64,000 nucleotides of DNA from NCBI RefSeq assembly GCF_005405465.1, contig NZ_BJEC01000010.1, positions 1 through 64,000 of the forward strand. The letters run 5' to 3'. The translations under genes were made by a program, and so were the position numbers. The notes beneath the pieces are model-generated. The model ran no database searches, was not told the origin of the DNA, and worked only from the letters and a program-made list of their open reading frames with translations. This DNA is from Weissella thailandensis (lineage in GTDB: Bacteria > Bacillota > Bacilli > Lactobacillales > Lactobacillaceae). Positions 1-64,000 of the stretch are shown one piece after another (the first letter of the stretch is position 1; each line of letters begins with the position of its first letter).

Positions 1-1
1 A

Positions 2-334
2 AATACTAGACCCAAATTAAATTACCGTTTAACAATCCACTCTGACCAGGGATTCCAGTATCAAAATTATGAATATGTCTCACGTTTGCAGAACAACCAT
101 GTGTTTCAAAGTATGAGTCGCAAAGCGACCTGTCTAGATAATGCTATGGCGGAGAGCTTCTTTCATCTCTTGAAGGTAGGAACTGTCCATAATAACCATT
201 ATCAAAACTATGACGAGCTGAAGTCTGCCGTCAATAATTATATCTATTACTACAACAATAAACGGATTAAAACAAAGCTGGCCGGAAAAACTCCGGTTCA
301 ATACCGAAGTCTTTCCGACCAGCTAGTTGCTTAA
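2..334 (+). CDS. IS3-family transposase OrfB, C-terminal part (5' end outside window)
   Basis: The frame is open from base 2 to the stop and carries the end of a retroviral-integrase-type (rve) domain: the second catalytic Asp lies in HSDQGFQY and the catalytic Glu in LDNAMAESFF, followed by the usual YYNNKRI and TPVQYR signatures of the IS150 group. Only the last 110 codons or so are present. It would catalyse cut-and-join of the element ends. A later TTG/ATG in the frame is not a real start; the gene simply begins upstream of the window. Whether the complete element is active cannot be told. Confidence 0.9.
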   Translation, partial: NTRPKLNYRLTIHSDQGFQYQNYEYVSRLQNNHVFQSMSRKATCLDNAMAESFFHLLKVGTVHNNHYQNYDELKSAVNNYIYYYNNKRIKTKLAGKTPVQYRSLSDQLVA

Positions 335-340
335 ACTTCT

Positions 341-364
341 CTCCAATTTTTGGGGTTCAGTTCA
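341..364 (+). repeat. Putative right terminal inverted repeat of the IS3-family element
   Basis: This 24-base stretch directly follows the transposase stop and ends in GGGGTTCAGTTCA. Its reverse complement begins TGAACTGAACCCC, the typical TG-starting tip of IS3-family ends. The matching left repeat is outside the window. Confidence 0.55.
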
Positions 365-381
365 GATAGATTTTCTATCTC

Positions 382-427
382 AGTTTTTTTATTTGTCTTT
401 AGGAAAATGATGACAAATAAAAAAACT
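382..427. repeat. Perfect 16-bp inverted repeat, possible terminator
   Basis: The arms AGTTTTTTTATTTGTC and its exact reverse complement are separated by 14 bases. The stem is almost entirely A/T and ends in a short A run rather than a T tract. It sits between the IS end and the first chromosomal gene. It could be a weak bidirectional terminator of the gene the IS interrupted, or a remnant of another element. Confidence 0.5.
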
Positions 428-559
428 ATTAATCCTTATTAGGAAATGTGGTAAGTCGCTAGTCGAAAGGTTATACTTAAAGACAATTGCTAATTTTAAG
501 CACATATTTTAAATGAAAGTGAAAATACAAGAGCTATTTTCATCAGCGAAGGTACGTTT

Positions 560-1825
560 GTGGTAACAAAAGAAATTCAAACGGGTGTGTTTGTCCACGT
601 TTTACCGACAAAACAATTTGCAACAACGCACATCGCGGTTAATTTTACGCAACAATTAAATCAACAAACTCTCAATGCACGTGTCCTAGCAAGTAATATG
701 CTGGAAACGGCTTCTGCAAAGTATTCCTCGCAAACCAAGCTTGCTCAGGCACTAAGCGAAATGACTGGGGCAGCCTTTGGGACAGAGATTTTTAAAGTCG
801 GTCAATTACATACCATTCGCTTGCAATTAAATTTGGTTCACGAAACTTTTGCAACGACAGATAGTGATATTCTGCGTGATGGGTTCAATTTTCTAAATGA
901 AGTTATTAATCGGCCAATGGGTGACGAGTCAGTTGGTTTTTCACCAGTCATGTTTAATCGACAAAAAGAAATTGCCCTTGATGAAGTTGCTGGTCTTCGC
1001 GAAGATAAACCTTACTATGCCTTACGAGAAGCCTTGCAAGCTTACTTTGGCGCTGCAGATCAAGCATTGCCAGCTTTTGGAACCATTTCTGGTTTGCAAG
1101 CTACCACGCCACAGCAAGCTTGGCAGGTTTGGCAAGAAAGTGTCGCAAATGATCGCATTGATATTGTGGTCGTAGGGGATATTACCTTAGCCGAGGTACT
1201 TGCAGCAACAAGGCAATTTAATTTTGCACCACGTCATCATCAATTGCAGGCAACCTATCAGCAAACGTTATTGCCACAAGTTAAGCAGGTCAAGTCACAG
1301 GATGATGTGACTCAAGCGCGTTTAGTGTTGGGCTATACATTAATGTCATCTGGTGATGAACGTTTCATTGCCAATGTGTTTAATGGTCTATTTGGTGGCC
1401 TGGCGATTTCAAGATTATTTTTAAACGTTCGTGAATCAGCGGGGCTAGTTTATGGTATCTCATCTGATTACAATCCATATACTGGATTATTGGTCGTGGA
1501 AGCAGGTGTTGATCAAGTCAATCTAGCTATTACAACAACAAAAGTTAATGAAGAATTACAACGTCTCCAACAGGAATTAGTTCCTGATGAAGAATTGACA
1601 GTAGTAAAACAATTATTAAAAACATCGTATACGATGACATTGGATCAGCCACTTTATTTAGCAGATCGTCTGTATAATCAACAAGTTTTAGATCAACCAA
1701 TCACCGATGATGCTTGGTTGGAAAAGATTGACGCGGTCACGGCTGAACAAGTTCGAAGTTTCGCACAGAGCGCAGTTTGGCAATTGCAGTATGCAATGGT
1801 TGGGGGAGAAGTGAATGTTGGCTAA
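560..1825 (+). CDS. M16-family peptidase-like protein, non-catalytic partner (YfmF type)
   Basis: This 421-residue protein has the two-lobed M16 (insulinase/pitrilysin) layout, including the conserved C-lobe RESAGLVYGISS segment, but the place where the zinc motif HxxEH should lie reads SNMLETAS, so it has no metal-binding site. In Firmicutes such proteins (YfmF/AlbF-like) pair with an active M16 subunit, and that subunit is the next gene, which overlaps this one by 11 bases. The start is GTG with a weak upstream site. The substrate is unknown; peptide or pheromone processing is an inference from related pairs. Confidence 0.85.
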   Translation: MVTKEIQTGVFVHVLPTKQFATTHIAVNFTQQLNQQTLNARVLASNMLETASAKYSSQTKLAQALSEMTGAAFGTEIFKVGQLHTIRLQLNLVHETFATTDSDILRDGFNFLNEVINRPMGDESVGFSPVMFNRQKEIALDEVAGLREDKPYYALREALQAYFGAADQALPAFGTISGLQATTPQQAWQVWQESVANDRIDIVVVGDITLAEVLAATRQFNFAPRHHQLQATYQQTLLPQVKQVKSQDDVTQARLVLGYTLMSSGDERFIANVFNGLFGGLAISRLFLNVRESAGLVYGISSDYNPYTGLLVVEAGVDQVNLAITTTKVNEELQRLQQELVPDEELTVVKQLLKTSYTMTLDQPLYLADRLYNQQVLDQPITDDAWLEKIDAVTAEQVRSFAQSAVWQLQYAMVGGEVNVG

Positions 1826-3095
1826 ATCAAAAAAATTTTTACCAGCTGAAAGACATCTAACTTTGTCGAACGGTTTGCGGGTGCATCTGCTCCCACGACC
1901 AGACTTTCACCAAGTGGTCGCAATGGTCACGGTAGACTATGGTGCTCGTGATCGCCTGTTTATGGATCAAGGGCAACTCATTTCACAACCAGCAGGTGTT
2001 GCTCATTTTGTTGAGCATCGACTGTTTGCACAGCCAGATTATGATGCGTTTTCACGATTAAGCGAACTTGGGGCAAATGCCAATGCATTTACGACCCAGA
2101 CACGAACAAGTTATTATCTGTCAACAACCGTTGGTAATCAAGCAGCATTGCAGGAATTAATGACATTCACGCAAGAACCGTATTTTGACTTAGCAATTGT
2201 CCAAGGTGAACAAGAAATAATTACGCAAGAAATAGACATGTATGAGGATGATATTAATTCAAAACTATACCGTCTAATCCTAGCGCGTTTATACCCAGAT
2301 GATCCTTTAGGACAGGATATTGCGGGTACAGTCGAATCAGTTCACCAAATCACGCCGGAACAGTTGCAGTTAGCATTTTCATCATTTTATCAACCAGATA
2401 ATATGGATGTGGTGGTCACGGGAGCTTTTGATGAGACCAAGTTACTGTCATTGATTGAAAACTCACCAGCAGGGCAGCGCGTAGGAGCCAAATCAGTTAC
2501 CAAGTTGGTGCCAGAATTAAAACCTGTCATCACAACGCCATTAGAAGTGCCTTTAAATGTCGTACGGAATAAAGTGGTATTGGGTCAACGATGGGAACTA
2601 GATTTCGCCAAATTGTCGCGACGTGATATTTTACGGGTGACAATTATTGGTAGTCTCGCTATCGATCTTGTCTTTGGTGAGTTTTCACCAACGTATATGA
2701 CTTGGTATAACGATGGCCTCATTGATGATAACTTTAGTGCCGACTTTGACGCGGAACGACACTTTGCTTATTTGACAATTGCTGCTGAAACGGCAGAACC
2801 AGAGCGCGTCATTGCAGCAGTTTCGCAGGTTTTGAATGATTTAACGGCGCAAGTTGTCCAACTTAAGACTAGTTTTAAGTTGGTGAAGAATGATGCCTTA
2901 AGTCGTTTGATCAATAAATTAAATCAAATAGAAGAAACGGCTATTCGTTTTGAAGGCCAAACATTTGATGAAGCAACCTTGCAAGATGAAATAGCTATTT
3001 TGCAAGCGCTAACAGTCAATGATATGATTACGGTATTAACACAGACAGCGGTCAGCCCAGTGGCCAGCATAATCGCTCGACCTGATATGTTGTAA
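1815..3095 (+). CDS. M16-family zinc metallopeptidase (YfmH type)
   Basis: The 426-residue protein carries the inverted zinc motif HFVEH at residues 64-68 and, about 75 residues later, the glutamate-rich helix around QGEQEIITQE that supplies the third zinc ligand. It therefore should be the active subunit of the pair made with the upstream overlapping gene. The ATG lies inside the end of the previous gene, consistent with translational coupling. Family knowledge places such pairs as cytosolic oligopeptide or peptide-precursor proteases. Substrate is not visible from sequence. Confidence 0.9.
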   Translation: MLAKSKKFLPAERHLTLSNGLRVHLLPRPDFHQVVAMVTVDYGARDRLFMDQGQLISQPAGVAHFVEHRLFAQPDYDAFSRLSELGANANAFTTQTRTSYYLSTTVGNQAALQELMTFTQEPYFDLAIVQGEQEIITQEIDMYEDDINSKLYRLILARLYPDDPLGQDIAGTVESVHQITPEQLQLAFSSFYQPDNMDVVVTGAFDETKLLSLIENSPAGQRVGAKSVTKLVPELKPVITTPLEVPLNVVRNKVVLGQRWELDFAKLSRRDILRVTIIGSLAIDLVFGEFSPTYMTWYNDGLIDDNFSADFDAERHFAYLTIAAETAEPERVIAAVSQVLNDLTAQVVQLKTSFKLVKNDALSRLINKLNQIEETAIRFEGQTFDEATLQDEIAILQALTVNDMITVLTQTAVSPVASIIARPDML

Positions 3096-3164
3096 TTATG
3101 TTAAAATGAAATAGAATGCAATTATATTTATTATGCTAAATTTTAAAAGTTAGGATGAGGGATT

Positions 3165-4124
3165 ATGAACGAAGAACGCAATAGCGCTATCGGACAAGAG
3201 CTCCAACAGGCTCGACTTGATAAAGGGCTATCACTTGATGATATTCAACAATCAACGAAAATTCAAAAACGCTACTTAGCGGCGATTGAGAGTGGCCAAT
3301 TTGATCAATTACCAGGTGCTTTTTATGAACGCGCATTTGTCCGTCAATATGCAACGGCGGTTGGAATAGATGCGGTTGCCTTCATGCAAAAATATGAAAA
3401 TGAAGACGCTGAAACACCACAACCTGATTTAAGTGCAGCACGTGTTGATGCAGATAATGTGACTCGGGCGGGCATGCATAAAACTGAAGAGACAGTTGCT
3501 GATAAAACACGAAGCATGATGCCAAAAATCATTATTGGTGTGGTCATCGTTGCGATTATCGCGATTATCTGGGCAGTGGTTTCATCGTTTGCTGGTTCTG
3601 CTAAGCAAGAATCAAAGAATCAGTCGACCGTCTCAGTATCAACATCACAAGTTGCTAACAAGGATTCTTCTTCAAAGAAGGCGTCATCAAAGTCATCAGC
3701 AACGACATCTTCTGATAGTGAGTCAAAATCATCAGCATCAAGCAGCTCAAAGAAGGCATCATCAAAGTCATCTTCTGAAAAGAAGGAAAAGACAGCTAAA
3801 GTTGACTTGGGCGAAAGTAATGTAAGTGGGACGACAGTTAGCTACGACTCAGTGAAAGCCCCTAACAAGGCAATGAAGATGCAGTTGAAGGCGGAAGATG
3901 GTTCTTCATGGATGCAAGTTAGTGATGCAGCTGGTACCGTATTGTGGAATGGTACTGTGGAAGATAGTAAGACGCAAGAGGTTGAGATTCCAACATCAGC
4001 AAATGGTGTGCAGGTTTCAATTGGAAATGCCTTAGCAACAAAAGTATCACTAAATGGTAAGTCAGTAGACTTGCAATCTAATAATGCGAGTGTTTGGCAC
4101 TTGAATATGAACTTTACACGATAA
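3165..4124 (+). CDS. RodZ-like membrane protein with N-terminal HTH domain
   Basis: Residues 9-75 form an XRE/Cro-type helix-turn-helix of the RodZ kind (ELQQARLDKGLSLDDIQ ... AIESGQFDQLPGAFYERAF), residues 121-142 are a single membrane helix, residues 150-215 are a Ser/Lys-rich linker, and the rest is a DUF4115-type beta domain expected outside the cell. RodZ proteins link MreB-type cytoskeleton to the wall elongation machinery. The order M16 pair - RodZ - pgsA - cinA - recA is a conserved Firmicutes arrangement and supports the call. The RBS GATGAGGG precedes the ATG. Confidence 0.88.
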   Translation: MNEERNSAIGQELQQARLDKGLSLDDIQQSTKIQKRYLAAIESGQFDQLPGAFYERAFVRQYATAVGIDAVAFMQKYENEDAETPQPDLSAARVDADNVTRAGMHKTEETVADKTRSMMPKIIIGVVIVAIIAIIWAVVSSFAGSAKQESKNQSTVSVSTSQVANKDSSSKKASSKSSATTSSDSESKSSASSSSKKASSKSSSEKKEKTAKVDLGESNVSGTTVSYDSVKAPNKAMKMQLKAEDGSSWMQVSDAAGTVLWNGTVEDSKTQEVEIPTSANGVQVSIGNALATKVSLNGKSVDLQSNNASVWHLNMNFTR

Positions 4125-4145
4125 AAACGTAGGAGCAAATAAAAA

Positions 4146-4730
4146 ATGAATTTACCAAATCAACTGACTGTATTTCGAATGATTTTGATTCCAGTGTTTA
4201 TGTTAGTATTGTCAATTTCACCTGATTGGGGTGTTTTGTCGTTTGGCGGTACAACATTACCTGTCGCACATTTAGTCGCTGCAATTATATTTATTGGCGC
4301 ATCATTAACTGATCTTGCCGATGGTAAAATTGCTCGTAAGCGTCACTTGATCACAAACTTTGGTAAGTTTGCGGATCCATTAGCTGATAAGTTACTCGTT
4401 ATGACAGCCTTGATTTATTTTGTTCAATTTGATTGGGTACCAGCTTGGATGGTTGCCATTATTGTTATCCGTGAGTTAGCAATTACTGGTTTGCGTACGT
4501 TGATTGTTGAAAATAATGGTAAGGTTTTGGCAGCAGCTATGCCGGGAAAGATTAAGACCGCTTCACAAATGGTCTCAATTTCTTTCTTCCTACTACATGA
4601 TGTTTTCTTCGAAATGATCAATGTACCATTCGCCATGATTATGATGTGGATTGCCTTAATCGCAACGGTTTATTCAGGAATTGATTACTTCTATAAGAAC
4701 CGTGGCGTATTCGCCGATGGGTTTAAATAG
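4146..4730 (+). CDS. pgsA: CDP-diacylglycerol-glycerol-3-phosphate 3-phosphatidyltransferase
   Basis: This enzyme makes phosphatidylglycerol phosphate from CDP-diacylglycerol and glycerol-3-phosphate, the committed step to phosphatidylglycerol, which in turn feeds lipoteichoic acid synthesis. The CDP-alcohol phosphotransferase motif DG-x2-AR-x8-G-x3-D-x3-D is complete at residues 59-81 (D59, G60, A63, R64, G73, D77, D81). At 194 residues with several hydrophobic helices it has normal family length. It follows the RodZ-like gene by 21 bases and probably shares its transcript. The stop codon overlaps the first bases of the interspersed repeat described separately. Confidence 0.95.
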   Translation: MNLPNQLTVFRMILIPVFMLVLSISPDWGVLSFGGTTLPVAHLVAAIIFIGASLTDLADGKIARKRHLITNFGKFADPLADKLLVMTALIYFVQFDWVPAWMVAIIVIRELAITGLRTLIVENNGKVLAAAMPGKIKTASQMVSISFFLLHDVFFEMINVPFAMIMMWIALIATVYSGIDYFYKNRGVFADGFK

Positions 4731-4857
4731 AGCGAGACAAAAGACGTTTTGAAGCCGGTTGTAACGATGATTGCGTTATTTTGGCTCGTAGCAAAGCGAA
4801 GAGACAGAATTACGTAATCGTTGTTACATTAAGGCTTCAGTCTTTTGGAACGCGTTT
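4729..4857 (+). repeat. Interspersed fold-back repeat, copy A
   Basis: This is a 129-base intergenic element that begins AGAGCGAGACAAAAGACG inside the pgsA stop codon and ends near GGAACGCGTTT. A second copy of the same length lies in reverse orientation at 18065-18193, and a diverged copy at 23136-23273. Internal arms AAGCC...GTAAC...GATTGCGT and ACGTAATC...GTTAC...GGCTT can pair, giving a long imperfect hairpin. A partial echo of its opening motif (AGAGTGAGACAAAAA) follows at 4861. It encodes nothing and may be a MITE-like or RNA-level element. Confidence 0.8.
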
Positions 4858-4911
4858 GAGAGAGTGAGACAAAAAGCGCCTTGAATCTCATAATAAATGA
4901 AATTTAAGTAT

Positions 4912-4940
4912 AAAAGCCGGGACGAAATGTCCTGGCTTTT
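4912..4940 (+). terminator. Rho-independent terminator downstream of pgsA
   Basis: The stem AAAAGCCGGGAC / GTCCTGGCTTTT with a GAAAT loop has one G-T pair and ends in a T run. It would end the M16-rodZ-pgsA transcript before the cinA-type gene. Confidence 0.85.
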
Positions 4941-5040
4941 ATATTCCATAATGGTCGTCGAATATCAATTTTTGATTTATACTAATAAAAGACATTTATA
5001 GAACATGTTGCCTCTTTATTAATGGGGAAGGAGGTTGGCA

Positions 5041-5523
5041 ATGCAACAAGAACAAGTTGGAAAAAGTTTAATTACTCGTCACCAAACGATTACATCAGCT
5101 GAATCTTTAACAGCTGGGTTGTTTGTGGCAACATTAGCTGAAGTTAGTGGTATCTCTGCAGCGCTACCAGGGGCTTTTGTGACTTATGCGGCAGCTGCTA
5201 AAACGAAATTAGTGGGGGTGCCCGCAGAATTGATTACGCAGTATGGTGTCGTATCTGACCAAGTGGCGCAAGCTATGGCCAAGGGTGCGCAAGCAAAGTT
5301 AACAACTGATTGGGCGATTAGCTTTACTGGCGTTGCTGGTCCGGATGCGCTAGAAGGACACCCAGCTGGGACAGTCTATATTGGTGTGGCAACGCCGTCT
5401 GGACAAACAATGGCGCAGAAATATCAGTTTAGTGGTGATCGGCAAGCAGTCCGTGAGGCGAGTGTCGCAGCTGGCTTTGACTGGTTGGCAGATTTATTAG
5501 CCAAAGAATCGTCAATTGATTAG
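5041..5523 (+). CDS. CinA C-terminal-domain protein (nicotinamide-nucleotide amidase family)
   Basis: The 160-residue protein consists only of the CinA C-terminal amidohydrolase domain, with SAESLTAGL near the N-terminus, GAFVTYAAAAKTKLVGVP and the signature TGVAGPD. This domain (PncC) deamidates nicotinamide mononucleotide. The N-terminal molybdopterin-binding-like domain of full CinA (about 410 residues) is absent. The start is the ATG with AAGGAGG six bases upstream; an in-frame TTG two codons earlier would leave no space for the RBS. It lies just before recA, the classical cinA-recA arrangement. Confidence 0.88.
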   Translation: MQQEQVGKSLITRHQTITSAESLTAGLFVATLAEVSGISAALPGAFVTYAAAAKTKLVGVPAELITQYGVVSDQVAQAMAKGAQAKLTTDWAISFTGVAGPDALEGHPAGTVYIGVATPSGQTMAQKYQFSGDRQAVREASVAAGFDWLADLLAKESSID

Positions 5524-5528
5524 ATGTA

Positions 5529-5557
5529 TTGAAAAAAAGTGTTAATTAGGTTACACT
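5529..5557 (+). promoter_or_regulatory. Sigma-A-type promoter of recA
   Basis: TTGAAA and TACACT are separated by 17 bases just after the cinA-type stop codon. No LexA/SOS-box palindrome of the CGAAC-N4-GTTCG kind is seen nearby. Confidence 0.65.
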
Positions 5558-5601
5558 AGAACTGCGTTAAGTTAAAGTTAATGAGTGGAGGCCCAAAAGA
5601 T

Positions 5602-6747
5602 ATGGCTACAGGAAAGAATATTAATCCAAATAAAAAATTAGAAGGTAAGATTACTGACCCTAAAGAACGTCAAAATGCATTGAATGATGCTTTGAAAAAG
5701 ATTGAAAAGTCTTTCGGTAAGGGCTCGGTTATGAAGCTTGGAGACAGTCGCTTCACCAAAGTTGAATCAACACCAACTGGTTCGTTAAAGTTGGATGTGG
5801 CTTTGGGTATTGGTGGTTATCCAAAGGGTCGTGTTGTTGAAATATATGGACCTGAATCATCTGGTAAGACGACCTTGGCTTTGCATGCGGTTGCGGAAGC
5901 ACAAAAAAATGGTGGTATCGTTGCCTATATTGATGCTGAAAATGCGATGGATGTGGAATATGCCAAAGCATTAGGTGTTGATGTTGATGAACTACTATTA
6001 TCTCAACCAGATACTGGTGAGCAAGGATTGGCCATTGCGGACGCTTTGGTAGCATCAGGTGCGATTGATATGGTTGTTGTCGACTCTGTTGCCGCTTTGA
6101 CACCTAAGGCAGAAATTGATGGTGAAATCGGTGATTCGTCAGTTGGTTTGCAAGCACGTATGATGTCACAAGCGCTACGTAAGATGTCAGGTGCTATCTT
6201 AAAGACAGGAACGACGGCTATCTTTATCAATCAATTACGTGAAAAGATTGGTGTGATGTTTGGTAATCCTGAGACAACTCCTGGTGGACGTGCATTGAAG
6301 TTCTATTCATCAGTACGTTTGGATGTTCGTCGTAAGGGTGGTATTGATGCAACTAAGGCGGATGGTGATAATATCAAATCTGTTGGTAATTTGACACGTA
6401 TTAAGGTCGTTAAGAATAAGGTTGCCGCACCATTCCGTGAAGTTGAAGTTGAAATTCTCTTTGGAAAGGGAATTTCAAAGACTGGTGAAATGATCGACTT
6501 AGCAGCTGATAAAGAAATCATCATTAAAGCTGGTTCATGGTTCTCTTATAAAGGTGAAAAGATTGGCCAAGGAAAGGTCAATGTTATTCGCTGGTTAGAG
6601 GAACCAGAACATAAAGAAATTTACGATGAAATTTATGATCAAGTTCGTCTGGCTTATATTGGTAGCCATGATGGATCAGCTGATGCACCTGAAGCTGCAC
6701 AAGAAGCAGATGGTGATGAAGTGCCATTGGATATTGAAGAAAAATAA
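5602..6747 (+). CDS. recA: Recombinase RecA
   Basis: RecA binds single-stranded DNA, drives strand exchange in homologous recombination and triggers SOS cleavage. The Walker A motif GPESSGKTT, the MAW-type core with [18 protein letters not shown], and the ATP-sensing loop region [16 protein letters not shown] are all present, with an acidic C-terminal tail ending LDIEEK. Length (381 residues) is normal. The ATG at this position is preferred over one 21 bases upstream because TGGAGG lies ten bases before it. Confidence 0.98.
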
Positions 6748-6763
6748 TCTATAATTAATAGGA

Positions 6764-6796
6764 AAAAACTGGGACATCATGTTTGTCCCAGTTTTT
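6764..6796 (+). terminator. Terminator of recA
   Basis: AAAAACTGGGACA and TGTCCCAGTTTTT form a perfect 13-bp stem around a 7-base loop, ending in a T run. Confidence 0.92.
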
Positions 6797-6872
6797 GTCT
6801 GTAAAAATAACTAGCGAAACAGGCCAAAGTGGTGTAACATAGAAACACTAATTTTTATCGGGGGAGCATAAC

Positions 6873-9155
6873 ATGACGCCGTATGACTCAGAGCAAAAAC
6901 GCCTAGATTCTGTACTAGAAAAAATTCAGGACGCTAAGGCAAATAATAAAATGCAACAAACGAACGCCAAGGAAAAGAAGGCGGATGTTGATTCTGGCTG
7001 GAAAGATGTTCGTTTTAAGACATCAACGTATGGTAGCTTGTTTGAGACAGCGATGTCGGTCCGTCAACAACAACAAATGTTACAAGAACGTGAGTTGGCG
7101 ATGGATTCAGCCGAACATCAAGCAGTCGTATTGGATCGTTTGACTGAACGCCCCTATTTTGCACGCATTGATGTGCAAGAAAAGGGAGCAGAAAAGGTTG
7201 ATCAAATCTATATTGGTTTAGCATCATTTTCAGATGGACCAGATAATTTCTTGATTTATGATTGGCGTGCACCAATTTCTTCTATCTATTATGATGGTGG
7301 GTTAGGTCAAGTCTCTTATGATACACCTGATGGTAAACAAGATGCTGAAGTCTCTTTGAAACGTCAATTTCAAATTGAGGATGGCACAATTGTCACGATT
7401 TTTGATACTGACGAAGCAGTTGGTGACCAGATGCTGCTTAATGCGGTTTCAGGTGAATCAACGACTAAGATGAAGTCAATCGTTACGACGATTCAAAAGG
7501 AACAAAATAAAATCATCCGTAATACGGCAGCGGACTTGCTGTTTGTGCAGGGAGCCGCTGGTTCTGGTAAAACATCGGCTGTACTACAACGAGTGGCTTA
7601 TCTGCTTTATCGTTATCGTGGTCATTTAACTTCAGGACAAGTCGTACTATTCTCGCCAAATCAATTGTTTAATGATTATATCGATCAAGTGCTACCAGAA
7701 TTAGGTGAGCAAAACATGGTGCAAATGACCTTTTATCAGTATGCATCACGCCGTTTGCCTAGGTTACAGTTAGAAACATTGCAAGAACGTTTTGAATCGC
7801 AACCAACAGGCATGGCCAAGCAAATTATTGACTTAAAGGGGACAAGTGCCTACTTTAAAGCCATGCAAGCGTACGCGCAATCATTAAACCAAGCCAATTT
7901 GAAACTACGGCCGATTAAATTCCGTGGTCAAGAAATAATCAGCAAGGATAAAATTGCGGAAATCTACTATTCATTTAATGATAACTATAACCTTGGTAAT
8001 CGTCTGCATGCGACGAAAGAACCATTGATGAAGATTTTGCAAGGTAAATCAGGTAATGAAGTCCATGCTGATTGGGTAGAAAATGAAGTGCAAAATTTGA
8101 GTAAGGAACAATATGATACGATGCTCCGTGACAATCCACGTGAATTTGATTCAGACGAAGCGGAGTATAAATATATTGCGAAGCAGTTGGTAATGAAAGC
8201 ATTCACGCCGGTTATCCGTGGTGTTAATCGTAATCATTTCATCAATATTAATGAGCAATTTGTGCACTTCTTAAAATCAGTACCTCAGCTTATCAATTTG
8301 GCTGACTATGATATGAGTCAGGCAGAATGGCAAACTGGTGTCAAGCACACCGTTGAACAAATGCGCCAAGGTATTTTGCCAATGGCAGATATGACGCCTT
8401 ATATGATGTTGTTCGATCTCATTAAGGGGAGCCGTGGGGAACGTGATATCCGCTTTGTCTTCATTGACGAAATTCAGGACTATACGCCTTTCCAGTTGGC
8501 GTTCTTAAAGTTTAGTTTTCCAAAAGCTCGCTTTACAATGTTAGGTGACTTGAATCAGGCCATCTTTACCAAGGAAAACGCCGTTAGTTTGCAGGATGAA
8601 TTGTCACAGCTATTTGATCCTGATAAGTCAGAGTACATTGAGTTAACCCAAACATATCGTTCAACCCAACAAATTACGGACTTTTCAAAAGATATTTTGA
8701 TTAATGGTGCGCAAATTGATGCTTTTGAACGCGCGGGTGATTTACCAGCGGTTTCAATCGTGCCAACTACTGGAGCAATGGTGACGGAAATTGTGCAACA
8801 ATTAGCCGATAATCAAGCTGCAGAAGAGACGACGGCGATTATTACGAAGACTTTGGCGGAAGCTGAAATAGCCTATGCGGCTTTACGTGACCAAGCGGAT
8901 GTCACGATTATCCGAACAGAGAATCAACGCTTAGTACCAGGAACAATTATTGTGCCTGCTTACTTGGCCAAGGGACTAGAATTTGATGCCGTTATTATGT
9001 GGAATGCGTCGCCAAAGGTGTATCATGGAGATGATGAACGACAACTTGTTTATACCATTGCATCTCGTGCAATGCATCAGTTAACGATATTTGCCGTTCA
9101 AGAATTGACGCCACTATTAGCGAATGTGGCTGATAACTTATACGAGATGAGGTAG
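6873..9155 (+). CDS. helD: HelD-like RNA polymerase-recycling helicase (UvrD/Rep superfamily 1)
   Basis: HelD proteins of Firmicutes remove stalled RNA polymerase from DNA and recycle it. The first ~60 residues are charged and predicted coiled coil; a HelD-specific stretch (FLIYDWRAPISSIYY, ~126-140) follows, then Walker A GAAGSGKTS (227-235), Walker B FIDEIQD (~530), the motif QTYRSTQQI and the C-terminal GLEFDAVI motif. At 760 residues it has normal family length. The RBS GGGGGAG precedes the ATG. The pantothenate kinase gene follows after six bases, so both are probably co-transcribed. Confidence 0.9.
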   Translation: MTPYDSEQKRLDSVLEKIQDAKANNKMQQTNAKEKKADVDSGWKDVRFKTSTYGSLFETAMSVRQQQQMLQERELAMDSAEHQAVVLDRLTERPYFARIDVQEKGAEKVDQIYIGLASFSDGPDNFLIYDWRAPISSIYYDGGLGQVSYDTPDGKQDAEVSLKRQFQIEDGTIVTIFDTDEAVGDQMLLNAVSGESTTKMKSIVTTIQKEQNKIIRNTAADLLFVQGAAGSGKTSAVLQRVAYLLYRYRGHLTSGQVVLFSPNQLFNDYIDQVLPELGEQNMVQMTFYQYASRRLPRLQLETLQERFESQPTGMAKQIIDLKGTSAYFKAMQAYAQSLNQANLKLRPIKFRGQEIISKDKIAEIYYSFNDNYNLGNRLHATKEPLMKILQGKSGNEVHADWVENEVQNLSKEQYDTMLRDNPREFDSDEAEYKYIAKQLVMKAFTPVIRGVNRNHFININEQFVHFLKSVPQLINLADYDMSQAEWQTGVKHTVEQMRQGILPMADMTPYMMLFDLIKGSRGERDIRFVFIDEIQDYTPFQLAFLKFSFPKARFTMLGDLNQAIFTKENAVSLQDELSQLFDPDKSEYIELTQTYRSTQQITDFSKDILINGAQIDAFERAGDLPAVSIVPTTGAMVTEIVQQLADNQAAEETTAIITKTLAEAEIAYAALRDQADVTIIRTENQRLVPGTIIVPAYLAKGLEFDAVIMWNASPKVYHGDDERQLVYTIASRAMHQLTIFAVQELTPLLANVADNLYEMR

Positions 9156-9161
9156 TCTACT

Positions 9162-10106
9162 ATGGCGACAGCACCGTTAAATTTTGCTGTTTTTAATAGA
9201 GAGAATTGGCAAAAATTAGCTAATCAGTATGTGGTGCCAGAAAAGATTGATATGACACCACAGACATTGCAGAACATTAAGGCATATAATGACCGCATTG
9301 TGATGGCCGATGTATTTAATATTTACGGACCGTTGGTGACCTATATTAAATTACGTTATGACCAGTATCGGCATGATATAGCAGAACGTGCTGATTTTCT
9401 TGGTCGGTCAGCATCACGAGGACCATTTATTATCGGTATTGCTGGTTCAGTGGCGGTTGGTAAATCGACAACAGCACGTTTGTTACAATACATGTTGCAG
9501 TCAGCTTTCCCCGAGAAGGAAATTGCTTTAACGACAACGGACGGATTTTTATATTCTAATGAAAAATTACGGGCTGCTGGTATTTTTGACCGTAAAGGTT
9601 TTCCTGAGTCTTATGATATGGCAGAGTTATTAGCTTTTATGAATGCATTGAAAGAAGGTAAACGGACTGTCCATTCGCCTAAGTATTCTCATGATATGTC
9701 CGATGTGTTGGTAGGTGAGTATGATGAGTTTGATAATCCAGATATTTTCATTATTGAAGGTATCAACACGTTACAAAGTGGGGCGAACACGCCAGTATAC
9801 GTTTCGGATTTCTTTGACTTTTCGATTTATGTGGATGCCCAAACAGATTTGATCGAGCAATGGTATATTGAACGGTTTAAGGCGTTGCTATCAGCTGCCA
9901 AGGATAATCCGGCTGACAATGAATTCTTTGCTGAGTATACAAAGATGCCAACGGAACAAGCGGTAGCATCTGCTTTAGATGTGTGGCGCCAAGTAAATTT
10001 GCCCAACCTAAACGAATATATTTTACCAACTCGTGAGCGTGCCGATTTAGTATTGCATAAACAAGCTAATCACGAGATAGATACGATATGGTTACGCAAA
10101 TTCTAA
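9162..10106 (+). CDS. coaA: Type I pantothenate kinase
   Basis: CoaA phosphorylates pantothenate with ATP, the first step of coenzyme A synthesis. The bacterial type I P-loop GIAGSVAVGKSTTARLL starts near residue 92, followed by TTDGFLYSN and FIIEGINTLQ. Length of 314 residues matches the family. It is separated from helD by six bases and ends before a strong terminator. Confidence 0.97.
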   Translation: MATAPLNFAVFNRENWQKLANQYVVPEKIDMTPQTLQNIKAYNDRIVMADVFNIYGPLVTYIKLRYDQYRHDIAERADFLGRSASRGPFIIGIAGSVAVGKSTTARLLQYMLQSAFPEKEIALTTTDGFLYSNEKLRAAGIFDRKGFPESYDMAELLAFMNALKEGKRTVHSPKYSHDMSDVLVGEYDEFDNPDIFIIEGINTLQSGANTPVYVSDFFDFSIYVDAQTDLIEQWYIERFKALLSAAKDNPADNEFFAEYTKMPTEQAVASALDVWRQVNLPNLNEYILPTRERADLVLHKQANHEIDTIWLRKF

Positions 10107-10149
10107 AAACATTACTTTTCAAAATGACGATAATGTAACAAAAAGCCAT

Positions 10150-10187
10150 AAAGACGCCGAACATTCGTGTTCAGCGTCTTTATTTTT
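10150..10187 (+). terminator. Terminator after coaA
   Basis: AAAGACGCCGAAC pairs with GTTCAGCGTCTTT (one mismatch), followed by TATTTTTTATTTTT. Confidence 0.88.
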
Positions 10188-10331
10188 TATTTTTAAGGAA
10201 ATTTTAGAGATTATTTTTCGAGTTAACTATCTTAATGTTTTCTTTATAAATACCTATTTTATAGGGGATACTTTCTAATGTTACAAAAATATTTCGTGTA
10301 TTGGCGGCTTTGAATTAACCGTTTAAATTCA

Positions 10332-10358
10332 TGTAATGTTTATGTAACTTGCTATAAG
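10332..10358 (+). promoter_or_regulatory. WalR (YycF)-type box and extended -10 promoter of the LysM gene
   Basis: TGTAAT-N5-TGTAAC is a full match to the established WalR consensus (TGTWAH repeated with five bases between). Five bases later TGCTATAAG forms an extended -10 element (10350-10358), so WalR would sit at the -35 position as an activator. The gene downstream encodes a secreted wall-active protein, the classical type of WalRK target. Confidence 0.7.
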
Positions 10359-10473
10359 CTGAAATTGTTAAACTATTACTTGTCGTTGGGTAATGCCCAA
10401 TTCATCAACCTGCGTAGTCACAGGTATTAAATATAGTAATCAAAATTATCCATTAGGAGTATTATTAATTTTT
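10359..10473 (+). other. Structured 5' leader of the LysM gene
   Basis: About 110 bases lie between the inferred promoter and the ATG. They can form two small hairpins, TTGGG/CCCAA (10386-10400) and CCTG/CAGG (10409-10424). I do not recognise a known riboswitch class. The rest of the 10188-10331 gap upstream holds nothing I can name. Confidence 0.35.
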
Positions 10474-11244
10474 ATGAGTAGTAAAGTGAAACAAACAGCC
10501 TTAGCAGTTGCCGGAGTTGCGTCAGTCTTTGTTGCTGGTTCATCTATTGTTAATGCCGCATCAACTTATACAGTTAAAGAGGGCGATACTTTATCAGAAG
10601 TTGCCAACAAGTTCAACATGACAGTTGATGACTTGGTAAAGTCAAACGACTTGAAAGATGCGAACATGATCTTCGTTGATCAAAAGATTGAAGTGCCAGA
10701 TTCAGCAGACCTTGCTGAAACTGATATTGATGCATCAACTGATTCTGCAGCTAACGATGCTGCTTCATTGGCAATGTCTCAAGCAGCATCATCAGCTGCT
10801 GCAAGTTCAGCTGCCGCAGCATCATCAGCAGCCGCTGCTGCATCACAAGCTGCTGCTGACAAGGCTGCCGCAAGCGAAGCTGCTCAAGCAGATACGACTG
10901 CAGCTGCAGAGCCAGCTCAACAAGCTGCACCAGCAACTTCAAATGAGTCATCTGCTTCAGAAAGCACACCATCATCAAGAAATGAAGCTGGTGGATCAGT
11001 TAAGGCACAATTCTTGGCTAACGGTGGAACTGAAGCTTTGTGGAGTTCAGTTGTTATGCCAGAATCAGGTGGAAATCCTAATGCCGTTTCACCAAATGGT
11101 TACCATGGTCTTGGTCAAACCAAAGAAGGTTGGGGATCTGGTAGTGTTGCCAGCCAAACTTCAGGAATGGTTGATTATGCCACTTCACGTTACGGTTCAA
11201 TTGAAAACGCAACGGCCTTCCGTCAAGCTAACGGTTGGTGGTAA
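10474..11244 (+). CDS. Secreted LysM protein with C-terminal transglycosylase-like (Apf-type) domain
   Basis: The 256-residue protein has a signal peptide (cleavage near residue 28, VNA-AS), one LysM domain (TYTVKEGDTLSEVANKF, about 31-76), a long Ala/Ser/Gln-rich linker, and a C-terminal domain with MPESGGNPNAVSPNGYHGLGQ and a closing ANGWW, as in aggregation-promoting factor/resuscitation-type muralytic proteins of lactobacilli. It should bind and trim peptidoglycan outside the cell. The ATG used has AGGAG 14 bases upstream; an upstream in-frame ATG would add 27 residues that spoil the signal peptide. Confidence 0.88.
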   Translation: MSSKVKQTALAVAGVASVFVAGSSIVNAASTYTVKEGDTLSEVANKFNMTVDDLVKSNDLKDANMIFVDQKIEVPDSADLAETDIDASTDSAANDAASLAMSQAASSAAASSAAAASSAAAAASQAAADKAAASEAAQADTTAAAEPAQQAAPATSNESSASESTPSSRNEAGGSVKAQFLANGGTEALWSSVVMPESGGNPNAVSPNGYHGLGQTKEGWGSGSVASQTSGMVDYATSRYGSIENATAFRQANGWW

Positions 11245-11267
11245 AAAACACTTAATGAATAATAATC

Positions 11268-11307
11268 AGAAGATTGAGCAATTAAATTGTCTCAGTCTTC
11301 TTTTTTT
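11268..11307 (+). terminator. Terminator after the LysM gene
   Basis: AGAAGATTGAG pairs with CTCAGTCTTCT (one G-T pair) and is followed by seven T. Confidence 0.88.
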
Positions 11308-11470
11308 ATGAAAAAAGTTTTTGAAAGTTGTGAACACATCACAAACGACTGTTCAATAAGTTATATTAATCTGTAAGGGATTTCATTGCTTATGGCATAG
11401 CGATATTGATAGATGAATTGATGACCACGATTGGCCAGTACAGTTGTTTCCTGTGAACACAACTACAATG

Positions 11471-11491
11471 TTTGTTAAATTACTTAACAAA
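11471..11491. promoter_or_regulatory. Operator-like palindrome upstream of the efflux gene
   Basis: TTTGTTAA and TTAACAAA form a perfect 8-bp inverted repeat around ATTAC, 70 bases before the MFS gene start. This size and symmetry fit a TetR- or MarR-type repressor site, but no regulator gene is adjacent. The rest of the 11308-11560 gap contains a weaker repeat AGTTGT/ACAACT at 11442-11464 and nothing else I can name. Confidence 0.5.
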
Positions 11492-11520
11492 AAACCTTGA
11501 TTAAATAGAAAACGAGTTTT

Positions 11521-11535
11521 ACAATGATACATTGT
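11521..11535. promoter_or_regulatory. Second palindrome just upstream of the efflux gene RBS
   Basis: ACAATG-ATA-CATTGT is a perfect 6-bp inverted repeat lying 26 bases before the ATG, where a bound repressor would block transcription or where the mRNA could hold a small hairpin. Confidence 0.4.
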
Positions 11536-11560
11536 GATTAAAACAAATGGAGGAAAACAA

Positions 11561-13105
11561 ATGGCACATGATAAAAGTGTGACTTTGGATATGGACGGTA
11601 AGCCATTTAACCGTACAGCCATGGTCGCCGTATTATTAATCGGTACTTTTGCTGGTGTGTTGATGCAAACATCATTGGGAACGGCTATTCCAACCCTAAT
11701 GAACGATTTTGATATTTCGTTTGCAACGGCGCAACAAGCAACAACTTGGTTCTTACTAGCAAACGGGGTGATGATGCCCGTTTCAGCTTTCTTATCAACG
11801 CGTATTAAATCAAGAACATTATATATTATTGCTTATGCACTTTTAACTGCAGGAATGGCTTTGACGGCCTTTACACCTGCTGATTCAAATATGTGGTGGA
11901 TGTTCTTAGCTGGTCGTATCGTAACTGCCATTGCCGTTGGAGTAACGATGCCTTTGATGCAAGTGGTAATGCTTAACATCTATCCAATTGAAGAACGTGG
12001 TGCTGCCATGGGAATCAACGGTATCGTGATTGGGCTAGCGCCTGCTATTGGTCCTAGTTTGTCTGGCTGGATTCTTGAAAAGGACCACACGTTACTTGGT
12101 TGGACAATTTCTTCTTCATGGCGAACAATCTTTATTTTGCCATTGATCGTTATTGCCATTGCATTTATTTTGTCATTCTTCTATGTTAAGAATGTTTTGC
12201 CTACTAAGAAGATCAAGTTGGATGTTGGTTCATTCATCTTGTCAATTCTTGGTTTCGGTGTCTTCCTACTAGGATTTACAAATGTGGCTACAGCAGGTTG
12301 GGGTGATTTCTCATCAGTTATCTTACCAATCATCGCTGGTTTGCTACTAATCATTTTGTTCATCTGGCGCCAAGTTAAAATGGATGTACCATTTATGGAC
12401 GTCCGTGTCTTTAAGAATAAGCAATTCTCATTGACGACCTTAGGCGTTATGTTGGCTATGATGGCCATGATGGGTGTTCAAATGATGTTGCCAACTTACT
12501 TGCAAAACGTGCATGGTATGTCAACATTGAATTCTGGACTAGTTTTGTTGCCAGGTGCATTGATGATGGGATTGTTGGCACCATTGACTGGACGTATGTA
12601 TGACCAAATTGGTGCAAAGCGTCTAGCAATTGTCGGCTTTGCTATCTTGGCTTTGGGAACTTTGCCATTTATGTTCATTACGACAACGACTTCAGGTGCT
12701 TTCATTACAGCCCTATATGCTTTGCGTATGTTTGGTGTTGCGATGGTTATGATGCCATTAACGACAATGTCAATGTCAGTTTTGCCAGCTAATGAAGCAC
12801 CCCATGCGACAGCTTCTAATAACACGGCCCGTCAAGTGGCTTCGTCAGTTGTTGTTGCCTTGTTGACATCAGTGACACAAAATATTATCAATAACAACGA
12901 GCCAGGCAAGGCTTTGCAGACAGCTAATCCATTACAATATGGATCAGATATGCTTGATGCCTCGATGAAGGGCTTCCGTGTATCATTTGCCATCGGTTTC
13001 GGCTTCGCAATTCTTGGTATTATTGTGGCGCTATTTGTCCGCGGAGGTCGTGTTGTACCTGAGGGTATGACAAAACATGTCTCATCAGATGAAAAGGAGG
13101 ATTAG
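11561..13105 (+). CDS. DHA2-family drug:proton antiporter (LmrB/EmrB type)
   Basis: The 514-residue protein has the 14 hydrophobic helices of the DHA2 branch of the major facilitator superfamily, with the motif-A-like loop STRIKSRTLYI after helix 2, an internal GRMYDQIGAKRLAIVG loop (motif A repeat) and RIVTAIAVGVTMPLMQ in helix 4. LmrB-like pumps export lincosamides, bile acids or other amphiphiles; substrate cannot be read here. The start is the ATG with GGAGG seven bases before it. It is followed after five bases by a DUF4811 gene, a pairing seen repeatedly in lactic acid bacteria. Confidence 0.9.
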   Translation: MAHDKSVTLDMDGKPFNRTAMVAVLLIGTFAGVLMQTSLGTAIPTLMNDFDISFATAQQATTWFLLANGVMMPVSAFLSTRIKSRTLYIIAYALLTAGMALTAFTPADSNMWWMFLAGRIVTAIAVGVTMPLMQVVMLNIYPIEERGAAMGINGIVIGLAPAIGPSLSGWILEKDHTLLGWTISSSWRTIFILPLIVIAIAFILSFFYVKNVLPTKKIKLDVGSFILSILGFGVFLLGFTNVATAGWGDFSSVILPIIAGLLLIILFIWRQVKMDVPFMDVRVFKNKQFSLTTLGVMLAMMAMMGVQMMLPTYLQNVHGMSTLNSGLVLLPGALMMGLLAPLTGRMYDQIGAKRLAIVGFAILALGTLPFMFITTTTSGAFITALYALRMFGVAMVMMPLTTMSMSVLPANEAPHATASNNTARQVASSVVVALLTSVTQNIINNNEPGKALQTANPLQYGSDMLDASMKGFRVSFAIGFGFAILGIIVALFVRGGRVVPEGMTKHVSSDEKED

Positions 13106-13110
13106 GCAAC

Positions 13111-13863
13111 ATGATTATTATTGTTTTAGCAGTATTTGCAGTATTAACATATATCTCATGGTTCTACATTAAAAGTGCGCCAACACGTCTTATTATGGGC
13201 CTAATCTCTTTTGCTTTATTAGGAGCAACTGTGTTGTTGCTAACCGCTAATATCAAGTCACATTATGGTATGAAGAATGTGACAACAACTACCGAAAAGA
13301 CAATTTATTCAGCTGGTGGTTCAAAATCACCCGCTGGTATGTTGATTACACAAGAACTTGGTACGAAGTCAGGCAACTATGTCATGATCTATGCGGATAG
13401 TGAAGATGGTAAAGCTAAGCCACATTTTGTCCCAAACAAGAAGAACATGGCCGAGGCTATTAACAAGAAGGCAACTTATAAGACTGCTGATGTTGATAAG
13501 GCTACCGTTAAGACGGTGACAACTCGTCGTGAGTGGCAAAACGACTTCTTTAAGTGGTTGTTAGACTTTGGAGGCGAAGGTCACTCATTAGTTAAGCAAA
13601 CAAGCACTGTGACTGTTCCTAAGAACACTTGGGTCGTTTTGAGTGCTCAACAAGCAAAACAAGTGACAGCAAAGCAAAAGGCAGCTGGTCAAGATAAGGC
13701 CGCTGCTGCTGCGCAACAAAAGCAAATGCGTGATGCCATTCAAGCTAAAGTTGCTGCATATATGAAGGATAATCCAAAGGCAAGCGCCAATGACGTTGCC
13801 GATTATTCTCATGAAGCAACTGCGGAAATGACAGCAGATGCCATGAAGCAAATGATTAAATAG
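13111..13863 (+). CDS. DUF4811-type membrane protein, efflux pump partner
   Basis: The 250-residue protein has two N-terminal membrane helices (about 1-20 and 25-45), a beta-rich extracytoplasmic middle and an Ala/Gln/Lys-rich helical C-terminus. Family assignment to DUF4811 is from recognition of the fold pattern and of its position directly after an LmrB-type gene. Its job is unknown; a helper or accessory role in the pump is an inference from the conserved pairing. Confidence 0.75.
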   Translation: MIIIVLAVFAVLTYISWFYIKSAPTRLIMGLISFALLGATVLLLTANIKSHYGMKNVTTTTEKTIYSAGGSKSPAGMLITQELGTKSGNYVMIYADSEDGKAKPHFVPNKKNMAEAINKKATYKTADVDKATVKTVTTRREWQNDFFKWLLDFGGEGHSLVKQTSTVTVPKNTWVVLSAQQAKQVTAKQKAAGQDKAAAAAQQKQMRDAIQAKVAAYMKDNPKASANDVADYSHEATAEMTADAMKQMIK

Positions 13864-13868
13864 TAAGT

Positions 13869-13952
13869 AAAAACATTTATTAACAGGTTAGGTGATTGGG
13901 TCGTCTGAATTAGGGGATACTGATAGCTTAACTGCTTAGTAAATGTTTTTTT
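13869..13952 (+). terminator. Long-loop terminator after the efflux operon
   Basis: AAAAACATTTA pairs with TAAATGTTTTT and is followed by TTTATT, with about 60 bases in between that contain smaller possible stems. Weaker than a compact terminator. Confidence 0.55.
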
Positions 13953-14052
13953 ATTATCAATGTAATCGCCTGCTATAACCGGTATCATCGCTAGTCATGC
14001 GATAATAATTTCGCTATCAGTTAAAATGTTTGTATCATTAAGTAGGAACACG

Positions 14053-14061
14053 TGTTATACT
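14053..14061 (+). promoter_or_regulatory. Extended -10 promoter of the cold-shock gene
   Basis: TGTTATACT is an extended -10 element, with TTGTAT at 14030-14035 as a loosely spaced -35. The implied leader of nearly 100 bases before the ATG is typical of cold-shock mRNAs. The rest of the 13953-14163 gap shows no other named feature. Confidence 0.55.
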
Positions 14062-14163
14062 TAAAACATAGTTTGAAAGATTTTGTTTTATGTTTCTCAG
14101 AAATAAGGGCATCTTCGTTTTGGATTATTAATTTTTATGGCAGGATGCCAGGAGGTTTCAGAC

Positions 14164-14364
14164 ATGGAACAAGGAACAGTAAAGTGGTTTAACGCAGACA
14201 AGGGTTACGGATTTATCTCACGCGAATCAGGCGACGATGTATTCGTGCACTTCTCAGCAATCCAATCTGATGGCTTCAAGTCATTAGAAGAAGGTCAAGC
14301 TGTATCATTTGAAGTACAACAAGGTGACCGTGGTTTGCAAGCTGCTAACGTTACAAAGTTGTAA
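14164..14364 (+). CDS. Cold-shock protein (CspA family)
   Basis: The 66-residue protein is a single cold-shock domain with RNP1 KGYGFI and RNP2 VFVHFS, starting [14 protein letters not shown]. It binds single-stranded RNA/DNA and acts as an RNA chaperone, keeping mRNAs unstructured. The ATG chosen has AGGAGG eight bases upstream; an in-frame ATG 27 bases earlier would extend the protein beyond the universal Csp N-terminus. Confidence 0.95.
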
Positions 14365-14382
14365 TCGTTAATCAGTTTAAAA

Positions 14383-14420
14383 AATAAAAGAGCCTGGGAA
14401 TTTTCCTAGGCTCTTTTATT
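14383..14420 (+). terminator. Terminator after the cold-shock gene
   Basis: AATAAAAGAGCCTGGG pairs with CCTAGGCTCTTTTATT (one G-T pair) around a short AATTTT loop. It ends right before the pseudouridine synthase gene. Confidence 0.9.
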
Positions 14421-14459
14421 GTGGTAATAGTGACACATTATTTCTATGGAGAGTGTGCA

Positions 14460-15353
14460 ATGGTAGGGTGGACAAAGCAAATCGAGTTGCCAGCGGATCA
14501 GCCGGCGGTCTCAATTAAAGAGCAACTTACCATGTGGCATGTGCCACGACGGATACGAGGCAATTTTCGAATCGCACGTCGTATTTATTTGAATGGTGAG
14601 TATCAACCGACTTCAACTATTTTAAAACCACATGATGTGTTGTTATTGCACTGGTTACCGACTGACTTTATAACGCCGGATTCACATTATGTCCCTGATG
14701 ATTCACAATCCTTACAAATCCTATATGAAAACGACGAGTTATTAGTTGTTAATAAAATTAAAGGTGTTAAAACGCATCCCAATTCTCCTGGTGAAGATGG
14801 TACGATGATGAACTTTGCCCAAGCATACTTGATCAAGCAGGGGAAACGGGCATACATGGTTCATCGTTTGGATGGTCAAACGACTGGGGCCTTGATTATT
14901 GCAAAAGTACCATACGTGGTACCAATGTTGAATCAACTGTTACATGATAAGACCATCAAACGTACTTATTTGGCTTGGGTCGACGGCCACCTGACACAGC
15001 CAACAGGGACGATTAACCTACCAATTGGTGAACATCCAACTAATAGTCGTTTGCGTCAGATCAATGGTATCAATGCGAAACCCGCAGTGACTCACTGGAC
15101 AAAAATTAAAACGGTCTATCAACAGACACTAGTACGGTTACAGTTAGAAACTGGGCGGACCCACCAAATTCGCTTACATATGGCAGCAATCGGGCACCCA
15201 TTGGTAGGGGATGACTTGTATAATCCACAGTCTAATTATGCGGGTGGTTTATTGTTACATTCTGCCAGTGTGCAATTACCGATTCCTTTTTCAAATGACA
15301 TCAAGTCGATTGGGGCCCGGTTACCGCCTAGTTTCCCGGTAAATCTTAAGTAA
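14460..15353 (+). CDS. RluD-family 23S/tRNA pseudouridine synthase
   Basis: The 297-residue protein carries the RluA/RluD catalytic signature HRLDGQTTG (usual form HRLDxxTSG) with the active-site Asp, preceded by LLVVNKIKGVKTHP and followed by LETGRTHQIRLHMA and HPLVGDDLY. It converts specific uridines in structured RNA to pseudouridine. The N-terminus lacks a clear S4 domain. The start is the ATG with GGAGAG six bases upstream; an in-frame GTG 39 bases earlier overlaps the preceding terminator and is rejected. Which RNA position it modifies cannot be told. Confidence 0.9.
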   Translation: MVGWTKQIELPADQPAVSIKEQLTMWHVPRRIRGNFRIARRIYLNGEYQPTSTILKPHDVLLLHWLPTDFITPDSHYVPDDSQSLQILYENDELLVVNKIKGVKTHPNSPGEDGTMMNFAQAYLIKQGKRAYMVHRLDGQTTGALIIAKVPYVVPMLNQLLHDKTIKRTYLAWVDGHLTQPTGTINLPIGEHPTNSRLRQINGINAKPAVTHWTKIKTVYQQTLVRLQLETGRTHQIRLHMAAIGHPLVGDDLYNPQSNYAGGLLLHSASVQLPIPFSNDIKSIGARLPPSFPVNLK

Positions 15354-15395
15354 TTACCCGAAGTTATTAAGAAATTTCAAAATTTTCCTTCGAAA

Positions 15396-15428
15396 TGTAA
15401 TGATTTTGTTAAGAACTTCTGTTATTAT
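15396..15428 (+). promoter_or_regulatory. WalR-type box and extended -10 promoter of the CAP/LysM gene
   Basis: TGTAAT-N5-TGTTAA at 15396-15412 is a full match to the WalR consensus. TGTTATTAT at 15420-15428 forms an extended -10. It precedes a secreted wall protein, as does the matching box upstream of the other LysM gene in this window. Confidence 0.7.
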
Positions 15429-15498
15429 TAAAAAATGTTGTATTAAACAAAAATTAAATACGCATAAACGCGTAACGAATTAAGGGGAAACTTCTTCA

Positions 15499-16671
15499 AT
15501 GGAAATCAAGTCACACAAGAAAATGTATAAGGCAGGTAAGCAATGGGTATCAGTTGCAGTAGCAACTACTGCAGCGGGTGTCGCTTTTGTTGGTGCTAAT
15601 GAGTCTGCTTCTGCAGATGTATGGCAAGCTAACACTGTTGATCAAGTTGCATCACAAGTTTCATCAAATGGTGGTGTTAACAATTACCAAATCCAAAACG
15701 GTGATACGGTTTGGGCATTAGCCATGGCAACAAATGATTCAGTTGATCATTTTGCGACAACTAATGGTATTATTAACCCTGATTTGATTGTTGCTGGTCA
15801 ATCATTCAATGGGGCAACTGCAGCAAATGCTCAGTCAGCAACGTCACAATCAGCTGCTGCGCCAGCCCAAACTGCTTATACACCAGCACCGGCAGCCAAT
15901 GAAGCATCATCAGTTGCACCTGAAGATGATACAGCAGCTAGCCAAGCCGCTGCCAGCCAAGCCGCTGCAGACTCTGCTGCTGCTGAATCAGAGGCCGCTG
16001 CCAGCCAAGCCGCTGCTTCATCACAAGCTGCTTCTGAAGCCTATGCTGCATCAGTTGCTGCTAGTGTTGCTTCATCAGAAGCTGAAGCTGCCTCAATGGC
16101 CGCTGCTGAGTCAGACGCAACGGCAGCTAGTGAAGCTGCCGCCAAAGCCGCTCAATCAGAGGCAATGGCTGTAACTGCTAAGTCAAGTGCGGCTGCACAA
16201 TCAGCTGCCTCAGTATCATCATCAGCTGCTTCTGACAGTGCTGCTAAGGCTGCTGCTTCATCAGAAGCCGCTGCTAAGCAAGCAACTGCTAACCAACAAG
16301 CTACTGAAGAGTCAACAACAGCATCTTCATCAACTGCTGGTAACGTTGACAATGCCACATTTGATGCTTTAAAGTCTAAGCGTAGTGGGATGACGACTGA
16401 ATGGTCATCTGACTTAGCAGCCCAAGCGCAAGCACGTGCCCAACAAATCGCTAACAACGGTGGTTCAATTCCTAATGAACACTGGAGCAACGGTAATGAA
16501 GTCATTTCAATTGGCTTTGGTGCTGGGTCATCAGTTGTTGACGCTTGGTATAACGAAACAAATATGACGACTGCATCAGGAACTGGTCACCGTGACTGGG
16601 AGATGCGTGCAAGTTCAACTCACTTTGGCTTTGCACAAGTTGGTGACGTCATTGTTGGTGTTTCTAACTAA
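15499..16671 (+). CDS. Secreted LysM and CAP-domain wall protein
   Basis: The 390-residue protein begins with a KxYKxGKxW-type signal peptide (KMYKAGKQW, cleavage near residue 39, ASA-DV). A LysM domain follows (NYQIQNGDTVWALAM, about 59-103), then about 180 residues of Ala/Ser/Gln repeats, and a C-terminal CAP/SCP domain (ALKSKRSGMTTEWSSDLA ... NEHWSNGNEVI ... GTGHRDWEMRAS). CAP domains in bacteria are often wall-associated; the enzymatic role is unsettled. The DNA of the linker holds three identical 14-mers (listed as a repeat). The RBS AAGGGG precedes the ATG. Confidence 0.9.
   Translation: MEIKSHKKMYKAGKQWVSVAVATTAAGVAFVGANESASADVWQANTVDQVASQVSSNGGVNNYQIQNGDTVWALAMATNDSVDHFATTNGIINPDLIVAGQSFNGATAANAQSATSQSAAAPAQTAYTPAPAANEASSVAPEDDTAASQAAASQAAADSAAAESEAAASQAAASSQAASEAYAASVAASVASSEAEAASMAAAESDATAASEAAAKAAQSEAMAVTAKSSAAAQSAASVSSSAASDSAAKAAASSEAAAKQATANQQATEESTTASSSTAGNVDNATFDALKSKRSGMTTEWSSDLAAQAQARAQQIANNGGSIPNEHWSNGNEVISIGFGAGSSVVDAWYNETNMTTASGTGHRDWEMRASSTHFGFAQVGDVIVGVSN
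15940..16016 (+). repeat. Three identical 14-mers in the Ala/Ser-rich linker
   Basis: AGCCAAGCCGCTGC occurs at 15940, 15955 and 16003, the first two 15 bases apart and therefore in frame. Such units can expand or contract by slippage and vary linker length between strains. Confidence 0.8.
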
Positions 16672-16686
16672 TTAAATATTGCAATT

Positions 16687-16725
16687 AAAAACGAGGTTTG
16701 GATGTCAAAGTCCAAACCTCGTTTT
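16687..16725. terminator. Bidirectional terminator between convergent genes
   Basis: AAAACGAGGTTTGGA and its exact reverse complement flank an 8-base loop. The A run before and T run after let it serve both the CAP gene and the opposing aminopeptidase gene. Confidence 0.93.
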
Positions 16726-16756
16726 CATTATTAGATGTTTTTTGTCACACTCTGTC

Positions 16757-17995
16757 TTAAGCCCAATTACCTTGGCGGAAAACAGGGACTAGTTGGCCAT
16801 CTTGAGTGATACCGTCAATGTCCATGTCGGCGGAACCAATCATAAAGTCAACGTGTACGATTGAATCGTTTTGGCCCTTTGCTTGACGATCAGTAACTGA
16901 TAGTTGGGTACCGTTCTTAATGTTTGAAGGGTAGGCAGCACCAAGTGCTAGGTGATCAGAGGCATTTTCATCAATTAAAGTCGTATAGAAAACAATGTCC
17001 GAGTTAGAGATTGGCGAATCATCTGGTACTAATGAAACTTCACCCAATGATGCAGCGCCTGCATCTGTTTGAATTAATTGTTGTAATACGTCTTGACCAG
17101 TCGTTGCTTCAGCAGCCACGACCTTGCCATCGGCAAATGTTAATTTAATATCTGTAATTAGGACACCTGAATATGATAAAGGCTTCGTTGATTGTACTGT
17201 ACCGTCAATATGGCGATAGTCAGGTGACGTAAAGACTTCTTCAGTTGGCATATTTGGTACAAAACGGTTACCAGCTTTGTTGAATGATTCAGCAGCTTCC
17301 CAGACATGGTCTTCAGCTAAGCCAACAGTTAATGATGTTTTTTCAGAATGGTATTGAAGTGCCTTGAAATTTTGTTGGTTCAACCAGGCCGCTTTTTCGT
17401 TGAGCGTCTCGATATGTTCTTGCCAATCAGCAATGACATCATTATCTTCTGAAATGCGGTTGATCTTGAAAATTTCTTGCCATAATTTATCTTGCGCTTC
17501 ATCAGCTACTACATCTGGAAATACTTTTTGTGACCATTCCTTACCAGCAGAAGACACAACTAGCCAGGCCACGTCATTATTCATTGTGGCTTGACGAACG
17601 GCCGTATTAGCTCTTTGATAGGCTTGTTCGTAAAGTGAGACCCGATCGCTGGGAACATCGCTAAAGCCATCAGGATCATTCGAAACAATGGAAATTCGTG
17701 AGGTTTGGTTAGCCATTAGAGATTCGGCACGGACAGAAACCCAAGCAGGAATATTGGTTAAGGTTGCTTCGCTGGCATGTGTCAAAAATTCGCGTTGCAA
17801 AATGGTATCTTTCCATTCAACAATGACTTGATTAGCACCTAATGCATAAGCGGCATGCATAATCCGGTGGACCAGGTCAGCTTGATCAATTTCGGCATAG
17901 ATAATGACATCTTGGCCGGGTTTTACATTAACACCAACACGGGTAATTAAATCGGCATATTTATCTAATAACTGATCGAAATGTTTAATTGTCAT
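16757..17995 (-). CDS. M29-family aminopeptidase (AmpS/PepS type)
   Basis: The 412-residue protein matches thermophilic-aminopeptidase family M29: VGVNVKPGQDVIIYAEID near the N-terminus, the conserved NMPTEEVFTSPDYRHIDG carrying metal ligands, HLALGAAYPSNI and the closing VHVDFMIGSADMDIDGI. It removes N-terminal residues from peptides in the cytosol. The start is the ATG preceded by a GGAG-containing site; in-frame upstream sequence gives 20 extra residues unlike the family. Copy B of the interspersed repeat lies immediately upstream of its start. Confidence 0.93.
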   Translation of the reverse strand: MTIKHFDQLLDKYADLITRVGVNVKPGQDVIIYAEIDQADLVHRIMHAAYALGANQVIVEWKDTILQREFLTHASEATLTNIPAWVSVRAESLMANQTSRISIVSNDPDGFSDVPSDRVSLYEQAYQRANTAVRQATMNNDVAWLVVSSAGKEWSQKVFPDVVADEAQDKLWQEIFKINRISEDNDVIADWQEHIETLNEKAAWLNQQNFKALQYHSEKTSLTVGLAEDHVWEAAESFNKAGNRFVPNMPTEEVFTSPDYRHIDGTVQSTKPLSYSGVLITDIKLTFADGKVVAAEATTGQDVLQQLIQTDAGAASLGEVSLVPDDSPISNSDIVFYTTLIDENASDHLALGAAYPSNIKNGTQLSVTDRQAKGQNDSIVHVDFMIGSADMDIDGITQDGQLVPVFRQGNWA

Positions 17996-18064
17996 GATTT
18001 TTTCTCCATTTTTTAAGATAACTATCATTTTACAGGTATAGTAGGGTTTCGTCACGCTCTATAT

Positions 18065-18193
18065 AAACGCGCTCCAAAAGTCTGAAGCCTTAATGTAACA
18101 ACAATGGCATAATTCCGTCTCTTCGCTGCGCTACGAGCCAAAATGACGCCATCATCGTTACAACTGGCTTCAAAACGACTTTTATCACGCTCT
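18065..18193 (-). repeat. Interspersed fold-back repeat, copy B
   Basis: Read on the minus strand this is a 129-base match to the copy at 4729-4857, starting AGAGCGTGATAAAAGTCG and ending GGAGCGCGTTT, with most positions identical. In the stem, one arm changes GATTG to GATGG and the opposite arm changes so that the pair goes from T-A to G-C, a compensatory change. It lies in the short divergent gap between the aminopeptidase and the coiled-coil gene, that is, upstream of both. Confidence 0.8.
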
Positions 18194-18201
18194 GTCTTGA
18201 A

Positions 18202-18231
18202 TTGTTGGTTAGTTGCAAATCGTGATATAAT
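18202..18231 (+). promoter_or_regulatory. Promoter of the coiled-coil membrane protein gene
   Basis: TTGTTG and TATAAT are 18 bases apart, and TGATATAAT gives an extended -10. Confidence 0.65.
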
Positions 18232-18260
18232 GCAACAAATACTTATTGAAGGAGTATAGC

Positions 18261-18929
18261 ATGAGTCGAAAGAAGATTATGTTATCGGTACTCGGACTCG
18301 TTGTGGTCATTGTGGCTGGTTATGGGGCCATCATATGGTTTAGTGATGATCGGACGTATACGAGAGAATTAAATAAAGCCCGTGATGCCGTCGCGGTTCA
18401 GGACTGGCAGACTGCCAAGAAACATTATCAGGCGTCGCGGCAGGTACGTGTTTCGGTTGAGAATCGGACCGCCAGTGAACAATTGAATGATTTAGAGCGA
18501 GCAGATACAGAGATTAAGAAGCAAAATTGGGAGTCAGCCCAAAGTTTGTATCAGCGAGCGATTGATACTGATGGTGGGGTGGCCTTACTAAAAAAGGCTG
18601 CTAAAACGAATCAACGGTTTGTAACAGCTAAGAAGGACACTGGTAAATATCAATTATCAGCTTCGTCGTTGCAAAAATCAGTGGATAAGAAGGATAGTGA
18701 GCTCAAAGACTTAAAGAAGCAAATGAGTGAGTCGACAGCTGCAGCTCAAGCGGCTCAAAGTTCAGCTGACAAGGCCTTGGCAGATGCGAAAGCAAATGCA
18801 GATAACGCCAATAAGCAAGCCGAGTCGGCTGCATCAGCTTCCCAAAAAGCGGCAGATGATGCTAAGAAGGCGTCAGAATCAAGCAGTAAAGATGATGACG
18901 ATGACAAAGATAAAGACGATAAAGATTAA
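18261..18929 (+). CDS. Membrane-anchored protein with TPR-like and coiled-coil regions, function unknown
   Basis: The 222-residue protein has one N-terminal membrane helix (about residues 5-26), then two helical repeats resembling tetratricopeptide units (ARDAVAVQDWQTAKKHYQAS and ADTEIKKQNWESAQSLYQRA), then an Ala/Lys/Ser coiled-coil region, and an Asp/Lys-rich tail. It most likely points outward from the membrane. I do not recognise a named family. The start is the ATG with GAAGGAG upstream; the TTG at 18246 overlaps that RBS. msrA follows 45 bases later. Confidence 0.75.
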   Translation: MSRKKIMLSVLGLVVVIVAGYGAIIWFSDDRTYTRELNKARDAVAVQDWQTAKKHYQASRQVRVSVENRTASEQLNDLERADTEIKKQNWESAQSLYQRAIDTDGGVALLKKAAKTNQRFVTAKKDTGKYQLSASSLQKSVDKKDSELKDLKKQMSESTAAAQAAQSSADKALADAKANADNANKQAESAASASQKAADDAKKASESSSKDDDDDKDKDDKD

Positions 18930-18974
18930 AAAAGTAGGTTAACGGTGTATCCTATTAATTAGGGGGTATGATTA

Positions 18975-19520
18975 ATGACAAAGCAAACAGCTATTTTTGC
19001 AGGTGGATGTTTTTGGTGTATGGTCGAACCGTTCGAAACCTTACCAGGAATTGAAAAAGTACGATCAGGCTATACCGGTGGTACGATGGTTGATCCAACG
19101 TATGACGAGGTAGCTGCTCATATTACTGGCCATACAGAAGCAGTTAAGATTTGGTTCGATGACGACATTGTGTCATATGAGTCTTTGGTCGAACTTTATT
19201 GGCAACTGGCCGATCAAACCGATGCCATGGGACAATTTGCGGATCGTGGTGACGCTTATCGACCAGTTATTTTTGTTAAGGATGATGCACAACGTCAAAT
19301 CGCTGAATCTTCTAAGCAGGCATTAGATTCATCCGGGCGTTTTGATCAGCCAATTGTAACAACAATCGAAGATGCTAAACCATTTTACGATGCTGAAGAA
19401 GAACATCAACAGTTTTATAAGAAAAATCCATTACGTGAAATGATGATGATGATGCCAAGAAAGAGGTATCAGCATAAGTATTGGTCAGATAAGGAGGATG
19501 CAAATAATGGCAAAGCCTAA
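18975..19520 (+). CDS. msrA: Peptide-methionine (S)-S-oxide reductase
   Basis: MsrA repairs the S epimer of oxidised methionine. The catalytic motif [10 protein letters not shown] is at residues 11-20, with GYTGG, HTEAV and the Tyr/Glu residues of the active site in place. Normal length for the family, 181 residues. The next gene, msrB, starts 14 bases before its stop, so the two are translationally coupled. Confidence 0.97.
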
Positions 19521-19950
19521 TGAAGCAGATTTACGTGAGCAATTAACGCCAGAACAATATGCGGTCACTCAAGAGGCGGCAACTGAAGCGCCATTCAATA
19601 ATAAATATGATGCCTGGTTTGATGAAGGTATTTATGTTGATGTTGTGAGTGGTGAACCATTGTTTAGTTCTTTGGATAAATACGATGCTGGTTGTGGGTG
19701 GCCATCATTTACCAAGCCAATCGAGAAAAAATCAGTAAAACGCCATCTTGATACATCACATGGGATGTACCGAACAGAAGTTAAGTCACAAGATGCTGAA
19801 TCACATTTGGGTCATGTCTTTACTGACGGTCCAATCGCACAAGGTGGGTTACGCTATTGTATTAATTCAGCAGCGCTAAAGTTTGTGCCGGTCGCTGAAT
19901 TAGCGGCCCAAGGATATAGTGAGTATGAGTCACTATTTAATAAAGAATAG
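19507..19950 (+). CDS. msrB: Peptide-methionine (R)-S-oxide reductase
   Basis: MsrB repairs the R epimer of methionine sulfoxide. AGCGWPSF and the catalytic-Cys segment [13 protein letters not shown] are present; the CxxC zinc pairs found in some MsrB forms are absent. The start is the ATG with AAGGAGG nine bases upstream; the in-frame ATG nine bases earlier touches that RBS. It overlaps the end of msrA. Confidence 0.96.
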
Positions 19951-19981
19951 ATATTCACTTAAATGGCGATAAGCTGTTTTC

Positions 19982-20019
19982 AAGCCACTTTCATGGATTT
20001 GTCATGAAGGTGGCTTTTG
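19982..20019 (+). terminator. Terminator after msrB
   Basis: AAGCCACTTTCATG pairs with CATGAAGGTGGCTT (one G-T pair) and is followed by TTTT. The remaining 20020-20217 gap is AT-rich with no named feature. Confidence 0.85.
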
Positions 20020-20217
20020 ACTCGGGATTAGTCCAGCGCGTGAGATAATTTATCGGCTTACCCGCATGGTGGACTATTAATTGGAAACAGGGTGGACTTA
20101 ATGAAATGGTACTAACATTGACTATATTTTTTTCATCGGATAAAAAATTAGCGAAAATAAATGGATAAATAAAGTTATGATGGCTTCATGACTAATCGAA
20201 TGGAGAGAGTGGACACA

Positions 20218-20559
20218 ATGAATTGGTTACTTTCAAAGAAAGATGAGCATCGATTGGCTCTACATCAGTACCTAATCACTCATCATAGTAAAAGCTTTTT
20301 AATTAAAGATTTGATGGCAGCAATGGGCTGGTCTCGGTACTTGACACTACAAGCTGCGCAACAGTTAAACGTTGACTGTCAGGCAATTACCCAGTCATCA
20401 CAAGACTTTGTTATTCTGTCTGATGCTAACCGGACGATCACCTTGCATGATTTACAGTTAATCAGTGGCGCTGCCTTGAAAGGATATTATTTACGACAGT
20501 CACTAAAATTTGACCTTCTATTAGATGTCTTTCTAGAAGGCTTCATTCTAATGAAGTGA
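20218..20559 (+). pseudogene. Mga-like transcription regulator, 5' part, separated by a frameshift
   Basis: The 113-residue product contains an HTH region (LITHHSKSFLIKDLMAAMGW, SRYLTLQAAQQL) and begins the next domain with KFDLLLDVFLEG, then stops after an out-of-family FILMK. Mga/RgaR-type regulators are about 490 residues long with two HTH domains followed by PRD/EIIB-like parts. Moving back one base near 20544 continues the protein as HSNEVIAFRH into the next frame, which is the expected continuation. I infer a one-base indel in one gene. The ATG is preceded by GGAGAGAG at eight bases. Confidence 0.65.
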
Positions 20560-21683
20560 TTGCCTTTCGTCATTCCTCTAGTACGACGGTGGTCCGGTTG
20601 GTAAAAGAAGAAGTACGTGAACAGTTGTTGCAGCAGGACATTCGGATTGCGGATAATTACCAATTATTGGGTGATGAGCGTCAAATTCGAACCCTGATGA
20701 TTGAGCAAATTTATTTAGCTTTTGCTAATTCGCCGTTACCGTTTAGTCAAGAGACGCAACAATATGTGAAACAGGTCCAAAATGATGTGGTGCCTTTATT
20801 GACTAAGCGGGCAACGATTAAGCGTGTACTAGAAATTACGATTGGTGTCTGGCATACACGCGTGATGAACGGTCATCATATTCAATCAACGGATGAAGAT
20901 TTGCTTAAACCAACCGAAGAGTTGCAATTTTCTGCCAAACAACTAATGGGACAGTTTGCTTCATATCTAAGACTACGGTTAGATCCTGAAGATACTTGGG
21001 TGGACGATGAGCTCCGTTATGGTTTGTCGGTATGTTATGCGTTGGGTATTGGGCAAACGACCGATTATTTATCGGATTTAACAACTGATAATCAAGCAAC
21101 TGTTACTTGGGTCGTTGAACGAATTGGTCGCGCTTACTGGCATTATTTTATGAAAGAACTGCCTGAAGAACAAAAACAAGCCATCAAAGCATTGATTGGG
21201 CCAGTTTTGATTCGTTTATGTTATTTCCCACCATATGATATCCAACCTTTGCCTGACGTTGATTTTCAAATGCAGACTTACCCAATTCATACAGCTTTTA
21301 CGAAGCAGGTCATTCACATGTTTACACATCGGTTTGATTATAGTGAAGAACAGTTGATGGGGATGTTGTTCAATCCGTTGCTGAGTACCTTCATTAAAGT
21401 GTTTACGGTGAGTGATATTTTCCCGTTGATTACAGTAACGATTGATTTGATCGATATGCCTGCGTTAGAGAACTATTTAACGCAAATGGTTAGTCAATGG
21501 GATACATTAAATATCAAAATCACCAATGAATTAACTGAAGATACGGACTTTTATCTATCTAATGTGATGATCAGTCAAGAAATACCCGGCTTTGCTTGGC
21601 AGACTATTCCAGAATGGTCAGAGCGTTTAGCATTACGTCAAAAAATGATTGATTTAACAATGCGCCGATTTTATAAATTATAA
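20556..21683 (+). pseudogene. Mga-like transcription regulator, 3' part after the frameshift
   Basis: This 375-codon frame continues the upstream piece: the first 40 residues (HSSSTTVVRLVKEEVREQLL, then LLGDERQIRTLMIEQI) correspond to the second half of an Mga-type HTH domain, and the rest is an all-alpha regulatory region. It has no convincing RBS of its own; its GTG overlaps the stop of the first piece. It could be expressed by reinitiation, but a domain cut in two argues for a broken gene or a sequencing indel. Confidence 0.6.
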
Positions 21684-21802
21684 TACATAAGTATTATAAT
21701 TGGTGGTTAACCAACGGTTCTGCTACAATTACAATGAAGTATCATAATTAAAAAGACATGTGGGCGATGATTTCATCGGAGCATTTGTAATGGGAGATTA
21801 TT

Positions 21803-22753
21803 ATGAATAAAACAGTTGTTATTGGCACTACTGTTGTGGTTATTACGGTAGTTGCTGGTGGGGGAACTTATGCTGTCTTGCACACACCAAAGCGACAGTT
21901 CGAGTCTAACCTAGTGAAGATGACTAAAAGTAATGATAATATTGCAAATTTTCGCGTAAAGGCTAATGGCACGAGTGACGATACGGGTAATGTTAGCGGC
22001 ACGCTTGAAGCAGATTCACAGAATGAAAATAAACTGGCCGTGCATTTAAAAGTAACTGATAAAAACACACCAGAAGCCATGAATATTAAAATGGATAAAA
22101 AACACATTTATGTGTCTGCGGACATGCTGACAAGTTCGGTGAAAGGATATGGCTTAAAAGGTCTAACTAAAGTAACCAAATCACTGGATAAATATTGGCT
22201 TGATTCATCTCAAAGTGCATCGTTAAAAGACTCGTATAGCTCTATTGATACGAAAGAGGTACGTTCAGACGCGACCGCTGTGACAGAATGGTTTAAGGAC
22301 TTAGATAGTAATAAGTTCAAGAAAGTGTCTAATGGCTACAGAGTTAACTTGAATAAAGCAGATATGAAAAGTTTGATGACGAAGATTTCAAAAACAAAAT
22401 CAGGTAAGGAAATTTCGAAGCCTGAATGGCAAGAGGCCAAATCAGCGCTTGATCCAGTCAAAAACTTCATGCTCAAGTTAACTGTTGGTGATAAAGGAAA
22501 TTCATTTGCAATTGATTTTTCGGGAAAAGAAAATAATCGCAAAGAACAATTAACCTCTAAAATCAACACAAAGCGAGATGATAAGTTAAAGGTAAAGATG
22601 CCGGCCAAATCATTGATCAAAACTGAGTCACAGTTATCGGAATTACTAGAAGAAAAAATGTTGGCTTACTATAGTGATCAAATTGCATCATCAATTGATG
22701 AATTTAATTCATCAGTTAGCTCGTCAACAAATGATGACGTTTTGGATGCGTAG
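21803..22753 (+). CDS. Membrane-anchored extracytoplasmic protein of unknown function
   Basis: The 316-residue protein has an N-terminal hydrophobic segment (about residues 4-24, rich in Val/Gly, no lipobox Cys), followed by a charged, Ser/Asp/Lys-rich beta-type region. The pattern of paired strands (ENKLAVHLKVTDKNTPEAMN, HIYVSADMLTSS) faintly recalls LolA/LppX-like lipid-binding proteins, but this is only a resemblance. The ATG has GGGAG upstream. No operon partner is evident beyond the small gene after it. Confidence 0.6.
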   Translation: MNKTVVIGTTVVVITVVAGGGTYAVLHTPKRQFESNLVKMTKSNDNIANFRVKANGTSDDTGNVSGTLEADSQNENKLAVHLKVTDKNTPEAMNIKMDKKHIYVSADMLTSSVKGYGLKGLTKVTKSLDKYWLDSSQSASLKDSYSSIDTKEVRSDATAVTEWFKDLDSNKFKKVSNGYRVNLNKADMKSLMTKISKTKSGKEISKPEWQEAKSALDPVKNFMLKLTVGDKGNSFAIDFSGKENNRKEQLTSKINTKRDDKLKVKMPAKSLIKTESQLSELLEEKMLAYYSDQIASSIDEFNSSVSSSTNDDVLDA

Positions 22754-22790
22754 TCGGTAGTGATAAGCTTATAGATAAGGAGGAATATGT

Positions 22791-23117
22791 ATGTCTGAAA
22801 AAGTACTGGTTACGACAACGGAAGCAATTGCTGGTTACCATGTTGTCGAAACAATGGGTGAGGTGTTTGGCTTAACAACCCGTTCACGAAATGTGGTGTC
22901 ATCATTTGGTCAATCAATGAAGGCTATTGTTGGTGGTAAAATCAAAGGTTATACGAAGTTGCAAGATGCAGCCCGTGATGAAGCCATCGATCGTTTAAAG
23001 ACTGCCGCTGCCGAAGTAGACGCTAATGCTGTTATCATGATGCGTTTTGACTCATCATCAGGAGCAATTGGTGACTCGGTTACGGCCTATGGCCTATGGG
23101 ACTGCTGTGAAGATTGA
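22791..23117 (+). CDS. YbjQ/UPF0145-family small protein
   Basis: The 108-residue protein matches the YbjQ family: VTTTEAIAGYHVVETMGEVFG, then GQSMKAIVGGKIKGYTKLQDAARDEAI, then DANAVIMMRFD. The family forms small oligomeric domains of unknown role, sometimes called heavy-metal-binding from structural guesses. AAGGAGG precedes the ATG. It ends just before copy C of the interspersed repeat. Confidence 0.85.
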   Translation: MSEKVLVTTTEAIAGYHVVETMGEVFGLTTRSRNVVSSFGQSMKAIVGGKIKGYTKLQDAARDEAIDRLKTAAAEVDANAVIMMRFDSSSGAIGDSVTAYGLWDCCED

Positions 23118-23135
23118 GAAGGATATCGATTAAAT

Positions 23136-23273
23136 AGAGCGAGAAAAAAGTTGTTTTGAAGTTGGTGTGACACATGCTTTGTGCCGTCTTTGACTGCAGA
23201 CTGCAGCAAGGCGGAGAATAGTAAGGGCGTAAATTTTGTTACATTGAGGATTCAGACTTTTGGAATACGTTTT
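23136..23273 (+). repeat. Interspersed fold-back repeat, copy C (diverged)
   Basis: The outer parts match copies A and B (start AGAGCGAGAAAAAAGTTG, then GTTTTGAAG; end GTTACATTGAGG then TTCAGACTTTTGGAATACG), while the central 60 bases differ. It starts 18 bases after a stop codon, similar to copy A after pgsA. Confidence 0.65.
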
Positions 23274-23284
23274 TAATATAAATT

Positions 23285-23319
23285 AAAGCGTTAGTGGATT
23301 GTTACACTGACGCTTTTTT
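23285..23319 (+). terminator. Terminator before the wall-polymer operon
   Basis: AAGCGTTAGTG pairs with CACTGACGCTT (one mismatch-like G-T) and is followed by TTTTT. It isolates the long operon from upstream genes. Confidence 0.8.
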
Positions 23320-23452
23320 GTTGGAAAATCCAAGTAAAACCGCTAGTTTAAGGCATTGTTATCCAGTTGCGTATAAAAAGAAATTGAGATAAACTTAGAA
23401 CGTTAGTAGTAATTTTTTACAGACTTATAAAAAATTTTGAGATTATAGCAAT

Positions 23453-23482
23453 AATTCATGTTAATGGGCATTACCATGAATT
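23453..23482. promoter_or_regulatory. Large inverted repeat ahead of the wall-polymer operon
   Basis: AATTCATGTTAATG and CATTACCATGAATT are reverse complements at 13 of 14 positions with only GG between them. It sits 23 bases before the licD start. It could be an operator for an unlinked regulator or a hairpin in the leader mRNA. The surrounding 23320-23505 gap is AT-rich without another clear signal. Confidence 0.6.
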
Positions 23483-23505
23483 AGCTAAAAGATTGGGGTA
23501 TTGGA

Positions 23506-24339
23506 ATGGGTGAACAATTAAAATATTTAACTGTACCTGAGGTGCAGAAAATCATGTTGACTATTCTGGCTGACATGATTAAATATTTTAATGAACATAA
23601 TTACCATTATGTCTTAACGGGTGGTAGTGCCTTAGGGGCGGTCCGTCATCAAGGATTTATTCCTTGGGATGATGACGCCGATGTGGCATTACCGAGAGAC
23701 GAATACGAAAGGTTCATTCGTGAGTATCGACCATATAATTCACAGTATGAATTGTTAACCCCGTATAACACTGAGAATTGGTTGTATGCTTATGCGCGGG
23801 TGAGTGATACGCAGACGCAAGCTGATGGTAAATGGGCACTTGTGCATAATGGCGTTTATGTGGATGTTTTTCCGATTGACGCGGTACCAAAATCTAAAAT
23901 CGGCCAAAAAATGGCGTACTATCGGATGAAGTATCTTGATGTGATGCGTAATTCAACTCGACGAATCGCTATTTCAAAACAAGAACCCGGCTGGTGGTTG
24001 AAACCACTGCTTATTAAATATGCGCAACGGCATACGACGGGGTGGTGGGTGCAACGCATGGATAAGTTAGCGCAAAAGATGAATCAACGCCATGTTGCGT
24101 GTTCAAATATCTATAGTTTGTACATTGTCCAGGGATTGAATAAAACAAGGGAAAATTTTCCACTAGCTGTTTATCAACAACGACAATCAGTCCCGTTTGA
24201 AAGTTTAACTGTCTACATACCGGCAGCTAGCCAATATTATCTTACCCAGATGTATGGTAATTGGCAGGCTCTGCCACCAAAAAAGAAACAAAAAACGCAT
24301 GCCCGTTTTTATAATAAAGGAGTAGAAGTACATGATTAG
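23506..24339 (+). CDS. LicD-family phosphotransferase
   Basis: The 277-residue protein carries the LicD/nucleotidyltransferase-like signature TGGSALGAVRHQGFIPWDDD with the catalytic Asp pair, followed by DVALPRDEYERF and VDVFPIDAVP. LicD proteins attach phosphocholine or a related phospho-group to teichoic or capsular sugars; the donor here is unknown. It opens the long wall-polymer operon and overlaps the next gene by eight bases. The start ATG is preceded by a weak GGGGTATTGGA site. Confidence 0.88.
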   Translation: MGEQLKYLTVPEVQKIMLTILADMIKYFNEHNYHYVLTGGSALGAVRHQGFIPWDDDADVALPRDEYERFIREYRPYNSQYELLTPYNTENWLYAYARVSDTQTQADGKWALVHNGVYVDVFPIDAVPKSKIGQKMAYYRMKYLDVMRNSTRRIAISKQEPGWWLKPLLIKYAQRHTTGWWVQRMDKLAQKMNQRHVACSNIYSLYIVQGLNKTRENFPLAVYQQRQSVPFESLTVYIPAASQYYLTQMYGNWQALPPKKKQKTHARFYNKGVEVHD

Positions 24340-25195
24340 TTTATACATACTACTCATCGCTAGTGTTGTTGCCATTTTCGGCCTATTTGTAACTATTTTT
24401 GCCCGTGTTAAGAAAATTGATCGTTCTAAGAGAATGGGGCATTTTTTCCTGACATTCGGGATAATCGTTGCTTTATTTGCTGGTTTTTCAATTAATAAAG
24501 AAAAAGAGGCGCATCAAGCAGCCCAAGATCATCAAAAGAAAGTGCAAGCAGAACAAATTTATGATGCTGAACTGGTTCATTTGAGTGATAAAAAAGTGAA
24601 AATCAAAGATGGTGAAGCCAAGGTAACCATTCATGTATCTAAGAATACGGCCGTGAAAGTATCTAGCAATCATGAACAGCTCCATGACTTAAACTACAAA
24701 CCTAATAAAAGTAAAAAAGATATCAAGGTGACTTTTGTGATGCCTGGTAAGTACACTGTTAAGGCAACACGTGGTCAAAACAAAATCACGAAGCATATTA
24801 CGGTTCAAAAGGATGATCAAAAAAAGGTCGGTGAATCAACAAGCACGTCAGTTAGTGAAGCAGAAATTGTTGAACCAGCCAGTGAAGAAGTTGTTGAAGA
24901 ACCAGCTGTGACTGCAGAAACGAGTACTGAAGAGGCAATTGATCCAGGATTGACTGAAGATAGTGCGGAAACTGATACTGCTGAAGCACATGTGGCCCCA
25001 TCTTATGATGAGACACCAAACTATACGCCAACTTGGACGCCGGAAGAAACTCCTGCAGATACGCCAGCTAGTGGTACTGGTGAGGCGACAACCGACACTG
25101 GTGCCGCTGATACTGGTACACAAGGTAGTGAAGCGTCAGATGATGCAGCTGGTACGGAAGATTCAGTTGTTGATGATGGTAGCACAGTACAATGA
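24332..25195 (+). CDS. Membrane protein with Ig-like part and acidic Thr/Glu-rich tail, function unknown
   Basis: The 287-residue protein has two N-terminal membrane helices (about 4-24 and 33-52), a Lys-rich stretch, a small beta domain (VHLSDKKVKIKDGEAKVTIH, then YTVKATRGQNKITKH) and a disordered tail of about 115 residues rich in Glu, Thr, Ala and Asp. It lies between licD and the tagH-like gene with tight spacing, so a role in polymer transfer or export is likely by context only. No family recognised. Confidence 0.65.
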   Translation: MISLYILLIASVVAIFGLFVTIFARVKKIDRSKRMGHFFLTFGIIVALFAGFSINKEKEAHQAAQDHQKKVQAEQIYDAELVHLSDKKVKIKDGEAKVTIHVSKNTAVKVSSNHEQLHDLNYKPNKSKKDIKVTFVMPGKYTVKATRGQNKITKHITVQKDDQKKVGESTSTSVSEAEIVEPASEEVVEEPAVTAETSTEEAIDPGLTEDSAETDTAEAHVAPSYDETPNYTPTWTPEETPADTPASGTGEATTDTGAADTGTQGSEASDDAAGTEDSVVDDGSTVQ

Positions 25196-25210
25196 AGATA
25201 GGTTAGAAAA

Positions 25211-26491
25211 ATGGTTGAAAACAAAGTAACCGTTGCAGCAAATCATGTCACGAAGCGCTTTGATTTAGCTGAACGACAATCAGATAAAGTGAAAGCTGTC
25301 TTCAAATTTTGGGGAAAAGGTATTCCTAATTTTTGGGCAGTAAAGGGTGTGTCCTTTGAAGCACATGCCGGTGAAACCATTGGGGTAATTGGAACCAACG
25401 GGTCAGGTAAATCAACCTTGCTAGAAATGGTAGCGGGATTGACCCAACCAACCAGTGGGCAAATGACCATCAACGGCTCAACTTCAATCATTGCGATTGG
25501 GGCGGGGATGCGTCCCAAATTAACTGGGCGCGCTAATATTCGTTTGAAGGCCTTAATGCAAGGAATGACGGAAAAAGAAATTGAAGCCAAGATGGATGAC
25601 ATCATCGAGTTTTCTGAGCTAGGTGATTTTATTGACCAACCGGTTAAATCATATTCATCTGGTATGAAATCTAAGCTAGGTTTCGCCATTTCAGTTTATT
25701 CTGATGCTGATATCGTCATTATTGACGAGGCCCTCTCTGTGGGTGATCCGACGTTTACGCAAAAATCAATGGAACGTACGAAGCGCTTTAAAGAAGGGGG
25801 TAAGACAATATTCTTCGTGTCGCATTCTGCGGCACAAATGCGTCAAATGGCAGATCGTGTGATTTGGATGCACTATGGTGATATCCGGATGGATGGCCCA
25901 ATTGACGAAGTGATGCCAGAATACGAGCGTTTCTTAAAGCATTTCAATCGTTTTTCAGAAAATGAACGTCTGGCGTATCAAAAGCGTTATAAAGAAGCGC
26001 AAAAAACATTTACGCTAGGACATCTAAAGCAGCTAGAACGTAATCGCCAAATGTTATTGGATCCATCCACAGCTTTGAAACGACAAAAAGAAAATGAACA
26101 GTTCTTTACTGAAGGTAGTGAGAAGATGGGGTGGTTCACTCGTATTTTCTTGCTTGTCATTACGATATTGACGGTGGGATTGATGAATAAGCAATTGTTA
26201 AACATGTCATGGGCTAATGTAGCAGCACATCCGACGCATTTGATCACGAACTTTGCACCGTCAAAATTGGCACAGTTAAACCAACGTCATGGACGTACGG
26301 GAAGTAATGAACGTGCTGAGACACCTGTTTACTCGGCAACGCAAAATACGTATACGGTCAAAGATGGTGAAACGTTGGCTGGTATTGCCGAGAAAGCAAA
26401 TATTTCGATTGAGGCGATTATGCAAGCAAATCAAATGACTGATCAAGTGGTCAATCCGGGGCAAGAAATTATTTTGCCGGTTGAGAGGTAG
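25211..26491 (+). CDS. tagH: Teichoic-acid ABC transporter ATPase TagH-like, with C-terminal LysM
   Basis: The 426-residue protein has a full ABC ATPase: Walker A GTNGSGKST, the signature region YSSGMKSKLGFA and Walker B VIIDEALSVGD. A membrane helix follows near residues 312-332 and a LysM domain closes the protein (TYTVKDGETLAGIAEKANIS, about 380-424). B. subtilis TagH also has an extra C-terminal part across the membrane, but of SH3 type; here LysM would face the wall. With the TagG permease six bases downstream it should export the completed polymer to the cell surface. Confidence 0.93.
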   Translation: MVENKVTVAANHVTKRFDLAERQSDKVKAVFKFWGKGIPNFWAVKGVSFEAHAGETIGVIGTNGSGKSTLLEMVAGLTQPTSGQMTINGSTSIIAIGAGMRPKLTGRANIRLKALMQGMTEKEIEAKMDDIIEFSELGDFIDQPVKSYSSGMKSKLGFAISVYSDADIVIIDEALSVGDPTFTQKSMERTKRFKEGGKTIFFVSHSAAQMRQMADRVIWMHYGDIRMDGPIDEVMPEYERFLKHFNRFSENERLAYQKRYKEAQKTFTLGHLKQLERNRQMLLDPSTALKRQKENEQFFTEGSEKMGWFTRIFLLVITILTVGLMNKQLLNMSWANVAAHPTHLITNFAPSKLAQLNQRHGRTGSNERAETPVYSATQNTYTVKDGETLAGIAEKANISIEAIMQANQMTDQVVNPGQEIILPVER

Positions 26492-26496
26492 TTATT

Positions 26497-27321
26497 GTGA
26501 AAGATATTTGGAAAATTTTTAAGGAATTAGTGAAGAGTTGGCCGGTAATGCAACGAATCGCTCGTTACAATAATGATCAGACCTACCGGGAAAACTATCT
26601 GGGAGATTTTTGGCACTTCGCTGATCCACTTTTACAGATTGGAATTATGGTTTTAATGTTCGCAATCCGTAATGGTGGTGATAAAGGTAATCCGCATGCA
26701 ACTGGCTTGGCAGGATATATTGCTTGGATTGCATTGGGAATGGTTACTTATTTCTTTATGCAGTCAGCGATGAGAAAGTCAGCAAAAAGTATCCAATCAC
26801 AAGTTAATATTCTATCGCGAATGAAGTTTTCGCTGTCGGCGATCCCAATGACTGAAATTATCACTGAATTACGACGATATTTCGTCATGTTGGGAATTGC
26901 TTTTTTTGCAATCTTGTTCATGAATGTTAAACCATCCATTTATTGGCTACAATTTTTTTATTATTTCTTTGCGATGATGGTGTTCTTATATGCATTATCG
27001 TTGGTGACGTCAACTATTACGGTATTAGTTCCAGACTTTTATAATGCCTATGCAGCGATCTTACGTGTCGGAATGTGGATTTCTGGAGTGATTATTCCGG
27101 TTGATAGTCCCAATTTCCCACTATTGTTGTCAAATGCATTGAAATTAAATCCATTGTATTACATTATTCAAGGATTTAGAGAAACGTTGTTAGAAAACCC
27201 GATTTGGTTCTGGCATAATATTACGGCCAATCTATTGTTCTGGGGGATTGTGCTTATTCTCCTCACAGTTGGTGCACATATCCATATGCGTTTCCGTAAT
27301 CGTTTCATGGACTTTGTATAA
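26497..27321 (+). CDS. tagG: Teichoic-acid ABC transporter permease TagG-like
   Basis: The 274-residue protein has six hydrophobic segments of the ABC-2 permease type and the family pattern YLGDFWHFADPLLQIGIMVLM near the N-terminus, with NPLYYIIQGFRE before the last helix. It pairs with the adjacent TagH-like ATPase to flip the undecaprenyl-linked polymer across the membrane. The start is GTG, closely following the ATPase gene. Confidence 0.93.
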   Translation: MKDIWKIFKELVKSWPVMQRIARYNNDQTYRENYLGDFWHFADPLLQIGIMVLMFAIRNGGDKGNPHATGLAGYIAWIALGMVTYFFMQSAMRKSAKSIQSQVNILSRMKFSLSAIPMTEIITELRRYFVMLGIAFFAILFMNVKPSIYWLQFFYYFFAMMVFLYALSLVTSTITVLVPDFYNAYAAILRVGMWISGVIIPVDSPNFPLLLSNALKLNPLYYIIQGFRETLLENPIWFWHNITANLLFWGIVLILLTVGAHIHMRFRNRFMDFV

Positions 27322-27332
27322 AGGAAGAAAAA

Positions 27333-27722
27333 ATGAAAAAGACACTAGGAATCATTCAAGTATTAGCAATTTTGGTTATTGGTATCATGATTGGGGCTTT
27401 TGCGGAACGCAGTCATGCATTTGGCTACGCCGATAACACGCCGATTATTCCAAATGGTACTTATAAGACATCAAATGCGAATAAATGGCAAACCATGGAA
27501 GTTTCAGACTCTGAAGTCAAAGATGCAAAAGGTAAACATCTAGTAGTAGTCGATAATCGCTTTACTAATCGTACCCGTGGTCGCTTAGTTTTGGCTAGTC
27601 CTGATAAAGGTAATCGTTCATGGTCTTACTATATTGCTAAGGTAAAAGAAGGTTGGCGGGTAAGTCCAATCATTAATGGTGAACCTGACCATGATTCGGA
27701 CTTCATTGTTTACGTCAATTAA
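27333..27722 (+). CDS. Small secreted or membrane-anchored protein, function unknown
   Basis: The 129-residue protein starts with a hydrophobic helix (about residues 5-25; signal peptide or anchor, AFAERSHA) and continues as a small beta-rich domain (YKTSNANKWQTMEVSDSEVK, TRGRLVLASPDKGNRSWSYY). No family recognised. It sits inside the wall operon, 11 bases after tagG, with AGGAAG upstream of the ATG. Confidence 0.65.
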   Translation: MKKTLGIIQVLAILVIGIMIGAFAERSHAFGYADNTPIIPNGTYKTSNANKWQTMEVSDSEVKDAKGKHLVVVDNRFTNRTRGRLVLASPDKGNRSWSYYIAKVKEGWRVSPIINGEPDHDSDFIVYVN

Positions 27723-27741
27723 TGTAGAAGAAGTTCTCATA

Positions 27742-27758
27742 CCAGGATTAACTCCTGG
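27742..27758 (+). other. Small perfect hairpin inside the operon
   Basis: CCAGGA-TTAAC-TCCTGG can form a 6-bp stem in the 66-base gap. There is no T tract, so it is more likely an mRNA processing or stability element than a terminator. Confidence 0.4.
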
Positions 27759-27788
27759 ATACATATTAAAAATTAGAGGGATATTCAT

Positions 27789-28526
27789 ATGAGTAATCAA
27801 GTAAAAATCATTATTGATAAGTTAGGCGCTGATGAAGTTAAGACAATAAAACGTTATATAGATAATTTGCGTCAACTGATCGGTTCTGATTTTACATTGA
27901 CGATTTTAGATCCACGGTATAAAGGCGACTATAACCAGTTGATTAATGAGTATGAAAAGCTTTCGGGTGACTTCCCGAACATAAAGATTGAAAGTTTCTA
28001 TGTGTCACAATATTTGAAGAGCAATCGACGCGACAACGTCAATCAATTTACACAAGACTATATTGGCAACCAAAAATTTACTGTTAAAAAGAAAGGCGGC
28101 CAACGCCTTTTTATGCAAGATGGTGAAGTACGGATTGCCATCATTAATAATAAAGCTGGTAAAGTCACGGCGGTTGACTTTGCTAAGCCAGGTCAAAAGA
28201 AACCGCACCAACGTGTCTCGGTTAATGCTGCTGGTAATATTCAAGTGTTACGTCATTTTGATGATAAGACCCATTTGCCAGTTGTTGATGAGTATTTAGA
28301 CACGGACTTAAAGACACAGTTGACAGTCCATTTTGATGAGCGTGGTTTACGCTCAGATTATCAGCTAGTTGGTTGGGATGAACCCGTAGTATATAGCGAA
28401 GTCGATTTATATGAACAGTGGTTTAATCGTATTATTCAACCAGATGATTATGTGATTAATATGAATCGCCACTATGATGTGTTATTTGAACATCAGCATG
28501 ACGTGACCAAAGTCTTTCTAATGTAG
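27789..28526 (+). CDS. Protein resembling glycosyltransferase accessory (EBD-type) region, no catalytic domain seen
   Basis: The 245-residue protein has an alpha/beta N-terminal part (KIIIDKLGADEVKTIKRYID ... NIKIESFYVSQYL) and then a run of beta strands with repeated aromatic/acidic turns (VLRHFDDKTHLPVVDEYLD, LTVHFDERGLRSDYQL, WFNRIIQPDDYVI). This looks like the N-lobe plus beta-meander of GtfA-like GT4 enzymes that glycosylate wall polymers or adhesins, but the C-terminal nucleotide-sugar lobe is missing. It may be a partner subunit for the giant enzyme encoded next. Assignment is an inference from pattern only. Confidence 0.5.
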   Translation: MSNQVKIIIDKLGADEVKTIKRYIDNLRQLIGSDFTLTILDPRYKGDYNQLINEYEKLSGDFPNIKIESFYVSQYLKSNRRDNVNQFTQDYIGNQKFTVKKKGGQRLFMQDGEVRIAIINNKAGKVTAVDFAKPGQKKPHQRVSVNAAGNIQVLRHFDDKTHLPVVDEYLDTDLKTQLTVHFDERGLRSDYQLVGWDEPVVYSEVDLYEQWFNRIIQPDDYVINMNRHYDVLFEHQHDVTKVFLM

Positions 28527-28545
28527 TGATTGGGTGGCAATTGAG

Positions 28546-31500
28546 ATGGATTTGAAGAAAAAAGTAAAACGTGTTGCACATATTTCAGAGGTTGCCATGA
28601 CTTATCGGTACTCTGACTTGAAAAAAACACGCGAATATTATATACGCCATTATGATCAGGCTACGGTTGATGATCAGGTAGTATTGTACGAAGCCCGTGA
28701 TGGGCAGTCAATGACGGATTCCCCATTAGCAATTTTTCGTTATCTGAGTTCTCATGCACAGTATCAATATCTGCAACATGTGTGGGTCGTGACGGATGAC
28801 AGCCCAGAAAATCTGGCAAAAATGGTTGCGAATGTACCGTCTGATGTGCAGTCCAAAATTATTTGGGTGAAGCGCAATACGATTGCCTATGCGAAATGGT
28901 TACTAAAGGCAAAGTTTTTGATTACCAATTCAACATTTCAGTCGTTTTGGCATAAGAAGCCAGCGCAAGTTTATCTAAATACTTGGCATGGTACGCCGTT
29001 GAAATATATGGGTTATGATATTCCTGGTTCAAAGACTTCCTTAAAAAATGTGCAACGTAATTTATTAATGGCGAATTATATTATTTCACCGAACGCCCAT
29101 ACATCGCATGTGTTTTTAGATCGTTATAAATTAAATGGCTTGTACCAAGGCGAAGTGCTTGAGGGTGGCTATCCGCGGATTGATTTGACTTATGCGCATG
29201 AGCAAAAAAGTACTCTGGCATATTTGCAACAAAGTGGTGTGCAACTAGATTTAACGCAACTCATTGTCATGTACACACCAACCTGGAAGGGAACGTCAAT
29301 TACAAACCCATCTGGGAGCATTCAGCAAATTTATGAAGAGATTAAGCAATTAAAACAGTTAAATCCTGATAAAAATATTTTGGTTAAAGTACATCCATAT
29401 GCTTATCCATTGGCTAAACGTCATGAAGGGTTACGCCCATATTTAGTGCCGGATGAAATGGATGCTAACTTGATTTTAGGAATCACTGATGTCTTGATTA
29501 CTGATTATTCAAGTATTTTCTTTGATTATTTAGTGACTGATAAACCAGTTATTTTCTATGCTTGGGACCATGAATTATATAGTAGTTATCGTGGCATGTA
29601 TTTTGATGATAATGAGTTACCTGGTCCAATTTTAGATGATATTGAATCAGTAGGACATGCATTGCAGCATACTAATCAAATTAGTGAACATTATCAGCAC
29701 AAATATCAACAAATTAAAGAAAAAGTTGTCCCATACGATGATGGTCAAGTCACTACTCGCATCGTTCAAACAGTCTTTAATCAACAAACAGTGTCAGGTG
29801 TAAAGCATATCCCAGCAAGTGGCTTGGATAAGACAAAATTGCTGATTTATCCCGGTGGTATGGGAAATAATGGGATTACGACTAGTGCCATCAATTTAAG
29901 TCATCATATTGATTATGATAAATACGATGTGACATATTTGTTGTGGGACAACGATAATGAAGAAATTATCAATAACGTTGCGCAGTTAGATGAACATGTG
30001 CGCATTATGTACCGCTTTGGGGTCACTGCCTTAACCCGTCCGGAACATCGACAAGACCGTTATGTCAGTGAACATGGAATCAAACGTTGGTCTGATACGA
30101 ATATTCCAAAAATTGGTTACCAACGTGAAGCAGATCGATTATTTAATAGTGTTCAATTTGATACATTGGTTGACTTTTCGGGATACTCATTTAACGGCTC
30201 AAAGCTATTTGCGGTCATGCCTAGAAAGCAATTGGTTGTTTATCAACATAATGATTTATACACCGATTCACAGAAAGTAATTAATGGTAAGCAAGTGCAT
30301 GCCAAGAAGTTAGGCGCTTTATTTACGCTCTATCAAGTTTTCGATAAAATCGTTTCTGTTTCGGAAACTTTAAAGCAAATCAATGAGAAGAAGCTGTCAG
30401 AATATGTTCGGCCAGAACAAATGGTGGCAGTGCCAAATTCATTGACGCTACCTACAGAGGTAGATCAGCAAGCAGATAATTTACCTGTTATTGAAGATTA
30501 TCAAGCGGCTGCAACTATGCGTGTACAGGATGTTGAGATGTATATGTCTTTGGCGGATATTGCACAGGGTGTAACCGTTATTAAAGCAGTCAATCGTAAT
30601 GATCATATTCGTGTTCTTGGGCGAGCCCGCATTAATCAGCAAACATTCTACAAGCTTGCGATAAATGACTTACCAAGTGGTTGGGTTGCTGCAAAGTATG
30701 TCGATGTTCAGGAAGTTAATGAATTATTGTACCAAGAACCAGCTCATCAAATTGGTTGGGTGTATAACAATAAGCGACGTCTGTTCCAGACACCATATTT
30801 AAAAGGTGAAGATACTAGTGATGTCATTGGCCAGGCAAAATGGTTAAACCATACTTTTGTCAAAATTGTTGCACAAGCTGAAACGGGGGATGGTCGATAT
30901 TACCAAGTCCAGCTACCAAAAAGTCAGCAATTAGCTTGGTTAAAGGCGTCAAGCATCTTACCGATGCAGTCCGCATCGAAGTTTGCCTTTTATCAATGGT
31001 TATGGAACAGAATGTCTAATAAAGTTACTGAACAAGTATATAATGTTGGTGTCAAACAACTATTTATGATTAATCATGAGGTTGTCTTGACTAATCAACC
31101 ATTAGGGTTGGGTAAACGCGGGATTAAACAACGCCAGTTAAAAACGGTTAATAGACTTTATTTAGCAACGGCATTCGCCCAAACGACGACAGGTAATTAT
31201 TACCGAGTGAAAGTCGGTCAAAAACAATGGTGGCTTGCTGAAAAAGATATGAATAAACAATCTATTGATGTGTTACTGACGAATAACTATCACGTCAATT
31301 TGAGTGACTATCTAGATGTACCTGTTAACCAATCATTAATTTTTAACCGGACCAGTGAACAGATGATTCGTTTACATTTCAATACTTTACCGGATGATTT
31401 GGTAATGGTGGCTGGTTATCGAACTACCCTGTTAGTTGATAATCAATCAGTTTATCAACTATACTCTGAAAAGTTTGATGAGTCGGTGATGGTACCAGTA

Positions 31501-32535
31501 AATGAGGTATTTGTGTTAGATACGACACACTTTGATGAGGTGTATGCTGTCAGCGGGGACATCATGGTTGCTTATCAATCAATGTTATTAAGTCAGGAGC
31601 AACAACAGATAGTGGTGACAAATCATATTGTGGAATTAGCTCGGGTATGGAATTGGCAAACGCAAGCGTTTATGATTTATGGTCAGTTGGATAATCAATA
31701 TGGTTGGTTTGATGAATCGGTATTAACAAATGATCATATGAAACCACTGTCTGTGCAAGAAAAAATGCTACCTGATGAACAATCAGGTGTGAAACTAGCA
31801 GCTGATGTGTTGCCGGTTGATGAGATTCAACCAGTTTCTAAAATTGACCAACCATGGATTACACGAAAAATTTCTGTATGGGATGATGATAAACATTACA
31901 CACAATTGCTTCGACAAAATGGACAAACTATTTTGCTGTCCGATACTGGGGATGCAGTATTAGCTGCGGATGTCCAACAGGCAGTTTCAGACTCTTTGCT
32001 GTATCAAAATGGTCGTCAGTGGGCGACGTATAGTCATTTTGTTTTTGTGGCTGTTGGTCGTTTGTCACCTGAAAAGAATCAAACAATGCTATTAGATGCT
32101 TTTGCAAGGGTTTATGCAAAACATCCAGAGGCTGAGTTAATTATCATTGGTGATGGCGTTATCCGTGATGAATTGGAGAATAAAGCTATGCAGTTGGGTA
32201 TTGCCAATGTTGTCCTATTTACTGGGCAAGTTGATAATCCTGCGGACTACTTGGCATTGGCCGATGTTTTCGTACATCCATCACTTTATGAAGGTCAACC
32301 AATGGTTTTGCTAGAAGCTTTAATGCAGCAACGGTTAATTGTGGCAACTAATATTGCGGCGAATGTTGGTGTGATAGGTAACCAAGAGTATGGTTTAGTA
32401 ACGCAGGATGTGACTGCAACTTCATTTGCGCAATTAATGTTGTTTACCATAGAGAATCAGACTAAATTAGAAAAATTTGATATTAACGTTTATCAAGAAC
32501 AGGCGCGCCAAGCGTTTAATGCTATACTGAAATAA
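28546..32535 (+). CDS. Giant TagF-type glycerophosphotransferase / GT4 glycosyltransferase fusion with internal SH3-like modules
   Basis: In this 1329-residue protein residues ~1-420 are a CDP-glycerol glycerophosphotransferase domain (TWHGTPLKYMG, KVHPYAY, LITDYSSIFFDYL). Residues ~426-630 are the N-lobe of a GT4 enzyme (LLIYPGGMGNNGITT ... VSVSETLKQIN). Residues ~655-1105 are a run of SH3/GW-like modules, each closing with a Trp-containing turn (SGWVAAKYVDV, LAWLKASSIL, WWLAEKDM, YGWFDESVL). The GT4 C-lobe follows from ~1160 (VAVGRLSPEKNQ, EGQPMVLLEAL). The modules are therefore inserted between the two lobes. It should extend and glycosylate a glycerol-phosphate polymer. ATG chosen with GGGTGG upstream. 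Confidence 0.85.
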   Translation: MDLKKKVKRVAHISEVAMTYRYSDLKKTREYYIRHYDQATVDDQVVLYEARDGQSMTDSPLAIFRYLSSHAQYQYLQHVWVVTDDSPENLAKMVANVPSDVQSKIIWVKRNTIAYAKWLLKAKFLITNSTFQSFWHKKPAQVYLNTWHGTPLKYMGYDIPGSKTSLKNVQRNLLMANYIISPNAHTSHVFLDRYKLNGLYQGEVLEGGYPRIDLTYAHEQKSTLAYLQQSGVQLDLTQLIVMYTPTWKGTSITNPSGSIQQIYEEIKQLKQLNPDKNILVKVHPYAYPLAKRHEGLRPYLVPDEMDANLILGITDVLITDYSSIFFDYLVTDKPVIFYAWDHELYSSYRGMYFDDNELPGPILDDIESVGHALQHTNQISEHYQHKYQQIKEKVVPYDDGQVTTRIVQTVFNQQTVSGVKHIPASGLDKTKLLIYPGGMGNNGITTSAINLSHHIDYDKYDVTYLLWDNDNEEIINNVAQLDEHVRIMYRFGVTALTRPEHRQDRYVSEHGIKRWSDTNIPKIGYQREADRLFNSVQFDTLVDFSGYSFNGSKLFAVMPRKQLVVYQHNDLYTDSQKVINGKQVHAKKLGALFTLYQVFDKIVSVSETLKQINEKKLSEYVRPEQMVAVPNSLTLPTEVDQQADNLPVIEDYQAAATMRVQDVEMYMSLADIAQGVTVIKAVNRNDHIRVLGRARINQQTFYKLAINDLPSGWVAAKYVDVQEVNELLYQEPAHQIGWVYNNKRRLFQTPYLKGEDTSDVIGQAKWLNHTFVKIVAQAETGDGRYYQVQLPKSQQLAWLKASSILPMQSASKFAFYQWLWNRMSNKVTEQVYNVGVKQLFMINHEVVLTNQPLGLGKRGIKQRQLKTVNRLYLATAFAQTTTGNYYRVKVGQKQWWLAEKDMNKQSIDVLLTNNYHVNLSDYLDVPVNQSLIFNRTSEQMIRLHFNTLPDDLVMVAGYRTTLLVDNQSVYQLYSEKFDESVMVPVNEVFVLDTTHFDEVYAVSGDIMVAYQSMLLSQEQQQIVVTNHIVELARVWNWQTQAFMIYGQLDNQYGWFDESVLTNDHMKPLSVQEKMLPDEQSGVKLAADVLPVDEIQPVSKIDQPWITRKISVWDDDKHYTQLLRQNGQTILLSDTGDAVLAADVQQAVSDSLLYQNGRQWATYSHFVFVAVGRLSPEKNQTMLLDAFARVYAKHPEAELIIIGDGVIRDELENKAMQLGIANVVLFTGQVDNPADYLALADVFVHPSLYEGQPMVLLEALMQQRLIVATNIAANVGVIGNQEYGLVTQDVTATSFAQLMLFTIENQTKLEKFDINVYQEQARQAFNAILK

Positions 32536-32560
32536 TAAATACTAATAGGAGTTAGAAATT

Positions 32561-33007
32561 ATGAAAAGAATTATTACTTATGGAACGTTTGACATGTTGC
32601 ACTATGGTCACATCAATTTATTGCGTCGGGCAAAGCAATTAGGTGACTATTTAATTGTCGTTCTGTCATCTGATGAGTTTAATTGGGATTCAAAGCAAAA
32701 GAAAACGTATTTTTCTTATGAAAAGCGTAAGCAATTATTAGAAGCTATCCGTTACGTTGACTTGGTTATTCCAGAGAATAGTTGGGATCAAAAAGTTTCT
32801 GATATGAAAGAGTATCATGTGGATACTTTAGTTATGGGGGATGACTGGGCAGGTAAGTTTGACTTTATTGAAGAGCAAACAGACACAGAAGTCGTTTACT
32901 TACCACGTACGCCAGAAATTTCAACATCACAAATCAAAGATGACCTAAATAAAAAGAAATTGGCCACAAGTGTGGATACCTCAAAAATTGATGTTTCAGG
33001 GAACTAG
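32561..33007 (+). CDS. tagD: Glycerol-3-phosphate cytidylyltransferase
   Basis: TagD makes CDP-glycerol, the donor for all glycerophosphotransferases in this window. The cytidylyltransferase signature GTFDMLHYGHINLLRRAK (HxGH) is at the N-terminus, with RTPEISTSQIK, the conserved ISTS-x-IK motif, near the end. At 148 residues it is slightly longer than the usual ~130 because of a Lys/Ser-rich tail. TAGGAG precedes the ATG. Confidence 0.96.
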   Translation: MKRIITYGTFDMLHYGHINLLRRAKQLGDYLIVVLSSDEFNWDSKQKKTYFSYEKRKQLLEAIRYVDLVIPENSWDQKVSDMKEYHVDTLVMGDDWAGKFDFIEEQTDTEVVYLPRTPEISTSQIKDDLNKKKLATSVDTSKIDVSGN

Positions 33008-33042
33008 TCGCTAAATAACCAGTAGTAGGGAAGATAACTCGT

Positions 33043-34275
33043 ATGACAGTTAAAAGCAAAGTAAAACGGTTTTTGAAGTATTTGCATATTGGGAAGTCAA
33101 CTAATGACTGGACGGATAAAAATGTTATTGTTTTTGGTGATAGTATTGTTGCCGGCCAAGAGTTAGTGCGTGAAGAAACACCGTATCGTGATGCGGTATA
33201 TGCAAAACTAGCCTCATATTATTTGCGTGCCCATAAGTTAGAAAACTTTGCCGAAACTGGTACGGGGCAGTTTAAAGGCCAACACAATCTTGACCAGCTA
33301 GCTGGTTGGACGCACAGTTTTGAAGGTAGTATTCAGCATTATTGCCAAGACATTCGTCAGGCTGATGTGATGTTGATTGCTTATGGTAACAACGATTGGA
33401 AACAACCTAATCCGGATGGCTCATTGCATACATTAGAAGAAGTTAAAATGAAATTGCGTGAGAACATCCAGCGAATTAGGCGACTTAATCATCATATTCA
33501 ATTAGTGGGTGTTTTAGAAACGTTAGCATTTCGTAAGCACAAGCCTGCTTGGCATTTAGAAGGGCCTAATGGTTTTACTTATGAAGAAATGGTATCAGCA
33601 TTTATTGAAGTGTACCAAGAACTTCAGGTGCCGATATTTGATATCCGTGATTATCACTTAGGTAACCATATGGACGAGTATGTTGATGATCGCGATCATT
33701 TTACTTTATCAGTGCATAAACAGATTGCTAAGTGTTTGACAGATTTTGTAAGGCATGGTTATCAATCGCCAACACAACGTTTTGGGGAAACTGTGAAATT
33801 TATTTTTACAGAGAATTTGTTTGAAGATTCGCAAATGCGTTGGGAGTTATTTAAGCAGATTAGAAACCAAGCTGAGCAAGGGCGACGTTCTGAGGTATTA
33901 TGGTTTGGATTATCGGAAAAATATCAATCACAATTGGATAAATTATTTTCGGAAAATGAATTACCAGCTGATTTGAAGATAACTAATATTTATCAATATT
34001 ATGCGGCACCATTAAGGTATTCTGAAAAGGTAGACGATTTATCCTTGAAAGAAGGAAAGCTGTTTAATCAAAATAGCGTAGACTTTATCAAGTTAGATGG
34101 TGATAAAATTTTTTTAAAGCAACTAGATACTACTAAATGGTCTAATGGTATGACCAAAGATTATTTTAATAACATGTGGCTTCAACACTATATTTCGTTA
34201 AAAGATGAAGTGTTTCTAGTGGAGGAAAACAAATTAAAGAGTGTTAACCCGTTAAATTTGTACGATATAACGTAG
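33043..34275 (+). CDS. SGNH/GDSL hydrolase with C-terminal extension
   Basis: Residues ~27-240 form an SGNH hydrolase: block I FGDSIVAGQ with Ser34, a Gly block around ETGTGQFKGQ, YGNNDW for the Asn block, and DDRDHFTLS with the Asp-x-x-His pair. Such enzymes in wall operons add or remove acyl groups. The last ~160 residues (from RFGETVKFIFTENLF) are of no family I recognise. Base composition becomes more AT-rich within this 3' third, so the edge of the acquired block may lie inside the gene. Confidence 0.85.
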   Translation: MTVKSKVKRFLKYLHIGKSTNDWTDKNVIVFGDSIVAGQELVREETPYRDAVYAKLASYYLRAHKLENFAETGTGQFKGQHNLDQLAGWTHSFEGSIQHYCQDIRQADVMLIAYGNNDWKQPNPDGSLHTLEEVKMKLRENIQRIRRLNHHIQLVGVLETLAFRKHKPAWHLEGPNGFTYEEMVSAFIEVYQELQVPIFDIRDYHLGNHMDEYVDDRDHFTLSVHKQIAKCLTDFVRHGYQSPTQRFGETVKFIFTENLFEDSQMRWELFKQIRNQAEQGRRSEVLWFGLSEKYQSQLDKLFSENELPADLKITNIYQYYAAPLRYSEKVDDLSLKEGKLFNQNSVDFIKLDGDKIFLKQLDTTKWSNGMTKDYFNNMWLQHYISLKDEVFLVEENKLKSVNPLNLYDIT

Positions 34276-34291
34276 GAAGAGGAATAGATAA

Positions 34292-34729
34292 ATGAGATTT
34301 TTTTCTGAAAATGACCAAGATATAAAACTTAAGAAAACTAAAAATTTACCAGGATTTGAAATAACTTTAACAGAAAATTTGAGTATAAAATCTCAAATTA
34401 ATAATCCCTTTTTTACAGGACTAAGGGGAATGAATATCATTCAGCTACCTAAGAAAATGAAGGGGTTTCGTGATAATCCGGATTTGCAAAACTTGCTGGA
34501 ACCGGTAAAAGTTCGAACAGGCATTAAGGCAGATTTAAATGATTCACAATTTTTGATTTTTCAACCTAATTTGGAATTTTTAAGGGCTCATAAGTTATGG
34601 GCAAATAATCAAATTTTTGGACATGATGAGGAAATAGTTCCAACTATTCTTAATTATGGATTTCATGATGTAACTTTAACTAAGGATATGGTAATAGGTA
34701 ATATTATTGTTTTGAATGCCATTGTTTAG
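34292..34729 (+). CDS. Small protein with possible dUTPase-like beta fold
   Basis: The 145-residue protein has no clear family. Its second half (VRTGIKADLNDSQFLIFQPN, then ANNQIFGHDEEIVPTI, then LNYGFHDVTLTKDMVIGNII) follows the order of strands in trimeric dUTPases (TGIK..., then the loop with the substrate Asp, then N-x-G...TI-x-x-G-x-x-I-x-x), but the diagnostic SGLA/SxG and GxIDxxY motifs are degenerate. It could be a sugar-nucleotide-binding relative or unrelated. It opens the AT-rich stretch and is followed by a GT4 gene. Confidence 0.4.
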   Translation: MRFFSENDQDIKLKKTKNLPGFEITLTENLSIKSQINNPFFTGLRGMNIIQLPKKMKGFRDNPDLQNLLEPVKVRTGIKADLNDSQFLIFQPNLEFLRAHKLWANNQIFGHDEEIVPTILNYGFHDVTLTKDMVIGNIIVLNAIV

Positions 34730-34760
34730 ATTCCTTTCAGTTAAGGAGGTTGGGCTGAAT

Positions 34761-36248
34761 ATGAGAAAAATTTTTTTTATAACTAGTACTTTACCCAAAA
34801 TTCATGGGGGTAGAACTAAGTCGTTATTACAAAGGGCACATTTATTAAATCAAAAGGGAATTGATATAACAATTGTTTCGACTAATTATAATTCGGAATA
34901 TGAAGAAACGTACTCTTTTTTTAGAGAACAAAATCGAGTATTGGGTAATACTTCCTTTGAAAATATTTATGATTATTATAAGCAAAAAAATAGTACGAAA
35001 AATGTTAAAGTGACTTGGAAGGAAATGCTATCAAAATATGTTGGTGATTTTTCGGAATACGTAAAGGTTAAAAGATCATCGCAGAATGACCGTACTTATT
35101 TTTATAGAGATGGACTTCCTAATTTTGTGGTTAAAGGTCTTGACTCTGGAAACATTGAATTTTTTGCTTTATATAGAGATTGGAATTTTGAACCATTTAA
35201 AATTTTTTATGTTAATAATAATGGATTTGTTCATAAAATAGAGACTTTCGGCGAAAATAAGTCGAGAATTCTACAAGAATTTGTGACAGAGGAAGGTCTT
35301 AAGTATTTGTCGAAAACATTTAAGAATGGAAATACAGTTACAAGCATAAATCTAAACACTGCGTCTGAATCTGTTAATTTTTCGAATGAGAAAGAGCTAT
35401 TTTCATACTTTTTTGGTGATATCTTTTCAGAAAATGATGTTGTTGTCAACGATGCAAGGCTTTTAGATAAACCGTTACTCGAAAATAAGGTTGGAAAAAG
35501 AATTTTTCAATTACACAACCCACATTTAGAGGACCCTTTAGATACCTTATCAGGCATAAAACATTCCTTTAAGAATATTTTGAATGCAAATTTGCCTGAA
35601 AATAGTGTTATTGTCACTCTTACGCAGAAACAAAAATTAGATATTACTTCAGAAATTCCGAGTTTAAAAAATAAGATTGCTGTGATTCCTCATTCTACTA
35701 AAAAAACTAGGATTCAATATGATAAGAGAAAAAATCATTTTGGTGTCATATGCCGATTACATCCACAGAAAAATTTAAATGATGTGATTATGGCCTTTTA
35801 TTTGTTTGATCAGGAAATTAAGGGGTATTTCCTTGACATTTTTGGAGATGGGGAGAGTCGATCAGAATTAGAAAATCAAGTGAAAAAATTGGGATTGGAT
35901 AAAAAGGTAATTTTTCATGGCAATGTGCAGAATGTAAACAAAGCATATCAACAAATTTATGCATTGTTGATAACTTCTAATTTTGAAGGTTTCCCATTAA
36001 ATGCATTAGAGTCACTTTCTAACGGAACGCCTATCATTACTTATGAAGTGAATTATGGACCCACTGACATTGTAGACGAAAAAAGCGGATGGGTTGCAAA
36101 GTCACGTACTCCGGAAGAATTTAAAAGACAAATGATTAACGCTGTTAATAATCCTAAAAATACTTTAGAGGTTCAAGAAAGAGCATCTTACTTTTCTGAA
36201 GAAAACTTTGTTTCAAGATGGTTAGAGGTTATTGATCATGATAATTGA
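34761..36248 (+). CDS. GT4 glycosyltransferase, teichoic-acid glucosyltransferase-like
   Basis: The 495-residue protein has a GT-B C-lobe with VICRLHPQKNLNDV, IFGDGESRSELE and the catalytic ExxxxxxxE region NFEGFPLNALE, and an extended N-lobe holding a beta-rich insertion (~90-240), as in poly(glycerol-phosphate) alpha-glucosyltransferases (TagE-like) and GtfA-type enzymes. It likely adds sugar residues to the polymer in the cytosol. The start is the ATG with AAGGAGG 11 bases upstream; the longer frame upstream overlaps the preceding gene. Arg codons are mostly AGA, unlike the housekeeping genes. Confidence 0.85.
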   Translation: MRKIFFITSTLPKIHGGRTKSLLQRAHLLNQKGIDITIVSTNYNSEYEETYSFFREQNRVLGNTSFENIYDYYKQKNSTKNVKVTWKEMLSKYVGDFSEYVKVKRSSQNDRTYFYRDGLPNFVVKGLDSGNIEFFALYRDWNFEPFKIFYVNNNGFVHKIETFGENKSRILQEFVTEEGLKYLSKTFKNGNTVTSINLNTASESVNFSNEKELFSYFFGDIFSENDVVVNDARLLDKPLLENKVGKRIFQLHNPHLEDPLDTLSGIKHSFKNILNANLPENSVIVTLTQKQKLDITSEIPSLKNKIAVIPHSTKKTRIQYDKRKNHFGVICRLHPQKNLNDVIMAFYLFDQEIKGYFLDIFGDGESRSELENQVKKLGLDKKVIFHGNVQNVNKAYQQIYALLITSNFEGFPLNALESLSNGTPIITYEVNYGPTDIVDEKSGWVAKSRTPEEFKRQMINAVNNPKNTLEVQERASYFSEENFVSRWLEVIDHDN

Positions 36249-36735
36249 AAAATTTACTAGTTTACAGAAACTGAATGATAATATTTGGAAAGTTCAAAAC
36301 CAAGATAGTGATTTTTATGTGACTTTTTTGGATAGAACTTTCCCAAATTGGAATCGCTTTTCAATAAAAAAAGTCAAAGATAATTTATTATATTATGATG
36401 GAGAAAATTTAAAATTTAGTTTTCGCATTAATTTAGAAACAGGAATATTTAAGCATATAGATGTTTATTTAAGAAATGATATTAGGCCATATCGTCGAAT
36501 CTTTTTAACTAATGGTTTTATAAGAAAGATTCGATACTATGAATTCAATAGTTGGGTAAAAAATTATGATATCGTGGTGGGCAATAAGTTAAAGGCTATA
36601 TATACAATTGAATATTTTAATAGCGAGGAACGATACATAGATGATTATTATAAGCCAGGATCTTTATTTTATGATAAGGAAGACTTTTTAACGCATATGT
36701 TTTCAGAGAAATATAATCGAGGGGAGATTGGATAG
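36238..36735 (+). CDS. Hypothetical protein in the wall-polymer block
   Basis: The 165-residue protein, rich in aromatic and basic residues, has alternating strands with YD/FD turns (LLYYDGENLKFSFRINLETG, GFIRKIRYYEFNSW) that recall the beta-meander accessory part of GtfA-type glycosyltransferases. No catalytic motif is seen. It overlaps the preceding GT4 gene by 11 bases and ends two bases before the next gene, so it is tightly coupled; it may be a partner subunit. Confidence 0.55.
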   Translation: MIIEKFTSLQKLNDNIWKVQNQDSDFYVTFLDRTFPNWNRFSIKKVKDNLLYYDGENLKFSFRINLETGIFKHIDVYLRNDIRPYRRIFLTNGFIRKIRYYEFNSWVKNYDIVVGNKLKAIYTIEYFNSEERYIDDYYKPGSLFYDKEDFLTHMFSEKYNRGEIG

Positions 36736-36737
36736 TC

Positions 36738-39700
36738 ATGATAGTGAAAGAATTTAATTATACCCCAAAAGGGAATCTGGATTTTATAGATGATACTGGT
36801 CAAGATGTAACTGGTGAAATAAACATACTTTTTCCATCAGGAAAAGTAATAAATAATTTTAATCATAAATATATTAAAATTCCAGAAGAAATGTGGGGAT
36901 ATAGAGAAGTTACTTTAACGGATAAGCATGGACGCCAACTTTTTTTTGATGATAGTCTTATAAATACTTATTTTACTAATGAAACTGAACAAACGCTCAA
37001 ATATGTTTTTTTCCGTGCAGATGTGATGTGCTTTGGAATCTATCCCAATAATGATAATAAGTTAATAAATTTAAATAAAAAAGAAAAAATTTTTTTTGAA
37101 GGTAATTATCTAGGAGTAAAAGTGCCTTATAAAATGGAGATGCCGTATTTTTTTGAAGTTTTCACAGAGAATTCGGTTAACCTAGTTAATTATAGAAAAA
37201 AGTCAGATAATGAGTACCTGCTGGACTTAACGTCAATTGATTTGAATGAGATTAAATCAATTTATTTTAAAGATTATAAGTTTAATCGTCAAATTAACTA
37301 TTGTATATATGAAAATAAAGACGAAGCCTATCAACAAATAGAGAATTCAAAATATGATCAAGTAAAATTAGAATTTACTGAAGATGAAAGATTTTCTAAC
37401 AAAAATGATTGTCAATTAATGGGGCAGTTAGGTGAAAATCATTTTAGTATAGATGAAAATTTTAGATTAGATGAATCTTTTCTAAAGGAATATAGAGATA
37501 AAAGCGATAAATCGTTGGAAGTTTTTGAAATTAAGCAAGGAAAAATTTCACAAGTGAATTATAGTATTTCATCTAACCTTAAGAAAAGCAATCTGTATTA
37601 CCTCTTCAAAAATAATATTATAATTTTAGGATCTAGAGTAGTTACAGGTGACTTGAAGAAAAAAATTGTGGCCGCTGAGCCTTTAAAGGTGAGCTTAGAA
37701 AGCGCTTCTGATAAATATATTGAGTTAGTATTTCCTGAAAAAATTTGGACATTACAAATTATTACAACTTCAAATAACTTGAAGGGGCCTTTTTCTGAAA
37801 TACCTAATAATATAATAGAGAACAAGGTGCATATAGAATTTAATGATGTTTTTAATGATTTGGGTGTTGTTAATGGCGTCAGGAATATGAATATATTCGC
37901 AAATGTTAGTTTTGAAAATGAAAGAAGTTCTAGTCTTTATAAATTACAGTTAGCTAACAATAATGGAATTAATAAGTACCAATTATTTGATAATAGGAGA
38001 CCTTTACCTGGTGGTGTAGGAAAGTATCAGCAATATATCCAGGTTTTTAAACAAGAAAATACAGATTTAATTTTCTTAAAGGGGCCATTACATAATTTAG
38101 TTAACAAAACATTTAATTTAGAAGCACAAGTTAAATCTTTAAAAAGGGAGCAAGATAGTTATAAACTTACTCTTCAAGTAGAGGGTGAACTTCTTGATAA
38201 GTGTAATATTCAGTCTGTTAGGTTAATAAACAGAAATATTCTCAATCCTAAAGAAAATGATTACACTGTAAATATAATATCTGAAAATGAAGATTCAGTT
38301 GTAATTGACTCAATTATAGACTTAGAACACAGCTATATTCCATTTTACTGGGATTTGTTTGTCGTTTTAGGAAATGAAAATATTAATTTACCAATTCAAG
38401 TAAGCAAATTGACAGATAGTGTTAAAGATTTAGTTGATGTGGATGTCTTTGAAAAAGAGATAAGAACAGCAGTAAACACAATTTTATATCCATATGTTAC
38501 TGCTGGTGGATCATTAGCATTTACCTATAGAAATATTGAGCCGTATGAAAATGAAGTAAATTTCAATAGAGAGATTAAAGCTTATAATGTATACAATCAT
38601 TTTAAAAAATATTTAGATAAAAAAAACATTTGGATAGTTTTTGAAAAGAATAGTTTTGGGGCGCATGATAATGCCTTTCACTTTTTTAAATATATGTATG
38701 AAAATGAAAAGCATCCCAATACTTATTATGTAATCAGAAAAGATTCTCCTGAGTATAAAAATTTGAGTAAAATGCAGGATAGAGTTCTTGTTTATATGAG
38801 TTTTAAATACTTTTTGTATATGTTTTCTGCTCGTGTATTTATTTCGTCAGACACTAAATTTCATGCATACAATTTGCAACGCAGAGACTCATTGTTAGCT
38901 AAGTCTATGTTACAAAAGAAAAATGTGTTCTTGCAGCACGGAATGAATGGAATAAAAAAAGTACCGGTTTTTCATAAAAAAAGAGGCCTTTTAGATTTGA
39001 TAATAGCGCCCAGTGATTTTGAACGCGACAATATAAATATAAAAAAATGGGGATATTCTCCAAATGAAGTTGTTGCAACAGGGTATGCTCGATGGGATTC
39101 ATATATAGATAAGACTGATGAATTATCATACCATCAGATATTTATGATGCCTACCTGGCGTAAATCAATGGAGGGTATGAGTCGTGAGGAATTTTTAAAA
39201 ACAAGGTTTTATAAAGAGTATCAAGCCTTTTTAAAATCACCTAAATTAAAAGAGGTTTTGAAAGCGAACAACACTAGACTTGCATTCTTTTTACATCCAT
39301 ATTTTAAAAATTACGTTGATCTTTTTGATATTGATGAAAGTTTTACTGATAAGTATGGGTATCTAGATGTAGATATGGGAAATGAAATCATGAAGAGTTC
39401 AATGATGATTTCAGACTATTCAAGTGTTGTTTGGGATATGTTCTATTTAGAGAAGCCAGTAATATTTTATCAGTTTGATCAGGAAGATTATTTGAAAAGT
39501 GAAGGCGCTTATCTAAATTATGAAAAAGATTTGTTTGGAGATGTTGTCTTTAATTCTGATCAAGCAGTAGATTCCATTATTAAGTATGTTGAAAATGGTT
39601 TTTCCGAAGAAAATCAGTATTCAGCTATGCGTAAAAAATATATGAACTTTCACGACCACCAGAATTCCGAAAGAATTTACCAGGCTATTTTGAGCAAGAA

Positions 39701-39806
39701 AAAATTATTAGGTATAGAAAATAAGTGGACGTTGTTGAGAAGGGTTTCAAGGAAGTTGTGGAAACTAAAGAAAAAAATTTTAAACTATAATTCTAATACT
39801 AACTAG
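36738..39806 (+). CDS. TagF-like CDP-glycerol glycerophosphotransferase with long N-terminal region (paralogue 1)
   Basis: The 1022-residue protein has its catalytic domain at the C-terminus (from ~610): AHDNAFHFFKYM, YYVIRKDSPEY, LQHGMNGIKK near residue 730, MMPTWRKSMEG, LHPYF and SDYSSVVWDMFYLEKPVIF near 892. These are the Glyphos_transf motifs with the two His needed for catalysis. The first ~580 residues are beta-rich with no family recognised. It should transfer glycerol phosphate from CDP-glycerol to a growing polymer at the inner membrane face. The next gene encodes a protein of the same layout. Confidence 0.88.
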   Translation: MIVKEFNYTPKGNLDFIDDTGQDVTGEINILFPSGKVINNFNHKYIKIPEEMWGYREVTLTDKHGRQLFFDDSLINTYFTNETEQTLKYVFFRADVMCFGIYPNNDNKLINLNKKEKIFFEGNYLGVKVPYKMEMPYFFEVFTENSVNLVNYRKKSDNEYLLDLTSIDLNEIKSIYFKDYKFNRQINYCIYENKDEAYQQIENSKYDQVKLEFTEDERFSNKNDCQLMGQLGENHFSIDENFRLDESFLKEYRDKSDKSLEVFEIKQGKISQVNYSISSNLKKSNLYYLFKNNIIILGSRVVTGDLKKKIVAAEPLKVSLESASDKYIELVFPEKIWTLQIITTSNNLKGPFSEIPNNIIENKVHIEFNDVFNDLGVVNGVRNMNIFANVSFENERSSSLYKLQLANNNGINKYQLFDNRRPLPGGVGKYQQYIQVFKQENTDLIFLKGPLHNLVNKTFNLEAQVKSLKREQDSYKLTLQVEGELLDKCNIQSVRLINRNILNPKENDYTVNIISENEDSVVIDSIIDLEHSYIPFYWDLFVVLGNENINLPIQVSKLTDSVKDLVDVDVFEKEIRTAVNTILYPYVTAGGSLAFTYRNIEPYENEVNFNREIKAYNVYNHFKKYLDKKNIWIVFEKNSFGAHDNAFHFFKYMYENEKHPNTYYVIRKDSPEYKNLSKMQDRVLVYMSFKYFLYMFSARVFISSDTKFHAYNLQRRDSLLAKSMLQKKNVFLQHGMNGIKKVPVFHKKRGLLDLIIAPSDFERDNINIKKWGYSPNEVVATGYARWDSYIDKTDELSYHQIFMMPTWRKSMEGMSREEFLKTRFYKEYQAFLKSPKLKEVLKANNTRLAFFLHPYFKNYVDLFDIDESFTDKYGYLDVDMGNEIMKSSMMISDYSSVVWDMFYLEKPVIFYQFDQEDYLKSEGAYLNYEKDLFGDVVFNSDQAVDSIIKYVENGFSEENQYSAMRKKYMNFHDHQNSERIYQAILSKKKLLGIENKWTLLRRVSRKLWKLKKKILNYNSNTN

Positions 39807-39840
39807 ATAGAATTATAAATGGGTGAAAGGTGTAAATAGA

Positions 39841-42732
39841 ATGATTAGAATAGAAAAATTCTTATTTTCAGCAGAGGAAATTTATTTACAATTTTCTGAA
39901 GATATTTTTGTAGAACAAGTATATGCAATCAATAAAATGGGGGACAAGTATTTTGTTCCTTTAAGAAAAACAAGTTCTGGTCAAATTACATTATTCCCCT
40001 TGAATGAGTTGCCAGATTATGGTATGTACAGTTTTTTACTTATTGACAGCAATGGTAATGAATATCAATCTGTGTTTAGCGATGATGTAGACCGTGCTAT
40101 AGTTGGCAATCAGGCTAGTAAATGGAAATTTTCCAATGATAAAAAGTTTTTTATACAGAGCAAACGTCCTTCTATATCAAAAAGTGAAAGGGATATAGTT
40201 GTACTTGAGAAAAAATTTGAAAACGGTTTATTAGATTTACGTCTACCTAAAAAAATAGAAATTAGTAGTCCAGAGATTTGGGTAAGGAAACAGGAGAAAA
40301 CGAATCAAGCATTGTTAGATAGCTTTTATTTGCCTGTAATGTTTAAGAATCATCACTTAATTATTGATGTACGCAATATTACTTTGGATAAGGATGTTAA
40401 ATACTATCTTTTCTTGAAGCAAGCGGATATTTTTTACAGACTCTATGCTCCTAAGATGAAAACGGAGCTTAATAAATCGTCAAGGTATATTGAAATTGGT
40501 GAGAATCTTGGATTTGCTAACTATTTTTATTACACTATTCACAATAGATTGGCGTTAGTATCTATTTCTGTTAAGAAAGCTCATGCGCTTGATTTACAAA
40601 AAATGGACTACCATAATAATCCATATGCCAGACATTATTTGCCTCAAATGAACGGTAATATTAACGTTATGGATGTGGCAGGGTTACATCAGATTGATAA
40701 TTATAGTTATAAATTAAGGTTAAAGAATAATAATCAAAAGTTTAATAAATTATTTTTAGTTGATACGAATAAGAGTCAGTTTGTTGGGATTCCGTATAAT
40801 CAAGTTCAAGAAGATATTTACTTATACTTACATGATGCGCTAGATTCTTTTAAAGACTATGAATCAAAATTAAAATTACTGGGAATTTATTCTGATAGAC
40901 ACTCGTTGTTTAATCTTACTTATTTTCGTATCGGAGACTTAAAAAATCACCCGGGCTACTTGAGGTACTATAATGCAGTTGATTTCAATGTGACAGAAAA
41001 CAATATGGCTAGTCGCTTCTTTATTAATGATAATGGCGTAATTTCTGTTCATAATAAGTCTAAATTTGCTTTGGATAGAAAAGAGAGAAAATTACCTTTA
41101 TCGCTAACTGTTGATCATATTAGTCAGGTGCATAAAAAATTAGTAATTAATTTATTTTTTAATTTGAAGCTGTTGCCATGGATGAATAAGATACAGATTC
41201 TAGATATTTATTTGTACAAAACTGCTTTCATTAATGAACATCATAAACTTGATATTATTGATTTAGACTTTGATAAACAAAATATAAAAGTTACTTCTGA
41301 TATAGGAAATTTAATTTCACATGATGAGTATGGGTATTATAGGATTGCTTTAAAACTTAAAATTAACGACAAAATTTTTGATATCAAGGTCAATATGCCT
41401 TCTTCAGATTTAAAAAAAGAATTATCCCAGGGAAGAGTTATGTACAAAGATAATGGAAGGACTATTTTTCCATCTGTTGAGGGTAATACATTAAGCTTAA
41501 TTGCAGATAATCTTGTTGATATTGATAATAAACACAATATACACCTAGAAAAGCGGTATACAAATCTTTTTAAAGAAAATAAGATACATTTTACTCCTGG
41601 TACATTTATAATTTTTGAAAAAGAAACAAATTTTGCACAAGATAATGCTTTTGCTCTATTCGAGTGGGTTCAAAAACATGATCCAGATAATGAAATGTAT
41701 TATGTAATTAGAAAAGATAGCCCTCAAGCGGATAAACTCGTTAAGTATCCTAACAGAGTTTTGTATACAGGTACACAGAAGTATTATGAAATGGTTACTA
41801 AAGCACACATGCTTGTATCTAGTGATAGCCCTCTTCATTTGGTTGGTGATGTGAATAGACGCAATGCATCACCTTTTTATAAAGAAGTGATCATGAAAAA
41901 GCCATTTATTATGCTACAGCATGGTGTAACAGCAATGAAAAGCCATGCTAGTAATAAGCCTTGGAACGTAGCTTCAGGAATGATTGATTACTTTGTTGTA
42001 ACTAATACCTTAGAACAAGAGGTTGTGCATCAAAGTATGGGGTATTCGTATGAACAATTACCAATTCTAGGATTTTCCCGTTGGGATTTGTTTGGAGAAA
42101 ATACTTTAGTTGAACAGCAATTTAATAACAAAATTATTTATGTTCCTACCTGGCGACAATGGCTAAATAAGGCAACAGATGAAGAATTTGTGAAAAGTGA
42201 GTACTATCAAAAGATTAATGAGTTACTGGAAAATAAGAAATTGAATGATATTTTGAATGAGCATGACACCGAGTTTTATGTTTATTTGCATCCATTTATG
42301 CAACGACTTACACATAATTTAAATTCTAGTAATTCAAGGATTCATATTTTATCTAGTGATAATTATGACTTAGGAGATTTGTTGAGAGGGGCATCATTAT
42401 TAATTTCTGATTATTCATCAGTTGTATGGGATTTTGCTGTACAAAGAAAACCTGTGATTTTTTATCAATTTGACAAGTCAAGGTATTTAAAAAAGGTCGG
42501 TTCATTAGTGGACTTAGATAATTTACCAATCGGAGAATCCTATCAATCAAGTGATCAAGTTGTTAATAAGGTTTCTTATTATTTGGATAAAAATTTTGAA
42601 ATTGACAAAGCTACTGAAAATAATATTAATTCTATTTTTGGATCGGATGTACAAGAATATTCTAAGAACATATATGACTTTATAAAAAAAGTTTCTAACG
42701 AATATATGTATACAATGTGGAGTAAAAAATAA
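39841..42732 (+). CDS. TagF-like CDP-glycerol glycerophosphotransferase with long N-terminal region (paralogue 2)
   Basis: The 963-residue protein repeats the layout of the preceding one: a beta-rich N-terminal half and a C-terminal catalytic domain with YYVIRKDSPQAD, LQHGVTAMKS near residue 693, VPTWRQWLNK, LHPFMQ and SDYSSVVWDFAVQRKPVIF near 856. The two are clearly paralogous but diverged; one may prime and one polymerise, or they may act on different acceptors. The start is the ATG with GAAAGGTG upstream. Its stop overlaps the next gene's ATG. Confidence 0.88.
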   Translation: MIRIEKFLFSAEEIYLQFSEDIFVEQVYAINKMGDKYFVPLRKTSSGQITLFPLNELPDYGMYSFLLIDSNGNEYQSVFSDDVDRAIVGNQASKWKFSNDKKFFIQSKRPSISKSERDIVVLEKKFENGLLDLRLPKKIEISSPEIWVRKQEKTNQALLDSFYLPVMFKNHHLIIDVRNITLDKDVKYYLFLKQADIFYRLYAPKMKTELNKSSRYIEIGENLGFANYFYYTIHNRLALVSISVKKAHALDLQKMDYHNNPYARHYLPQMNGNINVMDVAGLHQIDNYSYKLRLKNNNQKFNKLFLVDTNKSQFVGIPYNQVQEDIYLYLHDALDSFKDYESKLKLLGIYSDRHSLFNLTYFRIGDLKNHPGYLRYYNAVDFNVTENNMASRFFINDNGVISVHNKSKFALDRKERKLPLSLTVDHISQVHKKLVINLFFNLKLLPWMNKIQILDIYLYKTAFINEHHKLDIIDLDFDKQNIKVTSDIGNLISHDEYGYYRIALKLKINDKIFDIKVNMPSSDLKKELSQGRVMYKDNGRTIFPSVEGNTLSLIADNLVDIDNKHNIHLEKRYTNLFKENKIHFTPGTFIIFEKETNFAQDNAFALFEWVQKHDPDNEMYYVIRKDSPQADKLVKYPNRVLYTGTQKYYEMVTKAHMLVSSDSPLHLVGDVNRRNASPFYKEVIMKKPFIMLQHGVTAMKSHASNKPWNVASGMIDYFVVTNTLEQEVVHQSMGYSYEQLPILGFSRWDLFGENTLVEQQFNNKIIYVPTWRQWLNKATDEEFVKSEYYQKINELLENKKLNDILNEHDTEFYVYLHPFMQRLTHNLNSSNSRIHILSSDNYDLGDLLRGASLLISDYSSVVWDFAVQRKPVIFYQFDKSRYLKKVGSLVDLDNLPIGESYQSSDQVVNKVSYYLDKNFEIDKATENNINSIFGSDVQEYSKNIYDFIKKVSNEYMYTMWSKK

Positions 42733-44639
42733 TGAAGATATTATCTATGGGTTCACCTGCAACCACATATGTTTTTAATAAAAAAATAAATGATACTTAT
42801 GGTGGAGAGCATATAGTAAAAAAAGTGAAAGAGTTTTATACAATTGGGCATTTAATGTCTAGTTATGCTTCCATAAAAAAATTTGCGGATAAAAGTAATA
42901 TTTCGCCAGAATATAAAGAATTTTTAAATTGGAACTTTGAAAATAATGGATTCTGGGAAAAACTGAAAAGTTTTCAACCAGATATATTATTGATGGATCT
43001 ATTTTCTGATATATACTTTGGAAATTTGGTACTGTCGGATGGTACTTATGTGACCCGAAATATTCGTCTTAACAAGACTTTTCCAAGCGAAGCAGTACGA
43101 GAAACGTTTAACGATAAGAATTTTTATAAAAATTTACAGTATCATGTAAAACTATTTCTCAGGAATGTGAACTCTTTATCTCCAAAAACACATGTCATTT
43201 TTAATAATGCTAGATTTCCTGAGAAAATGTCAATTAATGGGTTATCTCAGAAAAAATATAATCATGATTTTTACAAATTTTCAATAGATACAATAGATAG
43301 ATACAATAATGCATGGGCCAAAATTGATAATTTGATATATAAAAATGAAGGCTGTCGACGTGTGAATTTTGATAAGAAACATAGTTTTGCCGAGCAAAAT
43401 TTTAGTAATGGGAAACATTGGTACTATTTTTATAATCAAAATTATTATAGCGATGTTCAAACGCAAGTAGAGGAAATCGCTGCAACATGGGATTTAGGAC
43501 CAACTGTGAAGAAAATTACTGCTGATGATAAGATTAGTGCGCAAATAGATGCTAATGTTGTTTTATTAGATGTTCCTAGTAAACATACAGACTTAAGGGC
43601 TTTTAGAGAAAATAAAAAAGCTTATGAACAAGTCAAAAAAATTATAAAGCAAGATTATGTATTACATGGCAATATCGGCAACTTATTTCGCTTTATTAAA
43701 AGAAAAAATTTGGTAGGAGTGTATCCAAAGTATTTGGATTTACATTATCGAATTATTCCTCCAAAGGATAAAAGAACATACGGTCCAAATAGACTATTAG
43801 TGAGGTTTTTGGGATTCTCAGATCAAAAGTCAACTTCGATTTTCAAAAGAAATTTTAAAGCTGACTTTACTACATTAAAAGATAGTATAGCCAAAAATAC
43901 TTATATTTTAGAGATTGGTGATATGAATCTTGTTGCTGGCTCCTTTTATACTAATACAGAAAATTTTCCAGATTATGAAAAACAAATTAGCGAGTTGGTA
44001 GAACTAATAGCAGATAAGTATTTAGTTGATTCTAGTAGAATTGTTATGTATGGAACATCCAGGGGTGCGACAGGTGCTTTGATAAATGGTGGCCTAAATA
44101 ATTATAAAATATTAGCGGCAGATCCTGTAGTAGACGGTCAAGCGTGGTTTGATAAGGGAGATTTACACTATACGGCGAATATTCGAAAAATTAACTTGAT
44201 GAATGATGTGTTATCGTCACTGAAAGACTACAGTTTATCAAAAGAGAATGTTTTAGTTATGGGAACTTCTAACGTAGGTGTTACATTTTTACCTAATTTG
44301 CAATTGCCCTCTGATAAAGTTACAATGGTCGACTTAAATATGGATATTTTTGATCATGCTGAATTAAATGGTAAAAGTGTGCCGTTACAACTGGCAATGA
44401 TTAATTACCTATTAATTAAGGATGATTTAAGCATTAGAAATTCAAATGAAGAAATTCTAGGTGGAGTTGTACTGTCTATTAAAGACTTAAAGCATGATTC
44501 TGTTAACTTAAGTAACGTAAATAAATTCAGAATACGGATTGATGATTTTATAACTAACGAAGATTTTAATGCAGACTTTTTAAAGGGCTTCATTTTAATA
44601 AAAACTGATGAATTGTATCAGTTTTGGGAAAAATATTGA
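42732..44639 (+). CDS. Fused SGNH/DUF6270-like and Asp2/XcbB-like alpha/beta-hydrolase protein
   Basis: The N-terminal ~240 residues (KILSMGSPATTYVFNKKI, ILLMDLFSDIYFG, HVIFNNARFPE, YNNAWAKIDNLIYK) resemble DUF6270-type SGNH-like proteins of wall-polymer clusters. The C-terminal part from ~280 resembles the Asp2/XcbB/CpsF family, with the nucleophile elbow GTSRGATGA near residue 441 and LAADPVVDGQ. Asp2 proteins acetylate glycans, so a two-domain polymer-modifying enzyme is a fair inference. Overlap of one base with the upstream gene; last gene of the operon. Family names are from recognition without a search. Confidence 0.65.
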   Translation: MKILSMGSPATTYVFNKKINDTYGGEHIVKKVKEFYTIGHLMSSYASIKKFADKSNISPEYKEFLNWNFENNGFWEKLKSFQPDILLMDLFSDIYFGNLVLSDGTYVTRNIRLNKTFPSEAVRETFNDKNFYKNLQYHVKLFLRNVNSLSPKTHVIFNNARFPEKMSINGLSQKKYNHDFYKFSIDTIDRYNNAWAKIDNLIYKNEGCRRVNFDKKHSFAEQNFSNGKHWYYFYNQNYYSDVQTQVEEIAATWDLGPTVKKITADDKISAQIDANVVLLDVPSKHTDLRAFRENKKAYEQVKKIIKQDYVLHGNIGNLFRFIKRKNLVGVYPKYLDLHYRIIPPKDKRTYGPNRLLVRFLGFSDQKSTSIFKRNFKADFTTLKDSIAKNTYILEIGDMNLVAGSFYTNTENFPDYEKQISELVELIADKYLVDSSRIVMYGTSRGATGALINGGLNNYKILAADPVVDGQAWFDKGDLHYTANIRKINLMNDVLSSLKDYSLSKENVLVMGTSNVGVTFLPNLQLPSDKVTMVDLNMDIFDHAELNGKSVPLQLAMINYLLIKDDLSIRNSNEEILGGVVLSIKDLKHDSVNLSNVNKFRIRIDDFITNEDFNADFLKGFILIKTDELYQFWEKY

Positions 44640-44759
44640 TTTTATATAAGTTTTAATTTTTTTGCAATAAGATTATCTGATTGATTATGTTAAATATTAT
44701 ATTTTGCGTTAAGGGTGATAAAAATCGTAAAATAGACACGCAGAGTTTGCGAATTATGG

Positions 44760-44801
44760 CTTGTGAATCTGACAGTTTCGTCAGATTCACAAGTTTTTTT
44801 T
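44760..44801 (+). terminator. Strong terminator at the end of the wall-polymer operon
   Basis: CTTGTGAATCTGAC and GTCAGATTCACAAG form a perfect 14-bp stem around AGTTTC, followed by eight T. The rest of the 44640-44926 gap is AT-rich and holds no other named feature. Confidence 0.95.
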
Positions 44802-44926
44802 GATTGATTCTGTGTAAAATAGAATGGTTGTGACAAAATATGGAATACTAATTTAGATTAAACATACTGACTTAACACATATTTACGTATATAATTAAAT
44901 CAGTAATATTGAATGGATGAGATAAC

Positions 44927-45574
44927 ATGAAACATACGTACACATTATGGAAAAGAATTAAACATGAATTTCTCTGGCTTGTGGCTGGGGTAGTCATTGG
45001 TGTTGTGGTGTTTGGTGCTGTGGCTTGGCAAATAAACAAGCACAAAAGTCATTCACACACGCCAGTGGCTCAAACAGTCAAAAAAGACCAAGAAACCTTG
45101 ACCATTAAATCATTAACTAAAGAAAAACAAATTGTGCTTGTTAATTTAGGTATGTCTGAGGTATTTAATGAGGAAAAGTCATCGCAATTGTTTGGTAAAA
45201 ATATTGTGGGAACCAACAGGAAGAAATTCATGCAAGCCACTTTTGATGCGAAATTAGGTATCAATGGTAAAGACGTTGATATCACTTCAAATGGTAAAGA
45301 CTCATATGTCATTACAGTCCCTAAATTTATCTTTATTGGCTATAATAATCCTAATTTTAAATTATTAGATGAACATAACGGTGTCTTTAGCTCATTCACG
45401 TCAGATATTAGTGAAACTGATATGATTAATAAAGTATTGAATGATAAATCAAAGCAGAAATACGTAGAGGAATACGATGGTTTGTTAAAACAGTCGGCTA
45501 AAGAGTTCTATCGGGAACTTGCTCACAGTATTGATCCTGATGCTAAGTTATCATTCAAATTTTCAAATAAATAA
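44927..45574 (+). CDS. Membrane-anchored extracytoplasmic protein, possibly DUF4230-like
   Basis: The 215-residue protein has one N-terminal membrane helix (about 16-36) and then a beta-plus-helix domain beginning at KSLTKEKQIVLVNLGMSEVF and ending in a charged helix (YVEEYDGLLKQSAKEFYREL). The arrangement recalls DUF4230 proteins, though this is uncertain. It is separated by terminators or gaps from its neighbours and lies upstream of the broken esterase gene. Confidence 0.6.
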   Translation: MKHTYTLWKRIKHEFLWLVAGVVIGVVVFGAVAWQINKHKSHSHTPVAQTVKKDQETLTIKSLTKEKQIVLVNLGMSEVFNEEKSSQLFGKNIVGTNRKKFMQATFDAKLGINGKDVDITSNGKDSYVITVPKFIFIGYNNPNFKLLDEHNGVFSSFTSDISETDMINKVLNDKSKQKYVEEYDGLLKQSAKEFYRELAHSIDPDAKLSFKFSNK

Positions 45575-45620
45575 ATTTATATAATTTATTTTAAAAAGCT
45601 GGTACTAGGGAGGGGAGATT

Positions 45621-46300
45621 ATGGCTCATTTAGAAGTTGACTATTATTCACAGGTTTTGGGTATGGATCGTACGATGAATGTCATCTTACCTGAATTATC
45701 CGATCACAATCCAACTTGGACAGCTGAAACGTTGCAAGATGTACCTGTATTATATTTGTTACACGGAATGTCTAATAATCAAACGACTTGGCAACGCCGC
45801 ACTGATATTGAACGATTGGTAAGACAAACACCAATAGCAATCGTGATGCCTTCGACAGATTTAGCATGGTATACCAATACTAAGTATGGGTTAAATTATT
45901 TTGATGCCATTGTTAAGGAATTACCTGATAAAGTAGCCAGCTTTTTCCCACAATTATCGACGAAACGATCAAAGAACTTTGTAGTTGGGTTGTCGATGGG
46001 TGGCTATGGTGCTTTCAAGCTAGCTTTGGCGACTTGGACCAATTTAGTGGTTCTGAAAATGATATTTTAACATTGGCGGAAGACTGCCAAAATCGGCCCA
46101 AACTGTATGACTGGGTAGGTGGGCAGGACGAATTTAAGCAGATTAACGATACGGCGGTTACGAAGTTAAAGCAACTGTCATATGATGTGACCTATGAAAC
46201 AGCACCAGGTCGTCATGAATGGTATTATTGGGACAGGCAGATTGAACGAGTATTGGAGTGGTTACCGATTAACTATGTGAAAGAAGAACGCTTGTTCTAA
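45621..46300 (+). pseudogene. Tributyrin-esterase-like alpha/beta hydrolase, broken by internal deletion and frameshift
   Basis: The first frame encodes a normal esterase start (YSQVLGMDRTMNVILP, LLHGMSNNQTTWQRR) up to the nucleophile elbow GLSMGGYGAFKLAL and then derails at 46030. A second frame from the same point resumes with FGDLDQFSGSEND, keeps the acid segment VGGQDEF and the His segment PGRHEWYYWD. Aligned with the intact paralogue at 48545-49291, about 34 codons are missing between ALK and LFG, and the frame is shifted. All triad residues survive but cannot be made in one chain. RBS AGGGGAG precedes the ATG. Confidence 0.85.
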
Positions 46301-46341
46301 TCGAATAGGTAATGATTATTAGGTTACGTTGTTTAATAAAA

Positions 46342-46392
46342 TGTTACAATAATAGTTAGGCAAAGGGGCTAGAGTTTTATCTGGCTCTTTTT
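46342..46392 (+). promoter_or_regulatory. Extended -10 promoter and weak terminator-like hairpin before the LTA synthase gene
   Basis: TGTTACAAT (46342-46350) is an extended -10. Soon after, AAAGGGGCTAGA and TCTGGCTCTTT can pair imperfectly and are followed by TTTT. The hairpin may end upstream transcripts or act as an attenuator for the gene downstream; sequence alone does not decide. Confidence 0.4.
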
Positions 46393-46438
46393 TAGAGAAT
46401 ACATATGATTAAATTGTTGGTGTTAAGAGTGGAGTAAG

Positions 46439-48424
46439 ATGAAAAAGTTTTTAAGTAGAACAAAGTTTGTGGGACCGTCTTTTAATAGCGTCATGAAGCT
46501 ATTAACTGTTGGCTTGATTTTCAGTTTTTTTACAACAGTGCTTTTGCAATTCGCAATGCATTTTCAAGTTTGGGGACGTCGCGGTGCGCAATCGACTGAT
46601 ATGAATGTCGTCGTACATTATGTTTTGGAATTCTTAACACGATCGCAAATGGTCTACTCAGTGTTAGCGTGTTTACTGTTATTCATTTTCATCGTTGTGC
46701 TAGTAAACAGACTATTTATTGGAACCGCTATTTATTCTATATTAGCAATTATCGCGGTTGTTGCTGAATATATGAAAATGAGTACGCGTAATGAACCCAT
46801 CATCCTTAGCGATATGGCTGAGTTAACGGCTGTTAGTGGTTTAACGAAGATGATCGATAAGGGATTATTGATTGGCGCAATTATTGCTATTGCCGTTTTA
46901 CTGGTTGGTGCGGTACTAATTGAGTTATATATGCGTCGTAAGCGGGCAGGTGTGTTTGCAGAATCTGTACGTAATATGATGTTTCTTCAATCCGGTAGTA
47001 GACTAGGTGTACTATTGATTTCTTTTGGTTTATTAGCAACACCATTTGTGGTAAATGCTGATCAAAATAAGGCAATTCTCTACCATTTTGGTTATCAGCG
47101 ACAAAACAACATTATGGTTGATGATGCAATGATTAATGGACCAATCATGACGTTTGTTTCAAATACTTCCAGTGTGATTATGCGTGAGCCTGATGATTAT
47201 TCGGCCAAAGAGATGGCGCGGTTGCAGAAGAAATATACGAATTATGCTAGTGAGTTGAATAAAACACGTCAAGATAACCTCAAAGGGCAGACTGTTATTT
47301 CCATTTTAAGTGAATCACTAACGAACCCGAATGAAGTACCAAAATTAAAGTATGAAGGTCCCGACGTCTATAAGAATATCAATCAAATTAAACAAGATGC
47401 TGTCTTATCTGGTACCATGTTATCTTCTGGTTATGGTGGCGGAACGGCAAACATTGAATATATGACGATTGCTGGTTTTCCTTTGGCGACCTTTGCGCCA
47501 GAAATGGTTGTGCCTTATACGCAATTAGTACCATATGCGAATGAGGTACCAACGTTGCCGAACTTATTTGATCAACGTGAAGTCCTCCATCCATATCCAG
47601 GTATGTTTTATAACCGTCGTGATGCTTATAAGGATATCGGTATTCAGAAATTCTATACAACCGATGGTTTGAAGAATAAGTATCCGGATAAGTATACAGG
47701 TAAGTTATCGTCGAAAACGGATTACCCAGCTGATAAGAATGCTTACCGCTTCTTATTGGATAAAATTGACGATACGCAAAGTAAAAAATCACAATTTTTG
47801 CAGTTAATGACGATGCAAAATCATTTGATGTATAAGGCGAATGAATATCCTGGTAGTCCGTACAAGGTATTGGAACCCGCAGTTTCACAAAATACAAAAG
47901 ACCAAGTGGAAACATATATTACTGGGGTTCATGAAACCGATATGGCAACCAAAAAGCTGATTGATAAGGTTGAGAACATGGATCGTCCAGTAACGTTAGT
48001 CTTCTATGGCGATCATTGGCCAGTTGTATTTACGTTTATTGACCAAGAGACGCAGATGAAAAAAAGTCATGAAACTGATTATTTTATTTATCAAAATAAA
48101 GCAGCGCGTGACAATAGTAAGCAATCAACGTTACGTCGTGATCAGCGTCCATACGCATCACCAAGCGATTTCCCATCACTATTATTGCAAGCAACGAATA
48201 GTAAGGTGACACCTTTCTTTGCCTTACAAACAAAGGTGGTTGATAAATTGCCGGTATTTGCTAATTATGCACGTGATACTTTTGTAGATAACAATGGTAA
48301 AGAGTTAAAAACAAAAGACTTAACATCGAAGCAAAAAGAATTATTACACGACTTAAAACTAGTCCAGTACGACTTAAGTGCTGGTGAGCATTATTTGAGT
48401 AGTGACTTTACACACAAAAAGTAA
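46439..48424 (+). CDS. Lipoteichoic acid synthase family protein (membrane sulfatase-fold)
   Basis: The 661-residue protein has five N-terminal membrane helices (within residues ~18-215) and an extracellular sulfatase-fold domain from ~285. ILSESLTNP (metal-binding Glu near 290), GYGGGTANIEYMT with the catalytic Thr near 336, HYPYPG-type segment LHPYPGMFYNRR and YGDHWP near 523 match LtaS-type enzymes, which polymerise glycerol phosphate from phosphatidylglycerol onto a glycolipid. Length is normal. It is flanked by two esterase-type genes, one broken. Confidence 0.92.
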   Translation: MKKFLSRTKFVGPSFNSVMKLLTVGLIFSFFTTVLLQFAMHFQVWGRRGAQSTDMNVVVHYVLEFLTRSQMVYSVLACLLLFIFIVVLVNRLFIGTAIYSILAIIAVVAEYMKMSTRNEPIILSDMAELTAVSGLTKMIDKGLLIGAIIAIAVLLVGAVLIELYMRRKRAGVFAESVRNMMFLQSGSRLGVLLISFGLLATPFVVNADQNKAILYHFGYQRQNNIMVDDAMINGPIMTFVSNTSSVIMREPDDYSAKEMARLQKKYTNYASELNKTRQDNLKGQTVISILSESLTNPNEVPKLKYEGPDVYKNINQIKQDAVLSGTMLSSGYGGGTANIEYMTIAGFPLATFAPEMVVPYTQLVPYANEVPTLPNLFDQREVLHPYPGMFYNRRDAYKDIGIQKFYTTDGLKNKYPDKYTGKLSSKTDYPADKNAYRFLLDKIDDTQSKKSQFLQLMTMQNHLMYKANEYPGSPYKVLEPAVSQNTKDQVETYITGVHETDMATKKLIDKVENMDRPVTLVFYGDHWPVVFTFIDQETQMKKSHETDYFIYQNKAARDNSKQSTLRRDQRPYASPSDFPSLLLQATNSKVTPFFALQTKVVDKLPVFANYARDTFVDNNGKELKTKDLTSKQKELLHDLKLVQYDLSAGEHYLSSDFTHKK

Positions 48425-48430
48425 ACTATT

Positions 48431-48467
48431 AAGCAACCGAGTTCTTGTAGAATTCGGTTGCTTTTTT
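48431..48467 (+). terminator. Terminator after the LTA synthase gene
   Basis: AAGCAACCGAGTTCT pairs with AGAATTCGGTTGCTT (one G-T pair), followed by TTTT. Confidence 0.92.
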
Positions 48468-48544
48468 AGAAAGTTAGGGATAAAAAATGGTATAAATGGT
48501 TATATAGACAAAGTGATTTGAGGGGAACAATAGGGGGATATATT

Positions 48545-49291
48545 ATGGCAGTTAGTCGCATGTCGTTTTATTCGGAAAAGCTAAAAATGAATACCAGTAT
48601 CAATGTCGTGTTGCCGGAACATCCAACCGAATTCGGTAAGATATTATTGTTGCTACATGGTATGGGGGAAGATGAGAATGCCTGGTTAAATCAGTCGCGT
48701 CTGACAGATTATGCTAGCCAAACAGATATCACGATTATTATGCCACGCGTGGATCGTAGCTATTATATGAGCCGGGCGGGTGAAAGCCAGTATTTTGAGT
48801 ATATCAGCAAGGAAGTCTTGCAACGCTGTCGGTCGTGGTTTCATTTATCAAGTAAACGTGAACGGACATTCATCGCGGGTACGTCGATGGGTGGCTTTGG
48901 TGCCTTAAAGACGGGGTTAACTCATCCTGGCCAATTTCAAGGCATCTTTCCAATGTCAGCAATGCCTGATGTTGAACGAAAATGGCGTGAAAATCCAGAA
49001 CGCGATGCTTGGTACCGTAGTTTATTTGGTTCACCAGACCAGGTTCGGCATTCTATTAATGATATTGCATATCTGATTACTCAGCAGCAGCCAGAACAAG
49101 TACCTTTCATTTGGCAATTCTGTGGTGATAAGGATCCTTTTTATGATATGAATGTGATACTGAATAATCAGATTGAACAGCAAGGGCTGCAACATAAATT
49201 TGTGCAAGCTGCTGGTGGTCACGAATGGCGCTTATGGGATGAAGCGGTTCAGCAGGTGATCAGGATAATTGAAAAAGACTTGTTAAGGTAA
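48545..49291 (+). CDS. Tributyrin-esterase-like alpha/beta hydrolase (EstA type)
   Basis: The 248-residue protein has the nucleophile elbow GTSMGGFGALK, the acid segment FCGDKDPFYD and the His segment AGGHEWRLWDEA, with LLHGMGEDENAWLNQS forming the oxyanion region. LAB members of this esterase-D/EstA family cleave short-chain acyl esters. It is the intact paralogue of the broken gene at 45621. The start is the ATG with AGGGGG seven bases upstream; an in-frame TTG 27 bases earlier lacks an RBS. Confidence 0.92.
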   Translation: MAVSRMSFYSEKLKMNTSINVVLPEHPTEFGKILLLLHGMGEDENAWLNQSRLTDYASQTDITIIMPRVDRSYYMSRAGESQYFEYISKEVLQRCRSWFHLSSKRERTFIAGTSMGGFGALKTGLTHPGQFQGIFPMSAMPDVERKWRENPERDAWYRSLFGSPDQVRHSINDIAYLITQQQPEQVPFIWQFCGDKDPFYDMNVILNNQIEQQGLQHKFVQAAGGHEWRLWDEAVQQVIRIIEKDLLR

Positions 49292-49368
49292 AGGAATGGT
49301 AAAATAAATTGAATATTATACTTCCTGAAATTATCTTAAGAGACAACAAATTTTAATAGTGGATACTA

Positions 49369-49433
49369 AAATACTACTCATTTTCAGCTTGAGGCGTGTA
49401 CCTCAATTCATGAAATGAAAGTAGTATTTTTTT
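49369..49433. terminator. Bidirectional compound terminator
   Basis: AAAATACTAC...CATTTTCA pairs with TGAAATG...GTAGTATTTT with a small bulge, and the inner TTGAGG/CCTCAA extends it. A run before and T run after serve the esterase gene and the opposing LacI-family gene. Confidence 0.85.
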
Positions 49434-49439
49434 AGGCCA

Positions 49440-50432
49440 TTATAAAATTTTGGCTGGTACAACAATTTTTTGTGTATCAATGGGTTCTTTATTCAATTGT
49501 TTTAACATTAATTCTGCTGAAATACTGCCCATTAGAAATGGATTTTGTGTGATTAATTTTGAGTCTGGGTTAATCGCATGTGCAGTCTTAGTGTCCGCAA
49601 ATCCTGTTACAGCAACATTGTCATTATCAATGAGCCCATCGAAGGTTAATAATGATACAAACTCTAAGAACCAGCGTTCCTTTAGTGAAAAAATCAAAGT
49701 TTTTTCATTGCTGTTTGTTAAAAGATTTTTGATGTTATTATAAATTTTCTTTTTGTTGTAATTTTCTTCAGGAATTTCAACAATTTCAACGTTAGAAATG
49801 ATTGATTGGATACCTAAAAAACGATCTCGTCTAGTTGAAACACTGTCAATTGGTGACGTTAGAATAATGACACGTGAATAACCAGCATTTTTAAATAGAA
49901 GAGTTGCATTTTTAGCACTCTCATAATTGTCAGTTAAGACTTGTGGCCAGATTGATGTGTCAATATTACGGTCAACAATTACGACTGGGGTGTCTGCATT
50001 AACATCTGCAAAAATATGCGACATATCACTGTCGTTTGGCTGAAAAATGATGCCATCAAAGTTGTATGTACTTGTTGTTTTAATGATTTCACGCTCTTTT
50101 TCTATGCTAGCATTACTATCAAAAAGTACAGCCATATATCCTTTTGATTCTAGAAATGAACTGGCACCTTTGAATAACTCTGTAGAGAAGTAATCGTCAA
50201 TATTAGAAACTAATACAGCAATTAATTTGCTTGAGTTAGTGACCATTTGTCTTGCAGCAGCATTGGGAATGTAGTGCAATTTCTCAATTGCATTTTTTAT
50301 ATTATTCGCAGTCTGTTCAGACATCTTTTTAAGATTGCCATTTAAATAACGCGAAATAGTAGTTGTAGAAACGCCGGCCAAGTGAGCGACATCTTTCATG
50401 TTAGCTTTTCTTTTTCTTTTTTCGTCGACCAT
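49440..50432 (-). CDS. LacI-family transcription regulator
   Basis: The 330-residue protein has an N-terminal LacI HTH (MKDVAHLAGVSTTTISRYLN) with hinge helix PNAAARQMV, and a periplasmic-binding-type ligand domain (IAVLVSNIDDYFSTELFKG, GIIFQPNDSD, VAVTGFADTKTAHAI). It is divergent from the sugar-acid-type operon and should repress it until a substrate-derived ligand binds. The ATG is preceded by GGAGGG; an in-frame upstream ATG adds seven residues and overlaps that RBS. Confidence 0.93.
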   Translation of the reverse strand: MVDEKRKRKANMKDVAHLAGVSTTTISRYLNGNLKKMSEQTANNIKNAIEKLHYIPNAAARQMVTNSSKLIAVLVSNIDDYFSTELFKGASSFLESKGYMAVLFDSNASIEKEREIIKTTSTYNFDGIIFQPNDSDMSHIFADVNADTPVVIVDRNIDTSIWPQVLTDNYESAKNATLLFKNAGYSRVIILTSPIDSVSTRRDRFLGIQSIISNVEIVEIPEENYNKKKIYNNIKNLLTNSNEKTLIFSLKERWFLEFVSLLTFDGLIDNDNVAVTGFADTKTAHAINPDSKLITQNPFLMGSISAELMLKQLNKEPIDTQKIVVPAKIL

Positions 50433-50622
50433 AGTTCCCTCCATTAGTCTCATTAATCCTAATTATAAACCAATTTAAAAATAGGTTAAAAAAGGATTTT
50501 AATGATATAAACATATCACAATTTATAGCAATTGAGGAAAAAGAAAAAAATAACCAGAATTAATTTAATAAATAAAAGTATTGAAAATGATAATTTTATT
50601 TTTGAACAATTAGGTCGTTTTA

Positions 50623-50637
50623 GGCAAACGTTAAACC
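50623..50637. promoter_or_regulatory. LacI-family operator site O1
   Basis: GGCAAACGTTAAACC, centred on CG as LacI-family sites are. The identical 15-mer recurs at 50740-50754. Confidence 0.75.
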
Positions 50638-50690
50638 AAAAATACATATTTTTTCAATTATTTAATAAAAATTGCTTTTAAATAGCATAT

Positions 50691-50704
50691 TTGAAGCGCT
50701 TGCA
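50691..50704 (+). promoter_or_regulatory. cre-like (CcpA) site
   Basis: TTGAAGCGCTTGCA agrees with the cre consensus TGWAARCGYTWNCW at 12 of 14 positions. It lies between the operator-like sites, so catabolite repression in addition to specific control is likely. Confidence 0.55.
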
Positions 50705-50711
50705 ATTTTTA

Positions 50712-50726
50712 GGTGTAACGTTTACC
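50712..50726. promoter_or_regulatory. LacI-family operator site O2 (opposite orientation)
   Basis: GGTGTAACGTTTACC is a variant of the flanking operators read on the other strand (GGTAAACGTTACACC), with the same AACGTT core. Confidence 0.6.
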
Positions 50727-50739
50727 ATAGTGCTTGTAA

Positions 50740-50754
50740 GGCAAACGTTAAACC
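50740..50754. promoter_or_regulatory. LacI-family operator site O3
   Basis: GGCAAACGTTAAACC, identical to the 15-mer at 50623 and 27 bases centre-to-centre from O2. The rest of the 50433-50848 gap is AT-rich promoter region; no other element named. Confidence 0.75.
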
Positions 50755-50848
50755 AAAAAGAGAGGGCGATCCTATGGTGTGAAGTATTTGTGTTGATGTT
50801 GATAAAAGAGGGTAAATAAATATTTAGATACAAAAAATGGGGGCTATT

Positions 50849-51598
50849 ATGACAGTAATTTTAAATACATGGATTTTTGAGAAAGACGTTAAGCAAGGAA
50901 CAAACCAAGCGCAACTAGTTAGTCGTGTCAAAGCATTGGGGGCTGATGGTATTGAAGTTCGTCGCGAATATTTTAAAGATTTGGATAGGGAATTTGCACA
51001 GGTTGGACAAACAGCTAAAGAAGCTGGCTTAATCGTCAACTACAGTGTGCCAGATGTAGTCTTTTCAGAAGATGGTTCGATTAATCCAAAATTAATGAAC
51101 TACTTTGAAGAAGGTAAAATTCTGGGAATATCAAAAATTAAGTTTAACACTGGGCATTTTGATAAATTTGATGGTGATTTACAATCAGCATTTAGTGAAT
51201 TACCACTAGATCAAATTGAAATGAACGTCGAAAATGATCAGACAATTCTGAGTGGTAAAGTTGCGCCGATTAAAACATTTTTGGAGGCAGCTCATGAAGC
51301 TGGATATCCTGGAATAGGTTATGTGTATGACCTTGGTAATTGGGCATTTACTCATGGGGATGCTATCGCTAGTGCAGATGCGTTGCGTGAGTCGACAAAT
51401 TATATCCATTTGAAGAACACAATTAATGTAAATGGTGAATTAAGTACATCAGATGATTTAGATGAAGGCGTTTATGATTGGCGTGATATTTTAACGCATT
51501 TACCGCGTGAAGTTTCGTTTGCATTGGAGTATCCAATGGATTCAGACGAGCAGATTAAACAACAAATTAACTTATTGAAAGCCGAGATAGGTGATTAA
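50849..51598 (+). CDS. Sugar phosphate isomerase/epimerase-type TIM-barrel protein
   Basis: The 249-residue protein is a xylose-isomerase-like/AP-endonuclease-2-like TIM barrel. The four expected metal ligands can be placed: Glu in QIEMNVEND, Asp in YVYDLGNW, His in YIHLKN and Glu in FALEYP. Such enzymes isomerise or epimerise sugars and sugar acids. The exact substrate is not readable. It opens the operon; the ATG has ATGGGGG upstream, and the permease gene follows after one base. Confidence 0.82.
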   Translation: MTVILNTWIFEKDVKQGTNQAQLVSRVKALGADGIEVRREYFKDLDREFAQVGQTAKEAGLIVNYSVPDVVFSEDGSINPKLMNYFEEGKILGISKIKFNTGHFDKFDGDLQSAFSELPLDQIEMNVENDQTILSGKVAPIKTFLEAAHEAGYPGIGYVYDLGNWAFTHGDAIASADALRESTNYIHLKNTINVNGELSTSDDLDEGVYDWRDILTHLPREVSFALEYPMDSDEQIKQQINLLKAEIGD

Positions 51599-51599
51599 T

Positions 51600-52895
51600 A
51601 TGAGTTCGACAATTATTTCAATACTATTATTGATTTCATTTGCCATCTTTATTTTCTACATTTTAAAAGGTGGAAATTTAGTAATTGGCTTCTTCGTAAT
51701 GGCTATCCTATGGTCAATTATTGGGCTAGTACCTTTCAATACAGCAATTCAAAAAGTTTTTGCTGAACCAGCATTAAACTATGGGCCAACAATTATCTAT
51801 ATTGTGTTTGGTTCATGGTTTGGAAGAGTATTGGTTGAAAGTGGCATTGCACCAGCGATATCGGAAGCAACTAACAAGGTCGGAAAAAAGAGACCATTGA
51901 TTGCCGCAATTTTGGTTATCATCGTAACGGCCTTTATCTTTGTTAGTGCCTACGGTGTTGGATCGGTTATCGCAATTGGTGTTATTTTACTACCAATTCT
52001 ATTGTCTGTTGGTGTGCCACGTGAAATTGCTTTAATAGCTTTTTCATTGGCTATTGGAGCACCGATGTATGTCAACGTTGTTTTGTACAATCAAATTAAA
52101 GCATTCTTTCCAGATGCAGTTTATGGAGGTAAGTATCTGCAATTTGGTTGGACTGCGGCTTTAGTTCAGTTAGCTATTGTGATTATCTTCTTAATCGTGA
52201 TGAGTAAGAAGTTTAAGCCACAAAACGCAGAAGAAAATTTGAAAGTGATAGGTGCTAGTTTTGGCGATGATGGTCAAGAGACTAAGAAAGTACCTTATAT
52301 TGCCTACATTGTACCGATTATTCCAGTTGCAATGAATATGTTATTCAAGTGGGATGCAATTCCATCACTTGTACTTTCTGTCATTGTTGCCATGATTTTA
52401 ACCGGTAAGATGAAGAGCTACAAGGAAACAGTAAACTTCATCAATAGTACTGTCGCACAAGCAATTAGTGACATTTCAGGATTGATTATTTTCTTGATGG
52501 CATTAATCATGTTCAGTGGTGCTGCAACATTAAATGCACAACACTTCGAACCACTATTTAACGCAATATTGCCGCATAGTCATTTAATTTTGGCAATTGC
52601 ACTTGGTGTATTAGCACCGTTAGCTTTGTTCCGTGGTCCATTACATGTTTGGGGAGCTGGTGCTGCAACAGCGGCTGTTTTGACTGGTACCGGATTGTTC
52701 AGTGATGCATTCCTGCTTCCATTGTTATATGTACCAACTTTGATGGCTGTTTCAACAGATATCACACAATCATGGAATGTTTGGGGATTAGACTACATGA
52801 AGGTTAAGTCAAAAGACTTCTTGAAGTATGGTGTTCCAGTGATGTGGTTAGTTTCAATTATCAATGAAGTACTTGTATACGTATTCTTTGGCTAA
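51600..52895 (+). CDS. GntP/ion-transporter-superfamily permease, probable sugar-acid importer
   Basis: The 431-residue protein has about 11-12 hydrophobic helices with two re-entrant-type Gly/Ser stretches (GPTIIYIVFGSWFGRVLVES and LFRGPLHVWGAGAATAAVL) as in GntP and related carboxylate:proton symporters. The operon of sugar-acid-type enzymes around it supports uptake of an aldonate or keto-sugar-acid. The ATG follows the previous stop by one base with AGGTGA as RBS. The precise transporter family is uncertain. Confidence 0.75.
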   Translation: MSSTIISILLLISFAIFIFYILKGGNLVIGFFVMAILWSIIGLVPFNTAIQKVFAEPALNYGPTIIYIVFGSWFGRVLVESGIAPAISEATNKVGKKRPLIAAILVIIVTAFIFVSAYGVGSVIAIGVILLPILLSVGVPREIALIAFSLAIGAPMYVNVVLYNQIKAFFPDAVYGGKYLQFGWTAALVQLAIVIIFLIVMSKKFKPQNAEENLKVIGASFGDDGQETKKVPYIAYIVPIIPVAMNMLFKWDAIPSLVLSVIVAMILTGKMKSYKETVNFINSTVAQAISDISGLIIFLMALIMFSGAATLNAQHFEPLFNAILPHSHLILAIALGVLAPLALFRGPLHVWGAGAATAAVLTGTGLFSDAFLLPLLYVPTLMAVSTDITQSWNVWGLDYMKVKSKDFLKYGVPVMWLVSIINEVLVYVFFG

Positions 52896-52920
52896 TTAGA
52901 GAGAAAAAGAGGGAAAAAAG

Positions 52921-53883
52921 ATGAGTGAATTTATTACAATTGGTGAACCGTTAGTGACATTTGCGTCAAAGGATGCTGATATTTCATTAGCTGACGCAAT
53001 TAACTTTCATAAAATTATGGGTGGTGCAGAATTAAATGTCGCAATTGGTGTTTCACGTTTAGGTCATAGTTCAGAATATGTCTCACAAGTGGGTGCGGAT
53101 CCATTTGGACAATTTGTGAAGAAAACAATTTTAAGTCATAATGTTGGTACAACTTATATTTCCGAGGATGCTGATCATTTTACGGGCCATCAGTTGAAGC
53201 AATTAGTAACACAGGGTGATCCAGCAACGTTTAATTATCGTAAAGACTCAGCTGCATGCCACTTAACAGATGAAGTGATTGAACAAGTTGATTTATCTGA
53301 TGTAAAAATTGCTCATATGTCGGGAATTTTTCCAGCAATTTCAGATGTTGCTGAAAATACTTTTCGCACATTGTTCAAGCGACTAATTGATAAAAACATA
53401 CTAACGACTTTTGATCCTAATTTACGCCCAACATTGTGGTCATCTAAAGAAAAGATGATTTCAACAATTAACGAACTGGCTGGTATGGCAGATATTGTAT
53501 TGCCTGGTATGGAAGAAGGTAAAATTCTGATGGGTTCAGATGATCCTGAAAAAATTGCTGATTTCTATCTAAAGGGTGAACGTACTAAGACAGTTATTGT
53601 TAAAATTGGTCCATCTGGTGCATATGTGAAGGCGCAGGATGGTGAAAGCTATACTGTTAGTGGATTTAAAGTTGAAAAGGTCGTTGATACTGTTGGTGCA
53701 GGTGACGGATTTGCATTAGGTGTAATTACTGCGCTATTAGAAGGAAAATCATTAAAGTCGGCTGTATTGCGTGGTAATGCGGTTGGTGCATTACAAGTAC
53801 AAACACTTGGTGATAATGATGGTTACCCAACACCAACTGAATTAAAAGAGTTTTATATTAAAGAAGGAGTGTCCGAGGAGTAA
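52921..53883 (+). CDS. PfkB-family sugar kinase, 2-keto-3-deoxygluconate kinase-like
   Basis: The 320-residue protein has the PfkB signatures: GGAELNVAIGVSRLG near residue 38 and DTVGAGDGFALGV near 256-268 with the catalytic Asp. SAACHL and FDPNLRPTLW match KdgK-type enzymes. It would phosphorylate 2-keto-3-deoxygluconate or a similar keto acid at C6, giving the substrate for the aldolase four genes on. Its stop overlaps the next ATG by one base. Confidence 0.85.
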   Translation: MSEFITIGEPLVTFASKDADISLADAINFHKIMGGAELNVAIGVSRLGHSSEYVSQVGADPFGQFVKKTILSHNVGTTYISEDADHFTGHQLKQLVTQGDPATFNYRKDSAACHLTDEVIEQVDLSDVKIAHMSGIFPAISDVAENTFRTLFKRLIDKNILTTFDPNLRPTLWSSKEKMISTINELAGMADIVLPGMEEGKILMGSDDPEKIADFYLKGERTKTVIVKIGPSGAYVKAQDGESYTVSGFKVEKVVDTVGAGDGFALGVITALLEGKSLKSAVLRGNAVGALQVQTLGDNDGYPTPTELKEFYIKEGVSEE

Positions 53884-54506
53884 TGAAATTACAAGTAGCA
53901 ATTGATAGGGTGTCATTAGATAGAGCGATAGAAATTGCGCGTAGTCTAGATGGTAAGGTAGATATTATTGAGTTGGGGACTTCTATTGTAAAAGATTATG
54001 GTCTAGAAGCACTTAAGCAAGCAGATTTTCATCTTGATAGTTCAGAACTTCTCATTGATTTAAAGACAATTGATGAAGGAGAGTATGAATTTAATAAGGG
54101 ATTTGAAACTTCAGCTGACATTCTAACCGTTATGGGTAGTTCATCAAACGGCACTTTAAAACAAACTTATCAGATTGCACAAGATGTAAAAAAAGATATT
54201 TTTATAGATTTGATGGAAATTTCTGATGATAAATTAAATCAAATGCCAGCGCTACCGAATGCTATTTTTGGATTGCACCATTCGAAAGATTCTGTTGAAT
54301 CATTTGATGCAGTAGATACGATTAAGCAATTTCATAATGAACATTCACAAATTAGCCGTCTAGCCGTTGCTGGTGGTATTGATATTGAACAAGCCAAGAA
54401 AATTGCTGAACAAGGTATTGCAGATATTATTATTGTTGGCGGTAAAATCACTGGTACATCTGATCCTGTTAGTGCAGCACAAAAATTTATGGAGGCAATC
54501 AAATGA
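53883..54506 (+). CDS. 3-hexulose-6-phosphate synthase / 3-keto-gulonate-6-phosphate decarboxylase family (HUMPS)
   Basis: The 207-residue TIM barrel belongs to the orotidine-monophosphate-decarboxylase suprafamily: Glu30 in IIELG, the Asp-x-Lys-x-x-Asp motif at D59-K61-D64 (LIDLKTIDEGE) and phosphate loops AVAGGID and IIVGGKITG. The segment after strand 5 reads LHHSKDS, closer to the HRSRD of keto-gulonate-phosphate decarboxylases than to the HTGxD typical of synthases, yet the partner gene is a clear hexuloisomerase. Either formaldehyde fixation/release or decarboxylation is possible. Overlaps both neighbours. Confidence 0.82.
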   Translation: MKLQVAIDRVSLDRAIEIARSLDGKVDIIELGTSIVKDYGLEALKQADFHLDSSELLIDLKTIDEGEYEFNKGFETSADILTVMGSSSNGTLKQTYQIAQDVKKDIFIDLMEISDDKLNQMPALPNAIFGLHHSKDSVESFDAVDTIKQFHNEHSQISRLAVAGGIDIEQAKKIAEQGIADIIIVGGKITGTSDPVSAAQKFMEAIK

Positions 54507-55045
54507 AGTTGATTGAAGAAGTAGTTAGTGAAGTTAATGAAGTTATGTCACTAGTTGATGAAAATCAATTAGAACAAGCGGAAAAATTGATTGATAAAGA
54601 TAAGCGTATCTTTATTTTAGGAGCTGGACGCTCAGGATTGATGGCAAAAGGTTTTGCGATGCGTCTTATGCATATTGGATATACTGTCTTTGTTATCGGT
54701 GAAACAATTACACCATCAATTCAGGCGGGCGATGTGCTAGTCTCAGTTTCAGGATCTGGGAAAACTGGCAGTGTTTTAAATCCAAGTAAGAAAGCTAAGG
54801 AAACTGGCGCTACTTTAATATCAGTAACAAGTGACCAGCAATCACCTTTGGGACAGATTGGGGATGCAACAATTGTTGTTCCTGGTGCAACCAAAACAGG
54901 TGATGGTCTGAAATCTATTCAGCTATTAAGTACATTATTTGATCAAAGCGTTCACATTACGTTAGATGTTTTGTGCTTAATGGTTAGTCGCCGAGATAAT
55001 ATTTCTAATGATTCAGCTAAAGCAACTCACAGTAATATGGAATAG
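54503..55045 (+). CDS. hxlB: 6-phospho-3-hexuloisomerase
   Basis: The 180-residue SIS-domain protein matches PHI closely: GAGRSGLMAKGFAMRLMHIG (from residue 40), VIGETITPSIQAGDVL, SGSGKTGSV (83-91) and the closing HSNME. PHI converts arabino-3-hexulose-6-phosphate and fructose-6-phosphate. With the HUMPS enzyme it overlaps by four bases (ATGA), it would form a RuMP-type module. Confidence 0.92.
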   Translation: MKLIEEVVSEVNEVMSLVDENQLEQAEKLIDKDKRIFILGAGRSGLMAKGFAMRLMHIGYTVFVIGETITPSIQAGDVLVSVSGSGKTGSVLNPSKKAKETGATLISVTSDQQSPLGQIGDATIVVPGATKTGDGLKSIQLLSTLFDQSVHITLDVLCLMVSRRDNISNDSAKATHSNME

Positions 55046-55071
55046 TAAAGACTAGCCAAAGGGGGGATAGT

Positions 55072-55716
55072 ATGCAAAAAGTTGATACATTATCACGTTT
55101 GGGGAATGCTGGTGTTATATCAGTCGTGCGTGGTGAAACAAAAGAAATGGCTTATAAAACGGCATTAGCTTGTATTAAAGGTGGTGTTAAAGCCATTGAG
55201 CTGACTTTTACTGCACCATCAGCGGATGAATTAATTAAACAAATTAATGCTGAATTTAGCGATGACCCAGAAGTTATTGTTGGTGCGGGAACAGTGCTTG
55301 ATGCTATTACTGCTAGAGTAGCTATTATGGCTGGTGCGAAGTTTATCGTTAGCCCGGCATTTGATCGTGAGACTGCTTTTATATGTAATGAATATCAGAT
55401 ACCGTATTTACCAGGTTGTATGACGATTAACGAAATTAAAACGGCATTGCGTTATGGTGCTGATATCGTGAAAGTCTTTCCCGGTAGTTCTGTTGGTAAG
55501 AATTTTGTTAAGGCAATAAAAGCACCGCTCCCATTTGTTAATGTCATGCCAACAGGTGGCGTTAACTTAGACAATATGCACGAATGGTTTGATTTAGGCG
55601 TTGTAGCAGTTGGAGCAGGCAATGATTTGACAGGAGCCGCATCAATAGGCGATTTCGAAAGTGTAACAAACCGCGCGAAGGATTATCACAAGGTATATTT
55701 ACAAATTAAAAACTAA
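55072..55716 (+). CDS. 2-dehydro-3-deoxyphosphogluconate aldolase / 4-hydroxy-2-oxoglutarate aldolase
   Basis: The 214-residue class I aldolase has the Glu base in AIELTFT, GAGTVLD, and the Schiff-base Lys in DIVKVFPGS. It cleaves KDPG (or a stereoisomer) to pyruvate and glyceraldehyde-3-phosphate. Together with the PfkB kinase it forms the lower Entner-Doudoroff pair. AAGGGGGG precedes the ATG; a terminator follows. Confidence 0.93.
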   Translation: MQKVDTLSRLGNAGVISVVRGETKEMAYKTALACIKGGVKAIELTFTAPSADELIKQINAEFSDDPEVIVGAGTVLDAITARVAIMAGAKFIVSPAFDRETAFICNEYQIPYLPGCMTINEIKTALRYGADIVKVFPGSSVGKNFVKAIKAPLPFVNVMPTGGVNLDNMHEWFDLGVVAVGAGNDLTGAASIGDFESVTNRAKDYHKVYLQIKN

Positions 55717-55742
55717 ACTAGGCAGAATACTAATCTCTTGAT

Positions 55743-55784
55743 AAAAAACAACTTTCCACTTATATAGTAGAAAGTTGTTTTTTT
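55743..55784 (+). terminator. Terminator at the end of the LacI-controlled operon
   Basis: AAAAAACAACTTTC and GAAAGTTGTTTTTT are perfectly complementary, with a 13-base loop. Confidence 0.9.
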
Positions 55785-55836
55785 ACTATAGAATAACAGT
55801 CATCTGTATGGATTTCTCCAAGCATAACATATTTTA

Positions 55837-55845
55837 TGCTATACT
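55837..55845 (+). promoter_or_regulatory. Extended -10 promoter of the small gene
   Basis: TGCTATACT matches the extended -10 consensus, 20 bases before the start codon, so the leader is short. Confidence 0.55.
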
Positions 55846-55864
55846 AAAAGTAAGTGGGGGTTCT

Positions 55865-56197
55865 ATGCAGAAAGACGACAAAAAAATAAAAATAAAATTA
55901 ACCGAACAATTTGAACAATCAGCACTGGTTGGTGGTACACTATGGTCAATCGGATTTTTGAGTAGACGGATTATTAGTCAACAAAAATACCGACAACTAA
56001 GAGTGAATGATATTTTTACAGTGGGTAAAGATATCAAAATAAGTGCGGATAGAGTGCTAATGTCGAGGGTTAATTACTTGGTTTGTGATGCTGATCGAAC
56101 AACCGTAACGTTGATGAAGCTAGATCATGCCGATTACCAACGATTTGTGGTAACAAAAAAATCAATTAAACGCACGTTAATTCGAAAGGATTGGTGA
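55865..56197 (+). CDS. Small basic protein, function unknown
   Basis: The 110-residue protein is rich in Lys and Arg, with a central GGTLWSIGFLSRRIIS and a beta-type C-terminal half (INYLVCDADRTTVTLMKLDH-like pattern). No family recognised. The start is the ATG preceded by GTGGGGG; the longer frame upstream runs through a terminator and promoter and is rejected. It is followed closely by the SDR gene. Confidence 0.6.
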   Translation: MQKDDKKIKIKLTEQFEQSALVGGTLWSIGFLSRRIISQQKYRQLRVNDIFTVGKDIKISADRVLMSRVNYLVCDADRTTVTLMKLDHADYQRFVVTKKSIKRTLIRKDW

Positions 56198-56202
56198 GTT
56201 AT

Positions 56203-57048
56203 ATGATAAAGAAAAATGTGATTATTACAGGTGCATCCGACGGAATTGGTGCAGCAGTAGCTCGTGGACTGAATAAAGCAGAGTACAATCTCTACTTAGT
56301 TGGTCGTAATAAGGCGAAGACCGCTAAAGTTGCTAACGAAGTGGATGCGCCATATTTCACTGCTGATTTTTCACAACTTGATCAGGTTAGACATTTAGCA
56401 GAATTATTGCAACGAACTTTAGGTGATCAGAAAATTGATATTTTAGTTAATAATGCTGGTGGTTTGTTTGGGACACATGCATTAACAAATGATGGTTTTG
56501 AGCGAACTATCCAAGTGGATTATCTTGCGCCATTTTTATTGACCCAATTATTAATGCCAAACTTTAATTCAGATCAAGCAGTTGTCCTCAATACTTCAAG
56601 TATTGCGCATCAGCTGTTTGGTCACATCAATTTGAATGATTTGAATAATAGTCATAAAAAATATAAAGGGAGCAAGGCCTATGGCGATGCCAAACTAGCA
56701 AATATTTTGTTTGCCAATGAATTGGATCGACGTTTCCATAAAAATGGTTTATCAGCCGTTTCGTTCCATCCTGGTATGATTCGCACAAACTTTGCTAATG
56801 ATAAAAAGAGTTGGATGTATCGCATTTATCATACAATGTTGAATAAGGTTGTCATGCAAAGTGCACAAGAAGGAGGCGACACGTTGCGTTTCTTTATTGA
56901 AGGCACACCTGGTGAGACCTGGGAGTCAGGGGCTTATTACAATAAACGTAAAAAAGCAAAGAAGGTTAACCCACAGGTCAATGATTTGACCTTGCAACAG
57001 CAATTATGGGATAAAACGGAAAAGCTTTTACAGGGTTATATGCAATAA
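56203..57048 (+). CDS. Short-chain dehydrogenase/reductase
   Basis: The 281-residue SDR has the nucleotide motif TGASDGIG (residues 9-16), NNAGG near 81 and the catalytic Tyr-x-x-x-Lys as YGDAK near 160-164, with LNTSS giving the catalytic Ser. It resembles retinol-dehydrogenase-like and wall-pathway-adjacent SDRs; substrate unknown. The ATG is favoured over an in-frame TTG four codons earlier. A strong terminator follows. Confidence 0.88.
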   Translation: MIKKNVIITGASDGIGAAVARGLNKAEYNLYLVGRNKAKTAKVANEVDAPYFTADFSQLDQVRHLAELLQRTLGDQKIDILVNNAGGLFGTHALTNDGFERTIQVDYLAPFLLTQLLMPNFNSDQAVVLNTSSIAHQLFGHINLNDLNNSHKKYKGSKAYGDAKLANILFANELDRRFHKNGLSAVSFHPGMIRTNFANDKKSWMYRIYHTMLNKVVMQSAQEGGDTLRFFIEGTPGETWESGAYYNKRKKAKKVNPQVNDLTLQQQLWDKTEKLLQGYMQ

Positions 57049-57057
57049 ATTTTAGTA

Positions 57058-57098
57058 CAAAAAGTAGTTGAGACATGCGTTGTCTTAACTACTTTTTT
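57058..57098 (+). terminator. Terminator after the SDR gene
   Basis: AAAAAGTAGTTGAGACA pairs with TGTCTTAACTACTTTTTT (one G-T pair), loop TGCGT. Confidence 0.92.
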
Positions 57099-57183
57099 AA
57101 TGTGCGCAAGACTACGGATAGTTTATTATGATAAAATAGAAAAATGTTTTTGTGGCAAAAGTTTGTGAGGTGATTGGGTAAAT

Positions 57184-58671
57184 ATGAAATATTTAAAAAC
57201 ATTATTGGCTTTTAGCACGTTCTTTGTGATGGCATTTTGCGTACCTAATCACGCCATTTATGGGCAGACTAATAATACAGTTGTCAGCATGGATTTGAAA
57301 CAGAATATTCAATTACAAACTGGTAGTGATCAAATCAAAGGGACGATTTATGATGACAATGAGAAAGGGGCGGTTGCCTACACACTCATTGTGAAAAACC
57401 AAAAAGACACTTTATTAAAGAAGTCCGTCATTTTAAATCAAGCTTTTACGGCAAAACTATCACGTTCTTTACGCAAAAATGATCAAATAACAGTAAGTTT
57501 ACAAGATAAATCAGGTCATGCTGTGGCGAATACAAAGTGGATGAAACAAGCGCAGTGGCAAGTTTTAAGTAAGCCGAAGGAAAAAATTAAGACCAGTAAC
57601 TGGTCGAATGTTTTTAAAAATAGTCGTACGGCACCCAAAAAGTACCGAGTTGTGCAGGCGCCTGATACCGGCATTTCCTATTTAAAAAAGCCAAAATACA
57701 CGGCAGCCAAAAATAAATTTTCTACTTTACAAGCAAATGACCGCTCGGTATCACCGATTAAAGGGTACCAGACAGCGTTATTGTTACCGACTGTATCAAC
57801 AAAGCTAGTTAATTGGCAATTACCACAGGGAAGTGTCATGCATGGTCGTTATTTGTACGTGATGTATGAGTCAGAGAAGCGAAAAAATTATGGCCGTATT
57901 GTGCGGTATGATGTCCAACAATTACAAGCGCTGGGTGTCTGGCAAACTGGTCAGGCAAATCGACTTAGAAGTCTAGAGCAACGCATTAATCAACATCGCT
58001 TTGCGACAACGAGTGATGATCGTCTGATTCAGGCAATTAAGGTTGGCCCAGAATTTCATATGGGTCATGGTCAGGCGGTTGCCTATAATGCTAAAGATAA
58101 TCGCATTTGGTTGGTGACCCTAGCTAAAAAATCACGTCAACAACGTCTGGTTAGAATTAAATTAGATACGCTGTATCCGAGTGATCAACACAAATTTAGA
58201 TTTCGAGATTCTAAGAATCATCAGTCATTTCATGGTGAACAAACATTCAGTATTGATGACGATGGTAATGTGGCGATCGTTGGTATGATTTCAAATAAGA
58301 CGAAGAAGAATCTGGCTGCTGAGAACATCAAGGCTGGTGATTTAATGTTATACCGTGGAAACATACGTCACGGTAAACTACAAATGTATATGTCACGAAC
58401 GGTTGTCAGAAATAAGCCAGGTTACTTTGGTCAATTTTTATCTGTTAATAATCAAACAGATCAGTTATTTTATCTGACCGATGGCGCTTATTATGCACTT
58501 CCTGCTTCGAAGTGGGGGCGCGGTGAATTAAATAAGTCAGATATTAAGAGTGGTGTCTATGTATCGCCAAAGCAAGCAACTAGAGAGTTTGAATCACAAT
58601 TCTGGGATCAGAATGGTCGTTCTTATTTAATTGTTAATCGTGGTGCAGAAATAATGCATGAAATCCGTTAA
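57184..58671 (+). CDS. Secreted protein of unknown function, beta-rich
   Basis: The 495-residue protein has a signal peptide (about 1-27) and a mostly beta C-terminal part with repeated blades such as HGRYLYVMYESEKRKNYGRI, DNRIWLVTLAKKSRQQRLVR and DQLFYLTDGAYYALPASKWG, suggesting a propeller-like fold. The N-terminal ~110 residues look like an Ig-type domain. No catalytic motif recognised. It precedes a TagB-like gene, so a surface role is likely by context only. TGATAAAAT at 57129 could serve as its extended -10. Confidence 0.6.
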   Translation: MKYLKTLLAFSTFFVMAFCVPNHAIYGQTNNTVVSMDLKQNIQLQTGSDQIKGTIYDDNEKGAVAYTLIVKNQKDTLLKKSVILNQAFTAKLSRSLRKNDQITVSLQDKSGHAVANTKWMKQAQWQVLSKPKEKIKTSNWSNVFKNSRTAPKKYRVVQAPDTGISYLKKPKYTAAKNKFSTLQANDRSVSPIKGYQTALLLPTVSTKLVNWQLPQGSVMHGRYLYVMYESEKRKNYGRIVRYDVQQLQALGVWQTGQANRLRSLEQRINQHRFATTSDDRLIQAIKVGPEFHMGHGQAVAYNAKDNRIWLVTLAKKSRQQRLVRIKLDTLYPSDQHKFRFRDSKNHQSFHGEQTFSIDDDGNVAIVGMISNKTKKNLAAENIKAGDLMLYRGNIRHGKLQMYMSRTVVRNKPGYFGQFLSVNNQTDQLFYLTDGAYYALPASKWGRGELNKSDIKSGVYVSPKQATREFESQFWDQNGRSYLIVNRGAEIMHEIR

Positions 58672-58716
58672 TTTCATCAGATTTTACATGATTACGCTTC
58701 GCCAATAGCATATTTT

Positions 58717-58725
58717 TGTTATACT
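58717..58725 (+). promoter_or_regulatory. Extended -10 promoter of the TagB-like gene
   Basis: TGTTATACT, 30 bases upstream of the start codon; the same element precedes the cold-shock gene. Confidence 0.55.
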
Positions 58726-58754
58726 TAAAATATTAAATAGGGCAGAGGGTTAAT

Positions 58755-59900
58755 ATGGGTCGAGCACAAAAAATTAAAAATCGTATCAAAAATTCTTCCT
58801 TTTTTGGAAGTGCATATCTGATTACCGTCGGGGCTTTCGTTAAAATTCTACAGTTATTTATTAGGCCGAACGAAAAGCAAATTTTATTTATCTCTTATAG
58901 TGGTCGTCAGTACTCAGATACACCTAAAGAAGCTTATAATATGTTGCGAAATGACCCAGCATTTAAGGACTATGAACTGGTTTGGGCAATGAATAAGCCC
59001 AAAATTTATGTGCAACCCGAGTTGGGACGTAAAGTGTCGTCTAATTCACCGACTTTTTTCTACCATTTATTAAAGTCTAAATATTGGGTTGCTAATTCTA
59101 GTATTGACCGTCTTATACCATTTAGTCATAAACGACACATTTATATTCAATTTTGGCATGGTGTGCCACTGAAGACATTGGGTCATGCAGAAATTGGGTT
59201 ATCTAAGTTGGTACAATATTGGTATGATCATGTACAGTTTGATTTTATGTTTACATATGGGGATTATGACCTAGAAAAATTTAAAGAGGTCTTCCCAAAA
59301 ACAAAAAGACTTGTGGAACATGGTCAGTTGCGTAAAAATATCGTGACACGCTATCAAGAAAATATAACGCCAGAACGAGTGAAATATCAGTTAGGTATTA
59401 AATCGGAGAAACCCGTGTTACTTTATGTGCCAACTTTTAGAGGTTATCAAGCCCGTGAGCAGACAACATTAACACAGGCAACTTTAGAAAAATTGTCTGA
59501 GACCTATACGGTGATTTATCGGGGTCATTATTTTTCAGAGGCTGTTAAAAAAGGTAAAGTCATTACGGCAGATAATTATTCACTGTATAAGTTATTTATG
59601 ATTACTGATGTGTTAATTACTGACTTTTCAAGTGTGTTCTTTGATTTTGCCGTCTATGGGAAGAAAATTTTTCTCTTTCAACCGGACTTTAATGAATATC
59701 ATGTCCGGCGGGGCGTTTATTTAGATGCCCAAGAAGATTTAGGATTGCCTGTTGCGTATTCTGAAGCAGAATTGATGACGCTATTACAAGCAGATGAGTA
59801 TAATTATCAAGTGCTAGCAGATATCAGCCAACAATATAATTCACATAGTGGTGAAGAAGCAGCAACCGCATTAAAAAGTATTTTGATGCATTTATCGTGA
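58755..59900 (+). CDS. CDP-glycerol glycerophosphotransferase, TagB/TarB-like
   Basis: The 381-residue protein is a single Glyphos_transf domain: FWHGVPLKTLGH, YVPTFRGYQARE, RGHYFSE and LITDFSSVFFDFAVYGKKIF. The length without N-terminal additions fits TagB/TarB primases or short TagF-type polymerases. The N-terminal stretch (LITVGAFVKILQLFIRP) may be a peripheral membrane anchor. It lies far from the main wall operon but should use the same CDP-glycerol made by TagD. Confidence 0.9.
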   Translation: MGRAQKIKNRIKNSSFFGSAYLITVGAFVKILQLFIRPNEKQILFISYSGRQYSDTPKEAYNMLRNDPAFKDYELVWAMNKPKIYVQPELGRKVSSNSPTFFYHLLKSKYWVANSSIDRLIPFSHKRHIYIQFWHGVPLKTLGHAEIGLSKLVQYWYDHVQFDFMFTYGDYDLEKFKEVFPKTKRLVEHGQLRKNIVTRYQENITPERVKYQLGIKSEKPVLLYVPTFRGYQAREQTTLTQATLEKLSETYTVIYRGHYFSEAVKKGKVITADNYSLYKLFMITDVLITDFSSVFFDFAVYGKKIFLFQPDFNEYHVRRGVYLDAQEDLGLPVAYSEAELMTLLQADEYNYQVLADISQQYNSHSGEEAATALKSILMHLS

Positions 59901-59909
59901 TACAATGAC

Positions 59910-59955
59910 AAGGACGCTATCAAACTTTTAAAGTTAATAGCGCCCTTTAATTTTA
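59910..59955 (+). terminator. Terminator after the TagB-like gene
   Basis: AAGGACGCTAT pairs with ATAGCGCCCTT (one mismatch), followed by TAATTTTAAAA, a weak T tract. Confidence 0.65.
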
Positions 59956-59985
59956 AAAAACAGAGAACGATTAAGGAGTAAAAAA

Positions 59986-61725
59986 ATGCATGCTAGTGCA
60001 ATAAAGAAGGGATGTTATTACCTTATTCCAGGCTTAGTTTTCGCAATTATCTTAGCCTATGTCGGCCGGTTTGGCTTTTTATATGCAGGAGCGGATTTAC
60101 AATTCCATGCTAGTCGTATATTTGAATTTTATCAACATATCAAAAATGGTAATTTGATACCAGTTATCTCAACATTTTCTGCTAATCAAATTGGTAGTAT
60201 CGTACCAACTATGTACCCGTCATTCCCGGTTTATATCGGGACGGTATTGCAGTTTATTTTCCCACCAGTAACAGCAATGTATGTGTTGATGTGGGTGCAA
60301 CTAATAACCCAGTTCAGTATTGCCAAGTGGGTCAGTAAAGAATTAGGCCTGTCACTAACAGAAAGCACCATGGCAGCGTTTATTTATACAATGGCGACGC
60401 CAACATTATCTCAAGTTATTCAGCAATGGTTATTTGGTGAAGTTTGGGCGATGTCGTTTATGCCACTAGTGTTACTGGGATTAATTAGGTTGGCTAAAAC
60501 AACGACTGATAATGTGGTGAAATTGGATAAAAAAACCATTTCATTATTAGTCATTGGTTTTACTTTGGTTGTTTTGTCTCACGTACTGTCATTTGCAATC
60601 GTTGCAGGTTATACAGCACTTTTCACGTTGTTTTTATTAATTTTCCGAAAAAATCGCTGGAATGTGTTAGCTAATTTGGCAGTTGCTGCGGTAATCACGA
60701 TTCTATTGTCATTGGTATTCTTAATGCCATTCATTATTGCTATGCTAGGGAATACATTGGCAACCCCAGCAGCAACAGAGTTAACTATCTGGGCAGCACC
60801 AGATTGGCATGAGTTCGTGAAAGCAACCTTTACCATTGCTGCTGATGCTCGTTTTAAAACAAACACAGTTGGAATTATTGCTTTCCTAGCCATCTTCGGT
60901 GTGGTATTAACTTGGCGTAAACAGGATCGTTTTACAAAAATTGCGACGCTGGTATCAGTCGCTGTTATTTTTAGTGGCTCAAGTTATGTTTGGAATTACT
61001 TGTATGATACGAAGCTAGGTGTTATTCAATTCCCACACCGTGTCTTCATTATTGCTATCTTCTTGCTTAGTGTCAGCGCAATTTTGGCAATTCGCAACGT
61101 CATTAGTAAGAAATGGCTACAACAAACGATTTATATCGGATTAGCACTATTTTCATTTGCTTTTGCCGTATTTAACATCAAATATGGCTTTGTCGATCGG
61201 GTCAATGCTTTAGCAGTGCAAACCGATTATAAGTCAACGGCGAAGCATCCGGTCAGTTATGCACCGATGGCGAATTTTAAAGTAAACAATGATGACTTTG
61301 AAAATTTGATGGGTTATTGGGATACTTATGGTGCGTTTGACTACCTGCCTGAGCATGTCGATTTTAATAAATCATTACAGAAAAAGGCAATCGTTCAGAA
61401 CCATGAGTTACTACAGACCAAAGCAACCTCTGAACCTAATGGCCTGATGTATCAGGCAAAGTTAGCTAAGAATACAAAAACGACCATTCCGATGGTTGGT
61501 TATCAAAGTTTGAACTATGAGATTACTGATCAAAATAACCATCGGTATCAATACAAGATAAATAAGAATAAGCAGTTGGTTATTAAGACAACGAATCATC
61601 CAGTAAGTCGCTTGACTGTTCATGCAAAAACACCAGTAACGACTTATGTTGCTTGGGCAATTAGTTTAGCAACCGGTACTGGATTGATCATTTATATTAT
61701 CTGGTATAAACGTCGTAAAGCATAA
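59986..61725 (+). CDS. Polytopic membrane protein, 6-PTPS-related/YfhO-like glycan membrane protein
   Basis: The 579-residue protein has about 11 membrane helices (from residue 10 to ~390), a large extracellular segment and a final helix. ADLQFHASRIFEFYQHIKNG after the first helix matches the so-called 6-pyruvoyl-tetrahydropterin-synthase-related membrane proteins of LAB, which have a GT-C-like layout and are thought to glycosylate surface polymers. Function is inferred from that layout and its TagB-like neighbour. AAGGAG precedes the ATG. Confidence 0.75.
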   Translation: MHASAIKKGCYYLIPGLVFAIILAYVGRFGFLYAGADLQFHASRIFEFYQHIKNGNLIPVISTFSANQIGSIVPTMYPSFPVYIGTVLQFIFPPVTAMYVLMWVQLITQFSIAKWVSKELGLSLTESTMAAFIYTMATPTLSQVIQQWLFGEVWAMSFMPLVLLGLIRLAKTTTDNVVKLDKKTISLLVIGFTLVVLSHVLSFAIVAGYTALFTLFLLIFRKNRWNVLANLAVAAVITILLSLVFLMPFIIAMLGNTLATPAATELTIWAAPDWHEFVKATFTIAADARFKTNTVGIIAFLAIFGVVLTWRKQDRFTKIATLVSVAVIFSGSSYVWNYLYDTKLGVIQFPHRVFIIAIFLLSVSAILAIRNVISKKWLQQTIYIGLALFSFAFAVFNIKYGFVDRVNALAVQTDYKSTAKHPVSYAPMANFKVNNDDFENLMGYWDTYGAFDYLPEHVDFNKSLQKKAIVQNHELLQTKATSEPNGLMYQAKLAKNTKTTIPMVGYQSLNYEITDQNNHRYQYKINKNKQLVIKTTNHPVSRLTVHAKTPVTTYVAWAISLATGTGLIIYIIWYKRRKA

Positions 61726-61743
61726 TCATAATATTTTTAATAT

Positions 61744-61779
61744 AAGCAAGAAAGAATTTTTCTCTTTCTTGCTTTTTTC
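61744..61779 (+). terminator. Terminator after the membrane protein gene
   Basis: AAGCAAGAAAGA pairs with TCTTTCTTGCTT, followed by TTTT. Confidence 0.92.
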
Positions 61780-61857
61780 TTTGCTAGCACAAGTTTTGTC
61801 AGACTAGAAGTGTTAAAGTATATGTATAATTTACAAAATATTAGGGGAGTAATGGGC

Positions 61858-63438
61858 ATGGAAAATCATAATAATTTGTACCGAACGATGTTGTTCGGAC
61901 TGAGTATATTAGCAGGTGGACAATTGGGTTATGCCACAATTTCTGCTGATGAGACACCATCATCGCAGACTACAACTAGTGAGCAGGTAACGACGAGTGA
62001 AGTGATCTCCGAATCAGAACCATCAAGTCAAAGTACGACGACGGTTAGTTCGAGTCAGGCAGACGAAGAAGAACCGTCTTCAAGTAAAACTGAGTCGACA
62101 GACGAACAAGGCGGTTTAAGTAGTCGTGCAATCACACCATCGACGAAAGTTGACCACAGATCAGGTTATGTCTATGCACCAGAAGTTTCGCAAGCTAACG
62201 GTGGTTGGAACTGGTTAGAAGATGGCCAGCCATATACAGGCTTTAGAAAATATCAAGGTGCCTATTACTGGTTCCAAAATGGTGTTCGTCAGAATAACCA
62301 ATGGGAAACAGCTTGGGGTCACAAATATTACGTTGGTGCTAATGGCCGGGCTGTGCAAGGCAAGCAATGGATCAATGGTAAGCGATATAACTTTGGAACT
62401 AATGGGACATTTTATTTACGAAATGATGACGTCTCAGGATATATTAACGTACCAGGTGTTGGTTGGCGTTGGTTAGAAAAGGGACAACTTTACTCAGGAT
62501 TCCGTTATTATATGGGTGCCTATTACTGGTTCCAAAACGGTGTTCGCCAGAATAACCAATGGGAAACTGCCTGGGGCAACAAATACTATGTTGGTGCTGA
62601 TGGTCGAGCTGTGCAAGGTTTGCGGGTCATTAATAATCAGATTTATAATTTTGGAACTAATAAGACATTTTATCAACGAGCATTACCTTCTGGATACGTC
62701 AATGTTTCTGGCTTAGGTTGGCGTTGGATCGAAAATGAACAACTATTCACCGGATTCCGTCATTATAAAGGTTCATACTACTGGTTTGAGAAGGGTGTTC
62801 GTCAGAATAATCAGTGGGAGACTGCCTGGGGTAATAAGTACTACGTTGGTGCTGATGGCCGGGCTGTCCAAGGTATTGTGACTATTAATGGTGTGAAACA
62901 TAATTTTGGTACCAACGGGACCTTTTATGAACGAGATATGCCTAAAAAAGTGGCAAAACCATATTATTATTCACAGTGGGATAAACGATGGTCAAATACT
63001 TGGTTAAGTGGTGGTACTTTCGGCGCAACTGGGTGTGTGCCAACTAGTGTAGCCATGGTCCTAAAGGGTTCATATGGTGTTAATGTGACGCCACGTCAAG
63101 TTGGAAATCAAGTGAGTCAGTTTCACGAGTCGTATGGTGCTTCGGGACTCGATCTAAAAACAATGGTTAATGCGTATGGACATCAAGCACAAAGTTTAAG
63201 TACAGCTAATGCAGTGAAATCAGCATTGAAACAAGGTAAACCAGTTATTTTCTTCGTGAACGTTGGAATTGGGCATGCTGTTGTAGGTTATGGCTATAAT
63301 CAAGGAAACACGGAGATTTTTGATCCATATAATCACCAATTTTATAGTGGTTGGAATAGTGTTGATGGCATTTTGAGTAAATTATCAAAGGACTCACAGG
63401 ATTGGGATGCAGGAACTCCTGCATTTGCAATTAATTAG
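61858..63438 (+). CDS. Secreted C39-like cysteine peptidase with three aromatic binding repeats
   Basis: The 526-residue protein has a signal peptide (cleavage near residue 33, ISA-DE), a Ser/Thr/Glu-rich linker, three ~85-residue repeats each with GWxWLE, YYWFxxGVRQNNQWETAWG and YYVGAxGRAVQG, and a C-terminal peptidase_C39-like domain with Cys in GATGCVPTS, His in GIGHAVVGYG and Asp in IFDPYNHQF. The repeats resemble choline/glucan-binding (cell-wall-binding) modules; the enzyme may cleave peptidoglycan peptides or surface proteins. The start is the ATG eight bases after AGGGGAG. Confidence 0.88.
   Translation: MENHNNLYRTMLFGLSILAGGQLGYATISADETPSSQTTTSEQVTTSEVISESEPSSQSTTTVSSSQADEEEPSSSKTESTDEQGGLSSRAITPSTKVDHRSGYVYAPEVSQANGGWNWLEDGQPYTGFRKYQGAYYWFQNGVRQNNQWETAWGHKYYVGANGRAVQGKQWINGKRYNFGTNGTFYLRNDDVSGYINVPGVGWRWLEKGQLYSGFRYYMGAYYWFQNGVRQNNQWETAWGNKYYVGADGRAVQGLRVINNQIYNFGTNKTFYQRALPSGYVNVSGLGWRWIENEQLFTGFRHYKGSYYWFEKGVRQNNQWETAWGNKYYVGADGRAVQGIVTINGVKHNFGTNGTFYERDMPKKVAKPYYYSQWDKRWSNTWLSGGTFGATGCVPTSVAMVLKGSYGVNVTPRQVGNQVSQFHESYGASGLDLKTMVNAYGHQAQSLSTANAVKSALKQGKPVIFFVNVGIGHAVVGYGYNQGNTEIFDPYNHQFYSGWNSVDGILSKLSKDSQDWDAGTPAFAIN
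62161..62943 (+). repeat. Three tandem ~255-273-base coding repeats
   Basis: Units begin at 62161, 62434 and 62689, each opening with a Ser-Gly-Tyr codon trio. The second and third are closest in sequence, pointing to duplication within the gene. Phase is kept, so repeat number can vary without breaking the frame. Confidence 0.85.
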
Positions 63439-63449
63439 AGGTGATTAAT

Positions 63450-63872
63450 ATGAAACGTAAACATATTTTTTGGAGCATAACTATCGTTGTTATTGTGATT
63501 GCCATTTTTGCAATGTATTTTATGTTTAACCAATCAGCGGATGAGGGTTCGCAGGATAATGGGCCTTCCTCAAATACGTCAAGTGTAAAATCTTCTAGTC
63601 AATCACAAGGATCAAGCGTTAGTAGTACATCGTTGTCCGGGGATGAAAGCCTGACGTTAGAGACTAGTTCAGAGACAACCAACGGTACTGATGATGAGCA
63701 ATCAACGGATGATTCTCAAGTCGTAAATGTTCGTGAAGCTCGTATTAAACTTTATGAGGCAGGAATAGATTCTTCAAGCCTCGATGATGCGACGATTACT
63801 CAGTATTGGCAAGCAGCCAAGGAACAACAGACTGATTTCCCAGCATATGTTAAAAATCAGTTGAATCAGTAA
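63450..63872 (+). CDS. Small membrane-anchored Ser/Thr-rich protein, function unknown
   Basis: The 140-residue protein has one membrane helix (about 5-25, IFWSITIVVIVIAIFAMYF), an extracellular Ser/Asp/Glu-rich linker and a short helical C-terminal part (VREARIKLYEAGIDSSSLDD, then ITQYWQAAKEQ). No family recognised. GAGGTGA lies six bases before the ATG. It starts 11 bases after the C39-like peptidase gene and may be its partner or substrate. Confidence 0.6.
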   Translation: MKRKHIFWSITIVVIVIAIFAMYFMFNQSADEGSQDNGPSSNTSSVKSSSQSQGSSVSSTSLSGDESLTLETSSETTNGTDDEQSTDDSQVVNVREARIKLYEAGIDSSSLDDATITQYWQAAKEQQTDFPAYVKNQLNQ

Positions 63873-63989
63873 GCTGACTATTTTTTTAATACATGTAAAA
63901 TAACTGGTCTTATTTAGATTACCAAATATTGTAATATGATTAGGCACTTACAAAAGGTGTAATTATACAAAATATGAGGTAATTTTTTG

Positions 63990-64000
63990 ATGCACTATTT
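63990..64000 (+). CDS. Possible start of a further gene, cut by window end
   Basis: An ATG preceded by ATGAGGT at nine bases opens a frame at the window edge. Only three codons are visible, so nothing can be said about the product. The 63873-63989 gap is AT-rich. Confidence 0.25.

Follow-up and report, generated by a model that had tools for sequence, protein, structure and literature searches.

The window, i.e. the whole stretch of 64,000 nucleotides of Weissella thailandensis DNA analysed here, encodes at 28534..32535 (+ strand) a protein of 1333 aa in which a TagF-type glycerophosphotransferase domain is fused to a GT4 glycosyltransferase whose two lobes are set apart by an insert carrying GW modules. 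Weighing the different lines of the analysis, we lean towards the view that this is a cytosolic TagF-like/GT-B polymerase that would alternate glycerol phosphate and hexose into a type II-like teichoic acid, with the GW array tethering the product. The open reading frame starts with GTG; the in-frame ATG at 28546, from which the first-pass annotation had counted, is a possible start but lies four codons downstream of that opening, so that residue numbers in the annotation equal the present ones minus 4.

Domain architecture of the split polymerase

All features described in the following are encoded on the + strand. The TagF-type domain that the first-pass annotation had placed ahead of the GT4 enzyme is clearly present (residues 40-416, 28651..29781; Pfam Glyphos_transf, PF04464, E 4.7e-85, 286.2 bits against a curated cut-off of 22.1). 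It contains TDYSS at 323-327 as well as H152 in HGTPLK and H287 in KVHP, which by motif are the equivalents of TagF H444 and H584. With 163.4 bits against a cut-off of 550, the protein falls outside the TarF equivalog NF041712. The GT4 part consists of an N-lobe (residues ~430-642, 29821..30459), for which Pfam gave no match, and a C-lobe (residues ~1166-1333, 32029..32532) with a Glycos_transf_1 match (PF00534, residues 1169-1320, E 5.1e-31). It combines a GT-B fold with the C-lobe residues R1176 and K1181 and the EX7E motif (E1253/E1261) expected of a GT4 enzyme.

In a phmmer alignment, the polymerase is colinear with Cps3D (8qoy) over residues 33-628 and 1162-1332 (E 5.3e-103). Since these segments are separated by 533 residues in the window polymerase as against 27 in Cps3D (943 to 971), the middle region (residues ~643-1165, 30460..32028; 518 aa between the lobe anchors) is an insertion, and the earlier proposal of one GT4 enzyme split by some 500 residues holds, with ~520 residues. 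A chain in which a single GT-B glycosyltransferase comes after a TagF domain is the Cps3D kind of layout, whereas that of Bcs3 (CrpP phosphatase, CriT and C-terminal SH3b) was not found, as the C-lobe forms the end of the protein and the TagF domain is followed only by the GT4 enzyme and its insert. The window polymerase also has no terminal TPR domain, a feature reported in the majority but not all of the TagF-like/GT-B polymerases, since the stretch ahead of the TagF domain is only ~30-35 aa long and nothing follows the C-lobe. No membrane segment was detected in the polymerase (best 19-mer hydropathy 1.26); an extracellular enzyme was considered and rejected because a hydrophobic segment is lacking and the domains are nucleotide-dependent.

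In a template-free AlphaFold2 model, the two GT4 lobes come together as one GT-B fold from which the modules loop out, which is the arrangement envisaged by the annotation. Fold comparisons used whole models as queries and considered the entries ranked highest by Foldseek. Among the matches listed, the GT4 part aligned with BshA (345/377 BshA residues, Z 32.5, rmsd 3.5, model residues 7-908), TarM (7qd7; Z 31.2, 349 aligned, 15% identity) and the CgaT domain of Cps3D (Z 27.6, 378 aligned, 30% identity). L059, a relative with three modules, can be superposed at full length on Cps3D, with both heads included (761 residues, rmsd 3.1, 33% identity, Z 40.5).

The insert begins with module M1 (residues ~652-726, 30487..30711), recognised by sequence profile and model, whose Gly-Trp pair lies at 716-717 and whose W717 is invariant in 45 aligned insert-bearing rows; a weak SH3_3 match at 682-724 (0.0055) stays below its Pfam cut-off. 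M2 (residues ~731-811, 30724..30966), likewise recognised by profile and model, matches PF13457 (6.6e-8, 33.6 bits against a cut-off of 21, Pfam span 738-808), so that both hallmarks of GW modules, a profile score above cut-off (M2) and the Gly-Trp signature (M1), are found. M3 (residues ~835-909, 31036..31260) was recovered by an iterated module profile (E 2e-9) and the model. As the count given by this profile is circular after round 0, we used it only to name modules that it saw. M4 (residues ~912-996, 31267..31521; pLDDT 71-90 by blocks) and M5 (residues ~1002-1071, 31537..31746; pLDDT mostly 81-91 by blocks) gave no sequence match to the iterated profile and are SH3-like by their predicted beta pattern. 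A probably disordered linker (residues ~1073-1107, 31750..31854; pLDDT 26-39 by blocks) leads to beta strands that may represent a partial sixth module of low confidence (residues ~1109-1143, 31858..31962; pLDDT ~39-63 by blocks). The several SH3/GW-like modules noted earlier are hence three by sequence and two more by modelled structure, with a sixth being doubtful.

A profile of the first two modules built from 36 relatives matches the GW modules of Listeria Auto (5jqc, E 1.5e-31) and InlB (1m9s, E 2.1e-13), with no match to the SH3b domain of Bcs3 at E <= 1. Among the matches listed, 5jqc is also the second Foldseek match of the window model (6.2e-11). Judged by sequence, the first modules of the insert are genuine GW modules. 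The window insert is acidic (pI 5.36, -2.3 per 100 aa), which counts against simple charge binding, and across the 52 ORFs with an insert the charge may be negative or positive (-3.9 to +3.5). These ORFs therefore do not share a means of holding a polyanion electrostatically, and basic charge was rejected as a shared trait of the insert.

Insert conservation and gene neighbourhood

Among 83 fused homologs, 52 carry an insert of 205-551 aa and 31 a gap of 8-89 aa between the lobes, with none in between. This count, in which a protein present in two sources was entered once, leaves out G529:C5:821, G136:C38:14420, G929, G968 and G945:C1:136286; L115 (G652) lies outside the 83, as the three parts do not occur together in any of its ORFs. 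The insert is neither an assembly accident nor a chance event, since five other Weissella species keep it at 515-518 aa and 46 further ORFs have inserts of 205-551 aa. Pfam GW is found at E <= 0.01 in 42/45 insert-bearing rows. By loose patterns matched anywhere in the ORF, HGTPxK, TDYSS, GRxSxEK, EX7E and HND each occur in 52/52 insert-bearing ORFs and the KVHP type in 50/52; the insert-less ORFs contain HGTPxK in 26/31, TDYSS in 29/31, GRxSxEK in 20/31, EX7E in 21/31, HND in 25/31 and the KVHP type in 25/31 cases. With dN/dS values of 0.08-0.27 as compared to 0.03-0.10 for the lobes, the insert evolves faster than its surroundings. Its lengths fall into groups (205; 293-325; 348-394; 407; 471; 515-518; 551).

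Two insert-less homologs, L020 and L089, have N-terminal extensions of ~460-600 aa that do not match each other and for which Pfam gave nothing useful (RICH at 0.03 only). The idea that they swap the GW insert for TPRs was tried, and Pfam matched no TPR in these extensions.

The gene neighbourhood is that of a wall polymer locus. Only 26 bases past the polymerase gene starts tagD (32561..33007; TIGR01518, 210.7 bits, cut-off 165.4), coding for glycerol-3-phosphate cytidylyltransferase, which produces CDP-glycerol. Upstream lie genes for a TagH-like ATPase of a teichoic-acid exporter with a C-terminal LysM (25211..26491; LysM 3.7e-12), which scores under the cut-offs of both NF010065 (2e-93, 313.9 bits, cut-off 538) and NF010066 (3.4e-79, 265.9 bits, cut-off 320), and for an ABC-2 permease (26497..27321; PF01061 2.4e-12) without an NCBIfam match at 1e-10, which we call TagG-like because of its position beside TagH. 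Counting kin loci separately, TagG-like genes occur at 30/45 insert-bearing and 6/21 insert-less loci. TagA-like genes adjoin the polymerase gene in many relatives. In the genome of the window, no PF03808 (TagA) protein was found, so that anchoring does not follow the textbook pathway. Neighbour counts for TagB and TarF were set aside because these queries can match the polymerase's own TagF domain, as were those for galE, GMD and galU; the two SDR queries galE and GMD gave identical counts (13 and 7).

Proposed mechanism and its alternatives

For the window polymerase, we infer that the TagF head would add glycerol phosphate from CDP-glycerol and the GT4 head a hexose from a nucleotide sugar, probably in alpha linkage, with both heads alternating at the non-reducing end of a lipid-linked chain. 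The product would be a poly(glycosylglycerol phosphate), i.e. a type II-like wall teichoic acid (WTA), exported by the neighbouring TagGH. Alternation is favoured by the colinearity with Cps3D, whose Gro3P- and Gal-transferase domains have to act in alternation (PMC11666461). The GW array, located in the hinge between the GT4 lobes, would bind the just-made glycosylated chain and keep it at the active sites, and we propose that elongation becomes processive as a consequence; affinity, and perhaps typical chain length, might rise with module number.

Outside the cell, GW modules are known to serve as surface anchors. For LygA and Auto, GW domains are described to bind galactosylated WTA directly, with a KD for LygA of 1.54 uM that rises to 7.61 uM when galactose is missing, and removal of modules lowers surface retention (PMC10335673). 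Besides the lipoteichoic acid named as GW ligand by the first-pass annotation, glycosylated WTA is now supported equally well (PMC10335673), and one study reports binding of WTA-free peptidoglycan by a purified GW(Ami) fusion (PMC4944223). Together with the reported binding of peptidoglycan glycan by the SH3b domains of L. plantarum Acm2 (PMC4155827), this makes peptidoglycan a possible alternative ligand. From our point of view, holding of the growing chain by the GW modules is plausible. Counted against it were the acidic charge of the window insert and the varying sign of this charge among the insert-bearing ORFs, the 31/83 homologs without insert, the faster evolution of the insert relative to the lobes, the reported binding of peptidoglycan, and the fact that the SH3b of Bcs3 offers an analogy only. 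One could more tentatively imagine that the array recognises the repeat unit made by its own flanking GT4 lobes, with module number and sequence setting recognition, processivity and chain length, and these properties varying between species by gain or loss of modules; such an enzyme would be the missing type II WTA polymerase with a tunable internal tether.

It is rather unlikely that the GW array, without touching the polymer, mediates protein-protein contacts or dimerisation, or docks to the exporter or other wall enzymes. TPRs play such a part in other TagF-like polymerases: the Cps3D dimer is built partly by TPR-TPR contacts, and both processivity and poly(Gro3P) use depend on the TPR (PMC11666461). 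The lack of a TPR in the window polymerase and the numbers of TagG-like genes at insert-bearing and insert-less loci would fit this. However, among solved structures the modules are closest to cell-wall-binding GW modules, steric hindrance is said to rule out an SH3-like activity of GW modules in a view cited in a review (PMC4010754), and Cps3D truncations without parts of the TPR were all still dimers (PMC11666461).

We also regard as unlikely that the GT4 head decorates a TagF-made poly(glycerol phosphate), as TarM does with WTA, while the GW modules hold the chain. Among the matches listed, the GT4 part indeed ranks TarM above the GT domain of Cps3D by Z score, whereas the sequence is much closer to Cps3D, over both heads as seen with L059, and the sugar of Cps3D is in the backbone. 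The annotation, too, had sugars added onto an extended chain, which is at odds with the TagF+GT4 family as described, where the sugar enters the backbone by alternation (PMC11666461). Three further TagF-type genes in the window (at 36738, 39823 and 58755) bear on the choice between decoration and alternation.

A ruler, in which the growing chain spans the modules before its release and chain length is set thereby, appears improbable. Insert lengths are grouped, a lattice (best ~81 residues) describes the 36 distinct values more closely than 1994/2000 uniform draws, and tandem paralogs often differ in insert length (295/354, 300/352, 293/354). However, relatives do not contribute independent lengths, all 52 rows give a best spacing of 75 rather than 81, insert-less homologs exist, and tethering without any counting of length would account for the same facts.

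That the lobes are two enzymes with partners of their own, or the middle part of a known GT fold, was rejected as next to impossible given the model's one GT-B across both lobes and the same lobes standing 8-89 aa apart in insert-less homologs, against which we found only that Pfam alone sees just the C-lobe.

In a 2018 study of TagF-like polymerases, type II WTA synthesis was considered little known and the question was raised whether homologues act there (PMC5974469). With TagD and TagGH-like genes next to the window polymerase and TagA-like genes next to many of its relatives, the GW-insert polymerases represent a direct candidate family. They place modules known as outside anchors within a predicted cytosolic synthase. 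Since the same conserved catalytic scaffold occurs in nature with 0, 2, 3, 4 and more modules, lactic acid bacteria offer a way of testing how the polymer is tethered, whether elongation is processive and how length is controlled.

Relation to known systems

We found no description of an inter-lobe GW insert in a TagF-GT4 enzyme in the open-licence PMC literature, in line with the annotation, which knew of no enzyme with this layout. This novelty is confined to the insert, as the fusion of TagF and GT4 itself characterises the TagF-like/GT-B capsule polymerases, in which the sugar is described to enter the backbone alternately and not to be added onto a finished chain (PMC5974469, PMC11666461).

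TarM, SdgB and GtfA share the GT4 GT-B fold, but are single enzymes that have an extra domain of their own inside the N-lobe and, to our knowledge, neither TagF nor GW parts. The GW modules of Auto and InlB are homologous to those of the window polymerase by profile and belong to surface proteins, whereas the latter lie within an enzyme predicted to be cytosolic; those of InlB are strongly basic, unlike the window insert as a whole. Bcs3 of H. influenzae type b (8a0c, 8a0m) is likewise a TagF-like machine with an SH3-fold domain, which holds polymer in the crystal and whose disruption inactivates the enzyme; tethering was proposed by the authors (PMC10299916). Its one SH3b is, however, located near the C-terminus behind a different enzyme (CriT), in a protein with an additional phosphatase domain, and is neither a GW array nor inside a GT-B; since the GW profile does not match it, the likeness is one of analogy.

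Closer relatives in terms of catalysis are the staphylococcal TagF-GT4 fusions of 771-870 aa (e.g. L045 from an S. nepalensis plasmid), which are 40-44% identical to the window polymerase in the TagF part and have no insert (28 aa between the anchors in 11/11 rows of the clade, the other rows of which are probably staphylococcal as well given that L045 is placed among them). Cps3D/Cps7D of Actinobacillus pleuropneumoniae agree with the window polymerase in both catalytic domains and in their order. In Cps3D, a long helical/TPR region forms the N-terminus and the link between the lobes is short, whereas the window polymerase lacks an N-terminus of TPR size, carries its GW modules between the lobes and is encoded in a Gram-positive bacterium inside a teichoic-acid gene cluster. 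Overall, the catalytic fusion is already known, and the GW insert, absent from Cps3D, is the part for which the open-licence PMC literature gave no description.

Modules inserted between the two lobes of a GT4 enzyme

The polymerase ORF (28534-32535, forward strand, 1333 aa), in which no membrane segment was found, carries according to Pfam a TagF-type domain (residues 40-416), a weak SH3_3 match (residues 682-724), a single GW module above the cut-off (residues 738-808) and a GT4 C-lobe (residues 1169-1320). In a phmmer search against the PDB, Cps3D (8qoy), the TagF-like/GT-B capsule polymerase of Actinobacillus pleuropneumoniae, matches in two colinear stretches (query residues 33-628 and 1162-1332), which confirms the N- and C-lobes as placed in the first-pass annotation. 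Since these stretches lie only 27 residues apart in Cps3D but 533 residues apart here, the middle represents an insertion into the GT-B hinge, situated shortly past 'VPNSLTLP' (from residue 633) and ahead of 'VFVAVGRLSPEK' (from residue 1170).

The middle consists of GW modules, and the earlier SH3/GW assignment was thus correct. Pfam GW is matched at E <= 0.01 in 42 of 45 insert-bearing GT4 parts (best 5.5e-42), not all of which pass the family cut-off (L084 falls below it); no Pfam GW match was found in the relatives L107 or L019, and L070 shows three separate stretches each above the cut-off. A profile built from the first two modules of 36 relatives matched five PDB sequences at E <= 1, namely Lmo1076/Auto (1.5e-31, over three stretches), InlB (2.1e-13) and three yeast transcription factor tau subunits (0.25-0.35), which look like chance matches. 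W717, the tryptophan of the first Gly-Trp pair in the window protein, does not vary among the 45 aligned rows. Modules M1-M3 are detected by sequence, M4 and M5 are visible only as a strand pattern in the AlphaFold2 model, and a possible sixth is of low confidence.

Each part of the polymerase is already known, and the combination was not found in the open-licence PMC literature; in the 2018 article describing TagF-like polymerases, the main text has no words beginning SH3, Lactobacill- or Enterococc- (PMC5974469).

Predicted structure of the split enzyme

The AlphaFold2 model of residues 426-1333 (alignment of 45 rows) reached a mean pLDDT of 79.3 and, by blocks of ten, mostly 82-91 in the N-lobe, 76-96 in the C-lobe and mostly 76-91 in the modules, with only 26-63 in model residues 651-740 (window protein 1076-1165). 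Its pTM is low (0.53), so the model does not settle where the array sits with respect to the lobes. Using VIA-align, whole GT4 enzymes superpose across model residues 7-908, among them BshA (6n1x; Z 32.5, 345 of 377 residues, rmsd 3.5), TarM (7qd7; Z 31.2) and CgaT, the GT domain of Cps3D (746-1137; Z 27.6, 378 aligned, 30% identity). As proposed from the sequence, the lobes would therefore form a single GT4 enzyme with the modules looped out. That the lobes are two separate enzymes, or that the middle is part of a known GT fold, is excluded by this superposition as far as the model allows.

The full-length model of L059, a relative with three modules (1114 aa), is more confident (pLDDT 86.6, pTM 0.75). 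When it is superposed on Cps3D, 761 residues align (Z 40.5, rmsd 3.1, 33% identity); its two catalytic heads are predicted to share the mutual arrangement of those in Cps3D.

Spread, length and constraint of the insert

With the whole protein as query (E <= 1e-60, insert-bearing and insert-less homologs both counted), matches occurred in 40/395 genomes of the order, 18/398 of the class and 3/348 of the phylum, some genomes being shared between draws. The insert alone was matched in 10/397 genomes of the family; the match in G207, one of the ten, reaches no better than 6e-4 and covers 76 residues within a frame of 303 aa. Bearers include Weissella paramesenteroides, W. fangxianensis, W. hellenica, W. 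sagaensis and W. bombi as well as plasmid records of Enterococcus gallinarum (two in tandem), E. lactis and a Peribacillus sp.

Among 83 fused TagF+GT4 ORFs with measurable inter-lobe distance, the lobe anchors are separated by 205-551 aa in 52 (46 loci) and by 8-89 aa in 31 (29 loci), with no intermediate lengths. The long class (205 in two ORFs, 293-325, 348-394, 407, 471, 515-518 and 551) is consistent with arrays of 2, 3, 4 or more modules, each about 80 residues long, and tryptophans in the inserts are often spaced 80-84 residues apart. The 36 distinct lengths fit an 81-residue lattice, and only 6 of 2000 uniform draws did as well or better, related rows not being independent; the best lattice is 75 when all 52 rows are used.

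On a quick tree with the insert left out of the alignment, its presence or absence needs 3 changes (shuffled mean 25.1). As strongly supported branches force only 1 change, the insert may have been gained once and lost a few times. None of the 11 rows in the S. nepalensis clade has it. Two insert-less ORFs (L020 46-1455 and L089 4157-6016) are placed inside the insert clade with weak support; their N-terminal extensions of about 460-600 aa show neither a recognisable family nor mutual similarity. Six loci (L042 11905-18747, L067, L071, L064, L081 and L088) hold two insert-bearing polymerases in tandem, some with unequal inserts (300/352, 295/354, 293/354), perhaps one per polymer or for two steps.

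Scored with loose patterns, HGTPxK, TDYSS, the N-lobe HND, GRxSxEK and EX7E each occur in 52/52 insert-bearing ORFs and the KVHP-type pattern in 50/52; in the insert-less, more divergent ORFs the same six occur in 20-29 of 31. Four Weissella pairs give dN/dS values of 0.08-0.27 for insert parts versus 0.03-0.10 for TagF and lobes, with synonymous sites close to saturation in several comparisons (dS up to 2.2). The insert is constrained, but more loosely than TagF and lobes, mostly by 1.5 to 3 times.

Gene context and possible role of the modules

A TagD gene, above its curated cut-off, starts 26 bases past the polymerase gene end, and TagH/TagG-like genes lie upstream, the TagH matches being below equivalog cut-offs. 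In a comparison restricted to loci of 12 kb or more, made without correction for kinship and bounded by how far each locus extends, insert-bearing and insert-less loci differ in TagG-like (30/45 versus 6/21), TagA-like (27/45 versus 1/21; 26/44 for insert-bearing loci without the query-supplying locus) and TagD-like genes (14/45 versus 5/21). The E. gallinarum polymerases are preceded by genes annotated as CDP-glycerol glycerophosphotransferases and WecB/TagA/CpsF. On Peribacillus plasmid pD (L043 6675-12733), galU, polymerase and galE are consecutive, which hints at UDP-glucose/galactose as donor.

A search for a PF03808 (WecG/TagA) protein in the window's genome was negative, with a positive B. 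subtilis control, which counts against the textbook WTA route; a linkage unit, if any, must be made by other means. TarF/TarB-like, TagD and TagGH-like genes are present there despite this absence. In A. pleuropneumoniae, the Cps3D-type polymerase is primed with poly(Gro3P) made by the LicD-family enzyme CpsC, and since a LicD-family protein (23506-24339) adjoins the exporter in the window, this pairing may recur here. The TagH-like exporter ATPase (25211-26491) ends in a C-terminal LysM domain. Two large proteins (36738-39806 and 39823-42732) have a C-terminal TagF-type domain after about 600 residues without a convincing Pfam family, and no Pfam family was recognisable in the cluster proteins 27789-28526 (245 aa) and 59986-61725 (579 aa).

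By analogy, we favour the reading that GW modules placed at the hinge of an enzyme predicted to make glycosylated teichoic acid would tether its product; for the window protein, we infer alternation, sugar, product and tether alike. Several points are contrary to a tether: GW(Ami) is able to bind peptidoglycan without WTA (PMC4944223), binding to peptidoglycan glycan has been reported for the Acm2 SH3b domains (PMC4155827), insert charge is not conserved (net charge per 100 aa from -3.9 to +3.5, with -2.3 for the window protein) and homologs without the insert exist. The product-tether reading combines what has been described in known systems. GW domains of LygA and Auto directly bind galactosylated WTA, LygA affinity being about fivefold lower without galactose and its surface retention dropping as modules are removed (PMC10335673), and InlB retention in L. 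ivanovii requires glucosylated WTA (PMC8297528). Cps3D is a processive enzyme that transfers Gro3P and Gal in alternation, and its active TPR truncations are more distributive, yet dimeric nonetheless (PMC11666461). Lastly, in Bcs3 an SH3b domain binds the polymer, and activity is lost when that domain is disrupted; the authors of that study proposed tethering (PMC10299916).
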